Notes under the pieces: model-generated
What the model was told of the DNA's origin: nothing
Database searches by the model: none
What the model saw: only the letters and a program-made list of their open reading frames with translations
Position numbers and translations under genes: made by a program
Shown: piece by piece, positions 1 to 48,175 of the stretch
How the letters are laid out: every line of letters starts with the position of its first letter
Numbering within the stretch: the stretch's first letter is position 1
NCBI GenBank assembly: GCA_012033105.1
Contig: JAAUPN010000004.1
Location: 1-48,175, forward strand
Direction of reading: 5' to 3'
DNA from: Coleofasciculaceae cyanobacterium RL_1_1
GTDB lineage: Bacteria > Cyanobacteriota > Cyanobacteriia > Cyanobacteriales > Geitlerinemataceae
DNA length: 48,175 bases

Positions 1-194
1 GCTGGGAGAGGGAGTTTGAGGAGAGAGCAAGCTGGTGTCGGGTAGATCAGAGATGTGTATACACCGTAGGGAAAAGCCCTGAACGCAAAGGTTTCTTATC
101 CCGAACTCACGTTACATTAGACAGAACCCATGCCAGATGTTGATCCGGCTAGCTCAACTGTTAATCGCGTCAAAATTCAATACTTTACTCACAT
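1..194. other. Window edge, no gene seen
   Basis: No convincing coding region lies between the window edge and the stop codon of the TPR gene. Bases 51-61 (AGATGTGTATA) equal the first 11 bases of the 19-base Tn5/Nextera mosaic end, so the edge may carry adapter-derived or chimeric sequence; this is only a suspicion. The rest may be the 3' flank of the TPR gene. Confidence 0.3.
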
Positions 195-1586
195 TCAACT
201 TCGATCACGTTTAAGGTCATACAGCGCTTTTTCAAAATACCAGTGAATTGAGCGATTCGGATGCTGGCTACGCGCCAATTCAAGCAGGCGATTGGCTTTT
301 TGACGATCACCATCGAGTAATTGCAACAGGCATTTTTTATCCTTCGCCCGACCTTGCTCAAACGGAAAGGACTGTTTCTCGTTTGCTGGAAGTTGCCATT
401 TTGGCAACTTAATGGAACTCTTTGGCGAGTAAACCGGATTGATCTGCTCAATCATAGGATACAGAATCTCGATCTGTTTTTCAAGCTGACGAACCTGATG
501 TTTTGCTCCTTGGCGTGAGTAGATCTTCTTTGCGCTTAAATAATCTCTGATCGCTGAGTCATTTTGCCCCAGTCCTTTGTAGGCATTCCCGCGTATTTTA
601 AACAACTTAGCCGAGGGAAAATGACCAATAACGATCGATAAGCTGGCAATCACCGCCAGATAATTACGTTGGTCATACTCAACCAAACCTCGATCACGAT
701 GCGCTGCTATATGGTTTGGTTCTTGCTGAATTACATAGTCAAAATCAGTAATTGCCGCATCGTATTTTCCCAGTTCATAAAAAGCTCGACCCCGCATTAC
801 ACGAGCTTGTAAACAGTCTGGATATTTACTAGTAAGACGGTTTAAAATAGGAAGGGCTAGATCAAATTTATGTTGTTTGACTAAATCTGAGGCTGCTTCT
901 AAATGTAACTGAATCTTCTGTGTTTGACTTTCGGAATATTTTGAGGATTCATGACCTAAAAAAGTAAGCTGAGGGTTCGCTTTTGTTGGTTCTAGCCTTA
1001 ATCTATTATTTGAGTTCGTTTTTTTCGTTCTCTTTTTGGTAGAAGGACTGGTTTCTGAATCTATATTCTTCTTGTTCTCATCAGGTTTAGCTTGTATTTG
1101 ACTGATGCCATTGTAAGTTGAGACAGCTTTTTGTTGAGAATTGTGATTCTCTATTTTTAGGTGCGTTGCCGGAGCATCCTGAGAGCTGTTAGATCTTGTT
1201 GACGTCTGCTTATGCTTGACATCTCCCTGACGTTTTAAAGTTGCATATTCAGAAATATACCGTTTACGTTGTATTGCAAGTGACCAGTAATAGGAGTCTG
1301 ATTTTCCATATTGACCAAATCGCACATTCGCAACAAACAGTTCCGCTTGCTGCCGATCTCCATCAAATAATCGAATGAGTTGATTTTGAAGCTCTAGACC
1401 TGCCGGAGACTGACTCCTTTGTGTTGGCGTAGATTTTACCTGGAATCTCTGAACTCGACGCCGATGAATCCAAGCGTGATAGCCGGTGCGATATTGATCG
1501 AGGCAACGTTGAACGACCTGAAACTTTCGTTCATAACTAATCAGAATCAGAATCGACAAAATAACCAGACTTAGTACAATATCCAC
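195..1586 (-). CDS. Membrane-anchored TPR repeat protein
   Basis: The 463-residue product starts with one hydrophobic segment (about residues 3-18), suggesting an N-terminal membrane anchor, followed by an Arg-rich stretch. A low-complexity Ser/Lys/Asn-rich linker covers about residues 120-215, and about three TPR-like helix pairs cover about 225-375 (for example ARVMRGRAFYELGKYDAAI). A motif of the form LL-DGDRQ-A occurs near both ends (about residues 71-82 and 422-433); the C-terminal copy is followed by WYFEKALYDLKRDR. TPRs mediate protein contacts; the partner is unknown. The start is GTG without a clear Shine-Dalgarno sequence, so it is uncertain. It lies downstream of prfA on the same strand, separated by a hairpin, so it is probably transcribed separately. 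Confidence 0.8.
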   Translation of the reverse strand: MDIVLSLVILSILILISYERKFQVVQRCLDQYRTGYHAWIHRRRVQRFQVKSTPTQRSQSPAGLELQNQLIRLFDGDRQQAELFVANVRFGQYGKSDSYYWSLAIQRKRYISEYATLKRQGDVKHKQTSTRSNSSQDAPATHLKIENHNSQQKAVSTYNGISQIQAKPDENKKNIDSETSPSTKKRTKKTNSNNRLRLEPTKANPQLTFLGHESSKYSESQTQKIQLHLEAASDLVKQHKFDLALPILNRLTSKYPDCLQARVMRGRAFYELGKYDAAITDFDYVIQQEPNHIAAHRDRGLVEYDQRNYLAVIASLSIVIGHFPSAKLFKIRGNAYKGLGQNDSAIRDYLSAKKIYSRQGAKHQVRQLEKQIEILYPMIEQINPVYSPKSSIKLPKWQLPANEKQSFPFEQGRAKDKKCLLQLLDGDRQKANRLLELARSQHPNRSIHWYFEKALYDLKRDRS

Positions 1587-1657
1587 GATGAACTAAACCT
1601 ATATAGTGCTGTCAGTTGTCAATCATCATAGAATGCACAGTATTCAATTTAAAAGTA

Positions 1658-1690
1658 AGAAGCCGAGTTTTTTCAGGAAACTCGACTTCT
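1658..1690 (-). terminator. Hairpin terminator after prfA
   Basis: A 13-bp stem with one mismatch (1658-1670 with 1678-1690) and a 7-base loop lies 28 bases past the prfA stop. On the minus strand the 3' arm is followed by a T-rich stretch. It probably ends the ribosomal supercluster transcript. Its arms closely resemble the hairpins at 24446-24477 and 33757-33789. Confidence 0.65.
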
Positions 1691-1718
1691 AGCGTCAAAT
1701 AATTCAAATTATCCGTAA

Positions 1719-2894
<1,176 letters not shown>

Positions 2895-3095
2895 TCAGCT
2901 TGAGCGAGAACAGGAAGACCTGAAATCGGCACGAATCACGAGGTAGAGACAAGCTGTAACTGGACACTCCAGCTTAAGTTTACGGTCATCATGAGACGTA
3001 TTCGAGCTTAACCAAGATCAAACTCGATCGCCCTGAAAAACACAAAAGCAGCCGAAATGACTTTCGACCGCCTTGGGGTACGTAAACGCTTTAGT

Positions 3096-3338
3096 CTACT
3101 TCGATTCAGCTTGGGTTTCATTGGTATCAGCCGGAGCCATACCGTACTTACGCAGGAAGCGTTCCACCCGACCTTCCGTATCGATAATTTTTTGGTTACC
3201 CGTGTAAAAAGGATGGTTTCCCGACCAAACATCAACCGTCATCTCGGGTTTTGTCGCGCCAACCGTCATGACAACTTCGCCGTTGCAATAGACTTTGGCT
3301 TCAGGATACCACTCGGGGTGAATCTCAGATTTAGGCAT
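3096..3338 (-). CDS. rpmE: 50S ribosomal protein L31 (bL31)
   Basis: bL31 bridges the 50S central protuberance and the 30S head. The 80-residue product has the family core HPFYTG near residue 45. Only one cysteine remains (Cys18, in KVYCNG); the CxxC before HPFYTG is replaced by WSGN. It is therefore the zinc-free (C-minus) form, whose expression does not depend on zinc. The C-terminal tail is rich in Glu, Thr and Lys. ATG start. It is 126 bp downstream of rpsI and 267 bp upstream of prfA. Confidence 0.95.
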   Translation of the reverse strand: MPKSEIHPEWYPEAKVYCNGEVVMTVGATKPEMTVDVWSGNHPFYTGNQKIIDTEGRVERFLRKYGMAPADTNETQAESK

Positions 3339-3464
3339 GGTGAATAAGGGTGCTGTAATTCGTAGACAGTCAAGGCGAAACCTTGGAAGTGGTCAAGTGA
3401 TGAGTTGGGTAAACCCTTCGGCTCCAAAACCACTTGCCAAAGGTCTCGGTGTTCGAGCGCTCGA

Positions 3465-3869
3465 TTAACGTTTCGAGAACTGAGGTGCTTTACGCGCTTT
3501 GCGCAGACCGTATTTCTTACGCTCTTTTGCACGTGGATCACGGGTCAGATACCCTTCGATCTTGAGTGGGGAGCGATTGTCCGGGTCAAGCTGGCACAGG
3601 GCGCGAGCCACACCGAGGCGAATTGCATCTGCTTGACCGGTAATACCACCACCTTTAACCGAAACCAGAATGTCGTACTCAGCTTCTAAACCCAGCACTT
3701 CCAGCGGTGCTTTGGTTGTGTTGAGATAGGTTGGGTTGTATTGCAGGTAGTTGTCACCCGGACGACCGTTAATCGTCAGTGTACCTTGGCCAGGGACGAG
3801 GCGAACACGGGCGATCGACTGTTTGCGGCGACCGGTTCCCCAGTACACAACTTTATCGTTAGTTTCCAT
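3465..3869 (-). CDS. rpsI: 30S ribosomal protein S9 (uS9)
   Basis: uS9 lies in the 30S head; its C-terminal tail reaches the P-site tRNA anticodon loop. The 134-residue product has the N-terminal core [13 protein letters not shown] and ends KAPQFSKR with the conserved terminal Lys-Arg that touches tRNA. ATG start. It follows rplM by 5 bp, the usual rplM-rpsI pair, so translation is probably coupled. Confidence 0.97.
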
Positions 3870-3874
3870 GGTGT

Positions 3875-4327
3875 TTAGCTATCTCCGGGAATCGTGTTGA
3901 TTGACAGAACTTCAGGCTGTTGAGCCGCGTGAGGATGGCTCGGTCCAGCGTAAACGCTGAGTTTCGTGAAAAGCTTGCGTCCAAGAGCATTCTTCGGCAG
4001 CATTCCTTTGACCGCTTTCTCGATGATACGTTCGGGAATGCGAGCTTGAAGTTTATCAAACGTCTCAACTTTCATCCCGCCCGGACGACCGGAATGACGG
4101 CGATAGAGCTTCTGGCTGGACTTTTTGCCCGTAACCTGAACTTTCTCAGCATTGATCACGACGACAAAGTCGCCAGTATCCAAGTGAGGGGTATAGGTCG
4201 GCTTGTTCTTGCCGCGCAGGATGCAGGCAATTTCAGTGGCGAGGCGGCCAAGTCTCTGCTCGCTAGCATCGACAACGTACCACTGGGCTGCGTCGTTTTG
4301 GGCAGGGGGGAGATAGGTTTTTTCCAT
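3875..4327 (-). CDS. rplM: 50S ribosomal protein L13 (uL13)
   Basis: uL13 binds 23S rRNA early in 50S assembly. The 150-residue product starts at the ATG at 4327 (MEKTYLPP), which gives the usual N terminus; the frame stays open upstream to 4426, but that part overlaps truA and does not look like L13. Recognisable segments are [16 protein letters not shown] and [18 protein letters not shown]. It begins 7 bp after truA and is followed 5 bp later by rpsI. Confidence 0.96.
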
Positions 4328-4334
4328 GGTTGGT

Positions 4335-5177
4335 TTAACAACTGACAGGTAAAGAATCGAAAGAAAAGTGTGGCATTGTGCTGTACCACGCTTCGGGCGG
4401 AAAGGGGTTGTCGGGATAGCCCACACGCAGAAAACATAGACCTTTGGCTGGAGCTGCGTACTTCACTAGCTCACGTCGCTCATTAGTCCAAATCTCCTCG
4501 AAGTTTTCGATCGTCCTTTGACCTCGACCGACTTGAACGAGCATTCCGACCAAAAGACGCATCATCCCGTAGAGGAAGCCACTCGCCTGCACCTCGATCG
4601 AAATAAAATCTTGCGATCGGCGACACTCAGCAGCTTGAACATCCACCCACGAATCCGCTCGGCTTGAACCGGCACGCCGAAAGGCCGACAAATGGTGACG
4701 TCCGATCAGAGGCTGTAACGCTGATTGCATGAGTTCAGCATCAAGCGGTTCGTGGTAGTAATGCCAGACAAACGGCTTGACGAATAAGTTAGGCCGTGGA
4801 GCGGTATAGATTGTATACCGATAACGCCGCCATGTGGCCGAGAATCGCGCATGCCAGTCAAACGGAACCGGGGCTGAGGCATTAAGACTAATGCTCTCAG
4901 GTACACGGGTATTGAGGACGTTAACCCACTTAGACGCGGGAATCGGACTATCGGTATCAAAATGTGCTACCTGACAGGCGGCATGAACTCCCGTATCGGT
5001 GCGTCCAGCAGCGTGAAGTACCACACGATGACCAACAACCGTTTCGATCGTGGTTTCGAGGGTTTGTTGAACAGATCGCTCGCGAGGTTGGCGCTGCCAT
5101 CCATGAAAGTCGGAACCGTCATACTGAATGGCAAGAGCAATTCGCTGACGGGGAACCGCAACTTTCAGACGTGACAT
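4335..5177 (-). CDS. truA: tRNA pseudouridine(38-40) synthase TruA
   Basis: TruA converts uridines 38, 39 and 40 of the tRNA anticodon stem-loop to pseudouridine. The 280-residue product has the catalytic motif GRTDTGVHA with Asp61 as the nucleophile, an N-terminal [14 protein letters not shown] segment and a later [13 protein letters not shown] segment typical of the family. The ATG directly abuts the rplQ stop codon (no gap), and rplM follows 7 bp after its stop, so the gene is embedded in the ribosomal operon and probably translationally coupled, as is common in cyanobacteria. Confidence 0.96.
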
Positions 5178-5528
5178 CTAGACCAGCTCGATGATCGCCA
5201 TTTCCGCATTATCACCACGACGGGAAATCGTCCGCAAAATGCGAGTATAACCGCCGTTACGCTTGCCATAGCGCTCACCCACTTGAGCGAAGAGTGCATG
5301 AACAAGCTGTTTATCGTAGAGGTAACCCATCGCTTGACGACGCGCAGACAGTGTACCGTCTTTCGCCAGGGTGATGATGTGATCCGCTTCCGATCGCACG
5401 GCTTTAGCCCGTGCTTTCGTCGTCGTGATACGACCGTGGCGAAGTAGTTCGGTCGTGAGAGCCCGGAGCAGGGCTTTACGTTGGTCAGCAGGTTTCCCAA
5501 GTTCGGGAACACGGCAACGGTGGCGCAT
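5178..5528 (-). CDS. rplQ: 50S ribosomal protein L17 (bL17)
   Basis: bL17 sits near the peptide exit tunnel. The 116-residue product starts at the ATG at 5528 ([20 protein letters not shown]), the standard L17 N terminus; a nine-codon in-frame upstream extension is not conserved in the family. It follows rpoA by 89 bp, and its TAG stop touches the truA ATG, so the two are almost certainly co-translated. Confidence 0.96.
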
Positions 5529-5617
5529 GATTCTCTCGTGTTGACTGAATATCAAGGGGGGTTAGGTTTACGTCCTGCTTTAAAACCAGGAACGTACAAT
5601 GAGCGGCAGCGCAGAAA

Positions 5618-6556
5618 CTACGCTTTTGCTTTTTCCTGAGGCAAGGTAATGCCTAAGCGTTTTTGCAGCGCTTCGATCACCTCTTCTGCGGACTTTTGGC
5701 CGAAATTCTTAATTTCGAGCAAATCCTCTTGAGAGTAATCCAGCAAATCTGCAACAGAGTTGATCTGGGCTCGCTTGAGGCAGTTGTACGCACGTACGGA
5801 AAGCTGGAGTTCTTCGATCGGAATTTGACTCGTCGGATCTTCATCCGGCGTGTACTCATCCTTCATCGACTCGAGCGTAATATCCTTCAGGGGCGCAAAC
5901 AGATTGACAAGGATTTCCGCCGCTTCACTTAGCGCTTCCTGAGGCGTAATACTACCGTCTGTCCAGATTTCGAGATAGAGACGGTCTTTTTGTTCCGACT
6001 CATCTCGAACATCTTCAACGGTATAGTTGACCTTCCGAACCGGCATAAAGATAGAATCGATTTGCATGAAATCGATCGCGCCCGTTTCATCATGGCTCCG
6101 ATCAACAGCTCGGTATCCAATACCTTTCTCGATCCGAAATTCCATCTCTAGAGAGGCATTATCGGCCAGCGTTGCAACGTACTGGTTCATCGAGGGGACT
6201 TCGACTTCGGGCGGCAATTCAAAATGTTCAGCCCGCACCATCGCAGGGCCTTGCACCAGTAAGCGACCGATTTGAGGTTGACTTGAATTGCTCTTTAGAA
6301 CAATTTCTTTCATATTGAGCAGAATCTCAAGCACGTCTTCACGCACACCCGGAAGCGTCGCAAATTCGTGATTGACTCCAGCGATCCGTACAGCCGTAAT
6401 CGCCGTTCCCTCAAGGTTTGAGAGCAATACGCGACGCAATGCGTTACCAACGGTCGTTCCCTGGCCTCGATTCAACGGATCAATGACAAACTTGCCGTAT
6501 TGTCCGCGATCCTTTTCTGTATTCGTCTCAACGCATTCAATTTGGAACTGCGCCAC
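5618..6556 (-). CDS. rpoA: RNA polymerase alpha subunit
   Basis: Alpha dimerises to start RNA polymerase assembly and contacts promoter UP elements and activators. The 312-residue product has the N-terminal assembly domain (about 1-230, with GQGTTVGNALRRVLLSNLEG) and the C-terminal DNA-binding domain (about 245-312, with LSVRAYNCLKRAQINSVADL). The start is GTG at 6556, preceded by a good GGGAGG seven bases upstream; an ATG five bases earlier is out of frame. It lies 51 bp after rpsK and 89 bp before rplQ. Confidence 0.97.
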   Translation of the reverse strand: MAQFQIECVETNTEKDRGQYGKFVIDPLNRGQGTTVGNALRRVLLSNLEGTAITAVRIAGVNHEFATLPGVREDVLEILLNMKEIVLKSNSSQPQIGRLLVQGPAMVRAEHFELPPEVEVPSMNQYVATLADNASLEMEFRIEKGIGYRAVDRSHDETGAIDFMQIDSIFMPVRKVNYTVEDVRDESEQKDRLYLEIWTDGSITPQEALSEAAEILVNLFAPLKDITLESMKDEYTPDEDPTSQIPIEELQLSVRAYNCLKRAQINSVADLLDYSQEDLLEIKNFGQKSAEEVIEALQKRLGITLPQEKAKA

Positions 6557-6607
6557 AGCATAACCTCCCTATATCCAAAGTCCCCGAGATTCTAAGAGCA
6601 CGTAATC

Positions 6608-7003
6608 CTAAACGCGACGGCGTTTAGGAGGACGGCAACCATTGTGCGGAATGGGTGTAATGTCGCGAATGAGCGTGATTTCGAGACCCACACCTTGAAT
6701 CGCCCGAATTGCCGTCTCACGACCCGAACCAGGACCGCTCACCATCACTTCAATTTGACGCATACCCTGGTCGTTTGCACGACGAGCTGCGCTCTCAGCC
6801 GCTGTTTGCGCAGCGTAGGGCGTACCTTTCTTAGCACCTTTAAAACCGCTAGAACCGGCTGAAGCCCAGGAAATTACTTCTCCACGGGGATCAGTAATTG
6901 TGACGATCGTGTTGTTAAAAGTTGATTGAATGTATGCAACTCCATTCGGAACATTGCGCTTTTGCTTCCGAGCGCCGGATTTTTTGCCAGATTGTCGAGC
7001 CAT
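6608..7003 (-). CDS. rpsK: 30S ribosomal protein S11 (uS11)
   Basis: uS11 lines the mRNA exit channel on the 30S platform. The 131-residue product contains [20 protein letters not shown] and ends in [14 protein letters not shown], the conserved basic tail. ATG start preceded by AAAGGA. It is separated from rpsM by 128 bp, one of the wider gaps in the block, which could hold an internal promoter for the rpsK-rpoA-rplQ part; I see no clear one. Confidence 0.97.
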
Positions 7004-7131
7004 TGTCCTTTAAGTCAATTGAGTTGAGTGCCAAACTGTAGAGTCGAGCCAGGGGATACAGTGATGTTTTCCTCTAGGCAACAACGCCGTCATCCCATCG
7101 CGAGGTCGAGATAACAATCGACCACTTACTT

Positions 7132-7506
7132 TTATTTCACTTTTTTCTTCCCAGCCACGGTTCGACGACCACCGCGACGAGTTCGAGCATTGGTGCGAGT
7201 ACGCTGACCCCGTAAGGGCAATCCCTGACGATGACGACGACCGCGATAGCAGCCAATATCAACGAGGCGCTTGATATTCATCGCCTCCCAGCGCCGCAGA
7301 TCACCTTCGACTTGATAGGTCGATTCGAGGTGTTCACGCAAAGTTGCGACTTCAGAATCTGACAAGTCTTTGACTCGGGTGTCAGGGCTGATGCCGGTTG
7401 CTTCGAGAATCTGCTGTGATCGATGTAAACCGATACCGTAAATATAAGTCAGACCGATTTCAACGCGTTTGTTGCGCGGTAAGTCAACGCCGGAAATTCG
7501 TGCCAC
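7132..7506 (-). CDS. rpsM: 30S ribosomal protein S13 (uS13)
   Basis: uS13 in the 30S head forms bridges to the 50S subunit and contacts P-site tRNA. The 124-residue product begins [20 protein letters not shown] after the initiator and ends with a Lys/Arg-rich tail after the conserved [18 protein letters not shown]. The start is GTG, with AGGAGG nine bases upstream. Confidence 0.97.
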
Positions 7507-7584
7507 CGGGGGATTCCTCCTTTAGGGATCGTAATGCTTCAGAGTGGGGCTGCGAGTTGGACTCGCGAGGGGACTAATATCGGT

Positions 7585-7698
7585 TTAGCCTTGTCGTTGC
7601 TTGTGTTTGGGATTTGAGCAGATCACCATAACTCGACCGCGACGGCGAATAACACGGCACTTGTCGCACATTTTTCGGACGGAAGCTCTAACTTTCAT
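7585..7698 (-). CDS. rpmJ: 50S ribosomal protein L36 (bL36)
   Basis: bL36 is the smallest 50S protein and organises 23S rRNA near the A-site side. I read a 37-residue product starting [17 protein letters not shown] and ending NPKHKQRQG. The zinc-ribbon ligands Cys11, Cys14, Cys27 and His32 are all present, so this is the zinc-binding form, in contrast to the zinc-free L31 in the same cluster. ATG start; it sits in its expected place between infA and rpsM. Confidence 0.97.
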
Positions 7699-7828
7699 GA
7701 CAATTCAATTGACGATATCGAGGTCAGAATAGGACGACAGGGTATCGGTATCCTGAGGCTCGCATTTTATTGTGGGAGAGGTGGAAAACTTGAAGCGGAG
7801 GGGAAATTCAATTCAATAATTCAAGACT

Positions 7829-8053
7829 CTACTTTTTACGTAGGCGATAGGTAATGCGACCTTTTTGCAAGTCGTAGGGAGTCAATTCAACTTTGACTCG
7901 ATCGCCGGGCAGAATTTTGATGTAGTTTCGGCGAATTTTCCCTGAAATATGTGCCAAAACATTGAACCCGTTATCGAGATCAACGCGGAACATCGCATTA
8001 GGTAGGGATTCAGTAACTGTCCCCTCCATTTCGATCAAATCTTGTTTAGACAA
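7829..8053 (-). CDS. infA: Translation initiation factor IF-1
   Basis: IF-1 occupies the 30S A site during initiation and assists IF-2 and IF-3. The 74-residue product is a single OB fold with the family stretch [20 protein letters not shown] and a C-terminal ITYRLRKK. The start appears to be the rare TTG at 8053, seven bases after GAGG; this gives the usual N terminus ([10 protein letters not shown]). Starting at the internal ATG would remove the first strand. Confidence 0.96.
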
Positions 8054-8137
8054 GGCTTTTCCTCAAGCTCAAACGAACGCAGCAAACACACGGAAGACCG
8101 TTTCTCATCATATCAAACTCTTTGACAAGGAGTGACA

Positions 8138-8689
8138 CTAAATTTTGAGAGCGGATTCAAGTTGTGCTGCAACGCTGTTAATGCTGAGGCTACCGTCAAC
8201 TGGGACAAGACAATTGCGAGAGTGGTAGAACGAAATCAAAGGTTCTGTTTCCTCTCGATAGACTTCTAAACGGCGACGAATCGTAGTTTCATTGTCATCT
8301 TTGCGACCCCGTTCTAGCATCCGAGACACAATAACGTCGTCCGGGACATCAAAATTAATTGTGTGGTCGAGATTCTGGCCAATTTCAGTCAGTAAGTCGG
8401 ATAGAAATTCAGCCTGCGAAACGTTACGTGGGAATCCATCGAGAATCCAGCCAGATTTTGTATCGTCGGCCTGAAGACGTTCTTTGACAAGGTCAAGGAT
8501 CAGACTATCGGGAACGAGTTCCCCGCTATCCATGAACCCTTTCGCTTTCTGTCCAAGGCTGGTTTGGGCGGCAACGGCGCTGCGTAGGATATCGCCGGTG
8601 GAGATGTGGGGTAAAGAACAGGCAGCAGCGATACGCTGGGCTTGAGTTCCTTTACCCGCCCCTGGGGGGCCAAGAAAAATGAGTCTCAT
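8138..8689 (-). CDS. adk: Adenylate kinase
   Basis: Adenylate kinase interconverts ATP plus AMP with two ADP in the cytoplasm. The 183-residue product has the P-loop GPPGAGKGT at residues 7-15, the AMP-binding stretch HISTGDILR and DGFPRN. It is the short type: the region around residues 115-130 has no long LID insert and no zinc cysteines, as in other cyanobacteria. ATG start, 6 bp after the secY stop, the usual secY-adk pairing. Confidence 0.96.
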
Positions 8690-8695
8690 GTTGGT

Positions 8696-10004
8696 TTATT
8701 GTTTAACCATTCCTTCGTAACGTTGAGAGATCACGTAGGTTTGAATTTGTTTAGCTGTATCGATCGCAACACCCACCAAAATTAGGAGAGAGGTTGCCCC
8801 CAAGCCCTGAAATGTCGTGACCTGGGTTGCACTCTCAACAGCCGTTGGCACGGTGGCAACAATGCCGAGAAAAATGGCACCCAGAAAGGTCAGACGGTTC
8901 ATCACCTTTTCGATGTAGTCACTGGTTGCACGCCCTGGGCGGATTCCAGGGATGCTAGAGCCCATCTTTTTCCAAGTTTTGCGACAAATCCACAGGATTC
9001 AGGATCAAAGACGCATAGAAATAACTAAAAAATATGATGAGCGAAAGATAGAACGAGACATAGAGCCAAGGAGCCGGACCACTCGGACGGAGATAATCAG
9101 CCACCTGAATCAAGAATGCATTGCCGGTTGATTGGGCTAAGATACCTGGCAAAATCAGGAAACTCGAAGCGAAAATAATCGGCATGACTCCGCCTTGATT
9201 GAGACGCAGCGGTAAGTAGCTCGTCCGCTCACGATAGAGGCGGCGACCCACCTGTCGGCGAGCAGAAACGATGGGGATACGGCGTGCGCCTTCTTGAACG
9301 AAGACGATACCGACGATCGTTACCAGGAAGACCAGGAGCAGCAGGATGACTCGGCCAATGATGCCTTGATCCTGTTGAGCAAGCTGAATCGTCCCGCCAA
9401 GAGATTTGGGTAAAACAGCAACAATATTGACAAAAATCAATAGAGATGCGCCATTACCAATACCGCGTTCGGTGATCAGTTCAGAGACCCACATCACGAA
9501 CATCGAACCCGCAACTAGAGCGATGACTGTTTGCACAATAAAAGCTGTAGATCCCGGATTTAACGCATAACCACTCGTCCAAATGGCAATGCCAATACTT
9601 TGTAGAATGGCGACGCCGAGGGCGATGTAGCGGGTGATTTGCGAGATTTTACGCCGACCTGCTTCGCCTTCATTTTTTTGCAGGTCTTCTAAGCTGGGGA
9701 TCGCTGCGGTCAAAAGCTGAATTGCGATCGAGGCATTAATGAAGGGTAAAATCCCGAGGGCAAAAATTCCAAGGGATTGCAAGCCCCCACCGGAAAACAC
9801 GTCAAGCAACCCAAGGAACGGACTGTTTTGTAAATCCGCTGCGAATTGCGTCCGGTTAATTCCCGGAATCGGCAGGTAAATCCCAAAGCGCACAAGGATG
9901 AGTAAGCCGATCGTGATGAGCAACCGGCCACGTAGACCGGCAGCTTGCGCCATCTGGAGAAATGTCTCCTGAGCGCTGGGTGTTTTCTCTCGACTGACCA
10001 CCAT
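8696..10004 (-). CDS. secY: SecY translocon channel (broken by one frameshift)
   Basis: SecY is the channel of the Sec translocon; in cyanobacteria it serves both plasma and thylakoid membranes. The first part (from ATG 10004) carries the N-terminal membrane segments, and the second part (8696-8965) carries the last two. The frame breaks at a run of five A on the coding strand (8967-8971): the first part ends in a TAG at 8955, while one base fewer would read through NLEKMGSSIPGIRPGRAT, the conserved cytoplasmic loop C5. Corrected length is 435 residues, normal for SecY. The gene is essential, so a sequence error is most likely. It lies 6 bp before adk and 362 bp after rplO. Confidence 0.9.
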
Positions 10005-10029
10005 GGTAAGAACGACCTCGTACGGGCTG

Positions 10030-10255
10030 ATTTGACATGCTTCCCGGACTTAAAGTCCGAGGATTCTAAAGCTAGGCGAACAGGCTAGGCTGCTGCTCTA
10101 CTTTCTGGCTTAACGCTTCAACGGGCATTGCTAGCGAGCTAGTCTGATGCGCCCTCCACGTTCGTTTTGATTCTCCGAGTATCCCCCGGCGACTTCGTAT
10201 ATCCTAACCAAGCAGAGGCAAGATGCGGACTAAAAGTCCGGGGCTTGAGACCCAC
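10030..10255 (-). mobile_element. Candidate tnpB-less IS200/IS605-type element
   Basis: This block fills most of an unusually long gap between rplO and secY. Both ends carry hairpins with the same arms: CGGACTT/AAGTCCG at 10045-10059 and CGGACT/AGTCCG at 10226-10240. Read on the minus strand the block ends GAATCCTCGGACTTTAAG then a GTCAA near 10033, which resembles from memory the right end of IS200/IS605 (IS1341-type) elements. The middle (GTTGAAGCGTTAAGCCAGAA) resembles the region just after tnpB, where the omega RNA ends. No transposase or tnpB reading frame is present. Boundaries are approximate. Confidence 0.55.
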
Positions 10256-10366
10256 CCCAGAATGGTCAATGGACGCAGGGGAAGACGGTAGAGATTAGCA
10301 ACGTCGATAAAATCACGGCTAACTTAACGCCTATCAGTAAATGAAGTGTAAAGCCTAAGGGTCTGA

Positions 10367-10810
10367 CTAGGCTACTTCGCAAGTACCACCAGCGGCTTCG
10401 ATCTTTTGGCGGGCACTCGTTGTGAAGGCAGCAGCTTTAACCGTAAGGCTGATGCTCAGTTCGCCATCACCCAAAATTTTGAGCGGGCCGTCATTGGTGG
10501 TGACAATCCCAGCGCTCATGAGAGATTCGAGGGTGACGTCGCTGCCAGCACTGAGGCTTCCCAGCTTGGCAACGTTAACCACGGTGAAGTTTTTCGGATT
10601 GATTACCGTGAAATGTTTAAGTTTCGGCACACGGCGGTAGAGCGGCATTTGTCCCCCTTCAAATCCGGGGCGAGTGCCACTACCAGAGCGGGATTTTTGA
10701 CCACGCATGCCTTTGCCGCAACTTGCACCCTGACCAGCAGAGATACCACGACCTAAACGACGTTTCCGTCGGGTTGAGCCGCTTTTGGGGGTTATATCAT
10801 CGAGTCTCAT
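10367..10810 (-). CDS. rplO: 50S ribosomal protein L15 (uL15)
   Basis: uL15 joins late in 50S assembly and links several 23S domains. The 147-residue product has the Gly/Arg-rich N-terminal part ([37 protein letters not shown]) typical of the family and a globular C-terminal half. ATG start. It follows rpsE by 66 bp. Downstream, the link to secY is stretched to 362 bp by the candidate mobile element. Confidence 0.96.
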
Positions 10811-10876
10811 CGGTTGTTTCCAGTTTCGTCATAGGTCGGCTCGTTACCAAGCCAGAGAGTCAAATGCTCTGGCGGA

Positions 10877-11410
10877 TTAGGCGTAGAGCTGCTCGAGCGA
10901 GATGTCACGTTCTTTGGCAACGCTGCTGAGAGTGCGCAGGCTGCGGAGTGCTTCAACGGTTGCACGAGCGTTATTAAGTGGGCTACCAGAACCGAGCTGC
11001 TTGGCGAGAATATTTTTCACACCAGAGAGTTCCAGAACGGTACGAACTGCACCACCAGCGATAACACCAGTACCCGGTGCCGCAGGACGCATCATAACTT
11101 TGGCACCACCGGCGCGACCATTGGTCTGGTGCGGAATGGAATTGGCCTTAGTCAAGGGGACGGTCACAAGGTGCTTTTTGGCATCGGCGACGCCTTTCTT
11201 GACAGCTCCAATGACATCGCTGGCTTTACCGACACCAACGCCGACTTGACCACGTTCGTTACCAATGACGACGATCGCCCGGAAGCTGAGTTTTTTACCA
11301 CCCTTGACGACCTTGGTGACTCGGCGAATCTGGACGACGCGCTCTTGCCATTCGGATTCTTTCTCGCGATTGCGATTGCTTTTTTTACGGCGTTCTCGTT
11401 GTTCTGCCAC
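10877..11410 (-). CDS. rpsE: 30S ribosomal protein S5 (uS5)
   Basis: uS5 helps form the mRNA entry site and affects decoding accuracy. The 177-residue product starts at GTG 11410 ([18 protein letters not shown]), with GAGG 13 bases upstream, and contains the S5 double-stranded RNA-binding core [20 protein letters not shown]. The raw frame runs on upstream without a stop into the rplR sequence, but only because of an rplR frameshift; it is not a real L18-S5 fusion. Confidence 0.95.
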
Positions 11411-11435
11411 GATCTTATATATTCCTCGTAGGGGA

Positions 11436-11797
11436 CTAGAAGTTGAGGCCAGCTTCGCGAGCGGCGTCAGCGAGGGCTTTAACGCGACCGTGGTAGAGAT
11501 TGCCACCGCGATCAAAATTACGCTATCGATACCTTTCGCTTTGAGGCGTTCGGCGACGAGTTTACCCACAGCCGTTGATGCGTCACCCGTTGCACTGGCT
11601 AAGCCTTGAGACTTAACGTCGGCATCAAGAGTTGAAGCCGAGGCAACAGTACGATCGGCGGTATCGTCGATCGCCTGAACGTAGATATGCATATTCGAGC
11701 GAAAGACAGCGAGTCTGGGACGCTCGGCGGTGCCGGACAGCTTGCGACGAATGCGACGGTGTCGGCGCTGAGTGGATTGTTTGCGATTGAGCTTCAT
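11436..11797 (-). CDS. rplR: 50S ribosomal protein L18 (uL18, broken by one frameshift)
   Basis: uL18 binds 5S rRNA together with L5. From ATG 11797 the frame matches L18 through about residue 93 (KGIDSV), then leaves frame at a run of four T on the coding strand (11514-11517). One extra T restores [16 protein letters not shown] and a stop at 11436, giving 120 residues, the normal L18 length. The observed span is 362 bp, one base short of a whole number of codons. Because L18 is essential, a missing base in the assembly is the likely cause. It lies 9 bp after rplF. Confidence 0.9.
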
Positions 11798-11806
11798 AAC
11801 CTAAGC

Positions 11807-12346
11807 CTACTTCTTACCTGACTTACCGGCTTTGCGGAGGATGTATTCGCCCGCATAGCGAATGCCTTTGCCCTTATAAGGCTCAGGCGGACGGACATCG
11901 CGGATTTTAGCAGCGATGTTACCAACAATTTCTTTGTCGATGCCGCTAACGATAACGTTCGTGTTGGCTTCGACAGCGAGGTCGATTCCGTCGGGAGGTT
12001 CGACTTCGACCGGTTGGCTATAACCAACGTTCAAGACGAGAGTTTTGCCTTTGACTTGGGCACGATAACCCACACCTTGGATCTCTAGTTTCTTCTGAAA
12101 TCCATTGGAAACCCCTTCGATCATGTTGGCGACGAGGGTGCGGCTGAGACCATGTCGGGCTCTAGCAACACGGGATTCGTCAACGCGCTTAACGAGAAGG
12201 GTGTCCCCATCTTGTTCGATCGTGACGTGCTCTGACAGGGTTAGAGCGAGCTGACCTTTCGGGCCTTTAACAGAAACGTGCTGTCCGTCGAGGCTGACCG
12301 AAACGGTGTTCGGGAGCGAGATCGGACGCTTACCAATTCGTGACAT
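11807..12346 (-). CDS. rplF: 50S ribosomal protein L6 (uL6)
   Basis: uL6 lies near the factor-binding site at the base of the L7/L12 stalk. The 179-residue product has two similar beta domains, starts [11 protein letters not shown] after Met, and ends with the family signature [16 protein letters not shown] followed by a short Lys-rich tail. ATG start; it is 81 bp after rpsH and 9 bp before rplR. Confidence 0.97.
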
Positions 12347-12427
12347 TGTCCTAATATGATACTTCCATGGACTGAGCGATAAACCATTAGGCTACCGCCG
12401 GGACGTGCAGCACGACCCGCGAAACCT

Positions 12428-12829
12428 TTAGTAAACGAAGCAGAGAACTTCACCACCAACGCCCTGACGACGTGCCTCCCGATCGGTCATGATGCCGCTC
12501 GAAGTGGAGACGATCGCAATACCAATACCGCCCAGAACACGCGGTAAATCTTTTTTGTTCGAGTAAACGCGCAAGCCGGGCTTGCTAATGCGCTTCAGCG
12601 ATTGAATGATGGGTTGACGATTACGTCCCTTGTATTTCAAGGAGATTTCCATCGCCCGAGTGATGCCTTCACCGCTGTCACTGAAGTCAGCAATAAAGCC
12701 TTCTTCTTTCAAGACTTTCGCGATGTTGCGCGTCATTTTTGTGGAAGGCACGCTCGTCGTGGCGTGCCGCGCGAGGTTCGCATTGCGAATCCGCGTGAGC
12801 ATGTCTGAAATAGTGTCGTTAACCGCCAT
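12428..12829 (-). CDS. rpsH: 30S ribosomal protein S8 (uS8)
   Basis: uS8 is a primary 16S rRNA binder (central domain); in E. coli it also represses its own operon through an mRNA mimic of its rRNA site. The 133-residue product contains [19 protein letters not shown] near the start and the C-terminal signature [23 protein letters not shown] start; rplE is 23 bp upstream. I could not identify an S8-binding mimic near rplE. Confidence 0.97.
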
Positions 12830-12852
12830 AGTTTCCTCTTGTAAAACCTGCC

Positions 12853-13398
12853 TCAGTTCGCACGGAAGGGCATTCCCATTTCTTTAAGCAGCGCACGACC
12901 TTCTTCGTCGCTTGTTGCTGTGGTGACGATCGAGATATCCATGCCTCGAATTTGATCGATGGCGTCGTATTCGACTTCGGGGAAAATCAACTGCTCACGG
13001 ACGCCGAGGGTGTAGTTGCCACGACCGTCGAAGCTGTTGGGGCTAACGCCACGAAAGTCACGAATGCGAGGTAGTGCAAGGTTGATCAGGCGGTCGAGGA
13101 ACGCATACATACGTTCAGCACGTAGCGTAACCATAATGCCCACCGGCATCCCTTCGCGTACTTTGAAACCCGCGATCGATTTGCGAGCCCGCGTCACAAC
13201 CGGTTTTTGACCGGCGATGATGGCGATTTCTTGAACCGAAGACTCAAGCGCCTTGGCGTTTTGCGATGCTTCACCCAAACCACGGTTAATGGTCACCTTG
13301 GTTAGTTTGGGGACTTGGTGAACGTTCGTATAGCTGAATTGTTCGGTCAGCTTCGGTACGATCGTTTCGGTGTAGAGAGTTTTCAGTCGCTGTGTCAT
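12853..13398 (-). CDS. rplE: 50S ribosomal protein L5 (uL5)
   Basis: uL5 binds 5S rRNA and contacts P-site tRNA and S13. The 181-residue product includes [20 protein letters not shown] (early) and [20 protein letters not shown] (late), both typical of L5. ATG start. The rplX-rplE gap of 100 bp contains short inverted repeats (for example GTCCTG with CAGGAC around 13424-13441). Confidence 0.97.
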
Positions 13399-13498
13399 GG
13401 ATAGCTTCCTAACGAGTAAGCGTCCTGGTCGTCGTCAGGACTTCACGGGTCAGACAAACCCGATGGTCTGTCTCGGTCAAGGTCAACCCAAAGGTCGC

Positions 13499-13849
13499 CT
13501 AATCAATAATCTCGCCCGTTTTCTTCAGCTTGCGAACCTTGCGACCGTCTTCGGTGAAGGTATAGCAAACGCGGCTGGCCACTTTTTCTTTGGTGGAGTA
13601 CAGCATCGCGTTAGAGCTGTGAATCGGCGCTTCGTAGGTGCGGATTTGGCCGGACTCACCTTCTTGCTGAGGCTTGACGTGCTTGGTACGCACGTTGACA
13701 CCTTTGACTACGATTTGGCTGGTTTTGGGAAGCGCAGAAATTACTTCGCCAACTTTGCCTTTATCTTTTCCGGAGATAACCTGGACAGTGTCGCCCTTCT
13801 TAACGTGCATCTTTTGGGGATGCAGGTTCTTTTTGCCGAACTTTGCCAT
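13499..13849 (-). CDS. rplX: 50S ribosomal protein L24 (uL24)
   Basis: uL24 is an assembly initiator that binds 23S domain I near the tunnel exit. The 116-residue product has the KOW motif near the N terminus ([20 protein letters not shown]). ATG start, only 2 bp after the rplN stop, so translation is probably coupled. Confidence 0.96.
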
Positions 13850-13851
13850 TT

Positions 13852-14217
13852 TTAGAGAACCTCCGGAGCCAACGAAACGATTTTGGTGAAGTTTTTGTCC
13901 CGCAGTTCACGAGCCACAGGGCCAAACACGCGGGTTCCTTTCGGATTACCTTCTGGGTTGATGATGACGGCGGCGTTATCGTCGAAACGAATGCTCATGC
14001 CGCTCGATCGCAGCAAGTTTTTCTTCGTCCGGACAACCACAGCGCGGACAATATCTGAACGCTTCACACCCATATTGGGGATCGCATCTTTGACGACAGC
14101 GATAATGACGTCGCCTACACGGGCGTAGGTACGGTTGTTGCCCAACACGCGGATGCACATTAGTTTGCGTGCTCCGCTGTTATCAGCAACGTTTAGGTAA
14201 GACTCTTTCTGAATCAC
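13852..14217 (-). CDS. rplN: 50S ribosomal protein L14 (uL14)
   Basis: uL14 forms inter-subunit bridges and is the docking site of the silencing factor RsfS. The 121-residue product starts at GTG 14217 ([20 protein letters not shown]), with a GAGG upstream, and ends [12 protein letters not shown] as expected. It lies 41 bp after rpsQ and 2 bp before rplX. Confidence 0.97.
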
Positions 14218-14258
14218 GGTGGATTTTCCTCAATCGATGCGGTGCGCAGTAACAGGAA

Positions 14259-14510
14259 CTATAGTTGCGACGCGCGTTCGATCGTTTCGACGACCACCCA
14301 GCGCTTCGTTTTGCTCAGAGGACGGGTTTCGCGGATGCGAATGCGATCACCCTCATTGCACGCATTTTCTTCGTCGTGCGCTTTGTATCGCTTCGTTTGT
14401 ACGATCGTCTTGCCGTACTTGGGGTGGGGGACGCGGTTTTCGATCGCCACAACAACGGTTTTATCCATTTTGTTGCTAACGACGGTACCGACTCTTTCTT
14501 TGACTGCCAT
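14259..14510 (-). CDS. rpsQ: 30S ribosomal protein S17 (uS17)
   Basis: uS17 is a primary 16S rRNA binder in the 30S body. The 83-residue OB-fold product contains [20 protein letters not shown] and the family signature [21 protein letters not shown] start; it is 42 bp after rpmC. Confidence 0.97.
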
Positions 14511-14552
14511 TGGATTTGGGGAGAGCGGGGATTGCAGAACTAAAGGTCAGGT

Positions 14553-14765
14553 CTACGATTCGATGGACGCGATCAAACGTTGATGTTCGACCGTCAAGAG
14601 CTGAGATAGGCGGTGCTTGAGGTGTACGAACTTATGCGGGCCTTCTAGCTTGCCGATTGCTCGTTCCATACGCAGTTCAAACAACTGTTTTTTGGTCTCA
14701 ACGATTTGTGCGGCGATTTCGTCATCGCTTAACGCTCGCACCTCGTCAATTTTGGGTAGTGCCAT
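14553..14765 (-). CDS. rpmC: 50S ribosomal protein L29 (uL29)
   Basis: uL29 lies beside L23 at the peptide tunnel exit. The 70-residue product is all-helical with the family pattern [23 protein letters not shown] start 14 bp after the rplP stop. Confidence 0.96.
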
Positions 14766-14779
14766 GATGATCTCCTCTC

Positions 14780-15190
14780 TTATGCTTCACGCTTGACGAA
14801 CTTGGTTTGGATCGGCAGCTTGAATGCAGCGAGACGCATAGCTTCGCGTGCCGTTTCTTCAGGGACCCCAGCAATCTCAAACATGATCCGACCGGGCTTA
14901 ACCACTGCAACCCAGAATTCCGGGTTACCTTTACCGGAACCCATCCGGGTTTCAGCAGGGCGCATGGTGACCGGCTTATCCGGGAAGATCCGAATCCAGA
15001 TTTTTCCACCCCGACGGATAGATCGGGTCATCGTACGGCGACTCGCTTCGATTTGGCGTGCGGTGATCCAGGAGGCTTCGATCGCCTGTAAACCGAAATC
15101 GCCAAAATCAAGCTTGTTGCCGCGATAGGCCATACCGGTCATTCGACCCCGGTGTTGCTTGCGGAATTTAGTACGCTTTGGACTTAACAT
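14780..15190 (-). CDS. rplP: 50S ribosomal protein L16 (uL16)
   Basis: uL16 joins late in 50S assembly and contacts A-site tRNA. The 136-residue product starts [18 protein letters not shown] after Met and contains the signatures [20 protein letters not shown] and [21 protein letters not shown] start. The rpsC-rplP gap is 62 bp. Confidence 0.97.
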
Positions 15191-15252
15191 GACTGACTAA
15201 AAGTGGACGTGGTCATCGAAAGGTGAGCAGACCCAGACGGGCCTAAACTCGC

Positions 15253-15984
15253 TTAGCCTTCGTTTGATCGATCTTCAAACTGACGGCGACGCGATTGACG
15301 ACGACGCGGTTGAGCATTCGTCGGCGGAGCCGGAATATTCTCTTGGCCAGGGATAATTTCACCCTTGAAGACCCAGACTTTTACACCCAAAATGCCGTAG
15401 ATCGTTTGCGCTGTGCAGTAGTGGTAGTCGATGTCAGCTCGTAGCGTATGCAGAGGAACACGACCTTCACGAGTCCACTCCGAACGGGCGATTTCCGCAC
15501 CATTCAAGCGGCCACCCACCTGGATCTTGATGCCTTCCACGCCAGCACGTTGCGCACGCTGGATTGTTTGGCGTACAACGCGACGGAACGAAACCCGGCG
15601 CTCAAGCTGCTGGGCAATGTAGTCTGCAATCAGTGCCGCATCAGCATCAACGCGCGTTACTTCGATCACATTGATGCGAATTTGGCGGCTGGTGTCACCG
15701 AGCAGTTTTTGCAAGCTAGCACGCAGTGTCTCGATACCGCTGCCGCCACGACCCACAACAACACCCGGGCGGGCGGTGCGAATTTCAAGGTCAATTTGTT
15801 CGGCTTTACGCTCAATTCGCACGTCAGAAATCCCAGCATTGCTGAGATTTTTGAGCACGTAAGCCCGAATTTTAAAGTCTTCCTTCAGCAGCTCAGGATA
15901 GCGGTTGCCTTCTGCGAACCAACGCGAGCGATGCTCTTGGGTAATGCCTAGGCGGAAGCCTATTGGATGAATCTTTTGTCCCAC
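15253..15984 (-). CDS. rpsC: 30S ribosomal protein S3 (uS3)
   Basis: uS3 forms the mRNA entry channel with S4 and S5 and contributes to mRNA unwinding. The 243-residue product begins [13 protein letters not shown], has a type II KH domain (about residues 40-115, with [15 protein letters not shown]) and the C-terminal S3 domain. The last 30 or so residues form a Pro/Gln/Arg-rich tail. The start is GTG, preceded by GAGGGAA. Confidence 0.97.
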
Positions 15985-16012
15985 GGTTGTTTCCCTCTAT
16001 AAATCCCTTGTT

Positions 16013-16366
16013 CTAATCTTCCGGTGCGACGGCAACGGTGATGTGGCACGTCGGTTTACGGATCATGTACGCGCGGCCTTGGGCACGGGGTCGATACCGC
16101 TTGAGGACGGGGCCTTGGTCTGCGAAGGCTTCCGAAACGATCAACGTTGCGGGGTCGAGACCGAGGTTATTCTCAGCGTTGGCGACAGCGGAACGCAGTA
16201 CTTTGAGTACGGGTTCGCAGGCGCGGTAGGGCATGAATTCGAGAACAATCAGGGCTTCACGGTAGGAACGACCGCGAATTTGGTCGAGAACGCGGCGTAC
16301 TTTTCGCGGGGACATCCGGATGTAACGCGCGATCGCCTTAGCTTGCTCTTTAGTGTCAACAGCCAT
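16013..16366 (-). CDS. rplV: 50S ribosomal protein L22 (uL22)
   Basis: uL22 reaches into the peptide exit tunnel with a long beta hairpin, the site of some macrolide-resistance changes. The 117-residue product contains [20 protein letters not shown] and the hairpin region [23 protein letters not shown] start; it is 31 bp after rpsS and 28 bp before rpsC. Confidence 0.97.
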
Positions 16367-16397
16367 TCGGCTTCTCCTTCTTCTGGTGTTTGGCTAC

Positions 16398-16676
16398 CTA
16401 ACGGCGAGCTTTTTTGTCACTTTTGGCGTGGCCTTTGAAGGTGCGCGTCAGGGCGAATTCACCGAGCTTATGGCCAACCATTTGTTCGGTCACAAAAACG
16501 GGAACGTGAGTCCGTCCGTTGTGTACCGCGATCGTGTGACCGATCATTTGCGGAATGATCGTCGAGGCACGCGACCAGGTTTTGATGACTTGCTTATCGC
16601 CTTTGGCGTTGAGCGCATCAATCTTTTTCATCAAATGGTCCGCAATGAAGGGACCTTTTTTAAGGGATCTGCCCAT
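16398..16676 (-). CDS. rpsS: 30S ribosomal protein S19 (uS19)
   Basis: uS19 in the 30S head pairs with S13 and contributes to bridges with the 50S central protuberance. The 92-residue product starts [19 protein letters not shown] after Met and contains [23 protein letters not shown] start, 63 bp after rplB. Confidence 0.97.
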
Positions 16677-16739
16677 GGGGTTGTCCTGAAGCTAAATCTT
16701 TCCGTTCTTCCGTAACTTTCCTGAAGCTAGAGGTCAGCT

Positions 16740-17603
16740 CTAGCTATCGCGACCGCCGCGACTCCGTTTGGAGGACTTACGACGACGGCGGACGATGAAT
16801 TTATCGCTGCCTTTGTTTTTCTTGCGCGTTTTCTTGCCGAGGGCGGGCTTACCCCAGGGGGTCATCGGGCCACTGCGACCGATCGGCGCACGACCTTCAC
16901 CACCACCGTGCGGGTGATCCACCGGGTTCATCACGCTACCGCGAACCTGGGGACGGCGGCCTTTCCAGCGAGTCCGACCGGCTTTACCCATCGTGACGTT
17001 GCGGATGTCAGCGTTACCAATACCACCGAGGGTGGCATAGCATTCCCGGCGAACCATGCGAACTTCGCTCGATGGCAGCTTGAGTGTGACGTAGCCACCT
17101 TCTTTTGCCATGACCTGCGCACCCGTTCCAGCGGCACGAGCCATCTGACCACCACGACCGGGGTACAGTTCAACGTTGTGAACCGTTTCACCCAGGGGAA
17201 CTGCGCTCAGGGGCATTGCGTTACCGACTTCGATCGGAGCGCTCTCGCTCGCAATGATCGTTGCGCCGACTTGCAGGCCATTCGGATGTAGGATGTAGCG
17301 CTTTTCGCCGTCTTCGTATTGCACGAGGGCGATCCGGGCGTTACGGTTCGGATCATACTCAATGTGCAGTACGGTCGCGGGCATATCGCGCTTATCACGA
17401 CGGAAATCGATGTAGCGATACAGGCGTTTGTGACCGCCACCCCGATGGCGACAGGTGATGACGCCTCGGTTGTTACGGCCTTTTTTGCGGTGGACGTGCT
17501 TTGTAAGCGATTTTTCCGGCTCGCTGCGCGTGATTTCTGCAAAGTCAGAAACACTGTAGTCACGCGTGCTCGGTGTATACGGCCGGTAGGAACGAATACC
17601 CAT
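16740..17603 (-). CDS. rplB: 50S ribosomal protein L2 (uL2)
   Basis: uL2 is among the most conserved 50S proteins and is needed for subunit association and peptidyl transfer. The 287-residue product starts [20 protein letters not shown] and has the signature [20 protein letters not shown], including the functionally important His, and a Lys/Arg-rich C-terminal tail. ATG start. A long hairpin lies in the 107-bp gap between rplW and this gene. Confidence 0.97.
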
Positions 17604-17642
17604 ATTTCTTCAGTCGTACTTCGGTGTTTGAGTTCTTAGGGC

Positions 17643-17689
17643 GGTGTCAGATAACCACGAGTGGCAGGTTTATGCCCGGTTATGACACC
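17643..17689. promoter_or_regulatory. Long hairpin between rplW and rplB
   Basis: GGTGTCA-g-ATAACC (17643-17656) pairs with GGTTATGACACC (17678-17689), a 12-bp stem with one bulged base. The loop contains a second small hairpin, GGCA with TGCC. It occupies much of the rplW-rplB gap, where neighbouring genes are usually close. It could be a processing or attenuation structure or a small mobile palindrome; I have no evidence for a specific function. Confidence 0.5.
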
Positions 17690-17710
17690 TAGATGCGGCA
17701 GGAGCCGACC

Positions 17711-18016
17711 TTATACATCCGGGAAGAGCGGGATTGAATCGCCTTCGGCCAGCGTGACGATCGCACGCTTATATTGAGGCTTGTAGCCGACGAACCGGCC
17801 AACTCGCTTCTGTTTACGCGCCTTCACTGACGTGTTCACTTTGAGAACCTTGACATCGAAGAGCTGCTCGATCGCCAGTTTGATTTGCGGCTTGGTCGAT
17901 TTCAGCGTCACCTCAAAGGTGAACTGATTATTTTCCATACCGAGGTTGGCTTTCTCCGTGATTAGTGGACGGAGAATTAAATCTGCCAGATTGCGTTCTT
18001 CAACCGTTCTACTCAC
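17711..18016 (-). CDS. rplW: 50S ribosomal protein L23 (uL23)
   Basis: uL23 at the tunnel exit is the docking site for trigger factor, SRP and SecY. I start it at GTG 18016, six bases after a perfect AGGAGG, giving 101 residues that include the family stretch [20 protein letters not shown]. The start lies 8 bp inside the end of rplD, so the two are translationally coupled. The frame remains open upstream to 18085, but that part overlaps rplD and is not L23-like. Confidence 0.93.
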
Positions 18017-18641
18017 CGTAAACCTCCTGAATCTTCTCAAGGCTGGACGCCGTCGTGACGATCGCGTCAGCATGAAGCAAATCAAACACGTTAAGCTGGT
18101 CCGCGCGAATGAGCTTCACTCGCTCGATATTGCGAGCCGATAGCACGACGTTTTCCGGCGCGTCATCCAGCACAACCAGCACTTTGGAGCCAACTTCGAT
18201 ACCCCAGCGGGTGAAGGCTGCAACTAGATCTTTGGTCTTAGGGGTGGTGAGGTTTTCACCGAGACCTTCGGTCACAACCACATCGGCGGCGCGGGATTGC
18301 AGTGCCGTACGGAGAGCTAGACGGCGCTCCTTGCGGTTCATCTTGACGTTGAAGTCACGGGGTTTGGGGCCGAAGATGACACCACCACCACGCCATAGCG
18401 GCGATCGGTTAGAACCGGCACGCGCACGGCCTGTACCTTTTTGACGCCAGGGCTTACGACCACCACCACGTACCTCTGCACGGGTTTTCGTCGAAGCCGT
18501 CCCTTGACGGGAGTTGTTGAGCTGACGGATTACAGCCCGATGCACGATGTGCTGGGCATTTTCTTCTTTAGCAACTTTTAGGTCGAGGCTGACGTTTCCA
18601 ACTTCAGCGCCTTCCCAGTTGCGAACGACACAATTAGCCAT
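18009..18641 (-). CDS. rplD: 50S ribosomal protein L4 (uL4)
   Basis: uL4 forms, with L22, the tunnel constriction; in some bacteria it also represses the S10 operon. The 210-residue product has the long tunnel loop (about residues 45-95, with [20 protein letters not shown]) and the C-terminal globular part. ATG start, 39 bp after rplC. Its last codons overlap the start of rplW by 8 bp. Confidence 0.97.
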
Positions 18642-18680
18642 TTGCTGCTACTTACTTTCTCTGGGCTTTCTCAGTCTCGA

Positions 18681-19316
18681 TTACTGCTGACCAACGATGG
18701 TTGCAGGGGTGATGCTCAGGAGCGTACCGGCTTTGCCAGGGACACCACCTTTGATCAAAATCAGGTTGCGTTCAACATCGACTTTGACTACTTGAAGCTT
18801 GCGAACGCTGACGCGCTTGCTACCCATTTGACCTGCCATCCGCTTACCGGGGTAGATCCGACCAGGGGTCGTACCTGCACCGGTCGAGCCGGGTTGACGG
18901 TGGTTTTTAGAACCGTGAGACATCGGACCACGTTTAAAGTTGTGGCGCTTTTGGTAACCAGCGAAACCACGACCCATGCTGTTGCCAGCAACATCAACGA
19001 GTTGGCCTTCAGAAAACAGCTCAACGGAGAGGGTTTGACCGAGTTCATAGCTACTCGAACTGGTGCGGTATTCGCGCAGATGGCGAACAGGCTCGGTTCC
19101 CGACTTGCTCAGGTGGCCGAGTTTCGGCTTGTTGAGCGCTTTCGGTTTGACCGCACCGTATCCGATTTGGATGGCTTCATAGCCGTCCGTCTCTTTGGTT
19201 TTGACCTGTGTGATGCTGCAAGGGCTAGCTTCGATCACAGTTACAGGGATCGCAACCCCGTCTTCGCTGAAGACTTGGGTCATGCCTACCTTGGTGCCAA
19301 GAATGCCAACAGACAC
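18681..19316 (-). CDS. rplC: 50S ribosomal protein L3 (uL3)
   Basis: uL3 is one of two proteins that initiate 50S assembly, and its extension reaches toward the peptidyl transferase centre. The 211-residue product begins [19 protein letters not shown] and has the extension motif [20 protein letters not shown]. The start is GTG, nine bases after AGGAG. It is the first gene of the cluster; rpsJ (S10), first in E. coli, is absent here, and in cyanobacteria it is usually with the str genes. Confidence 0.97.
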
Positions 19317-20002
19317 TTCTTTTTGCTCCTTCTTGTGTTCAGATGACTACACACGCTTGGGTAGAGCAGGACAGTTCGTGGCTTGCGCAAGCGCACGCCT
19401 AGAGTCAACACAGCAAAAGGCTATGCTGATCTCGAAAGAATCCTACTCACGTATGGATTGACGCTTTCGTATGTAAAAGGCCAAAACCCAATGTCCGAAG
19501 TTGCTGAGTTGAGTGATATTGCTCGTTGCTACTTCAGCAAGGGACTTAGATAGCTTGGGGCTTTCCAGTATCCCAGCGACGGTGTCCTTGTTTAAAAGGG
19601 GTCGCGTTTTGTTTGCAAGGCCATATACCCGCTTAAGGCGGACTCTCGATCTTGCATGGGTGCTTCGGACTCGCGATCGAAGTTTAAGAAGCTATTTCTC
19701 TGAGGTTTGTTCAGATTTCGTTCGCGGTCTCCAAGTATAGGGAGATACGAAACAATTGTCTACCTTTCGTTGGATATTTTTTGAGACTACGGTTGGATGT
19801 TCGATCGCAGCTCTGGTACATGCATCATTACGCTGTGCAAACTCAAAGTTGATGCAACCAGCACGCTTGGATGTGCGAGAGGGACGGTAACGGGTTAAAC
19901 GTGGGGCAATCCGAAATACGCAGGCAAACGACTTGCGCGTAACAATGGGATGAGTGTGGTATTCCTGCGCTGTGGCCTTGCTTCATCTCTACCAACATCA
20001 CT
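19317..20002. promoter_or_regulatory. Divergent intergenic region upstream of rplC and gloB
   Basis: These 686 bp separate the divergent rplC and gloB genes and must hold the main promoter of the ribosomal block. I find no coding region. A perfect 12-bp palindrome, GCTTGCGCAAGC, lies at 19381-19392, about 65 bp upstream of rplC on its leader side. A TTGACT hexamer lies near it on the minus strand, but I cannot pair it with a convincing -10 box. The long leader could carry autoregulatory structure. Confidence 0.4.
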
Positions 20003-20775
20003 ATGGATATTCTTCGTCTACCTGCTCTCGACGACAATTATATTTTTCTGCTGTTCGATCCAGAGTCGCGTACGGCGGCGGTGGTCGATCCGGCGGTTCC
20101 AGAGCCGGTGCTTGATGCGCTGGCGGAACGTAATGCCACACTGGTGGCGATTTTTAATACGCACCATCACGGGGATCATGTGGGTGCAAATCTGAAACTG
20201 CGGGAGAAATACCCTGATTTGGCGATCTACGCTAGCGATGTCGATCGCGATCGCATTCCGGGTCAAACGGTGGAGTTGCGAGAGGGGGATCGGGTGAGTT
20301 TTGCGGGCAATGACGCCCAAGTTTTGTTTGTGCCGGGTCATACCCGTGGACATATTGCGTATTACTTTCCGCCCCATGGCGATCGCATGACCGGCGATCT
20401 ATTCTGTGGCGATACGCTGTTTGCGGGGGGATGTGGCCGTCTATTTGAGGGGACTCCAGCACAGATGTTGGAGTCGCTGTCGAAGCTGCGATCGCTGCCG
20501 GACGATACGCGAGTCTGGTGCGCCCATGAGTATACGGAGAGCAATCTACGGTTTGCGCTGACGGTGGATGGCAAAAATCGGGATTTAAGTGAGCGATGGT
20601 GACCGTACGGGGGATGCGATCGCGGGGTGAGGCGACGGTTCCATCAACGATCGGTGTAGAGAAAATGACGAACCCGTTTTTGCGCTGGGATAGTCCGGCG
20701 ATCCAGGCGACGCTCGAAACGAGTGATCCGGTGCGGACGTTTACGAAGCTACGGGGTCGTAAGGATCTGTTTTAA
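20003..20775 (+). CDS. gloB: Glyoxalase II, hydroxyacylglutathione hydrolase (broken by one frameshift)
   Basis: Glyoxalase II hydrolyses S-lactoylglutathione to lactate and glutathione, the second step of methylglyoxal detoxification. It has the metallo-beta-lactamase fold with the metal motif [12 protein letters not shown] (about residues 52-63), then [18 protein letters not shown] and AHEYTESN. The raw frame stops at 20602, but the C-terminal part continues one frame over ([17 protein letters not shown]) to a stop at 20775. One extra base at the GG near 20599 gives 257 residues, the normal family length. The break removes the C-terminal substrate-binding helices, so it is either a sequence error or inactivating. 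Confidence 0.88.
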
Positions 20776-20793
20776 CGTAAGGGTAAAGGAATT

Positions 20794-20853
20794 GTTGTTG
20801 AGCTTTAGGGCTGCGATTTGCCGATCGCTGGAAGGGCGCTAAAGCGCAACAAC
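20794..20853. terminator. Imperfect bidirectional hairpin between convergent genes
   Basis: GTTGTTGAGCTTTAGGGC (20794-20811) pairs imperfectly with GGCGCTAAAGCGCAACAAC (20835-20853), about 15 of 18 positions. It lies between gloB and the small minus-strand gene at 20869, where a bidirectional terminator is expected. No strong T run follows either arm. Confidence 0.45.
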
Positions 20854-20868
20854 ATGTTGAGCGAGAGT

Positions 20869-21003
20869 TTATTTGCGCTTGGGGCGTTCTAACTTACGTT
20901 CGGCTTCGATCGCGCCATTAGCGGTCAGCAAGCCACTACCGATCAAAATTAAGATAGCAAAACCGACTGCGACCCAATCCATCCACTGAGGAATTTCTTG
21001 CAT
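20869..21003 (-). CDS. 44-residue single-span membrane peptide
   Basis: I read a 44-residue product: MQEIPQWMDW, then a hydrophobic span (about residues 11-28), then a charged tail ending ERKLERPKRK. The layout resembles the small subunits of cyanobacterial photosynthetic or NDH complexes, but I do not recognise the family. ATG start without a clear Shine-Dalgarno sequence. It lies between gloB and sbcC with its own upstream gap of 72 bp or less, and the reading frame is clean. A chance frame cannot be ruled out, but the membrane-segment-plus-basic-tail pattern argues against it. Confidence 0.6.
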   Translation of the reverse strand: MQEIPQWMDWVAVGFAILILIGSGLLTANGAIEAERKLERPKRK

Positions 21004-21075
21004 GATGTGAAAGCGTTGATGTTAAAGAGGTGTCTTCACTGTAGCGCGATCGCGAGTTGGGCTTGCAAGGGTTGG

Positions 21076-24000
21076 CTAGTTAATGAGCTGGATTTGTGAG
21101 CCGTTATCTGATTTGGTGATCTCGATACGAGTTTGAAATGCCTCCTTGAGGCTGGGGATGTGGGTGACCGCTAAAATGCAGGCGAAATCGCCGGAAATGG
21201 CCTCGATCGCGGACACAAGCCGCTCCCGTCCGCGATCGTCCTGAGTGCCAAAGCCTTCATCGACGATGAGTAGCTGCAACGATGCGCCCGATCGCTGGGC
21301 GAGAAGTCGTGATAAGGCAAGGCGGATAGCAAAATTGATCCGAAAGGCTTCACCGCCGGAATAGGTTTCGTAGGCGCGGGTGCCTCGGGTGTCGGCGATG
21401 AAGATATCGAGGGTTTCGATCGGGGCATCGGCGAGGGCTTGGGTCGTGGTTGAGTTCGAGTTCGTGCTGGGTTTTTGACTGGATTTCGTACTGGATTTAG
21501 GGCGCGATCGCTTGCGGGCTTTTTGGGTAACGAATTGGACGTGGAGCTGATTGTTGCTTAGGCGTGAGAGTAGCCGATTGGTTTCCGCTTCGAGTTGGGG
21601 GAGGACAGTTTCGATCGTCAGTGCCTGTAGACCATTTTTTCCAAAGGCTTGATTGAGTTCGTTGTGGAGACGATGGCGGTAGCGTAAGGCGTCACATTCG
21701 CTGCGTCGTGCGTCGATCTGGGTGTTGAGTTGCTCCAGTTGGTAGCTTTGTTGTTGGAGGCGTCCGAGGCTGGCTAGGTGGCGATCGAGTTCGATGCGTC
21801 GCGCCTGGATGGTTGGATCTAGCTCCAGCATTTCGGCTTGGGGATCGAGGTTGGCGGCAAGCTGGGCGGTGAGGTGTGTACGCTGCTGTTCAAGCTGTTG
21901 GTCGTTGCGATCACAATCGGCGATCTGGAGGTCGAGCGCTGCGATCGTTTGCTCCAATTGTGGCAGTTGCAGACGTGCGGTTTTGAGGGCTTCGACCTGC
22001 TGAAAAATCCCCTGGGCGGTGCGAAGCTGTTGTCGGATGGTGTTATGGTGATCGGCGCTGTAGGCGAGTGCGGCGATCTGTTGGTCGATCTCGGCAAGTT
22101 CGCGGGCGAGGTCTGAGTCACGTGGTAGACGATCGCGTTCGCTGCCGAGCTGCTCGACCTGGGCGGCTAGGGTTGGGCGACGTTGATTGAGGGCTGCGAT
22201 CGTGTGTATCGCCTGGTCAATTTTGGCCTGTTCGATTTCCACCCAGCGTAAACCGTCTACCTCGCTCCGCACTAAGGCGAGATCGCGTTCGTCGTAGGCA
22301 TAGTCGGCAAGCTGGCGAGTGAGCTGCTGCAACTCGGCCTGAAGTTCCGGAGCGTAGTCATCCGCGCTCAGGCATTGTTCGATCGCCTGTCGTTCGGTGT
22401 GTAGGTGGATCAGACGATCGGCGTCAGCTTGACAAGCTTCCAACTGGGCTTGGAGTTGACCGCGTCGCTCGCGTAGACCATCGTAGGGCTTTAGCTCTTG
22501 ACTCACCTGACGATATTCTTCACGCAAGAGGGTAATTTCGCGATTCGACGTGGCCATCTGCTCACGGATTAACCACAGCCGATCGCTCGCATCTTGGCGC
22601 TCCTGCTGGTGTTTGGCGGCCACCAGTGTCCAGTGTTCTTCATCGAGCGGGCGATCGCACAGAGGACACGGCGCATCGATCTCGCCGATGGTGGTGATTT
22701 TCTGATCAATGTCGGCGATTTGCTGTTCCCAATCGTTCTCATGAGCCTTCAGCCGATCAAGAAACCCACGCCGTTCCAGCCCCTTCTCCTGAACCCGGTG
22801 CAGATAGACCTGCTTCTTTTCTAGGTCTTGCAAATACTCTGCTAACCCTTGCAATTGCGTTTCGAGTTGTGGGCGGCGACGGGTGCGCTGGGCTAGCAGT
22901 TCGGCTTGGTCGGCAAGCTGATCGCGCTGGGATTCGAGGCGGAGGCGCTGGTGGGCGATCTGGATGTCGAGTTGTTGGCGGCGCAGTTCGAGGGGGGCGG
23001 TTTCTGCTTGGAGGCGATCGAGCTGCTTGAGCCGATCGCGGGCGGTGGTCAGGCGATCGGATTGGCTCGCAATTTCATCGGCACGTTGGGTGGTGGTGGT
23101 GGCGTCCGCGAGCTGCTGATCGAGTGCCGCTAGCTCGGCACGGACGGTCTGATAGTGGCTTTGACAATCGGCGATCGTCCGTTCCAAGCGCGTCGCGACG
23201 GTTTGGCGGCGTGTCTGGCTTTGTTGGTGTTCGTGGCAGCGCCGATCGCAGGTTTCGAGTTCGTGGGTTAACTGCTCATACTGTGCAAAGGCGGCGTCAA
23301 TTTCGGGGGCGCGATCGAGCAACTGCGCGAGCTGTTCCCGACGCTGCACGGCCTGATCACGCTCAAGCTGCTGTTGCTGGCGCGATCGACGATTCGCCTC
23401 AAGTTGTTGCTGCGTCCAAGCCTGCTGCTGCTCCCAGGCTTGACGCTGGCTAAGGCGATCGCGCAAGTGCGACATCCGAGTTTGATCGAGCTGCTGCTGC
23501 TGCTGCAAAGTTGCGATCGTGTCTTCCTCGCTGGCAATCTCCACCGCCGTATCGCCCAAATCCTCCGCCTTCGTTACTAACTCCGCAATCTGACGCTCGA
23601 CGACATCCGCCTCCGCTTTCGCCTGTCGTGCCACTTCCCGCGCTTTTTTCGCCAACACTTCATAGCGATCGAGCTTTAACAAATCCGCTAGCACTTGTTT
23701 GCGATCGTTTGGACGCTTGAGCATAAACTCATCGGCGCGACCCTGACGCAAATAGGCAGAATTAATAAAGGTGTCGTAATCGAGGTTAAGGGTTTCGAGA
23801 ATCTTTTGTTGAGTGGCCTTCGTTCCCTTCGCGGTAATGCTGGTAAATCCGAGCGGTGTTTCCACCTGAAATTCCAACGAACTGGCTTGTCCGAGCCGAC
23901 GCGATCGGATAATTCGGAAACCTTGTCCCTGAGATTCAAAGGTGAAGTCAACCCGCGTTTCTCGTTCCCCAACGCAAATAATTTCATCTTCACTCGATGC

Positions 24001-24159
24001 CCGTGTTTTGCCCCAGATACTCCAGGAAATCGCTTCTAATAGCGATGACTTGCCCGCTCCATTTTCACCACAGATACAGGCTGTATTTAAGCCCGAAAAG
24101 TCCAGGGTGGCATCGTGATAGCTAAAGAAGTTGGATAGTCGAAGTAAACGAGGAATCAT
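21076..24159 (-). CDS. sbcC: SbcC/Rad50-type exonuclease ATPase subunit
   Basis: SbcC with SbcD forms the Mre11-Rad50-type nuclease that cleaves hairpins and processes DNA ends. The 1027-residue product has a Walker A (GENGAGKS, 31-38), the Q-loop region, two long Gln/Arg/Leu-rich coiled coils, a zinc hook CPLC at 498-501 exactly mid-protein, the ABC signature YETYSGGEAFRINFA near 930 and a Walker B LLIVDEGFG at about 963. A Lys/Ser/Thr-rich insert (about 885-910) precedes the signature region. ATG start. No sbcD lies beside it, so the partner must be elsewhere. Confidence 0.93.
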   Translation of the reverse strand: MIPRLLRLSNFFSYHDATLDFSGLNTACICGENGAGKSSLLEAISWSIWGKTRASSEDEIICVGERETRVDFTFESQGQGFRIIRSRRLGQASSLEFQVETPLGFTSITAKGTKATQQKILETLNLDYDTFINSAYLRQGRADEFMLKRPNDRKQVLADLLKLDRYEVLAKKAREVARQAKAEADVVERQIAELVTKAEDLGDTAVEIASEEDTIATLQQQQQLDQTRMSHLRDRLSQRQAWEQQQAWTQQQLEANRRSRQQQQLERDQAVQRREQLAQLLDRAPEIDAAFAQYEQLTHELETCDRRCHEHQQSQTRRQTVATRLERTIADCQSHYQTVRAELAALDQQLADATTTTQRADEIASQSDRLTTARDRLKQLDRLQAETAPLELRRQQLDIQIAHQRLRLESQRDQLADQAELLAQRTRRRPQLETQLQGLAEYLQDLEKKQVYLHRVQEKGLERRGFLDRLKAHENDWEQQIADIDQKITTIGEIDAPCPLCDRPLDEEHWTLVAAKHQQERQDASDRLWLIREQMATSNREITLLREEYRQVSQELKPYDGLRERRGQLQAQLEACQADADRLIHLHTERQAIEQCLSADDYAPELQAELQQLTRQLADYAYDERDLALVRSEVDGLRWVEIEQAKIDQAIHTIAALNQRRPTLAAQVEQLGSERDRLPRDSDLARELAEIDQQIAALAYSADHHNTIRQQLRTAQGIFQQVEALKTARLQLPQLEQTIAALDLQIADCDRNDQQLEQQRTHLTAQLAANLDPQAEMLELDPTIQARRIELDRHLASLGRLQQQSYQLEQLNTQIDARRSECDALRYRHRLHNELNQAFGKNGLQALTIETVLPQLEAETNRLLSRLSNNQLHVQFVTQKARKRSRPKSSTKSSQKPSTNSNSTTTQALADAPIETLDIFIADTRGTRAYETYSGGEAFRINFAIRLALSRLLAQRSGASLQLLIVDEGFGTQDDRGRERLVSAIEAISGDFACILAVTHIPSLKEAFQTRIEITKSDNGSQIQLIN

Positions 24160-24445
24160 AGAGCATTCAAAACGAACGCGATCGAGACTTGTCCGAAGTT
24201 TACTCTATTTTGTGACGGGCTAATTTTGCGAAATGACGGAATTTAGTGTTCCATAGCAGAAGCTGATTAAATTAAGACACTATCGTCTAAGTTGAAAACC
24301 ACACTTCGACTCCGCTCAGTGCTCTTCGCTTTTTTTGATACGTCCTAAGCAAATCATTTTTACGATATAGATTATTCATGGTACGGCGGGCTGAGAGCAA
24401 TCGCAATATCTGAGAAGTTGATGGTTTTGAACTGAGGATGGTGTA

Positions 24446-24477
24446 AAAAGTCGAATTTTTTGAAAAATCCGACTTTT
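24446..24477 (-). terminator. Hairpin terminator after folD
   Basis: A 15-bp stem with one mismatch (24446-24460 with 24463-24477) lies 25 bases past the folD stop. Its arms (AAAAGTCGAATTTTT and AAAAATCCGACTTTT) give T tracts on either strand. The core GTCGGA/TCCGAC is shared with the hairpins at 33757-33789 and, less exactly, 1658-1690. Confidence 0.65.
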
Positions 24478-24502
24478 GGGGAAAACCCGATGAGTTAATC
24501 CA

Positions 24503-25393
24503 TTATTTAAAGGTCAGATTATGAGTTCGGGCGTAGCTGCGCACGGTGTTATGGAGCAACATCGCTACCGTCATCGGCCCGACACCACCGGGAACCGGCG
24601 TGATGGCACTGGCGATCGCGGCAGAACCCTCAAACTCCAGATCGCCAACCAGCTTACCCTTGCCCGTCTCCGGATCTTCGATACGGTTAATCCCCACATC
24701 GATCGCCACCGCTCCGGGCTTGAGCATATCGGCGGTAATCATCTGCGGGCGACCCACCGCCGCGACAACGATGTCAGCTTGACGAATCGTAGCGGCGAGA
24801 TCCGGCGTACGGGAATGGGCGATCGTGACGGTGGCATTGGCCTCGAGCAGCATCAGCGCCATCGGTTTCCCGACGAGGATGCTACGCCCAATGACCACCG
24901 CGTGCTGACCACTGGGGTCGATCGCGTATTCCTTCAGGATTTCCATTACGCCCGCCGGGGTGCAGCTCCGCAAGCCCGTTTCATTGCGGACAAGGCGTCC
25001 GAGGTTGGTGGGGTGGAGGCCGTCGGCGTCTTTTGTCGGGGTCAATGCGGAGGAGGAGCGGGACGGGATCGAGTGGGGGGGGAGGGGGGAGTTGCAGAGG
25101 ATGCCATCGACACGATCGTCGGCATTCAGGCGATCGATCTCAGCAGCGATCGTCTCGGCGCTCGTGTCAGCATCGAGGTGCTGACCAAAGGAGGCAATCC
25201 CGACCCGTTCACACGATCGCTCCTTGTTGCGCACGTAAACCACACTGGCGGGATCATCCCCAATACGCAAGACGGCTAAACCCGGCGCACGGCGACCATC
25301 TGCCGTCCATTCAGCCACGCGATCGGCGAGCTGTGATTGAATTTTTTGAGCGAGCGCTTTACCGTCAAGAAGACGCGCCGTTTGAGTGGCCAT
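24503..25393 (-). CDS. folD: FolD bifunctional dehydrogenase/cyclohydrolase (locally scrambled frame)
   Basis: FolD converts 5,10-methylene-THF to 10-formyl-THF in one-carbon metabolism. The 296-residue frame has the family's [16 protein letters not shown] segment, GRSILVGKP and [13 protein letters not shown]. Between about residues 100 and 122 the sequence reads [17 protein letters not shown] instead of the expected QLPLP catalytic region, while the neighbouring frame reads [14 protein letters not shown], a good FolD match. Two compensating indels therefore seem to bracket this stretch: at the poly-C tracts (plus-strand G runs 25075-25089) and at the A4 run (25031-25034). As written, the catalytic Gln of the QLPLP motif is lost. 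Confidence 0.9.
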
Positions 25394-25498
25394 TCGAGGA
25401 CTTCCCCTTTCACAAAAAAACTGTCAATGATCGGCGGTGATGGGGAAATCGCGAGCGGCGCGTCACGTTGCAGCCCTGCACTATGAGACGATCGCCCC
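25394..25498. promoter_or_regulatory. Divergent promoter region of folD and lipoprotein gene
   Basis: The 105-bp gap between divergent starts must hold both promoters. I see no convincing -35/-10 pair. Confidence 0.3.
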
Positions 25499-26032
25499 AT
25501 GCCGCTGAACACCTTACACACCCTAGCATTTTCGTTTCGCTGGCTTCGATCCGTGTCTACAGATCGTGTGCGTTGGTCATGGAGGTTGGTCGGGATAATC
25601 GCGCTAAACTTCGGCCTGATCGCTTGTAATGGTGCTCGCCCCGAGGTGATGGCGATCGCCGATCTCGTGCCTCCCACCACCGAGGGAACCCAGAGCCAAA
25701 GCGACCCGCAGCCAACTCCGCAGGTTGAACTCAACGACCAAGTCGTAGTCGTTTCAGGGGTCATTGTCCGTCGTGTGCCGCTGGTTAATGGAGCAGTGTA
25801 TCTGCTGGAAGATGACACCAGTGCCATTTGGGTACGCACCGATCGCTCACCCGATGAAACAGAGCGTGAGGTTTTGGTTTCTGGAACTCTCCAAACGCTA
25901 GGCGTAGAAAATTCCGAGAGCAATCCCAAGAACAATCCCAAGAGCAATCCCGAAAACAATCCCGCAGCTTTAGGGTTACAGAATCGATATCTCCAGGAGC
26001 AAACTCGCAGTCCCGTTGAAGCTTCACCTTAA
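25499..26032 (+). CDS. Putative lipoprotein with OB-fold-like domain
   Basis: The 177-residue product has a hydrophobic segment followed by a lipobox-like LIAC (Cys43) and is therefore probably a lipoprotein. A GTG at 25553 would give a more typical signal-peptide length and may be the true start. Residues about 75-135 (VVVVSGVIVRRVPLVNGAVY, LLEDDTSAIWVRT) look like a small OB-type beta barrel. Residues 141-155 are a low-complexity Asn-Pro stretch coded by four 12-bp tandem repeats (25919-25963). The family is not one I can name. Confidence 0.65.
   Translation: MPLNTLHTLAFSFRWLRSVSTDRVRWSWRLVGIIALNFGLIACNGARPEVMAIADLVPPTTEGTQSQSDPQPTPQVELNDQVVVVSGVIVRRVPLVNGAVYLLEDDTSAIWVRTDRSPDETEREVLVSGTLQTLGVENSESNPKNNPKSNPENNPAALGLQNRYLQEQTRSPVEASP
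25919..25963 (+). repeat. 12-bp coding tandem repeat
   Basis: Four units of the form A(G/A)CAATCCC(A/G)A(G/A), the last shortened to 9 bases, encode alternating SNPK/NNPK-type residues in the lipoprotein. The unit is a multiple of three, so copy-number changes would keep frame. Confidence 0.75.
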
Positions 26033-26260
26033 ACCCACGAAACCCAAGGATTACGCTCTGGCTGAGAATTCCTGAAAAGTTACTGACACAGGTTGAATCG
26101 AGCCAATTGTTTTACGAATACTCACGGATGCTCACCAATACCAAGCAAGCTAGTAATAAGCACCCACGTAGATCAACCCAGAGAGTCGTTCTCCCAGAGT
26201 CTTGAGATGCGCTCTCCCAAGGCGTTCTCCAGGAGTTCGTGTCAGTTGTAGTCAGAGTAA

Positions 26261-26334
26261 CGGGACAGGGTGGAGTCGAACCACCGACCTCGCGCTTAGG
26301 AGGCGCTTGCTCTATCCTTCTGAGCTACAGTCCC
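26261..26334 (-). tRNA. trnR: tRNA-Arg (anticodon CCT)
   Basis: I fold a 74-base cloverleaf: acceptor GGGACTG with CTGTCCC (one T-T mismatch), D arm with TAGCTCAG, anticodon loop CTCCTAA with anticodon CCT reading AGG codons, variable loop, and T arm GGTGG-TTCGACT-CCACC. The discriminator base is G, as in most arginine tRNAs. No CCA is encoded. The anticodon stem has four firm pairs and an A-G at the top. It stands alone between the lipoprotein gene and the glycosidase gene. Confidence 0.92.
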
Positions 26335-26531
26335 AACTGTTGACGCGGGCTGACTGATCGTAGTCGCTTCGATGGATGGGAGCCAACGGGAAAAATAACC
26401 GATTATTTCAGGTCTTCAGTATGACCGTTGCGTAAATATTCAGAGGGCTATTCTTGATTTTTTATGCTTTCAAAGCTTGTATTCAAAGCCTGTCATTTTG
26501 TAAGACTTATTTGCAGTGGATCAGTTTGGGC

Positions 26532-27766
26532 TCAGAATGACTGGGTTTCAGGAGCGCTTAAAAGACCGATCGCGTGGGGAATCGCTCGGGGATGACGATC
26601 GCTAGAGGCAAGATAGGTCTGACCGAGGGCGAGACTTTGGCTAGAGCCGCCACCATCGAGCATCACGGCAGCGATCGCGCCGAAGCGTTGCAGCGTCAGG
26701 ATCGCCTCGGCTTGGGTGGCGTGACTGGCGACCACGATCAAAAGGGTTTCCGCGAGTCCATTGTCATCACGATCGGCGATCCCAATTAAGGTACGACCCA
26801 CAACCCGATCGCGCCCTTTATCAGCGCAGGGATGTAGCCCCACGATCAGATCAGGAATGCTAGAAAATAAAGGATTATCGGGCGAACCTGTTTCGGGAAA
26901 GGGCGCGATCGTCGCTGTTTGCCCCGCGATCGCCAACATCATTTTTTCGCCATCATATTCACCGGAACCCGCATAGCCACCGCTGATAATTTCGCCCCCT
27001 GCCTTAACGGGAAAGGCCAGCCGTACCGGTGTCGCCCCAAAAACTGTCCATTAATCGCGGCAAATGCGCGATCGGGGTGAGCAGCGTTGATCGCGTGCCA
27101 GTGATCCGTCAGCGATCGGGGTGGTACGTGGGGATCGCGCTGGGTGTCGTAGGCAGCGCTCGGATGCACCTCGGTATCGGATGGATCGAGGGCGATCGCG
27201 CCTGCCAGATCGAGCTGTGCGCCCTGACTGAGATCGACACGGTAGATTAGTGTTGTCGCTTCGTTGGCTATCGGTCGATCGTCAGGATTGCCTTGATCAC
27301 GACCTGCATCAGCCTCGGACGACATTTCAAAGGTCTCATCATCATCGTGGTTATTCCGACGATCAGCAGAGGTCTGGCGGTATAGCGCAATCCCTGGAGC
27401 TGTCAGCACCGGATCAAAGCTGGGATCGAGTCGCGTTGTGGCAGCATCGGGATGCTCGATTGATCGATCAAATCGGGGATCAGACCCCAGTGATCCTTGT
27501 GTCGTGCTGGTATGAATTGGGGTGGGGGTGAGTGTAGCGAAGGCGGCCATACAAACTTGGTAGGCACGATCTTCAGGACTGTCTGAACTCTGCCGATCGA
27601 TCTCTGTGTCCGGGATGGATGGTGGGATGAGGCGAATTGTGGAGGTCGAAACCTGAGATGGGTGAGTACGCAACAACCACGGGGCGATCGGTGCGGCATT
27701 GAGCGGACTGATCACGAGTGCAATACCGAGAAAATGAATGGCACGAAACCAGGAATGCAGCAGCAT
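26532..27766 (-). CDS. Phosphodiester glycosidase (NAGPA) family exported protein (broken by one frameshift)
   Basis: The NAGPA domain family hydrolyses sugar-1-phosphodiester links; bacterial members are mostly uncharacterised envelope proteins. From ATG 27766 there is a signal peptide (about residues 1-25), a variable Asp/Ser-rich part and then AFAAINGQF. The frame breaks at a run of five T on the coding strand (27039-27043). One extra T gives NGQFFGATPVRLAFPVKAGG and runs on into the second part with the family motif VMLDGGGSSQSLAL. Corrected length is 411 residues. As written, the domain is cut in its middle. Confidence 0.8.
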
Positions 27767-27871
27767 GACAGTAAGCCCCTAAAATATGCCTAACGCTCGA
27801 TATTTTCGACGATCAATCACGGATCGATCGAGCCACAATCTAGATCTCAATTAAAGACGACGGAGAAGACC

Positions 27872-28836
27872 GTGAAACACACGAGCGGTTTGCAGCATAC
27901 GAACTCGGTACAAGGGCGAACAGCGATCGATGAAATTCCCGAAGCCCTACGCGATACACCGATCGAACCCCTCTCCTCAGCCCCGTCTTCCTTGAGCCGT
28001 CTCCTCGCTGCTCTGGCGATTATTTTTGGCCTGAGCGCGTTGGGATTGGCGGCAACGATCGCCTGGATGTGGTTTACACCCACCATTGCGAACCGAGAGG
28101 CCAGGAATGGGCAAGCCGAAACCTCAATGCCCAGCGCGATGGATGAGTCTGGGGATGCTGCGGACGCTGCGGATGCTGCCAACTCAGCAACATCGCGCCA
28201 ATCGTCTCGCTTCGAGCCTGCCGCCGACCCTAGCGCGATCAACTCCTCTGCCGAGACGACGGAAGCGATCGACCTCTTAGGGCATCTGCCCTACAGCGAA
28301 GCACCCCTCGATGAGCTAGTACCCGTCACCAGTGATGGTTTTTGGGAATTGCGAGAGGCCGCTGCAAATCGTTTTCTCGCCATGCAAGCAGCAGCGAAAG
28401 CCGATGGGATCGATCTGGTTGTCCTGTCTGCGTTTCGGACGATCGCCGATCAGCAGACGCTCTTTTTGAGGTTAAAGCCCAGCGCGGCCAAGTGGCGACC
28501 GAACGCGCGGAAGTGAGCGCCCCCCCAGGGTACAGCGAGCATCATACGGGCTATGCGATCGATCTCGGTGACGCAAACGATCCGGAAACGGATTTGTCCG
28601 TGGACTTCGAGCGCACCGAAGGCTTTCAGTGGCTTGAAGCCAATGCCGCCTATTTCAGCTTTGAGCTATCGTTTCCGCCCAACAATGAGCAGGGTATCGC
28701 ATACGAACCCTGGCATTGGCGCTTTGTGGGCGATCAAGATAGCCTCGAAACGTTCTACCGCGCTCGCTCTAATGGCGATCGCGATCGGCGTAATTCCAGT
28801 GATAGCACTCGACCGACGGGAAAAACGCAGCGTTAG
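27872..28836 (+). CDS. VanY-type D,D-carboxypeptidase (broken by one frameshift)
   Basis: This family (LAS metallopeptidases, PF02557) removes the terminal D-Ala of peptidoglycan stems. The product starts at GTG 27872 (GGAG six bases upstream), has a Pro/Ser-rich cytoplasmic part, one membrane span (about residues 43-67), an Ala/Asp-rich linker and a periplasmic domain with SAFRTIADQQ, the zinc motif SEHHTGYAIDLGD and EPWHWR. The frame breaks at a run of five T (28463-28467); one more T restores DQQTLFFEVKAQRGQ. Corrected length is 321 residues. As written, the zinc site is lost from the first part. Confidence 0.88.
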
Positions 28837-28873
28837 ACCCTAGAAACCACGCGGAAAACCTTGCTCGGATGGC

Positions 28874-29110
28874 TTACGGCTTACGGAGTTCAAAGGGTCT
28901 CTGAAAACGAGTCACCGACGCTTCTTCCTGGACGATGATCGGATCAGTCAGCAGTGAGTTGACCTTGAGATCGATCAATCGTGGCGGCGTCGAAAAGGAG
29001 AGAACAGCAATGAGGGGAATGCCAACAGTACAGGCGGCTAAGATTGCGCCAAGGATCTGCGACCCTCCACCAAGAGGGTCTTCAGGGCTGGGATGCCTAC
29101 CGGATTCCAT
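28874..29110 (-). CDS. Small single-span membrane protein
   Basis: The 78-residue product begins MESGRHPSPEDPLGGGSQ, a short soluble part, followed by one hydrophobic span (about residues 19-42) and a soluble tail. The N-terminal part looks like a conserved cyanobacterial protein, but I cannot name a function. ATG start. It lies downstream of the Cys-rich gene on the same strand, with a hairpin between them. Confidence 0.6.
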   Translation of the reverse strand: MESGRHPSPEDPLGGGSQILGAILAACTVGIPLIAVLSFSTPPRLIDLKVNSLLTDPIIVQEEASVTRFQRPFELRKP

Positions 29111-29156
29111 AAACTGGGGAGTAAAAAAAGTTAAAAAGTCGTGGATTAGAGCGGGA

Positions 29157-29176
29157 TAGACGTTTGGAAACGTCTA
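29157..29176 (-). terminator. Short perfect hairpin after Cys-rich gene
   Basis: TAGACGTTT (29157-29165) and AAACGTCTA (29168-29176) form a perfect 9-bp stem 8 bases past the stop of the Cys-rich gene. No T run follows on the minus strand, so it may be a stabilising hairpin rather than a strong terminator. Confidence 0.45.
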
Positions 29177-29184
29177 AGGCGAGC

Positions 29185-29403
29185 CTAGTTATCGAGGAAG
29201 TCTGGAATAACCCATTTCGGTTCTTCCGTCGCTGCTGTCATGCTTTTCTTGCGGAGCGCTGCCTCTGCAATTTCATGCATTGTGTCGAGGGATACGTCGT
29301 TAATGAACTGACTGGCGGTAGCGGCATAGTCACGGTTGGGGCAACGCTCACCGAGGATGCATCCATCAATGCATTGAGTGGCGCAGTTAACAGTGGTTTC
29401 CAT
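29185..29403 (-). CDS. Small Cys-rich conserved protein
   Basis: The 72-residue soluble product has four cysteines near the N terminus (Cys7, 11, 15 and 21; spacing C-x3-C-x3-C-x5-C) in the context NCATQCIDGCILGERCPN, then a helical stretch SLDTMHEIAEAALRKK. The spacing could hold a metal or an iron-sulfur cluster, but the ligand set is not one I can assign. It resembles short conserved cyanobacterial proteins of unknown role. ATG start; probably its own unit or co-transcribed with the small membrane protein downstream. Confidence 0.65.
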   Translation of the reverse strand: METTVNCATQCIDGCILGERCPNRDYAATASQFINDVSLDTMHEIAEAALRKKSMTAATEEPKWVIPDFLDN

Positions 29404-29648
29404 CGTTGGGGCGAAGGCCGATATCTAAGTTTGCTATGACTTTACTGTAGCACTGACAACCAGGTGCTAACCGAGAGTTCAGCGATCGGAAGATCGGCCT
29501 TCCGGACTTGCCTTTTGTTGAAGAGAGCCGATGCCCTGAGTCGCTCGGAGGAAATTTTGGGGGAAAGGTTATGGAGTATAGGTTTCCTGATTTTCCTGCG
29601 TTCTGGATTTTGGGTCTGGCATCGGGTCTGGTCTCCAGATCGGGTGTG

Positions 29649-30543
29649 CTACTTTAACGGCGAAATATTCTGACGATAGGCGGCAGCATCTAGCCCGTCG
29701 CCTTGATTGCGATCGTCATCGTCAATTTGCCGATCGAGACGCCGAATGCGGCTTTCCGTCGCCGGGTGGGTGCTGAGAAAGGTTGGAGGACTCGCACCGC
29801 CACTCGCGGCTGCAAGTTTTTCAAAGAAGGTGACGATACCGCTTGGGGCATATCCCGCCGCCTCCAGCATCGCTAATCCGACCTCATCGGCCTCGTATTC
29901 AGCTCGCCGACTCGACGGCAAACTCAGCGCCAATTCGTAGCCAATCCCAACAGAGAACACTATCATCGACGCCCGCAGAACCGGAAACGCCCCGAGCGAT
30001 CGCCGCCTGTTTCATCCGCTCGATCACGTGTTTTTCGGTGATATGCCCGATTTCGTGGGCGACGACCCCGGCGAGTTCCGCCTCGTTTTCTGCCAGTGCA
30101 ATCAAACCTGTATTGACGTAGACAAAGCCGCCGAGAGTCGCGAAGGCGTTGATACTACTGTCGTTGACCACCTGGAAGGTAAACGGTAGATCCGGACGAT
30201 CGCTCACCGCCACCAATCGCTCGCCGATGTCTTCCACAAACCCGCGAACGCTCGCATTGTTATAAATCGCGATATTGCGGTTGGCTTTGAGCTGCGCATC
30301 AATTTGCGAGCCGATCGAAACCTCGCGTTCATCGGACATCGTCGAAAGCTGAAGCAGCTCGATCGCGCTGGGTAGGATATCCCCCAGGGAAAAACCATAC
30401 CCGGCTCGCACAGCGCCGAGCCAGCTTCCGACGGTCAGCAAGCAGGTGACGATCGCGATCGTCACGCCGCGACGTAGGGACTTTGAGCCGAATTTAAACG
30501 GTAAGTGTGAAACTTTCACAAGCGATTCGTGAGTGAGGAGCAA
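29649..30543 (-). CDS. M48-family metalloprotease (broken by one frameshift)
   Basis: The family includes zinc proteases of the cell envelope. The first part has a membrane span or signal (about residues 25-47) and the zinc motif HEIGH at about 163-167 (VVAHEIGHITEKH); the second part supplies the third-ligand region RRAEYEADEVGLAML and STHPATESRIRRL. The frames differ by one base near 29950-29966, where removing one base from CTCTGTTGG reads VLVGIGYELAL, similar to the family. Corrected length is 297 residues. The start is uncertain: TTG 30543, or a GTG at 30519. Seven phased 11-bp repeats lie just upstream. Confidence 0.85.
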
Positions 30544-30550
30544 GGATTAA

Positions 30551-30645
30551 GCGAACGTTGGGCGAACTTTGGGTGAACTTTGGTGATACGCTCTGACTGA
30601 ATTTGCACAAAGTTTGTACAAAGTTTGCACGAAATTTGCAGCAGC
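30551..30645. repeat. Seven phased 11-bp direct repeats (3 + 4)
   Basis: Three units of G(C/T)GAAC(G/T)TTGG at 30551-30583 are followed, after 18 bases, by four units of TTTGCACAAAG type at 30602-30645 (the third and fourth diverge). All are 11 bp, one helical turn, as expected for a protein array. The second unit of the latter group contains the palindrome TTTGTACAAA. They lie 8-102 bp upstream of the M48 start and about 180 bp before the DUF4330 gene. Confidence 0.8.
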
Positions 30646-30706
30646 AGGTTCACCGCGATCGGGTCGCAATCAGGCTAAAATCCAGCGGGCGCATTGACGC
30701 CTCTAT

Positions 30707-30735
30707 TTAGATCTAGGCTAACTGATCTAAGCTAA
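30707..30735. repeat. Paired 12-bp repeats upstream of DUF4330 gene
   Basis: GATCTAGGCTAA (30710-30721) is repeated as GATCTAAGCTAA (30724-30735). The same stretch also holds an inverted repeat, TTAGATC (30707-30713) with GATCTAA (30724-30730). It lies about 90 bp upstream of the DUF4330 start and could be an operator or leader hairpin. Confidence 0.5.
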
Positions 30736-30824
30736 GAGACGTTTTGGCAGGCGTATTCGTTTCTTTTCTTTCGTTTGTTTCCACTGTTTCCACTATCTCT
30801 GTCTAATTCTTGACGTAACCGCGC

Positions 30825-31358
30825 ATGAAGTTCATCGATTCCCACGGTCGGCTGTTTGGCAAAGTGAGTTTGCTGGATCTTGGTGCGGCGATCATCATTG
30901 TGATGGTTGCGGCGGCAATCTTTGTCTGGCCGGGAACCGGCTCGGGTTCGCTAGCACAGGTGGCGGTGAATACTCAATCGGTGGAGGTGGATACGATCGT
31001 GCGGGGTCTGAGCGTTCGTGATCCGGCTCAATTTATCGAAATGTTAAAGGCCGATGGCAAGACGAAGATCATCATTCGGAATCAGCCCTATGGTGAAGTC
31101 GAGATCAAAAATGTCCAGGATGTACCGCGCTTGGTTGAAGTCCCGCAGCCGGACGGGTCGGTGATCGCGTTGCCCGATCCGCGTACTGAGGCGATTTATA
31201 GCGTCAATTTGATCGTGACGCTGGCAGGCAAAGCGCAGATGACCGATGACGGCATCGTCTTTGGCAACAATAAGGTCAAAATTGGCACGCCGATCGAGCT
31301 GGAGGGCAAAACCTATAACTTCAACAGCAGCACGATCGATGTCCGGGTGCTGGACTAA
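30825..31358 (+). CDS. DUF4330 membrane-anchored protein
   Basis: The 177-residue product matches the DUF4330 layout known from cyanobacteria: MKFIDSHGRLFGKVSLLDLG, then one membrane span (about residues 18-36), then a beta-rich domain ending NFNSSTIDVRVLD. The function of the family is unknown to me. ATG start. It runs divergently from the M48 gene across a 281-bp repeat-bearing gap. Confidence 0.85.
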   Translation: MKFIDSHGRLFGKVSLLDLGAAIIIVMVAAAIFVWPGTGSGSLAQVAVNTQSVEVDTIVRGLSVRDPAQFIEMLKADGKTKIIIRNQPYGEVEIKNVQDVPRLVEVPQPDGSVIALPDPRTEAIYSVNLIVTLAGKAQMTDDGIVFGNNKVKIGTPIELEGKTYNFNSSTIDVRVLD

Positions 31359-31752
31359 TTGAATCGTTTGGGCGGGCGAAGATCAGAGTCAGACACAAGC
31401 GGAATTAGATTGTCCTGGGTCGGATAGCGTTGCGTCCGCTATTCGCGAGTTTAACGGCTCGCTGCTGAAACCGACCTCGCCCTAGGACTCGCCTAAACCA
31501 GTCCAAAAAATGAAGAAAAGACGGGTAACGCGATCGATACGAGATCGATATCCAGGCTCCGGCCTAACGCATCATAAAAAAATCCCGTCCGCTATCCATC
31601 ATGTCGCATGATCGGACGTTTGCCATCGGATAAGCTCAAATTTTCCGAACTTTTCGCTAAAACCTACGACTTTAAGTGCCGGAACGCAGCTCCCAAACCC
31701 GAAAACCAATGGAGAACGGCGGGTCGATACCTTCCGATTTGCTACCGAAACC
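31359..31752. other. Intergenic region with short palindromes
   Basis: No reading frame here looks coding. Small inverted repeats are present: ATAGCG with CGCTAT near 31427-31444 and ATCATG-tcg-CATGAT near 31598-31612. They could mark the end of the DUF4330 transcript and the promoter region of the epimerase gene, but I see no clear boxes. Confidence 0.3.
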
Positions 31753-32724
31753 ATGGATCGAACACGAGTATTTCTAACGGGCGCGAGCGGTTGCGTCGGC
31801 CAGTACATCGCCGAAGCGCTGATCGAGCAAACGGATTGCGAGCTATTTTTGTTCGTGCGCGATCCGGCCAAGCTGGCGATCGATACCGCTGGCCGTAACG
31901 GTATACACGTGCTTCAGGGTGATTTAAACGAAATCGGCAAACAGGCGGATCTGCTCAAAACGGTTCACTGTGCGATTTTGACGGCGGCGGCCTGGGGTGG
32001 CGCAACGGTGACCCACGATGTGAACGTCTCGCGCACGCTGCAACTGGTCAATCTGCTCGATCGCGATACGTGCGATCGCGTGATTTACTTTTCGACCGCG
32101 AGCCTGCTCGATCGTGACGAAACCGTCCTTCAGGAAGCGGCACACTTTGGCACAGACTACATCCGCACGAAATACGACGCGCTGCGGCAGCTTCGCCGAT
32201 CGCCGATCGCCGATCGGCTGACGGTACTGTTTCCCACTCTGGTGTGGGGGGGCGATGAGCGTAAGCGTGCATCGCATTTAAATACAGGACTACCAGAAAT
32301 TTTAAAATGGTCGTGGCTGCTGCGATTTATCAAGCTCGATGGTAGTTTTCACAATATTCACGCGCAGGATATTGCCCAGGTGGTGACGCATCTGGTGACG
32401 CGATCGCCCGATGAGTATGAGCCGAAGTCGTGGGTGCTGGGCGGTAAGGCGTATAGCGTCAATGAGGCGATCGTGGAGCTGTGTCGCTATTGTGGTGAAT
32501 CGGTCGGCTGGCGGATTGAGCTGAAGTCTTGGTTACTCGAAGCGGTGATTCAGTTGTTCAAGATCCAACTGGCGTCGTGGGATCGGTTTTGTTTGGATTA
32601 TCGGCATTTTGTTTATAAAAATGCGATCGATCCGTCGAGTTTGGGGATGGTTCCCTACTGCGCGACCTTGAGCGATATTTTGCAAGCGAGCGGCATCGCC
32701 CCGGTGAAATCCTCTTCGGTTTGA
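31753..32724 (+). CDS. NAD-dependent epimerase/dehydratase family protein
   Basis: This is an extended short-chain dehydrogenase/reductase. The 323-residue product has a Rossmann glycine motif TGASGCVG near residue 10 and the catalytic-type YIRTK (Tyr-x3-Lys) near residue 137, preceded by STASLL. The C-terminal half would bind the substrate; nothing in the sequence tells whether that is a nucleotide sugar, a steroid-like ring or a flavonoid-type compound. ATG start. Confidence 0.85.
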   Translation: MDRTRVFLTGASGCVGQYIAEALIEQTDCELFLFVRDPAKLAIDTAGRNGIHVLQGDLNEIGKQADLLKTVHCAILTAAAWGGATVTHDVNVSRTLQLVNLLDRDTCDRVIYFSTASLLDRDETVLQEAAHFGTDYIRTKYDALRQLRRSPIADRLTVLFPTLVWGGDERKRASHLNTGLPEILKWSWLLRFIKLDGSFHNIHAQDIAQVVTHLVTRSPDEYEPKSWVLGGKAYSVNEAIVELCRYCGESVGWRIELKSWLLEAVIQLFKIQLASWDRFCLDYRHFVYKNAIDPSSLGMVPYCATLSDILQASGIAPVKSSSV

Positions 32725-32773
32725 GGGTTAAGTTCCGATCTAAGGTGGTCTTAGATTTATTGAGAAACTGGTT

Positions 32774-33661
32774 ATGGATTGGCTGTCTTTGTTGATTGAG
32801 CCGCTGCAATACGGCTTCATGCAACGATCGCTCATGATCGCGATCATGGTCGGCATCATCTGCGCCCTAGTCGGAACCTACCTAATGGTGCGACGCATGG
32901 CACTCCTCGGCGACGCGATCGCCCACTCCGTCTTGCCTGGACTGGCGATCGCCTTTTGGCTCGGCTTCAATATTTTCATCGGCGCATTCATCGCAGGCGT
33001 CTCCAGTACCGTCGTCGTCACCTGGATTCGCACCAAATCCCCCGTCAAAGAAGACGCCGCCATGGGAATTGTCTTTTCCGCCTTCTTTGCTGCTGGAGTG
33101 ACGCTGATTTCGTTGATTCAAAAAGACAACAAAATCGACCTCAACCACTTTCTCTTTGGCAACATTTTGGGCGTCACCGCTAGTGAAGTTCGCGAGACGG
33201 CGATCGTCGGTTTGATCGTCATTGCCGCCGTGATTTTGCTCTACAAAGAATTGTTGTTTTATAGCTTCGATCCCCTCGGCGCTCAGGCCGCAGGCTTGCC
33301 GGTACAGTGGCTCGACTTTGGCCTCATGGTGGCGATCGCCCTCACCGTCGTCGCCAGCCTCAAAGTCGTCGGTGTCATCCTGGTCTTGTCACTGCTGATC
33401 ACTCCTGGCGCGACGGCTTATCTGCTCGTGCCGCGTTTACATCAGGTGATGCTCCTCGGCGCGGTGATTGGCGTGATCTCCAGCGTCAGCGGCATGTATC
33501 TCAGCTATTTCTATAATGTTCCGTCGGGTCCGGCGATCGTCATGGTGGTGTCGAGTTTCTTTCTGTTGGCGTTATTACTAAGCCCACGCCACGGCGTTCT
33601 GACTCAGCGGGGAACGTTCCTCGGTGAAACGCTACGTCGATTGGGTGCGGGTAAAGCGTAG
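32774..33661 (+). CDS. Metal ABC transporter permease (ZnuB/MntB family)
   Basis: Members form the membrane channel of zinc or manganese importers. The 295-residue product has about eight hydrophobic spans and the family stretch LMVRRMALLGDAIAHSVLPG near residue 40, then FGNILGV and LLITPGATAYLL. Zn and Mn permeases cannot be told apart here. ATG start. The usual ATPase and substrate-binding-protein genes are not next to it, so the partners must lie elsewhere. Several HIP1 sites fall in the gene. Confidence 0.9.
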   Translation: MDWLSLLIEPLQYGFMQRSLMIAIMVGIICALVGTYLMVRRMALLGDAIAHSVLPGLAIAFWLGFNIFIGAFIAGVSSTVVVTWIRTKSPVKEDAAMGIVFSAFFAAGVTLISLIQKDNKIDLNHFLFGNILGVTASEVRETAIVGLIVIAAVILLYKELLFYSFDPLGAQAAGLPVQWLDFGLMVAIALTVVASLKVVGVILVLSLLITPGATAYLLVPRLHQVMLLGAVIGVISSVSGMYLSYFYNVPSGPAIVMVVSSFFLLALLLSPRHGVLTQRGTFLGETLRRLGAGKA

Positions 33662-33756
33662 GCAGATACAAATTGGCCGATTGATCTGATGGATCTGGTT
33701 GATCGTGCTGGGCGGATTCCCCACGGGACTGATTGACCGTGGTGGGTTCGGTGTTG

Positions 33757-33789
33757 AGAAGTCGGACTTTTTCAAAAAGTCCGACTTCT
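33757..33789. terminator. Perfect bidirectional terminator hairpin
   Basis: AGAAGTCGGACTTTTT (33757-33772) and AAAAAGTCCGACTTCT (33774-33789) are perfect 16-base complements around one base. The hairpin lies between the convergent permease and cupS genes and gives T tracts on both strands. The flank after it (AGCGT) also follows the hairpin at 1658-1690. Confidence 0.8.
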
Positions 33790-33810
33790 AGCGTGATTCT
33801 AGAATGAACA

Positions 33811-34211
33811 TCACCCCATCAAAATCACGTTATCGATCACATGAATCATGCCGTTATCGGCTTCAATGTCCGCCGCTAGCACCGTAGAATTTTTCACCTC
33901 AAAGCCCTCGGTTCCATCAATCGGAATCGGTGACCCTTCGAGCGAGACCACCGTTCCCAGCTTGATCAGCTCCGCTTGGGTGTACTTGCCCGACAGCACG
34001 TGAAACTTGAGAATGCGGCCAAGCTGGGGCGGATTTTGGACGAGAGTTTGCACCGTGCCGGGGGGCAATTTGGCAAAGGCATCATCGGTAGGCGCAAACA
34101 CGGTAAAGGGGCCAGGGCTTTGCAGCGCTTCGACCAAGCCCGCCGCCTGAACTGCGGCGACTAGAGTGGAGAAGCTGTCGTTACTTACGGCGATATCGAC
34201 ATGGTAGGCAT
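33811..34211 (-). CDS. cupS: CupS, fasciclin-domain subunit of the NDH-1MS CO2-uptake complex (frameshift near start)
   Basis: CupS is the small soluble subunit of the inducible NDH-1MS complex. The product has one fasciclin domain ([52 protein letters not shown]). The usual N terminus [12 protein letters not shown] can be read from ATG 34211 only if one T is added near 34200 (ATGTC to ATTGTC); this gives 133 residues. As written, the domain is in frame with a non-conserved upstream extension to 34254. It is the last gene of ndhF3-ndhD3-cupA-cupS. Confidence 0.88.
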
Positions 34212-34335
34212 AGAGAGTTTTAGAGTGTAGGGTTTGAAGTTTAGGGTTGCACACCGATCATTGAGGACACGCGTAGCACACGCATCCGGCTTGTCCCAAG
34301 GCAAGCTAGACGCTTGGACTACGTGACATCACCCC

Positions 34336-35622
34336 CTAGCGGTAATCCTGACGTTGAATACTCTTGAGGCGAGCTTCGGGGCGCAGGAAGCGATCCATCT
34401 GAGCTTCAAAGAATTTGCGGTTTGCCATCTGGTGACGCGGATTTTGATCATCGAGTGGGTACAACAGGGCGGCGCGTAGAGCCTGAATGACCGCAGAGGT
34501 GACGTTATACATCGATCGCTGAAATGTAATCCCAAGCTGGATCAGCTCATCGTCTTCACCGCGATACTGCTTCGCGTAAAACTCCTTGAGATAGGGTGGC
34601 AAAAAGTGCAGCATGTCCTGCATCAGCAGTGTCGGTGGAATGCCCGCACTGCCAACCGGGAAGACATCGGCGTACAAAATGCCGTAGTGAAAATCCTTTT
34701 GTTCATCCGGAACCTGATTGGCCTGAGCATTATAGGACTTCGTGCCACGGAAGGGAGCCGTACGATAAAACACCGCTTCAACGTAGGGTAATGCTGCTTC
34801 ATAAAGCCAGGTAAAACCGGCGGATTTCGGAATGATTTCGTAACATTCATCGCCGATATACAGATGATGATAAATCGGACGACCGGCTACGGCAAAAATA
34901 CCGTTTACCAGAAATTCCATCGCTTCAGGAACCGTCGTCATTTTGCCTTCATCGTATAGATCCGACATTTCAAAAAACACCGGAGCCATCACTTCCCAGA
35001 ACAGTCCGAGATTGGCGTAGTACGACAATTCACGCACTTTCTCTAGGAACATGGTTGGGAAGAGTTTGTATAAACCCAACATCAGCGGGTTGCCTTTGAA
35101 ATAGGCTTTGATTGCCCGATCGGCATTGGCGATATACTCCTCGCTCTCCAGATAGTCATAAAACTGGCCGCCCATACCTTGATGCCACAACATCGCCCGC
35201 ATACAGGCTTCGGCAAATTCCATATTGACGCGATCGTGCCAGAGGTGATGCCAAAGTTTCGGCATTTTGCCGGTTTCACCGCGATCGATGAATTCCCGTA
35301 GTTCGGGGTGAGCATCCGCTTCGCCGCGCCAGATGCGCAGGTCGGCTCCGTCTCCGGCGTAACTATTGGGGCGATCGAGATAGTCCTTGGAAATGAAATA
35401 TTTAAACGCAGGAATCGGATTTAGAAACACTCGCTCGGCAATGTAAAGCAGATCCCGCCAGTAAAAATCCATCGGTACGGCATAGGCTTTATAAATACCG
35501 ATGATTTGCATCAAGTTTTCTGGCGTGTCGGGTAGCATCGACCCGCCCGCTTCGAGACGATGGATAATGTCAGAAAACGGATGGGTGGATGGGGGAATGA
35601 CAGATTTGAGGGTCGTGGTCAT
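34336..35622 (-). CDS. cupA: CO2 hydration protein CupA (ChpY)
   Basis: CupA couples NDH-1MS to conversion of CO2 to bicarbonate on the thylakoid cytoplasmic face. I start it at ATG 35622 (MTTTLKSVIPPSTHPF), giving 428 residues; a TTG nine codons earlier is less likely. Recognisable stretches include FYWRDLLYIAERVFLNPIP, SYAGDGADLRIWRG, and several His-rich points (WHHLWHDRVN, YHHLYIGDECYE) that may bind metal. The place next to a CupS gene and ndhD3/F3 indicates CupA rather than CupB. No clear Shine-Dalgarno sequence. Confidence 0.93.
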   Translation of the reverse strand: MTTTLKSVIPPSTHPFSDIIHRLEAGGSMLPDTPENLMQIIGIYKAYAVPMDFYWRDLLYIAERVFLNPIPAFKYFISKDYLDRPNSYAGDGADLRIWRGEADAHPELREFIDRGETGKMPKLWHHLWHDRVNMEFAEACMRAMLWHQGMGGQFYDYLESEEYIANADRAIKAYFKGNPLMLGLYKLFPTMFLEKVRELSYYANLGLFWEVMAPVFFEMSDLYDEGKMTTVPEAMEFLVNGIFAVAGRPIYHHLYIGDECYEIIPKSAGFTWLYEAALPYVEAVFYRTAPFRGTKSYNAQANQVPDEQKDFHYGILYADVFPVGSAGIPPTLLMQDMLHFLPPYLKEFYAKQYRGEDDELIQLGITFQRSMYNVTSAVIQALRAALLYPLDDQNPRHQMANRKFFEAQMDRFLRPEARLKSIQRQDYR

Positions 35623-35748
35623 GGCTTGATGTGGGTAGGAGGGAGACAAAAGTGGGGATTATTTCTACGGCTCAAATATGATGAAGTTGGGGCGAGGCGT
35701 AAGGTCGTGCGCTCACCATTAAGGTCTACACCGACTGAGTTCCGGCGA

Positions 35749-37308
35749 CTAAGGATTCAGTTGGGGGGCTGAGAGGGAGGGCGACAAGCTGGCGATCGGC
35801 GGGTTCGCCACCTGACTGATGACCGGGAGCGCGATCTCCTGAGCTGGGAGCGCTGCAACAAAGTGATCGCTAGTCGGCTCCATCCAGCGCACCAGCCAGT
35901 TGGGCTGAAGACCAAAAATGACGACGATCGCCACCAAAACGACCGAGGGGAGACGTTCTGGCAGGGTGACGCGATCGTAGTAGGCCAGCGAATTATCGAG
36001 CTTGCCGAAACAGGTTCGGTTTAGCAAGATCACGAAGTACACCGCCGTTAGTCCCGAGGACAGGATGCACAACAGCGTTGGAATGGGAAAGACGGAAAAA
36101 CTGCCCTGAAATACGAGGAATTCGGCGGCGAAGCCGACCATACCGGGAATCCCTGCGCTCGCCATCCCAGCGGTGATCAGTAGCGTACTGATGAGCGGTA
36201 AACCCCGGATGGGATTGAGCAAACCGTTGAGTGCATCGAGATCGCGTGTACCGGTTTTGGCTTCTACCAGACCGACAAGATTGAATAACAGCGCCAAAAT
36301 TAAGCCGTGGGCGACCATCTGGGCGATACCACCGAGAACGCTGAGTTCGGTTCCAGCGGCGATCGCCACCAGGATGTAACCCATATGGCCGATCGAGCTG
36401 TAGGCCACCATGCGTTTGATATCGCGCTGGGCGATCGCGGCGAGTGATCCGTACATGACGCTAATTGCGCCGATAATCGCCAATCCTGGCCCGACGAGAG
36501 ACCATGTTTCGGGGAACAGTTCGAGGCCAAAGCGAATTAGGCCATAGGTTCCAAGTTTGGCGAGGATGCCACCGAGCAGGATGGCGATCGGCGGTGAGGA
36601 TTCGACGTAGGCATCCGGTGACCAGGTGTGGAGTGGTACGAGGGGGATTTTGATGCCCAGGCCAACGAGGAGGAGCGTCAGGGCGATCAGTTGGGTTTTG
36701 AGGTCGAGGTGAGCGGTGGAAATATCGGCATAGTCAAAGCTGATGAAATCACCACCGACCCAGGCGACGACCAAAAAGGCCGCCAGGATTAAGATGCCGG
36801 AAAGGGCGGTGTAGAGCAAAAATTTTGTTCCGGCATACCCCCGTCTTTCACCACCCCAAATGGCGATCAGCAGATAAACCGGGATCAGTTCTAGCTCGAA
36901 GCACAGCACGAACAGGAGCAGATTTTGGGCGAGAAATGCGCCCGTCACTCCGGCACTGGCGATCAACAGTAGAGCGTAGTAGAGCTTGGGACGATCGAGC
37001 TGATCACTGGTACTGTAAATCGCGATGATGGTCAGTAGAGTGTTGAGTACGACCAGCGGCAGCGAGAGGCCATCGAGACCAAGGTGATAGTTCAGGCCGA
37101 TCGGGGGAATCCAGGTGTGAGCTTCGACAAACTGGAGGCTGAATGCCTGGAGATCGAATTGAGTGGCGAGGTAAATTGACCCGAGGAAGGTGATCACGGC
37201 GGTGATCAGGGCGAAGAGTTTGGCTCGGGTCGGTGCGATCGCGGTGTCGGGAAACAGGCCGATGGTGATCGCCCCGATCAGGGGAATCAAGATCAGTGCA
37301 GTAAGCAT
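35749..37308 (-). CDS. ndhD3: NDH-1 subunit NdhD3
   Basis: NdhD3 is an antiporter-like proton-pumping subunit of the inducible NDH-1MS complex in thylakoids. The 519-residue product has about 14 hydrophobic spans. Family features include FELELIPVYLLI, HTWSPDAYVESSPPIAILLG, ILAKLGTYGLIRFGLELFP and QRDIKRMVAYSSIGHMG. The operon context (cupA and cupS after it, ndhF3 before it) supports D3 rather than the D1 or D4 paralogues. ATG start with weak AGGT. Confidence 0.94.
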   Translation of the reverse strand: MLTALILIPLIGAITIGLFPDTAIAPTRAKLFALITAVITFLGSIYLATQFDLQAFSLQFVEAHTWIPPIGLNYHLGLDGLSLPLVVLNTLLTIIAIYSTSDQLDRPKLYYALLLIASAGVTGAFLAQNLLLFVLCFELELIPVYLLIAIWGGERRGYAGTKFLLYTALSGILILAAFLVVAWVGGDFISFDYADISTAHLDLKTQLIALTLLLVGLGIKIPLVPLHTWSPDAYVESSPPIAILLGGILAKLGTYGLIRFGLELFPETWSLVGPGLAIIGAISVMYGSLAAIAQRDIKRMVAYSSIGHMGYILVAIAAGTELSVLGGIAQMVAHGLILALLFNLVGLVEAKTGTRDLDALNGLLNPIRGLPLISTLLITAGMASAGIPGMVGFAAEFLVFQGSFSVFPIPTLLCILSSGLTAVYFVILLNRTCFGKLDNSLAYYDRVTLPERLPSVVLVAIVVIFGLQPNWLVRWMEPTSDHFVAALPAQEIALPVISQVANPPIASLSPSLSAPQLNP

Positions 37309-37381
37309 GGAGAGACCTATGGCATTAGCAGACAGAACGATAAACGTGATAGGACGGAGGCCGCGATCGCGGCGATCGCCG

Positions 37382-39238
37382 CTACAGCCCTGCGGAGAGT
37401 AAACGCAGGGCTGGCAAGCTCATAATCAGGATGAAGATGGCAACACTGAGAATGATCGACAACACATAAAACTGCGATCGACCCGACGTGTTGTACTTCA
37501 AGCTTTCGCCACCGAAGACCGCTGCAACACCGACCAGATTGACCACACCATCGACAATGTAGCGATCGAGCCAGTTAATGAACCGCGACAGTTGGCCAAT
37601 CGGCGACACCAGCAGCAGCTTATAGAGCTGTGGCGTATAAAAGTCGTAGGCCAAGAAATCCCGCAGCGGTTGTGGCACCAGCGTTACGGGCGGCTTTGCC
37701 GTCGGCGCGAGGTAGAACAGGCTACCGATCGCCACACCCAATAGGCTTGACCAGGTGACGATCGCCCCGATCGACGGCGCGAGTGTATTCATCTGCGGCA
37801 AGATCTCCCAGGCCGCGAAAAAGAGCGGCACATGCAGTGCAAACCCTGCCAGCACCGTGGTCGGCAACACCAACAGCCACAATCCTTCCGGCGATCGGCG
37901 CGTCCAATCGGTCACCACACCACCAAACATCAAACCAAACAACCGCGCGACGCTGATACCGATCAAGGCGTTCGTCGCCAACACCACGGCCAACAGCGCC
38001 GGTTCCGACTGCCACAGCCAATCTGCCAGGGGAACCAGCGCCCAAAATCCACCCAGCGGCGGCAATGCCAGCAACGATAACCCACCGATCGCCACACACA
38101 AACCCGTCACCGGACGACGCGCCCATAACCCACCCATCTGGGTGAGGTTTTGGGTGATGTTATTCAGGACAATATTGCCCGTCGCCATCACCAGCAGCGC
38201 CATGCTGAGGACAAACACAAACAGCATCATCAATGCCGTCTGTGATGCGCCCGAGCCGATCGCGATAAACACCAGCCCGAGATATGCACTCGTGAGATAG
38301 GACAACACCCGCTTAATATCAATTTGAGCGATCGAAATTGCACTCGCCCCGATCGCCGTGGCCGCACCCGTCACGATGACTGCGCTAACCGCAAACTCCG
38401 ACAGCGCCACCACCGGCATGATTTTAATCAGCACCCATGCACCGGTCGAAACCACCAGTGTATTGCGCAAAATCGTCGCCGGATAGGGGCCTTCCATCGC
38501 CTCATCGAGCCAGAGATGTAGCGGAAATTGGGCGCACTTGGCGATCGGTCCCGCGATCAGCGCACAGGCCAGTAATGTCGCCACACGCGGCTCAAGCTCG
38601 GCAGTCGCAGCCCACTGCGCCAGATCAGCAAAATTCCAGGTTCCCGCGATCGGCAGCAGTGCCACCACGCCCATCAGCAAAATCAAATCGCCCACCCGCT
38701 TCGTCAGAAACGCATCCCGCGCCCCCGTCACCACCAGCGACTGGTTATACCAAAAGCCAACGATGAGATAGGTTCCAAGGGTTAGGATTTCGAGAATGAC
38801 GTAGCTAAAGAAAAGGGAATTGCAGAGAACCAAAAAGCATAAGCCCGCCTCAAACAGCCCCATCAGCGAATAAAACCGCGCCCAACCCCAATCCATTTCG
38901 AGATAGGCGATCGCGTAGGTTTGCGCCAATAGGTTGAGGCTCGCAATTAAACTGCACACCCCGAGGGTGAGCGATGACACCTCTAAATCTAGGGTGATTG
39001 TTAAGCCCGCTGCATCGAGCCAGACAAAGGACTCGGATGTCGCCGACTGACCCCAAATATCCGTCAGGGCGACCAGGCTATGTACCAATGCCAGGAGCGA
39101 CAGCACGACGTTGATATAGCCCGCTGGACGTGGCCCCGTCCGGCGCACCAAACCGGGCGACCAGGGCAGCGCTAACATGGCTCCGATCAGGGCATAACAG
39201 GGAATCAGCCAAACATTCTGGCTAAGTAGGTGAGCCAT
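37382..39238 (-). CDS. ndhF3: NDH-1 subunit NdhF3
   Basis: NdhF3 is the distal antiporter-like membrane subunit specific to NDH-1MS. The 618-residue product has about 15-16 hydrophobic spans and includes LTKRVGDLILLMGVVAL, FPLHLWLDEAMEGPYPATIL, IAQIDIKRVLSYLTSAYLG and a C-terminal long-helix region. ATG start; it is the first gene of the four-gene low-CO2 operon, 73 bp before ndhD3. A pair of ATAG-N8-CTAT sites lies upstream and may bind the LysR-type regulator NdhR/CcmR or CmpR, which control this operon in other cyanobacteria. Confidence 0.94.
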   Translation of the reverse strand: MAHLLSQNVWLIPCYALIGAMLALPWSPGLVRRTGPRPAGYINVVLSLLALVHSLVALTDIWGQSATSESFVWLDAAGLTITLDLEVSSLTLGVCSLIASLNLLAQTYAIAYLEMDWGWARFYSLMGLFEAGLCFLVLCNSLFFSYVILEILTLGTYLIVGFWYNQSLVVTGARDAFLTKRVGDLILLMGVVALLPIAGTWNFADLAQWAATAELEPRVATLLACALIAGPIAKCAQFPLHLWLDEAMEGPYPATILRNTLVVSTGAWVLIKIMPVVALSEFAVSAVIVTGAATAIGASAISIAQIDIKRVLSYLTSAYLGLVFIAIGSGASQTALMMLFVFVLSMALLVMATGNIVLNNITQNLTQMGGLWARRPVTGLCVAIGGLSLLALPPLGGFWALVPLADWLWQSEPALLAVVLATNALIGISVARLFGLMFGGVVTDWTRRSPEGLWLLVLPTTVLAGFALHVPLFFAAWEILPQMNTLAPSIGAIVTWSSLLGVAIGSLFYLAPTAKPPVTLVPQPLRDFLAYDFYTPQLYKLLLVSPIGQLSRFINWLDRYIVDGVVNLVGVAAVFGGESLKYNTSGRSQFYVLSIILSVAIFILIMSLPALRLLSAGL

Positions 39239-39411
39239 ATCGTTACCTAATAAACCGATAAATGATCACTTCACGTGCATCGACTAGATGCGGGCATCAC
39301 CAGGGCGATCAAGACAACCCACAGCAACGCCATAAACACACCTCACGCTAGACATACATGATCGGTGTCTTTCGTTCCTTTTTCATCGTTTTTTGACGAT
39401 AGAAAGAACTT

Positions 39412-39433
39412 AGATATAGCTAAAATACTATCT
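39412..39433. promoter_or_regulatory. Candidate regulator site 1 upstream of ndhF3
   Basis: The inverted repeat ATAG-N8-CTAT (39416-39431) sits in AGATATAGCTAAAATACTAT, about 180 bp upstream of the ndhF3 start. The near-identical site 2 lies 65 bp further. The T-rich half-site spacing resembles a LysR-type site; the regulator is inferred, not shown. Confidence 0.6.
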
Positions 39434-39476
39434 CACTTCTTTATCTAGCATTGCAAAAAAGCGATACAAAGCAAAG

Positions 39477-39498
39477 AGATATAGCCAAAAAACTATTT
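39477..39498. promoter_or_regulatory. Candidate regulator site 2 upstream of ndhF3
   Basis: AGATATAGCCAAAAAACTAT repeats site 1, matching 18 of 20 positions, and again contains ATAG-N8-CTAT (39481-39496). Centre-to-centre spacing is 65 bp, about six helical turns, so two dimers would face the same side of the DNA. Confidence 0.6.
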
Positions 39499-40191
39499 AT
39501 AGACGCAATAAGCAAAACAAGAAGTTGGCTTCACCATGGTTCAGGTTTGCCAATCTATGCCGTAGCACCACGATCGCCATCCGTACTTGGGGTTTCACGT
39601 TCTCTCTCCACCCAAGACGCGATCGGCTTGTCAGTCAAACCCACAACGCGCTGACGTAATGCGAGGCTCGAAGCATCCCAACTCTGTCGCTCTGACTCAC
39701 TCGCGCAATCCGTACATTTTTCTGGACGAGACCTAGAGGTCTTGCTATTCTTGATTTAAGTACATTATTCTTTCCCGGTTTTCCTCCCCGTCTCACCGTA
39801 GTTATTACCGTTCTTGCGACCCCGCGCGTTTGCACAACACTCCCGGTTTTGACCGTGTTGCCAATGCCTCATTCGTCTTCCACTCCCTTCACCAACTCCA
39901 CCCCTATCCCTCAAGTCCCCCCCGATTCACCCACCGACCCCAACGCCGATCAAACCTCGCTTTTATCCGCAGGACGAACCGACTCCGCGCCCAATCTCGC
40001 AACTGCCCCCCTTACGACCACCCAGTGCTTCATTTCAAGCCTTGGGCGCTGATATTTCCTGGCGTGAGATTTCGCGATCATGTACTGAAGCATCTCGCAC
40101 CGAATCCCGCATAAAACCATCCGCAACCTTGTCAGAACCTGACTCTGCTTGCGTGACGCCGTCTATTTCCTCGTCCCCATCCCTAAACTCG
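39499..40191. other. Intergenic or unassigned stretch
   Basis: A Pro/Ser/Thr-rich reading frame (39861-40052) and the frame starting at TTG 40042 precede the chosen start of the next gene. They may be an N-terminal extension of that protein split by another missing base near 40045, but I cannot support that by family resemblance. Nothing else recognisable is present. Confidence 0.3.
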
Positions 40192-41171
40192 ATGCCCCAA
40201 CCCGATCGCCGCCGCCGTTCCGCCTCCCCTGCGATCGCGCCGCAATTGATATCCTGGCTCAATCGGCGATCGGCTCCGGTGGTCTACGCCGCTAGCATTG
40301 CTCTCGGACTGCTCGCCTTGGGGACGCTATCGCGGATGGACGATCGCCCATCGCCAGGGCTGTCCGATACCGATTGCACCGGAGCAATTTTGGTGGATGC
40401 GACCCTGACGCCGGAAACGTTCGCTCAAATTCCGTCAAAAATTGGTCAAGCGCGGGCAAAGGTCGCCCAACTGATCGGTTCACCCTACTGCTCCTTGCCG
40501 AAGGTGTCCGTGCGCTATGGCGCGATCGCGGAGCGTGATGTGTATCGTATGGCGGATGAGCGGCGAGTGGTGGTGTCCTATGAGGATGGAACGCTGCTTG
40601 GGGTTGGGGTTGAGGCGTTACGGCGGGAGCATTCGGCATGGCAGGCGGGTGTATTGCAGCCTCAGACAATGGAAGAGCCTGAAGCTGCAAGCTCCAATGC
40701 GGCGGCCATGATAACGCCTCTCGGAGCGGCGGCTGGCCGCTTGCAGGAGGTGAAGGTGCAGCAGTCGTGGGGCGTGCAGATTGGCGATGCGATCGGGACG
40801 GCTGAGGTGATCGGCAGTTTGGGGGATGTGTCGTTGGCGCATCGAGGTCGGGTTTTGCGCCGGTGGATGGCTGGGTTGAGGGTAATTTTGTGACGATCGT
40901 GGGGGATGAGCTGTTGCCGAATGAGCCGGATTGTGTGCTGTTTTCAAGCCCGCAGTTACCGTCGTATCTGATGAAAGCGTGCGGCTTGGTACGGCGCTAT
41001 CTCGGGGCGGTGGAGGCAGGTCAGCCGATCGGTCGTACGGGCGGGGCGTTACATGTGTCGCTGCTGTCGCGGCGGCGAGATCAAGCGGCGAGTTCGGATG
41101 CTGAGGCGGAGTGGGTTTATGTGTCGCCATCACCGGAGTTTCTGGCGCAGGCGATCGATGGGGAGGAGTAG
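40192..41171 (+). CDS. Membrane-anchored envelope protein, barrel-like C-terminal domain (broken by one frameshift)
   Basis: From ATG 40192 the product has an Arg-rich cytoplasmic start, one membrane span (about residues 28-45) and a mostly extracytoplasmic part. The frame breaks at a run of four T (40853-40856); one more T gives HRGRVFAPVDGWVEGNFVTI and continues with LLPNEPDCVLFSSPQLPSYL to a stop at 41171, 326 residues in all. The C-terminal beta-rich domain resembles M23-peptidase-like or biotinyl-like barrels, but I do not see a zinc motif. Upstream TTG 40042 would add a non-conserved extension. It is followed by the exported protein at 41385. Confidence 0.65.
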
Positions 41172-41254
41172 CGTGTCTCTCATCATCTCTCAGTCATTCA
41201 AATGAACTGTGGAGAATCGGTTCCCGTCAGGCCTTACGCAAACTATCGAAACTC

Positions 41255-41281
41255 GTAGGGGCGTCATGGCAATGCGCCCAC
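41255..41281. repeat. REP-like palindrome GTAGGGGCG...CGCCCA
   Basis: GTAGGGGCG-tCATggcAATG-CGCCCAC folds into a hairpin with a GGGCG/CGCCC stem and one bulge. It resembles the dispersed GTAGGGGCG...CGCCCCTAC palindromes of cyanobacterial genomes. It is a single copy in this window. Confidence 0.5.
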
Positions 41282-41384
41282 GGTACTGCGTGGTTCTAGC
41301 CGGTCAGTGTGTAAGTCCTGCCCGTTTAAGTTCTGACTGTTTTGAGCTGTTGGTTTTGAGTTGTAGTGTCAGGAGTTTTTCAAG

Positions 41385-42578
41385 ATGCATCAAGTAACGG
41401 CTGCATATTTACCGCCATATCTGGCTCGCGTGGCGATCGCGGTGGTTGGGTTTGTGCCTGCATTGGGGTTGACCATGATGGTACGGGCGGGAGAGTTGGT
41501 CGCGATCGATATTCCCGAGGTTAAACCCGCGATTGTTGAGCCAACCTTTGAACTAGGGGCAGACTTGATCGTGCCTACTGCGCCGCCACCAGCGACCTCG
41601 AAGCTCTCGCCGCCGATCGCCAACCAGTCCCCCATTCCCCAACAAAACCAAGCCCGATCGCCACTCAAACCCCCACCGATCGCGGCAATTCCTGAGGCGT
41701 GGTGGTCGCAGGGATCAGATTCGCCGCTCGCGGTCGCGTTAGGCGCAGCGGAAGGAACACGCCACCGCGATGGCGGTAAAAATCCGGCCTACTATTGGCA
41801 CACCGATCCAGGCAATGCCGCGAATAATTTCGGCACATTTAGCTGGCAACATCTCACGCCGGAGCAAATGGAGCCGGTCATACAGGCGGCGACAGCGGCA
41901 GAAAAGCGGGAGCGATCGGCACAGTTGGGTCTGGCGGAACTGGCAGATCGGATGGCATTTGCCCGGATTGAGCGTTTTCAGACCCAATTACGCGACCAGG
42001 CCACCGCGAAAGGAATTAACTTGACGTTTCATGAGCTAATTAATGGGCTTGATTTGGCGAATCAGTCACCGCTAGCCGCGCTAAGTCCGATGGGGTATTT
42101 AGATCGGTTGGTGCAGATGCAGCGATCGCGATCAGAACCAGAGGAGCAAATCCTAGAAGCACGGGTTTGGTCCTATTGGCATCCACGCTATCAGCGCTGG
42201 GATGCGCCCGGTCTGGGGAATTCCTATGAGACGATTCGAGCCGATCAGGCACGACGAATGGCCGCGATTCAGGCTGCGTTGCTGCACTATGGCTCGATCG
42301 ATGTTGCAGAGGACATGCCGGAGGCGATCGGTGCAATGCAGCTCAACGAAACCCAAACCTCGAATGCTTCGGCTGCAAATATGGCATCTGTTCCACCATC
42401 GATCTCAGAGGTTTCAGAACAGACGACACCACCGCCGATTTCCCTCGATTTTCATACAAACGGATCGCATCGCTCATCCCCGGAGGCGTGTGCTGCGATC
42501 GCGGCACAGGATCGATACGTGTACGCGATCGAGTTCGTTCCCTGTCCGCTGGGCAGTGTGGCCTCTATACCGGATTAG
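41385..42578 (+). CDS. Exported protein with lysozyme-like conserved segment
   Basis: The 397-residue product has an N-terminal membrane or signal segment (about residues 14-36), a Pro-rich linker (about 60-105) and then the segment VALGAAEGTRHRDGGKNPAY plus WHTDPGNAANNFGTFSWQH, which I know only as a conserved cyanobacterial stretch placed near lysozyme-like or transglycosylase-like folds. Glu in AAEGTR could be catalytic, but this is inference. The C-terminal 90 residues are Ser/Thr/Pro-rich and contain two cysteines. ATG start. Confidence 0.7.
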   Translation: MHQVTAAYLPPYLARVAIAVVGFVPALGLTMMVRAGELVAIDIPEVKPAIVEPTFELGADLIVPTAPPPATSKLSPPIANQSPIPQQNQARSPLKPPPIAAIPEAWWSQGSDSPLAVALGAAEGTRHRDGGKNPAYYWHTDPGNAANNFGTFSWQHLTPEQMEPVIQAATAAEKRERSAQLGLAELADRMAFARIERFQTQLRDQATAKGINLTFHELINGLDLANQSPLAALSPMGYLDRLVQMQRSRSEPEEQILEARVWSYWHPRYQRWDAPGLGNSYETIRADQARRMAAIQAALLHYGSIDVAEDMPEAIGAMQLNETQTSNASAANMASVPPSISEVSEQTTPPPISLDFHTNGSHRSSPEACAAIAAQDRYVYAIEFVPCPLGSVASIPD

Positions 42579-42604
42579 CGGATGCCATTCCAGCATCCCT
42601 GGCC

Positions 42605-43009
42605 TCAGCGCGATCCTGGTAACGATCGCGTCACCTGTCCCGGTAACGTCGCCTGAGATGCCGGAACCTCCCAAACTCCCGACAAAATCGCTTCCACGGC
42701 TACTTCAACTCGCTCTAGATCCTCCGCCAACAGTGGCGGCCAGACTACCCCCTGATCGTGTCCCGCCTGCAACGCCCGCCGACTGTTCCGTGCCAGCCAA
42801 TACAGCGCTTGCACCAGCTCGCGATCGATCATCGCTTCTCCCTCCAGCGCTGTATAGGTCACCTTCAGCGCCAACAATACCGATGTCATCTGTCCCGGAA
42901 TCGGCGCTTCACCCCGATCGAGCCGCAACAGCAACGCATCGGGATTACGTTGGCTTTGGTGTGCCGTGCCTTGGTCGATAAGAAATTTACGAGCGGTGGA
43001 ATTATCCAT
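42605..43009 (-). CDS. Conserved cyanobacterial protein of unknown function
   Basis: The 134-residue soluble product starts MDNSTARKFLIDQGTAH and contains PIPGQMTSVLLALKVTYTAL and VVWPPLLAEDLERVEVAVEA. It resembles a short conserved cyanobacterial family sometimes labelled dethiobiotin synthetase by annotation transfer; I see no P-loop, so that label is not supported. ATG start. It runs convergent to the exported-protein gene and divergent from the YccF gene. Confidence 0.7.
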   Translation of the reverse strand: MDNSTARKFLIDQGTAHQSQRNPDALLLRLDRGEAPIPGQMTSVLLALKVTYTALEGEAMIDRELVQALYWLARNSRRALQAGHDQGVVWPPLLAEDLERVEVAVEAILSGVWEVPASQATLPGQVTRSLPGSR

Positions 43010-43119
43010 AGGATGGGAAAAAAGGGAGGCGATCGCGTCAAAATGGTAGCGCGAACCTCACACGATCGCTCTGTGTCCTGGTGGCACTCATTTACGGTGC
43101 TGTTTTTTCGGTGACTCCT

Positions 43120-43488
43120 ATGAGCTTACTCGGCAATGTAATTTGGCTAATTTTCGGTGGCTTCTTTGCCGGTCTTGGCTACATCATCGGCGGTCTCAGT
43201 CTCTGTCTTACGATTATCGGGATTCCGTTCGGGATTCAAACGATCAAGATTGGGATTGCGACGATGACGCCTTTTGGTCGCGAGATTGTGGAGATTGAGA
43301 ATAGTAACGAAACGCTGGCGTTAATCTTTAACGTGATTTGGGTCGTGCTGTTCGGCTGGGAAATCGCGATCGCTCATTTAGTCTCGGCGGCAATCTTGGT
43401 GATTAGTATCATCGGTATTCCCTTCGCTGCGCAGCATATGAAGCTGCTATCGCTCTCCATTTGGCCCTTTGGCCGGACGCTGCGTTAA
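43120..43488 (+). CDS. YccF-domain membrane protein
   Basis: The 122-residue product has two copies of a hydrophobic hairpin ending in IIGIPFGIQTIKI and ISIIGIPFAAQHMKL, the repeat typical of the YccF (DUF307) family. The start ATG 43120 (MSLLGNVIWLIFGG) matches the family N terminus; an open frame upstream to 43081 is not conserved. Function is unknown. A strong terminator follows it. Confidence 0.9.
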   Translation: MSLLGNVIWLIFGGFFAGLGYIIGGLSLCLTIIGIPFGIQTIKIGIATMTPFGREIVEIENSNETLALIFNVIWVVLFGWEIAIAHLVSAAILVISIIGIPFAAQHMKLLSLSIWPFGRTLR

Positions 43489-43511
43489 GACATGAGCATG
43501 ACTCTACGCTG

Positions 43512-43549
43512 AAAAAGCGGCTGACTTCTGAGGAAGCAAGCCGCTTTTT
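43512..43549. terminator. Strong bidirectional terminator
   Basis: AAAAAGCGGCT (43512-43522) and AGCCGCTTTTT (43539-43549) form a perfect 11-bp stem with a 16-base loop and T tracts on either strand. It separates the convergent YccF and DUF4079 genes. Confidence 0.85.
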
Positions 43550-43601
43550 GATGCACGATGAACGGTTAATGGCAATTCAATCGATCCGCTCAAAGATCAG
43601 A

Positions 43602-44069
43602 TTAATTGCTCAAAATGCGCTGGACAATTTCCACACCCGTCAGTGCCTGCCAGCCAAATAGACCGACCAGACCAATATTCAGCGCAATATGGGTGTTACG
43701 CGCCAAATCGTTACCCTTTTGCATTGCCGGAGCCAACGCCGCCGACAGGCCGACCAGCGCCGTCATGCCTAAACCAACAATGAGATGCGGGCCAACGAAC
43801 AGCTTGCCGTTGTTGATATAGGTTGCCGCCATACCGCCGATCGTGCCGCAAATCATCGCAGCCAACATCACAGAGGCCGAAACATAATGCTTATCGCGAA
43901 ACTTGCCGCGTACGAGTTCCTTCTTGGTTTCACCCTCTGCCGATCGCGTACGGCGAGCCTGAATGCCGGTGTAGGCCAGATAGAGGACGACAGCAAACAA
44001 TATCCACATCAACACGGGATGGGCAAAGGTGACGATCGGCTTGAGAGCGTCTGGGATTTCGATACTCAT
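43602..44069 (-). CDS. DUF4079 membrane protein
   Basis: The 155-residue product has about four hydrophobic spans, with conserved-looking His residues (FAHPVLMW, GPHLIVGLG, NTHIALNIGLVGLF) in the layout of the DUF4079 family, whose His pattern resembles cytochrome b561-like proteins. Haem binding is only a possibility. ATG start. The stop lies 52 bp from the shared terminator. Confidence 0.85.
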   Translation of the reverse strand: MSIEIPDALKPIVTFAHPVLMWILFAVVLYLAYTGIQARRTRSAEGETKKELVRGKFRDKHYVSASVMLAAMICGTIGGMAATYINNGKLFVGPHLIVGLGMTALVGLSAALAPAMQKGNDLARNTHIALNIGLVGLFGWQALTGVEIVQRILSN

Positions 44070-44495
44070 GACTCTTTGACTGAAATCTTCTAGCGGTAGA
44101 CAGGGCAGAAACGAGATTGATTGCGACCTTGCCCCGTCATCCTCAGCGCTGACCGGTCAAATTCGTACGCATCTCGTCACAAAACTTAGTATACCCCCCC
44201 AGTTGTTTTCTGGGATGGCCTCAGAGCATACGACAGGACGAAGAGCGAATCCCCCAATCCTCGGCGTAATTTTGGTCAAACTGGGTCAAACTTGGCCAAA
44301 AGATGACGAATCGTTGTTAAACGTTAAATCATGCAAACCCCACTGGAGAACCGGGGTATAATACCTTGCGAACGTCAAACCCTATGACTTCAAAGGTTTT
44401 GAGTGATTTTTGTGAGCTGCGCGATCGATTAAATCCAGCACACAGCCCTCGGGCCGCATCATCCTCGCCGCTCTTTGCTCTTTACCCGATAAATT
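44070..44495. other. Intergenic region upstream of rrf2-cysK
   Basis: No gene is visible in these 426 bp. The stretch holds the divergent promoters of the DUF4079 gene and the Rrf2 gene, including the extended -10 box at 44355-44362. A short C7 tract lies near 44195. Confidence 0.4.
44355..44362 (+). promoter_or_regulatory. Extended -10 promoter of rrf2-cysK
   Basis: A perfect TATAAT (44357-44362) preceded by GGGG lies about 130 bp upstream of the Rrf2 GTG. A matching -35 box is not evident, which suggests activator dependence or autoregulation by Rrf2. Confidence 0.55.
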
Positions 44496-44933
44496 GTGGA
44501 ACTTTCTTGCAAAAGTGAATATGCCGTTCTCGCGCTTTTAGAGTTAGCCGCTCATTTTTCTCAGGGCGAACCTCTACAAATTCGCCAAATTGCAGCCCAG
44601 CAATCTATCCCCGATCGCTACCTCGAGCAACTGCTCGCGACGTTGCGTCGTGGTGGTTTGGTGCGATCGCAGCGTGGCGCGAAAGGGGGCTACTATCTGG
44701 CGCGAGAGCCCCACAATATTACGGTGCTCGAAGCGCTCGAGTGTATTGAGGGCGGTAACATTCAGCAGACCTGTCCGGAAGATGAGCCGAAAACCAGTGA
44801 AAGTGCGATCGTCCGAGAAATTTGGCAAGAAGCGCGAGATTGCGCCCATGCCATCTTGCAGAACTACACCCTGCAAGATCTACGCGATCGCCACGACCAA
44901 CGCCAAGACGTCAATCCGATGTACTACATCTAA
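44496..44933 (+). CDS. Rrf2-family transcriptional regulator
   Basis: The 145-residue product is a winged-helix regulator: [20 protein letters not shown], helix-turn-helix around residues 28-58, and the family signature [14 protein letters not shown]. The cysteines at 5, 83, 93 and 116 do not match the three-Cys cluster of IscR, so iron-sulfur binding is doubtful and a CymR-like role is more likely. CymR senses cysteine supply through CysK in Firmicutes. The gene is 14 bp upstream of cysK, which fits. GTG start. Confidence 0.9.
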
Positions 44934-44947
44934 ATCCCAAACTTCCT

Positions 44948-45910
44948 ATGAATATTGCCAATAACATCACGGAACTCGTCGGCAACACGCCTTTGGTGCG
45001 GCTCAATAAAATTCCCCAAGCGGAAGGCTGCGTCGCCGAGATCGTCGTCAAGCTCGAAGGTATGAACCCATCGGCATCGGTGAAAGATCGGATCGGCGTC
45101 AATATGATTGAGGCGGCAGAACAGGCGGGGCTGATTTCCCCCGATCGCACAACGCTGGTCGAACCAACCTCGGGTAACACCGGCATTGCCCTGGCGATGG
45201 TTGCGGCTGCGAAGGGGTACACACTCATCCTGACCATGCCCGACACCATGAGCTTGGAACGGCGATCGATGCTGCGAGCCTATGGCGCTCAGTTAGAACT
45301 CACCCCCGGTGCAGAGGGAATGCGCGGCGCGATCGCCAAAGCCTCCGAAATCGTGGACAAAACGCCGGATGCTTACATGCTCCAACAGTTTCAAAATCTC
45401 GCTAATCCCGAAATTCACGCCCGCACCACCGCCGAAGAAATTTGGAAAGATACGGACGGTGCGGTGGATATTCTGATCGCGGGCGTTGGAACCGGCGGCA
45501 CAATTACCGGCACAGCTCGCATCCTCAAGGCTAAAAAATCAACCTTTCAGGCGATCGCCGTCGAACCATCCAACAGTCCAATCCTCTCTGGAGGACAACC
45601 CGGACCCCACAAAATCCAAGGCATCGGCGCCGGTTTCGTCCCGCAAGTTCTCGAAACCAATTTACTCAACGAAATCGTCACGGTCAGCGATGACGAAGCG
45701 ATCGCCTTTGGGCGTCGCTTGGCACGGGAAGAAGGCTTATTGTCCGGCATCTCCACTGGGGCGGCTCTGTGTGCTGCGGTGCAGGTCGGTCGCCGTCCTG
45801 AAAATCAGGGCAAGCTGATCGTCATGGTACAGCCAAGCTTCGGGGAGCGTTACCTCAGTACGCCGCTATTTCAAGATGTTCCCCTAGCGATCGAAGTACC
45901 AGTGAGTTAG
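44948..45910 (+). CDS. cysK: Cysteine synthase A (O-acetylserine sulfhydrylase)
   Basis: CysK makes cysteine from O-acetylserine and sulfide using PLP. The 320-residue product starts at ATG 44948 ([20 protein letters not shown]). The PLP lysine is Lys46 in SASVKDRIG, the phosphate-binding substrate loop is TSGNTG at 74-79, and [10 protein letters not shown] binds the PLP phosphate. The frame is open 42 codons further upstream, but that part overlaps the Rrf2 gene and is not CysK-like. Located directly after the Rrf2 gene, so probably co-transcribed. Confidence 0.96.
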
Positions 45911-46001
45911 CCTGCGGATCATGGCCTACCCCTGACGTTGAATGACGGTGGACGCTTTCAGCCGTTAAGCTAGGCCATAATTCGTCTACCTTTCTACGCT
46001 C

Positions 46002-46712
46002 GTGACTGAATGTCCCAATCACTACGCGACATTGCAAGTGTCAATGAGCGCGAGTCCAACCGAAATTAAGCAAGCCTATCGACGTTTAGCGAAGGAATAT
46101 CACCCCGACTGTAACCCCTCGCCCCAGGCTCGTGAGCAAATCATCGCGATCAACTCCGCCTACGAAATTCTCGGCGATCGGGAACGACGACAGCGCTACG
46201 ATCGCGACTATGCCTATTACTTCCGTCGCTCCCGATCCGCCTCGCGCGAACAGCACGCCACCGCACCGCGATCGCAGCCTCGATCCCGCCGCCCCGATCG
46301 CGGCAGTGCCAGCGATGAACGGTTGCAGCAGTGGATTGAGCAGGTCTATCGTCCAATTGATCGACAGATTGCCCGTATTTTACATAGCCTTGATCGACAA
46401 CTTGACGAACTTTCCGCCGATCCCTTTGATGATGCCTTGATGGAGAGTTTTTGCAACTATATCGAAAGCTCTAAAGGCATACTTGAAATAGCTCAACATT
46501 CATTTCGATCACAGCCCAATCCTCCGACTTTGGCTGGTGTTGCAGCGGATGTCTATTGCTGTTTAGATCGAGTGAATGATGGTCTTGAAGAGCTAGAATA
46601 TTTCACGCTCAACTATGACGATCGCCACTTGCATCTAGGACAAGAATTATTCCGGATTGCGATCGGTCTACGCGCAAATGCATTTCAAAACTTGCGTAAC
46701 TTCGCCTATTAA
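46002..46712 (+). CDS. J-domain (DnaJ-like) protein
   Basis: The 236-residue product has an N-terminal J domain (about residues 6-67) with the HPD motif at 34-36 (KEYHPDCNPS) and the helix IIAINSAYEILGDRERRQRYD. An Arg/Ser-rich linker (about 75-105) and a helical C-terminal part without zinc or substrate domain follow. J domains stimulate DnaK ATPase; this is a type III co-chaperone with unknown clients. GTG start. Confidence 0.9.
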   Translation: MTECPNHYATLQVSMSASPTEIKQAYRRLAKEYHPDCNPSPQAREQIIAINSAYEILGDRERRQRYDRDYAYYFRRSRSASREQHATAPRSQPRSRRPDRGSASDERLQQWIEQVYRPIDRQIARILHSLDRQLDELSADPFDDALMESFCNYIESSKGILEIAQHSFRSQPNPPTLAGVAADVYCCLDRVNDGLEELEYFTLNYDDRHLHLGQELFRIAIGLRANAFQNLRNFAY

Positions 46713-46773
46713 TCATTGCCAATCTTCGTGTTTGGGTCAAGCTCAAAAGTTCCATTCCCGACAATCTAGACCT

Positions 46774-48045
46774 TCAATCCTGAACCGAACGGGAGGAACG
46801 CACCAGGTTTTTAATCCAAGCTGCACCCGGACGCTCGATCGCTAGGTTACTGACGATTGCCGCGATCATCGCCAGACTAAATACAGCGATCGTCCGTTGA
46901 GCAAAGGCCGTTAGGTTAGTTAATTCACCAAACTTTGGTAAAAGCCAAATCGCGATCGGATAGTGCCAGACGTAAATCCCATAGGAAAGCACACCCAAAA
47001 GTTCCCAATAACGCCAGGGGTTGGCCTGACAGGCTAGGCGAGAAACGGGCTGATTTTGGCGAAATCCATAGTAAGCGTCGCCACGCTCAAAAGCGACGAT
47101 AAACAGACAAACGGCGATGATCGATAACGTCGGGCCGATCGATAAAATATAGTCACTTCCCGAAATTTTCCAGTTCGCACACAGAATAAATACGCCAACG
47201 ATCACCGTGATCGTTAGTCGTTTGAGACGGTTTGTCTCCAAGAATTTCTGGATGATGCTATCGATAACTCTGGTGTTTTTCGTGTTTTTCGTCGATAATT
47301 TTAGTCGAGATTTTTGAGATGACTTGATTGAGTTCAATAGTAAGGGATTGAGTAGTAAGCCACAGAGAAAAGCATCTAGATTAGCCGGTAATAAGGTATA
47401 GACATAGCGAACGAAATCAAGATTAAATTCGCCGGTTCGATCGCCATGAATCTGAAGTAACACGGCGACAATCACCCCACGCAAAACCAACCAGCTAATC
47501 GCAACCATCACGATCGCGATAAACACCTGACGCACCGTCCGAAGTCGATCGCGCACCAGTCCAAACAACAGCGGCGCGATCGCGTAAAACTGCACCTCCG
47601 TCGAAAGTGACCACAGCGGCGAATTAAATTGTTCCGGCAGCGTATGGTTATAGGTGAACGTGAGATAGCGCAGTAAAACCCAACTATTTTCCGCTGAGGG
47701 AAGCAAGATTGACGGTGCTAAAAAAATTGCCGGAATCAGTACCGCTGCCCAGTACAGCGGCAGGATGCGAGCCGCGCGATTACGCGCATAGCGCCACAAT
47801 TGCGATCGACGTGTTCCATAGCGCCCGAGATAAAATCCCTTACCGACAAGGTAGCCCGACAGCGTAAAAAATATCCGCACAGCAATACCACCCGGCATCG
47901 CCGCCAACCAACCCCAGGGCAAACTCGATAGCACGGCTAATGGAGGTTGACAGTGGGCAATGACGATCACCAGGCAGGCAAGACCACGCAGGATCAGGAA
48001 AGCGTCGGCGTGATTCGTTGGGCGATCGGTCTGGTGATCGGGCAT
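46774..48045 (-). CDS. Acyltransferase-3 family membrane protein (OafA-like)
   Basis: Members O-acetylate or otherwise acylate sugars of surface polymers. The 423-residue product has about ten hydrophobic spans, with the N-terminal motif ILRGLACLVIVIAHC and the FFTLSGYLVGKGFY-type segment, then SPLWSLSTEVQFYAIAPLLF. A Ser/Lys/Thr-rich cytoplasmic loop lies near residues 240-265. The acyl acceptor cannot be inferred; no other polysaccharide genes are in the window. ATG start. Confidence 0.92.
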   Translation of the reverse strand: MPDHQTDRPTNHADAFLILRGLACLVIVIAHCQPPLAVLSSLPWGWLAAMPGGIAVRIFFTLSGYLVGKGFYLGRYGTRRSQLWRYARNRAARILPLYWAAVLIPAIFLAPSILLPSAENSWVLLRYLTFTYNHTLPEQFNSPLWSLSTEVQFYAIAPLLFGLVRDRLRTVRQVFIAIVMVAISWLVLRGVIVAVLLQIHGDRTGEFNLDFVRYVYTLLPANLDAFLCGLLLNPLLLNSIKSSQKSRLKLSTKNTKNTRVIDSIIQKFLETNRLKRLTITVIVGVFILCANWKISGSDYILSIGPTLSIIAVCLFIVAFERGDAYYGFRQNQPVSRLACQANPWRYWELLGVLSYGIYVWHYPIAIWLLPKFGELTNLTAFAQRTIAVFSLAMIAAIVSNLAIERPGAAWIKNLVRSSRSVQD

Positions 48046-48175
48046 AAACTTTGATTGAAACTTAGATCGATTCGATCATAAGTAGATCACAGGTTGATCG
48101 ATTTTGGAGATCTCAACTGGAAGCTAACGTCAGCTTACAATTACACCCACCAAAACAGACACCCAAAAAAGTTTC

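Follow-up and report, generated by a model that had tools for sequence, protein, structure and literature searches.

A short IS200/IS605-like element with a TnpB omega-RNA scaffold in the rplO-secY spacer of a cyanobacterial ribosomal operon

For Y1 transposases, short subterminal hairpins together with terminal guide and cleavage bases suffice, as is established for IS608. Among the haloarchaeal elements known as palindrome-associated transposable elements (PATEs), some are core deletions of IS605 elements and one is strongly transcribed at one end (PMC3119063, PMC10544981). TnpB, for its part, processes its own mRNA into omega RNA (PMC10278001). In the literature that we searched, PATEs and TnpB omega RNAs are treated separately, although an earlier account of guide-bearing PATEs may exist. 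The question at stake is whether non-autonomous IS200/IS605 derivatives are deletion products, or keepers of guide RNAs that exploit TnpB in trans. Elements of the PATE kind are already known (PMC3119063); what is added here is a complete, covarying omega-RNA scaffold together with matching empty alleles in sister species. The locus offers a natural test set, with a defined element family, likely TnpB and TnpA partners in the same genome, and sister empty sites that match the guide exactly or nearly.

The element, its limits and its relatives

The window analysed is the whole 48,175-nt stretch of contig JAAUPN010000004.1 from Coleofasciculaceae cyanobacterium RL_1_1 (own genome, G000), which we compared with two genomes of the same genus, the sister species G001 and G002. 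As the initial annotation had said, the spacer between the rplO and secY genes measures 362 bp (10005-10366) and contains two hairpins with CGGACT/AGTCCG arms about 180 bp apart; they lie at 10045-10065 and 10226-10246, with starts separated by 181 bp. The features discussed below, in the order in which the operon strand reads them, are as follows.

10367..10810, minus strand: rplO (ribosomal protein L15), upstream operon gene (NCBIfam TIGR01071)
10265..10269, minus strand: left flank TTGAC, target and expected TAM, outside the element; both G001 and G002 have it in their empty sites
10032..10264, minus strand: non-autonomous IS200/IS605 element (PATE), 233 bp, 5'-CATTCTGGGG...GCATGTCAA-3', from empty sites and copies
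10219..10264, minus strand: left end with subterminal hairpin GCCCCGGACTTTTAGTCCGC, common to the elements on contigs C144 (90%) and C152 (92%)
10195..10218, minus strand: 24-nt spacer that separates the left end from the scaffold, the most variable part in the copy comparison
10032..10194, minus strand: TnpB omega-RNA scaffold, 163 nt, comprising stem 1 with a pseudoknot loop, stems 2-3, a lineage-specific insert, the right-end hairpin and 3' AUGUCAA, from covariance model R1 (below)
10180..10183, minus strand: GAUA of the stem-1 loop, which forms the pseudoknot with UGUC (10037-10034), four pairs as judged from the sequence
10032..10066, minus strand: right end with GAAT guide, hairpin and TCAA cleavage site, in all copies, with GR and CR as in IS608
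10016..10031, minus strand: would-be 16-nt guide ATCAGCCCGTACGAGG, host sequence, from the empty-allele match
8955..10004, minus strand: secY, downstream gene (NCBIfam TIGR00967)

Two irregularities in neighbouring genes are probably draft errors. Near 8970-8975 (minus strand) secY has one extra base relative to both G001 and G002 (TTGGAAAAA, where G001 has TGAAAAA); its frame ends early and the remaining C-terminal part is the open reading frame 8696-8965. Near 11515-11525 (minus strand) rplR is missing one base of a T run that is present in G001, and its frame is fused to rpsE (open reading frame 10877-11797).

On the operon strand the locus reads CCATTGAC-CATTCTGGGG...GGGAAGCATGTCAA-ATCAGCCCGTACGAGG, the 3' end of the element consisting of a hairpin followed by GGGAAGCATGTCAA, with its last base at 10032 and ATCAGCCCGTACGAGG next. 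The spacer is uninterrupted in both G001 and G002 (CATTGACATCAGC[T/C]CGTACGAGGTC), and around the junction the empty allele reads ...TTGAC|ATCAGC[C/T]CGTACGAGG..., so these two genomes fix the limits at 10264 and 10032, close to the 10030-10255 first proposed. The insertion is exact, lying between TTGAC and ATCAGCC without a target duplication, and places the element precisely 3' of TTGAC on the sense strand of the operon, between two genes that are both essential. The same genome holds five others, each about 235 bp long (90-95% identity, E 1e-88 to 1e-107), where the initial annotation had suggested searching for copies, giving a family of at least six; G001 has one copy, at 92% identity. 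All copies share the right end ATGTCAA, and the left flanks (TTGAC, TTGAC, CTGAC, GTGAC, CTGAC and ATTAC) nearly all end in TGAC, which together with TTCAC at the full-size element on C144 fits T[GTC]AC. A second precise empty site is found in G001 for the copy on C117 (CTTGAC|AGCCAGGG), and the flanks of the copy on C210 match G001 and G002 as a single piece spanning the approximate junction.

One might ask whether the inserted hairpins have been adapted by the host as a leader or attenuator that regulates secY within the ribosomal operon, given that the element stands 27 bp before the secY start codon, in the sense orientation and flanked by operon genes of the same direction. But it is missing from the same site in G001 and G002, the same element occurs at unrelated loci, and no promoter- or terminator-like site was found, and we consider such a role very improbable.

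The copies have likely partners in the same genome, as the initial annotation had proposed to look for. A full-size element on C144 shares both ends with the window element and encodes, in divergent arrangement, a 137-aa Y1 TnpA and a 373-aa TnpB, with Y1_Tnp (E 5.5e-34), transpos_IS200, OrfB_IS605 and TNB domains. In PDB the TnpA matches IS608-type TnpA (E 7e-20) and the TnpB aligns with ISDra2 TnpB along almost all of its length (E 7e-60); by inspection of the sequence, the RuvC motifs GIDLG, LEDL and HDRDQNAA and the zinc-finger cysteines are present. Contigs C152 (left end and TnpB residues 1-284) and C320 (TnpB residues 282-373 and right end) look like a second full-size copy that has been divided over two contigs. 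We did not find the exact TnpB that seeded the element through its 3' end (stem 1 AGTCGCCGGGGGATACTCGGAGACT); the scaffolds of C144 and C320 share only 87-88% identity with that of the element, over the 3' part.

At 233 bp the window element itself is too short for a transposase gene and has no reading frame for TnpA or TnpB, and every tnpB match lies on another contig, so we speak of an omega-RNA scaffold in a PATE rather than of a tnpB element. Its subterminal palindromes are at 10226-10247 and 10043-10059, its ends CATTCTGGGG and GCATGTCAA do not form an inverted-repeat pair, and the GAAT that precedes the right-end hairpin and the terminal TCAA correspond to GR and CR of IS608 (PMC5934647). 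No similar DNA was found among the PLSDB plasmids. Together, the copies, the precise empty sites and the ends common to a tnpA-tnpB relative bear out the initial description of a tnpB-less IS200/IS605-like element. The hairpin followed by GTCAA had been read as an IS1341-type right end; that motif is there, but the full-size relative carries a tnpA of its own, and the type is therefore IS605/IS608-like. We think it probable that the segment is a PATE derived by internal deletion from an IS605/IS608-like element, retaining the left end and the omega-RNA and right-end region while losing tnpA and tnpB; that it is an element of this kind and is mobilised in trans, taken jointly, we regard as close to certain.

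The omega-RNA scaffold

A search of GTDB genomes for TnpB found 28 related loci among other cyanobacteria, of which those in Phormidesmis and Leptolyngbya are the nearest, and the 3' regions of 22 of these tnpB loci, none from the own genome, were aligned (A1). The common structure begins with stem 1 and continues with stems 2-3 and a right-end stem; to these comes a pseudoknot in which the stem-1 loop pairs with the 3' end, placed by hand on the model of the ISDra2 structure (PMC10097598). Across this structure 93.6% of cells are paired and 20 of 35 pairs show two-sided changes; none of 500 shuffles did as well, and slid versions came nowhere near. The pseudoknot columns are 92.7% paired among the relatives, with GGCAU/AUGUC changing to GGAAU/AUUUC in four sequences.

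A covariance model built from A1 without the pseudoknot (R1, 121 positions) matches the window from 10194 to 10032 over model positions 1-121 (73.1 bits, E 9e-15) and finds all sibling copies at 66-87 bits. The match being full length, the element keeps the whole scaffold from stem 1 onward, and the resemblance to the 3' part of an omega RNA noted initially is real and extends further than was supposed. The last model position coincides with the boundary at 10032 given by the empty sites, which makes the 3' end of the scaffold the right end of the element and leaves the guide outside. In the window copy four of the five pseudoknot pairs can form, and two private changes break pairs, one in stem 1 and one in the right-end stem. 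Mismatches that the model alignment shows at columns 215-216, in the right-end stem, were judged to be a register artefact of the model, as the hairpin CGGACTTTAAGTCCG pairs in a different register.

Single-sequence folding gave no signal on either strand (71/100 and 61/100 shuffles folded equally well) and Rfam held no matching family, so the evidence for the scaffold is that of copies and relatives rather than of folding. The folding result is what one might expect of a chance structure, or of a simple REP-like palindrome unrelated to TnpB. But the full-length match to a model trained on an independent set, the ends common to a tnpA-tnpB element and the precise empty site all speak against this, and with the empty site and the covariance match in hand we consider it refuted, its residual probability being negligible. 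The initial annotation had said that its reading would be undermined by an absence of related ends and of omega-RNA matches in other cyanobacteria; full tnpB elements with the same ends exist in the same genome, and the comparison with an omega-RNA covariance model that it proposed, with a model from other cyanobacteria, gave the match described here.

Having found a scaffold, the next question is whether it does anything. It is possible, though we hold it a little less than evenly probable, that the element is an inert PATE, moved by TnpA through its two hairpin ends, in which the scaffold is a passenger left by deletion of tnpB and no guide RNA acts. PATEs that arose from IS605 elements by core deletion are known, with a guide role never demonstrated (PMC3119063), the right-end hairpin overlaps the scaffold, and the window copy has its two broken pairs. 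Retention of the entire 163-nt scaffold from stem 1 in every full copy argues the other way, as does the low variability of its core: over seven copies, with shared ancestry ignored, substitutions number 14 in 609 sites for the core and 18 in 168 for the spacer, a 4.7-fold difference (Fisher p 1e-5). The two ends, however, have 18 substitutions in 567 sites (entered as 18/581 in the test against the core, p 0.47), and judged by these sequences the scaffold appears about as conserved as the transposase-binding ends and not clearly more so. Selection for transposition, or a recent common origin, could therefore explain part of its constancy.

A possible guide RNA acting in trans

The alternative to an inert passenger is that the element may borrow the TnpB of its full-size relatives to defend its place. 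The TnpA of the full-size elements very probably moves the element in trans as single-stranded DNA. Read-through of the ribosomal operon would supply an RNA that TnpB could trim and bind, and the host bases adjoining the element (AUCAGCCCGUACGAGG...) would then serve as the guide. The expected targets of such a complex would be only those chromosomes without the insertion (TTGAC|ATCAGCCC...), such as sister copies left by excision in a polyploid cyanobacterium, and with cleavage limited to these, repair would restore the element. The would-be guide matches the empty allele of G002 at 16/16 positions and that of G001 at 15/16, with TTGAC preceding it in both, and cleavage would therefore help the element to be retained or to home. 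No second target with a TNAC flank and fewer than three mismatches was found in the own genome; two other guide matches there have three mismatches each, and the one on C273 lies in ordinary sequence that lacks a right-end hairpin. For the family as a whole, we see a working trans-acting guide RNA as evenly poised between true and false; for the window copy the probability is lower, owing to its two private broken pairs.

If scaffolds are served in trans, one might look at how omega RNAs and TnpB are numbered across genomes. There are 35 omega-RNA matches against 10 TNB domains in the own genome and 24 against 11 in G001, while G002, which is without the element, has no omega-RNA match and one weak TNB match. 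The excess is not general in the wider family, as in G004 the 60 omega-RNA matches are outnumbered by 117 TNB domains. At eleven further omega-RNA loci of the own genome, no adjacent TnpB was found but for one 31-residue remnant, though contig breaks may hide some. G003 has 23 omega-RNA matches and 5 TNB domains, with many of the matches at contig starts (about 98 nt each); this may reflect another tnpB-less family, or tnpB genes lost to contig breaks. Directly downstream of the C117 copy (L002 1750-1870) lies a weaker second omega-RNA match of 31.8 bits, about 100 bp that are missing from G001, upstream of a gene reading like ribulose-phosphate epimerase; it has the look of an independent small insertion, from another TnpB family, next to that copy.

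Three omega-RNA-like loci are common to the own genome and G001.

G000:C236:7484-7642, minus strand, and G001:C224:1555-1713, plus strand: orthologous omega-RNA-only insertion without tnpB, beside a small membrane-protein gene
G000:C108:1619-1774, plus strand, and G001:C130:11507-11666, plus strand: second common omega-RNA-only locus, would-be guide GGCACTGCCGTCCTCG identical in both
G000:C284:11412-11532, plus strand, and G001:C310:2519-2639, plus strand: degenerate omega-RNA-like sequence without an identity peak

At the first, the two species are about 99% identical over the element and some 480 bp around it but differ by 10-30% at greater distance, possibly a tract left by homing or gene conversion. 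In 300-bp windows identity peaks at 99.7% there and at 97.7% at the second locus, where the contig median is 83%; over 235 windows the median is about 86%, and elsewhere 95% or more is reached only near window position 16350, in sequence of the ribosomal operon. These two are both of the common omega-RNA-only loci with an intact right end, and each sits at the centre of its tract. Beside the same two sites G002 is 82-83% identical, with one 70-bp piece at 90%, and its match is interrupted at the RNA. The degenerate third locus lies upstream of a gene reading like aldehyde-deformylating oxygenase. As a lead from two cases, gene conversion, whether ordinary or stimulated by TnpB, fits the two-sided tracts better than slow evolution. 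It is conceivable, though rather improbable, that the tnpB-less omega-RNA elements of this genus parasitise TnpB in trans and spread by homing, with recombination copying element and flanks between chromosomes and between species; TnpB loaded with the element RNA would in that case cut empty alleles.

Comparison with known systems

The closest described relatives in form are the haloarchaeal PATEs (Haloquadratum, PMC3119063; Halorubrum, PMC10544981), which are likewise short and non-coding, with near-terminal palindromes, no terminal inverted repeats and no target duplication. The present element differs from them in being cyanobacterial, in its complete TnpB omega-RNA scaffold as judged by covariance, and in its guide-matching empty sites in sister species. 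With the multi-copy MITEs of Anabaena sp. 90 (PMC3542288) it shares a short, non-coding sequence and a mainly intergenic position, but those were classed as type II elements, which bear terminal inverted repeats and have no IS related to them, whereas here both the parent type and the RNA can be named.

The ends connect the element to IS608/IS605, through the GAAT guide and TCAA cleavage site of IS608 (PMC5934647), an insertion site just 3' of a short motif whose last bases are AC, and the C144 relative that carries tnpA and tnpB; unlike IS608 it has neither gene, and its left target is TTGAC (mostly TGAC across the family) rather than the TTAC of IS608/IS605. The scaffold in turn resembles the ISDra2 omega RNA (PMC10097598) in the pseudoknot that its 3' end makes with the stem-1 loop, in stems 2-4 and in ending at the right end of the element, and the two systems are alike in a 16-nt guide from flanking DNA and a similar TAM, that of ISDra2 being TTGAT. 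It differs from that RNA in a lineage-specific insert of about 40 nt before the last hairpin and in standing here without a linked tnpB.

Follow-up and report, generated by a model that had tools for sequence, protein, structure and literature searches.

The window analysed here, the whole stretch of 48,175 nucleotides from Coleofasciculaceae cyanobacterium RL_1_1 (contig JAAUPN010000004.1, positions 1 to 48,175 of the forward strand), encompasses on its minus strand the low-CO2 ndhF3 operon, of which the genes are as follows.

37382-39238, minus strand: ndhF3, first gene of the operon (TIGR01960 ndhF3_CO2, E 2.8e-256)
35749-37308, minus strand: ndhD3, NdhD / subunit M family (PRK07363 equivalog above cut-off; the "3" is taken from the operon context)
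34336-35649, minus strand: cupA, CO2 hydration protein (TIGR01964 chpXY, E 6.8e-227)
33811-34254, minus strand: probable cupS, fasciclin-domain protein, last gene of the operon (PF02469, E 1.8e-37)

CupS has a fasciclin fold, and the PF02469 protein is probably CupS. The order ndhF3, ndhD3, cupA, fasciclin protein matches that of the published NdhR target operon.

Upstream of ndhF3, twin sites had been proposed in the range 39412-39498, about six helical turns apart. These sites are real; the 20-mers at 39412-39431 and 39477-39496 match at 18 of 20 positions and lie 65 bp apart from start to start. The proposed range is too short, however, because dyads at 39385-39400 and 39450-39465 also belong to the array; the sites 65 bp apart are in fact parts of two composite units, each made up of a pair of dyads.

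39481-39496, minus strand: dyad A, primary dyad of the distal unit, ATAG-TTTTTTGG-CTAT, at -258 from the ndhF3 ATG, exact NdhR consensus
39450-39465, minus strand: dyad A', partner dyad of the distal unit, ATCG-CTTTTTTG-CAAT, at -227, 31 bp downstream of A
39416-39431, minus strand: dyad B, primary dyad of the proximal unit, ATAG-TATTTTAG-CTAT, at -193, exact NdhR consensus
39385-39400, minus strand: dyad B', partner dyad of the proximal unit, ATCG-TCAAAAAA-CGAT, at -162, 31 bp downstream of B
39385-39496, minus strand: the whole candidate doubled composite operator, B'-B-A'-A in plus-strand coordinates, with spacings of 31/34/31 bp

On the plus strand, 39416-39431 reads ATAG-CTAAAATA-CTAT and 39481-39496 reads ATAG-CCAAAAAA-CTAT. 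The partner dyads A' and B' share the operon-strand form ATCG-N8-CRAT and have degenerate halves. The array spans -258 to -147 relative to the ndhF3 ATG on the operon strand, and its two composite units are still equal at 38 of 66 aligned bases. The partner dyads were first spotted by eye and then tested in other sequences, and their recurrence in relatives therefore constitutes independent evidence.

Besides the array, several features of the surrounding DNA were recorded. A promoter scan detected no sigma-70-like promoter near the array. Just downstream of it, in the ndhF3 leader, a block with the inverted repeat ACACC...GGTGT (39338-39368, minus strand) is kept in the congeneric genome G001; this block could be a promoter or a 5' leader structure. 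The 36 bases ahead of the ndhF3 ATG (39239-39274, minus strand) are identical in G001 and exceed what a ribosome site needs. The 20-codon open reading frame MALLWVVLIALVMPASSRCT (39271-39333, minus strand), preceded by GAGGTG as a plausible ribosome site, was considered as a leader peptide and rejected, since the corresponding G001 frame stops after four codons. On the plus strand, two divergent open reading frames, 40042-40893 and 40863-41171, overlap one another, each in its own frame, and are possibly one frameshifted gene; the former has no Pfam match.

The original prediction considered the motif unfamiliar, and a distinct site or regulator possible. ATAG-N8-CTAT is instead exactly the published consensus NdhR-binding motif (PMC13249358, in excerpt, with reference to Klähn et al. 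2015); what had seemed unfamiliar is the standard NdhR site. The more general assignment to LysR-type sites of the NdhR/CcmR kind is borne out by this exact consensus at a published target operon: the excerpt of PMC13249358 names the ndhF3 operon, sbtA/B, bicA, nhaS1, and ccmR as NdhR targets. In Synechocystis sp. PCC 6803, the CcmR-bound fragment lies between -333 and -191 relative to the start of ndhF3 (PMC3401165, in excerpt), and is thus similarly far from the ATG as the array described here, which differs from the Synechocystis NdhR/CcmR operators in having two exact sites instead of one and explicit partner dyads at 31 bp. In the literature searched, which consisted mostly of listings, no report of paired or doubled NdhR dyads was recognised. 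Judged from its sequence, the array has an ordinary identity, that of a predicted NdhR operator, and its doubled composite layout is a modest, possibly new detail.

Within the window, ATAG-N8-CTAT has 2 matches against 0.20 expected, a count that was reached in 3 of 100 window shuffles. As the region is AT-rich, these matches could be taken for chance palindromes, but the sites are rare genome-wide: the 4.2-Mb genome contains the motif at 10 places, compared with 55 for the backwards pattern, and simple arithmetic from the 10 places gives about 0.001 expected pairs within 65 bp. Moreover, ATNG-N8-CNAT repeated at 31 bp was found at 2 places in this genome, both at the ndhF3 array (backwards control 0), and the sites are kept in relatives, so that a chance origin is close to negligible. 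Within this genus, the 31-bp paired pattern offers a sharper search for the NdhR regulon than the single motif, with 2 hits instead of 10.

Both composite units, with all four dyads, are present in G001 (NdhF3 89% identical), where the units lie 64 bp apart. Dyad A is identical in this congener and dyad B is kept, A' reads ATCG-CTATTTTG-CGAT, and B' reads ATCG-CGAAAAAA-CGAT at a spacing of 32; the DNA upstream of dyad A has diverged, whereas the array is conserved. A second congener, G002, has a single unit, composed of ATTG-N8-CGAT and ATTG-N8-CAAT at 31 bp (locus L125; the L011 upstream sequence is the same), and the doubling thus marks a sub-clade. Among the 55 ndhF3 upstream regions compared, two exact sites occur only in the window, G001, and G003, the last having them 23 bp apart. 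Nodosilinea-type loci such as L026, L035, L058, and L062 contain two dyad pairs 94 bp apart. In these four loci, as well as in L063 and L071 of the same type, the main site is preceded, at 21 or 25 bp, by another ATTG-N8-CNAT dyad.

The 55 regions are each of at most 450 bp, with the window region and its G001 relative among them. Of 80 CupA loci, eight had no usable ndhF start, and 38 loci had an NdhF less than 52% identical, mostly of Cyanobium/Synechococcus types; these were left out, as were L141 (G012, runs of N) and the lower-identity NdhF hits L149-L152, and near-duplicate removal reduced 59 regions to 55. At all 38 low-identity loci, one of which has only 36 bp upstream, exact ATAG-N8-CTAT is absent. 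The retained regions carry the exact motif in 25 of 55 cases (shuffled mean 0.47, maximum 4), the relaxed dyad in 40 (shuffled mean 6.4), and two dyads spaced 31-32 bp apart in 14 (shuffled mean 0.01), a count that becomes 12 of 53 when the window and G001 are set aside; many of these regions are kin (Nodosilinea-type, G007-G013) and not independent, and the shuffles ignore kinship. The exact motif is missing in 30 of the 55, and within 450 bp even the relaxed dyad is missing in 15. Upstream regions of ndhR-like genes (400 bp, n=26) contained the exact motif in 10 cases (shuffled mean 0.175), the relaxed dyad in 21 (shuffled mean 3.1), and 31-32 bp dyad pairs in 6 (shuffled mean 0.005). In an anchored analysis, the best site per region (47 anchors) was used to score ATNG-N8-CNAT by offset. 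At +31 the mean match was 2.51 out of 6, whereas the background over offsets beyond 16 was 1.64 (sd 0.27); a full match was seen for 10 of 47 anchors. Higher means were found only at -14 and +14, two offsets at which there is overlap with the anchor site, and -62 came close with 2.49.

These data bear on the possibility that only the two ATAG-N8-CTAT dyads matter and that the partners at +31 are relics of an AT-rich tandem duplication. The agreement between the two units is indeed duplication-like, and the partner halves are degenerate; nevertheless, the pairing at 31-32 bp is also seen in 12 of 53 other ndhF3 and 6 of 26 ndhR-like regions, and both G001 partners are perfect ATCG-N8-CGAT dyads, which makes a role of the partners as mere relics doubtful. 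Searches for the 31-bp pair gave no hits in G003 and G016, both of which have 32-bp pairs, gave hits away from ndhF3 in G004, G005, and G007, and gave one hit in G019, just upstream of the ndhR-like gene. In these other relatives, the 31-bp pattern is a weak screen.

The regulator gene itself, ndhR, was not found in the 86.55%-complete assembly of the organism, in which the best matches are RbcR-like and NtcB-like proteins. In this assembly, a contig start truncates bicA (C36:7-483 corresponds to residues 277-435 and is 92% identical to G002). Since this contig breaks inside bicA, the neighbour of ndhR in the congeners, the gene probably fell into an assembly gap. An NdhR-like protein is encoded in 26 of 29 relatives, including the congeners G001 and G002, and the regulator of these two is identical to Synechocystis NdhR at 8 of 8 checked effector positions, a set to which R267 does not belong. 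The NtcB-like LysR regulator of the own genome (L092 1402-2438, contig C224) is split over two overlapping frames, by frameshift or assembly error.

Whether NdhR or CmpR would act here had been left undecided in the original prediction; NdhR is favoured by the present data and CmpR is less likely, as the single regulator of the relatives groups with NdhR in a comparison with one CmpR sequence. In this alternative, CmpR, or a merged NdhR/CmpR-type regulator, would use the sites to activate the operon, in place of repression by NdhR. The CmpR sites of the cmp operon belong to the same regulator subfamily, with effector residues in common, and differ in their consensus TTA-N7/8-TAA and in their activating role (PMC13249358 and PMC7281370, both in excerpt). 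A TTA-N8-TAA match at 39410-39423 overlaps dyad B, the pattern being short and unspecific. CmpR is also identical to NdhR at the 8 checked effector positions, and the congeners have one protein of the subfamily only (E <= 1e-40), about equally similar to both, with an effector domain 50-53% identical to NdhR and 49-51% to CmpR. However, the conserved core ATAG-N8-CTAT is the NdhR consensus, a quick tree placed all 26 proteins of the relatives with NdhR and CmpR outside (support 0.96; one CmpR sequence only), and in the congeners the gene is transcribed divergently from bicA, which is among the listed NdhR targets. Taken with these observations, regulation by a CmpR-type activator appears distinctly unlikely.

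Even less probable, to a degree that leaves it little weight, is binding by RbcR or NtcA. An RbcR-like LysR gene is present (L091), the one intact LysR regulator found in the assembly, the name RbcR being assigned provisionally from the sequence of the family. In 39239-39830, however, there is no match to ATTA(G/A)-N5-(C/T)TAAT for RbcR or to GTA-N8-TAC for NtcA, both patterns being given as they appear in excerpted sources.

NdhR remains the favoured regulator, and its motif was also searched for at other low-CO2 genes. Lack of copies at carbon-responsive genes had been named as an outcome that would speak against the proposed sites; the search revealed an exact copy in the own genome upstream of sbtA, about 595 bp from its open reading frame (Sbt_1, E 2.9e-67). 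A 98-codon open reading frame of unknown nature (L004 1199-1495) adjoins this NdhR-type site, between the site and sbtA. In G002, an exact site lies between bicA and the ndhR-like gene, which are divergently arranged (the best family for this bicA is NF050096 BicA, matched over the available part with a score under the cut-off for the full length), and G001 has an exact copy at -377 from ndhR, on the bicA side, as read from its sequence. The 31-bp paired pattern occurs at 2 places in G002, a 100% complete genome, namely at ndhF3 and immediately ahead of a gene for a Na+/H+ antiporter. For 7 of the 10 copies in the own genome (L001, L002, L003, L005, L006, L009, and L010), no recognised carbon gene was noted, mainly on the basis of the listing of open reading frames; those at L002, L005, L009, and L010 lie inside open reading frames of at least 90 codons. 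The exact copy at L006 (1501-1516), ATAGCCATATCCCTAT, is intergenic, and a GTP cyclohydrolase I gene follows about 580 bp downstream.

With a probability of roughly 85%, the array is the NdhR operator of ndhF3-ndhD3-cupA-cupS, in which each tetramer would have a weaker partner dyad and the whole unit is doubled, repression being proposed by analogy. NdhR forms a tetramer built as a dimer of dimers; it acts as a repressor together with 2-oxoglutarate, and 2-phosphoglycolate releases it (PMC13249358, in excerpt). One NdhR dimer would recognise ATAG-N8-CTAT, and the second dimer of the same tetramer would occupy the weaker dyad, ATNG-N8-CNAT, which lies 31 bp, or three helical turns, further downstream. 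In the organism itself and in G001, the tandem units, with a period of 64-65 bp, would allow the binding of two adjacent tetramers. If regulation is analogous to that in Synechocystis, NdhR with 2-oxoglutarate would keep the operon off in carbon-replete cells, and 2-phosphoglycolate would loosen NdhR in carbon-starved cells, by which CO2 uptake would be induced.

The spacing of the dyads can be compared with that of other LysR-type operators. LysR subsites are often located near -65, -35, and -10, as stated for divergent promoters, the first two being about 30 bp apart, and operators of the RBS/ABS type, such as the AccR target, combine a palindromic primary site with a partner about 30 bp towards the gene (PMC11602165, in excerpt). 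The palindromic primary site and the partner are shared by the array, in which the second dyad lies about three turns away, at 31 bp in both units, an arrangement that recurs in relatives; paired dyads at 31-32 bp fit a recognition site and an activation site occupied by one LysR tetramer. The array differs from the AccR target in that the proposed regulator is a repressor and the whole unit is doubled.

As a tentative extension, held with less than even confidence, the NdhR operator may be a two-dyad code, in which ATAG-N8-CTAT and ATNG-N8-CNAT at 31-32 bp would be bound by one tetramer. A small clade would then have doubled this unit, with adjacent tetramers about six turns apart and a steeper CO2-dependent switching, and Nodosilinea-type genomes may have reached two units at 94 bp. 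If the paired reading is true, it would connect the NdhR tetramer known from crystallography with a defined arrangement of DNA sites, and the array would be a naturally doubled operator on which cooperativity in carbon control could be studied.
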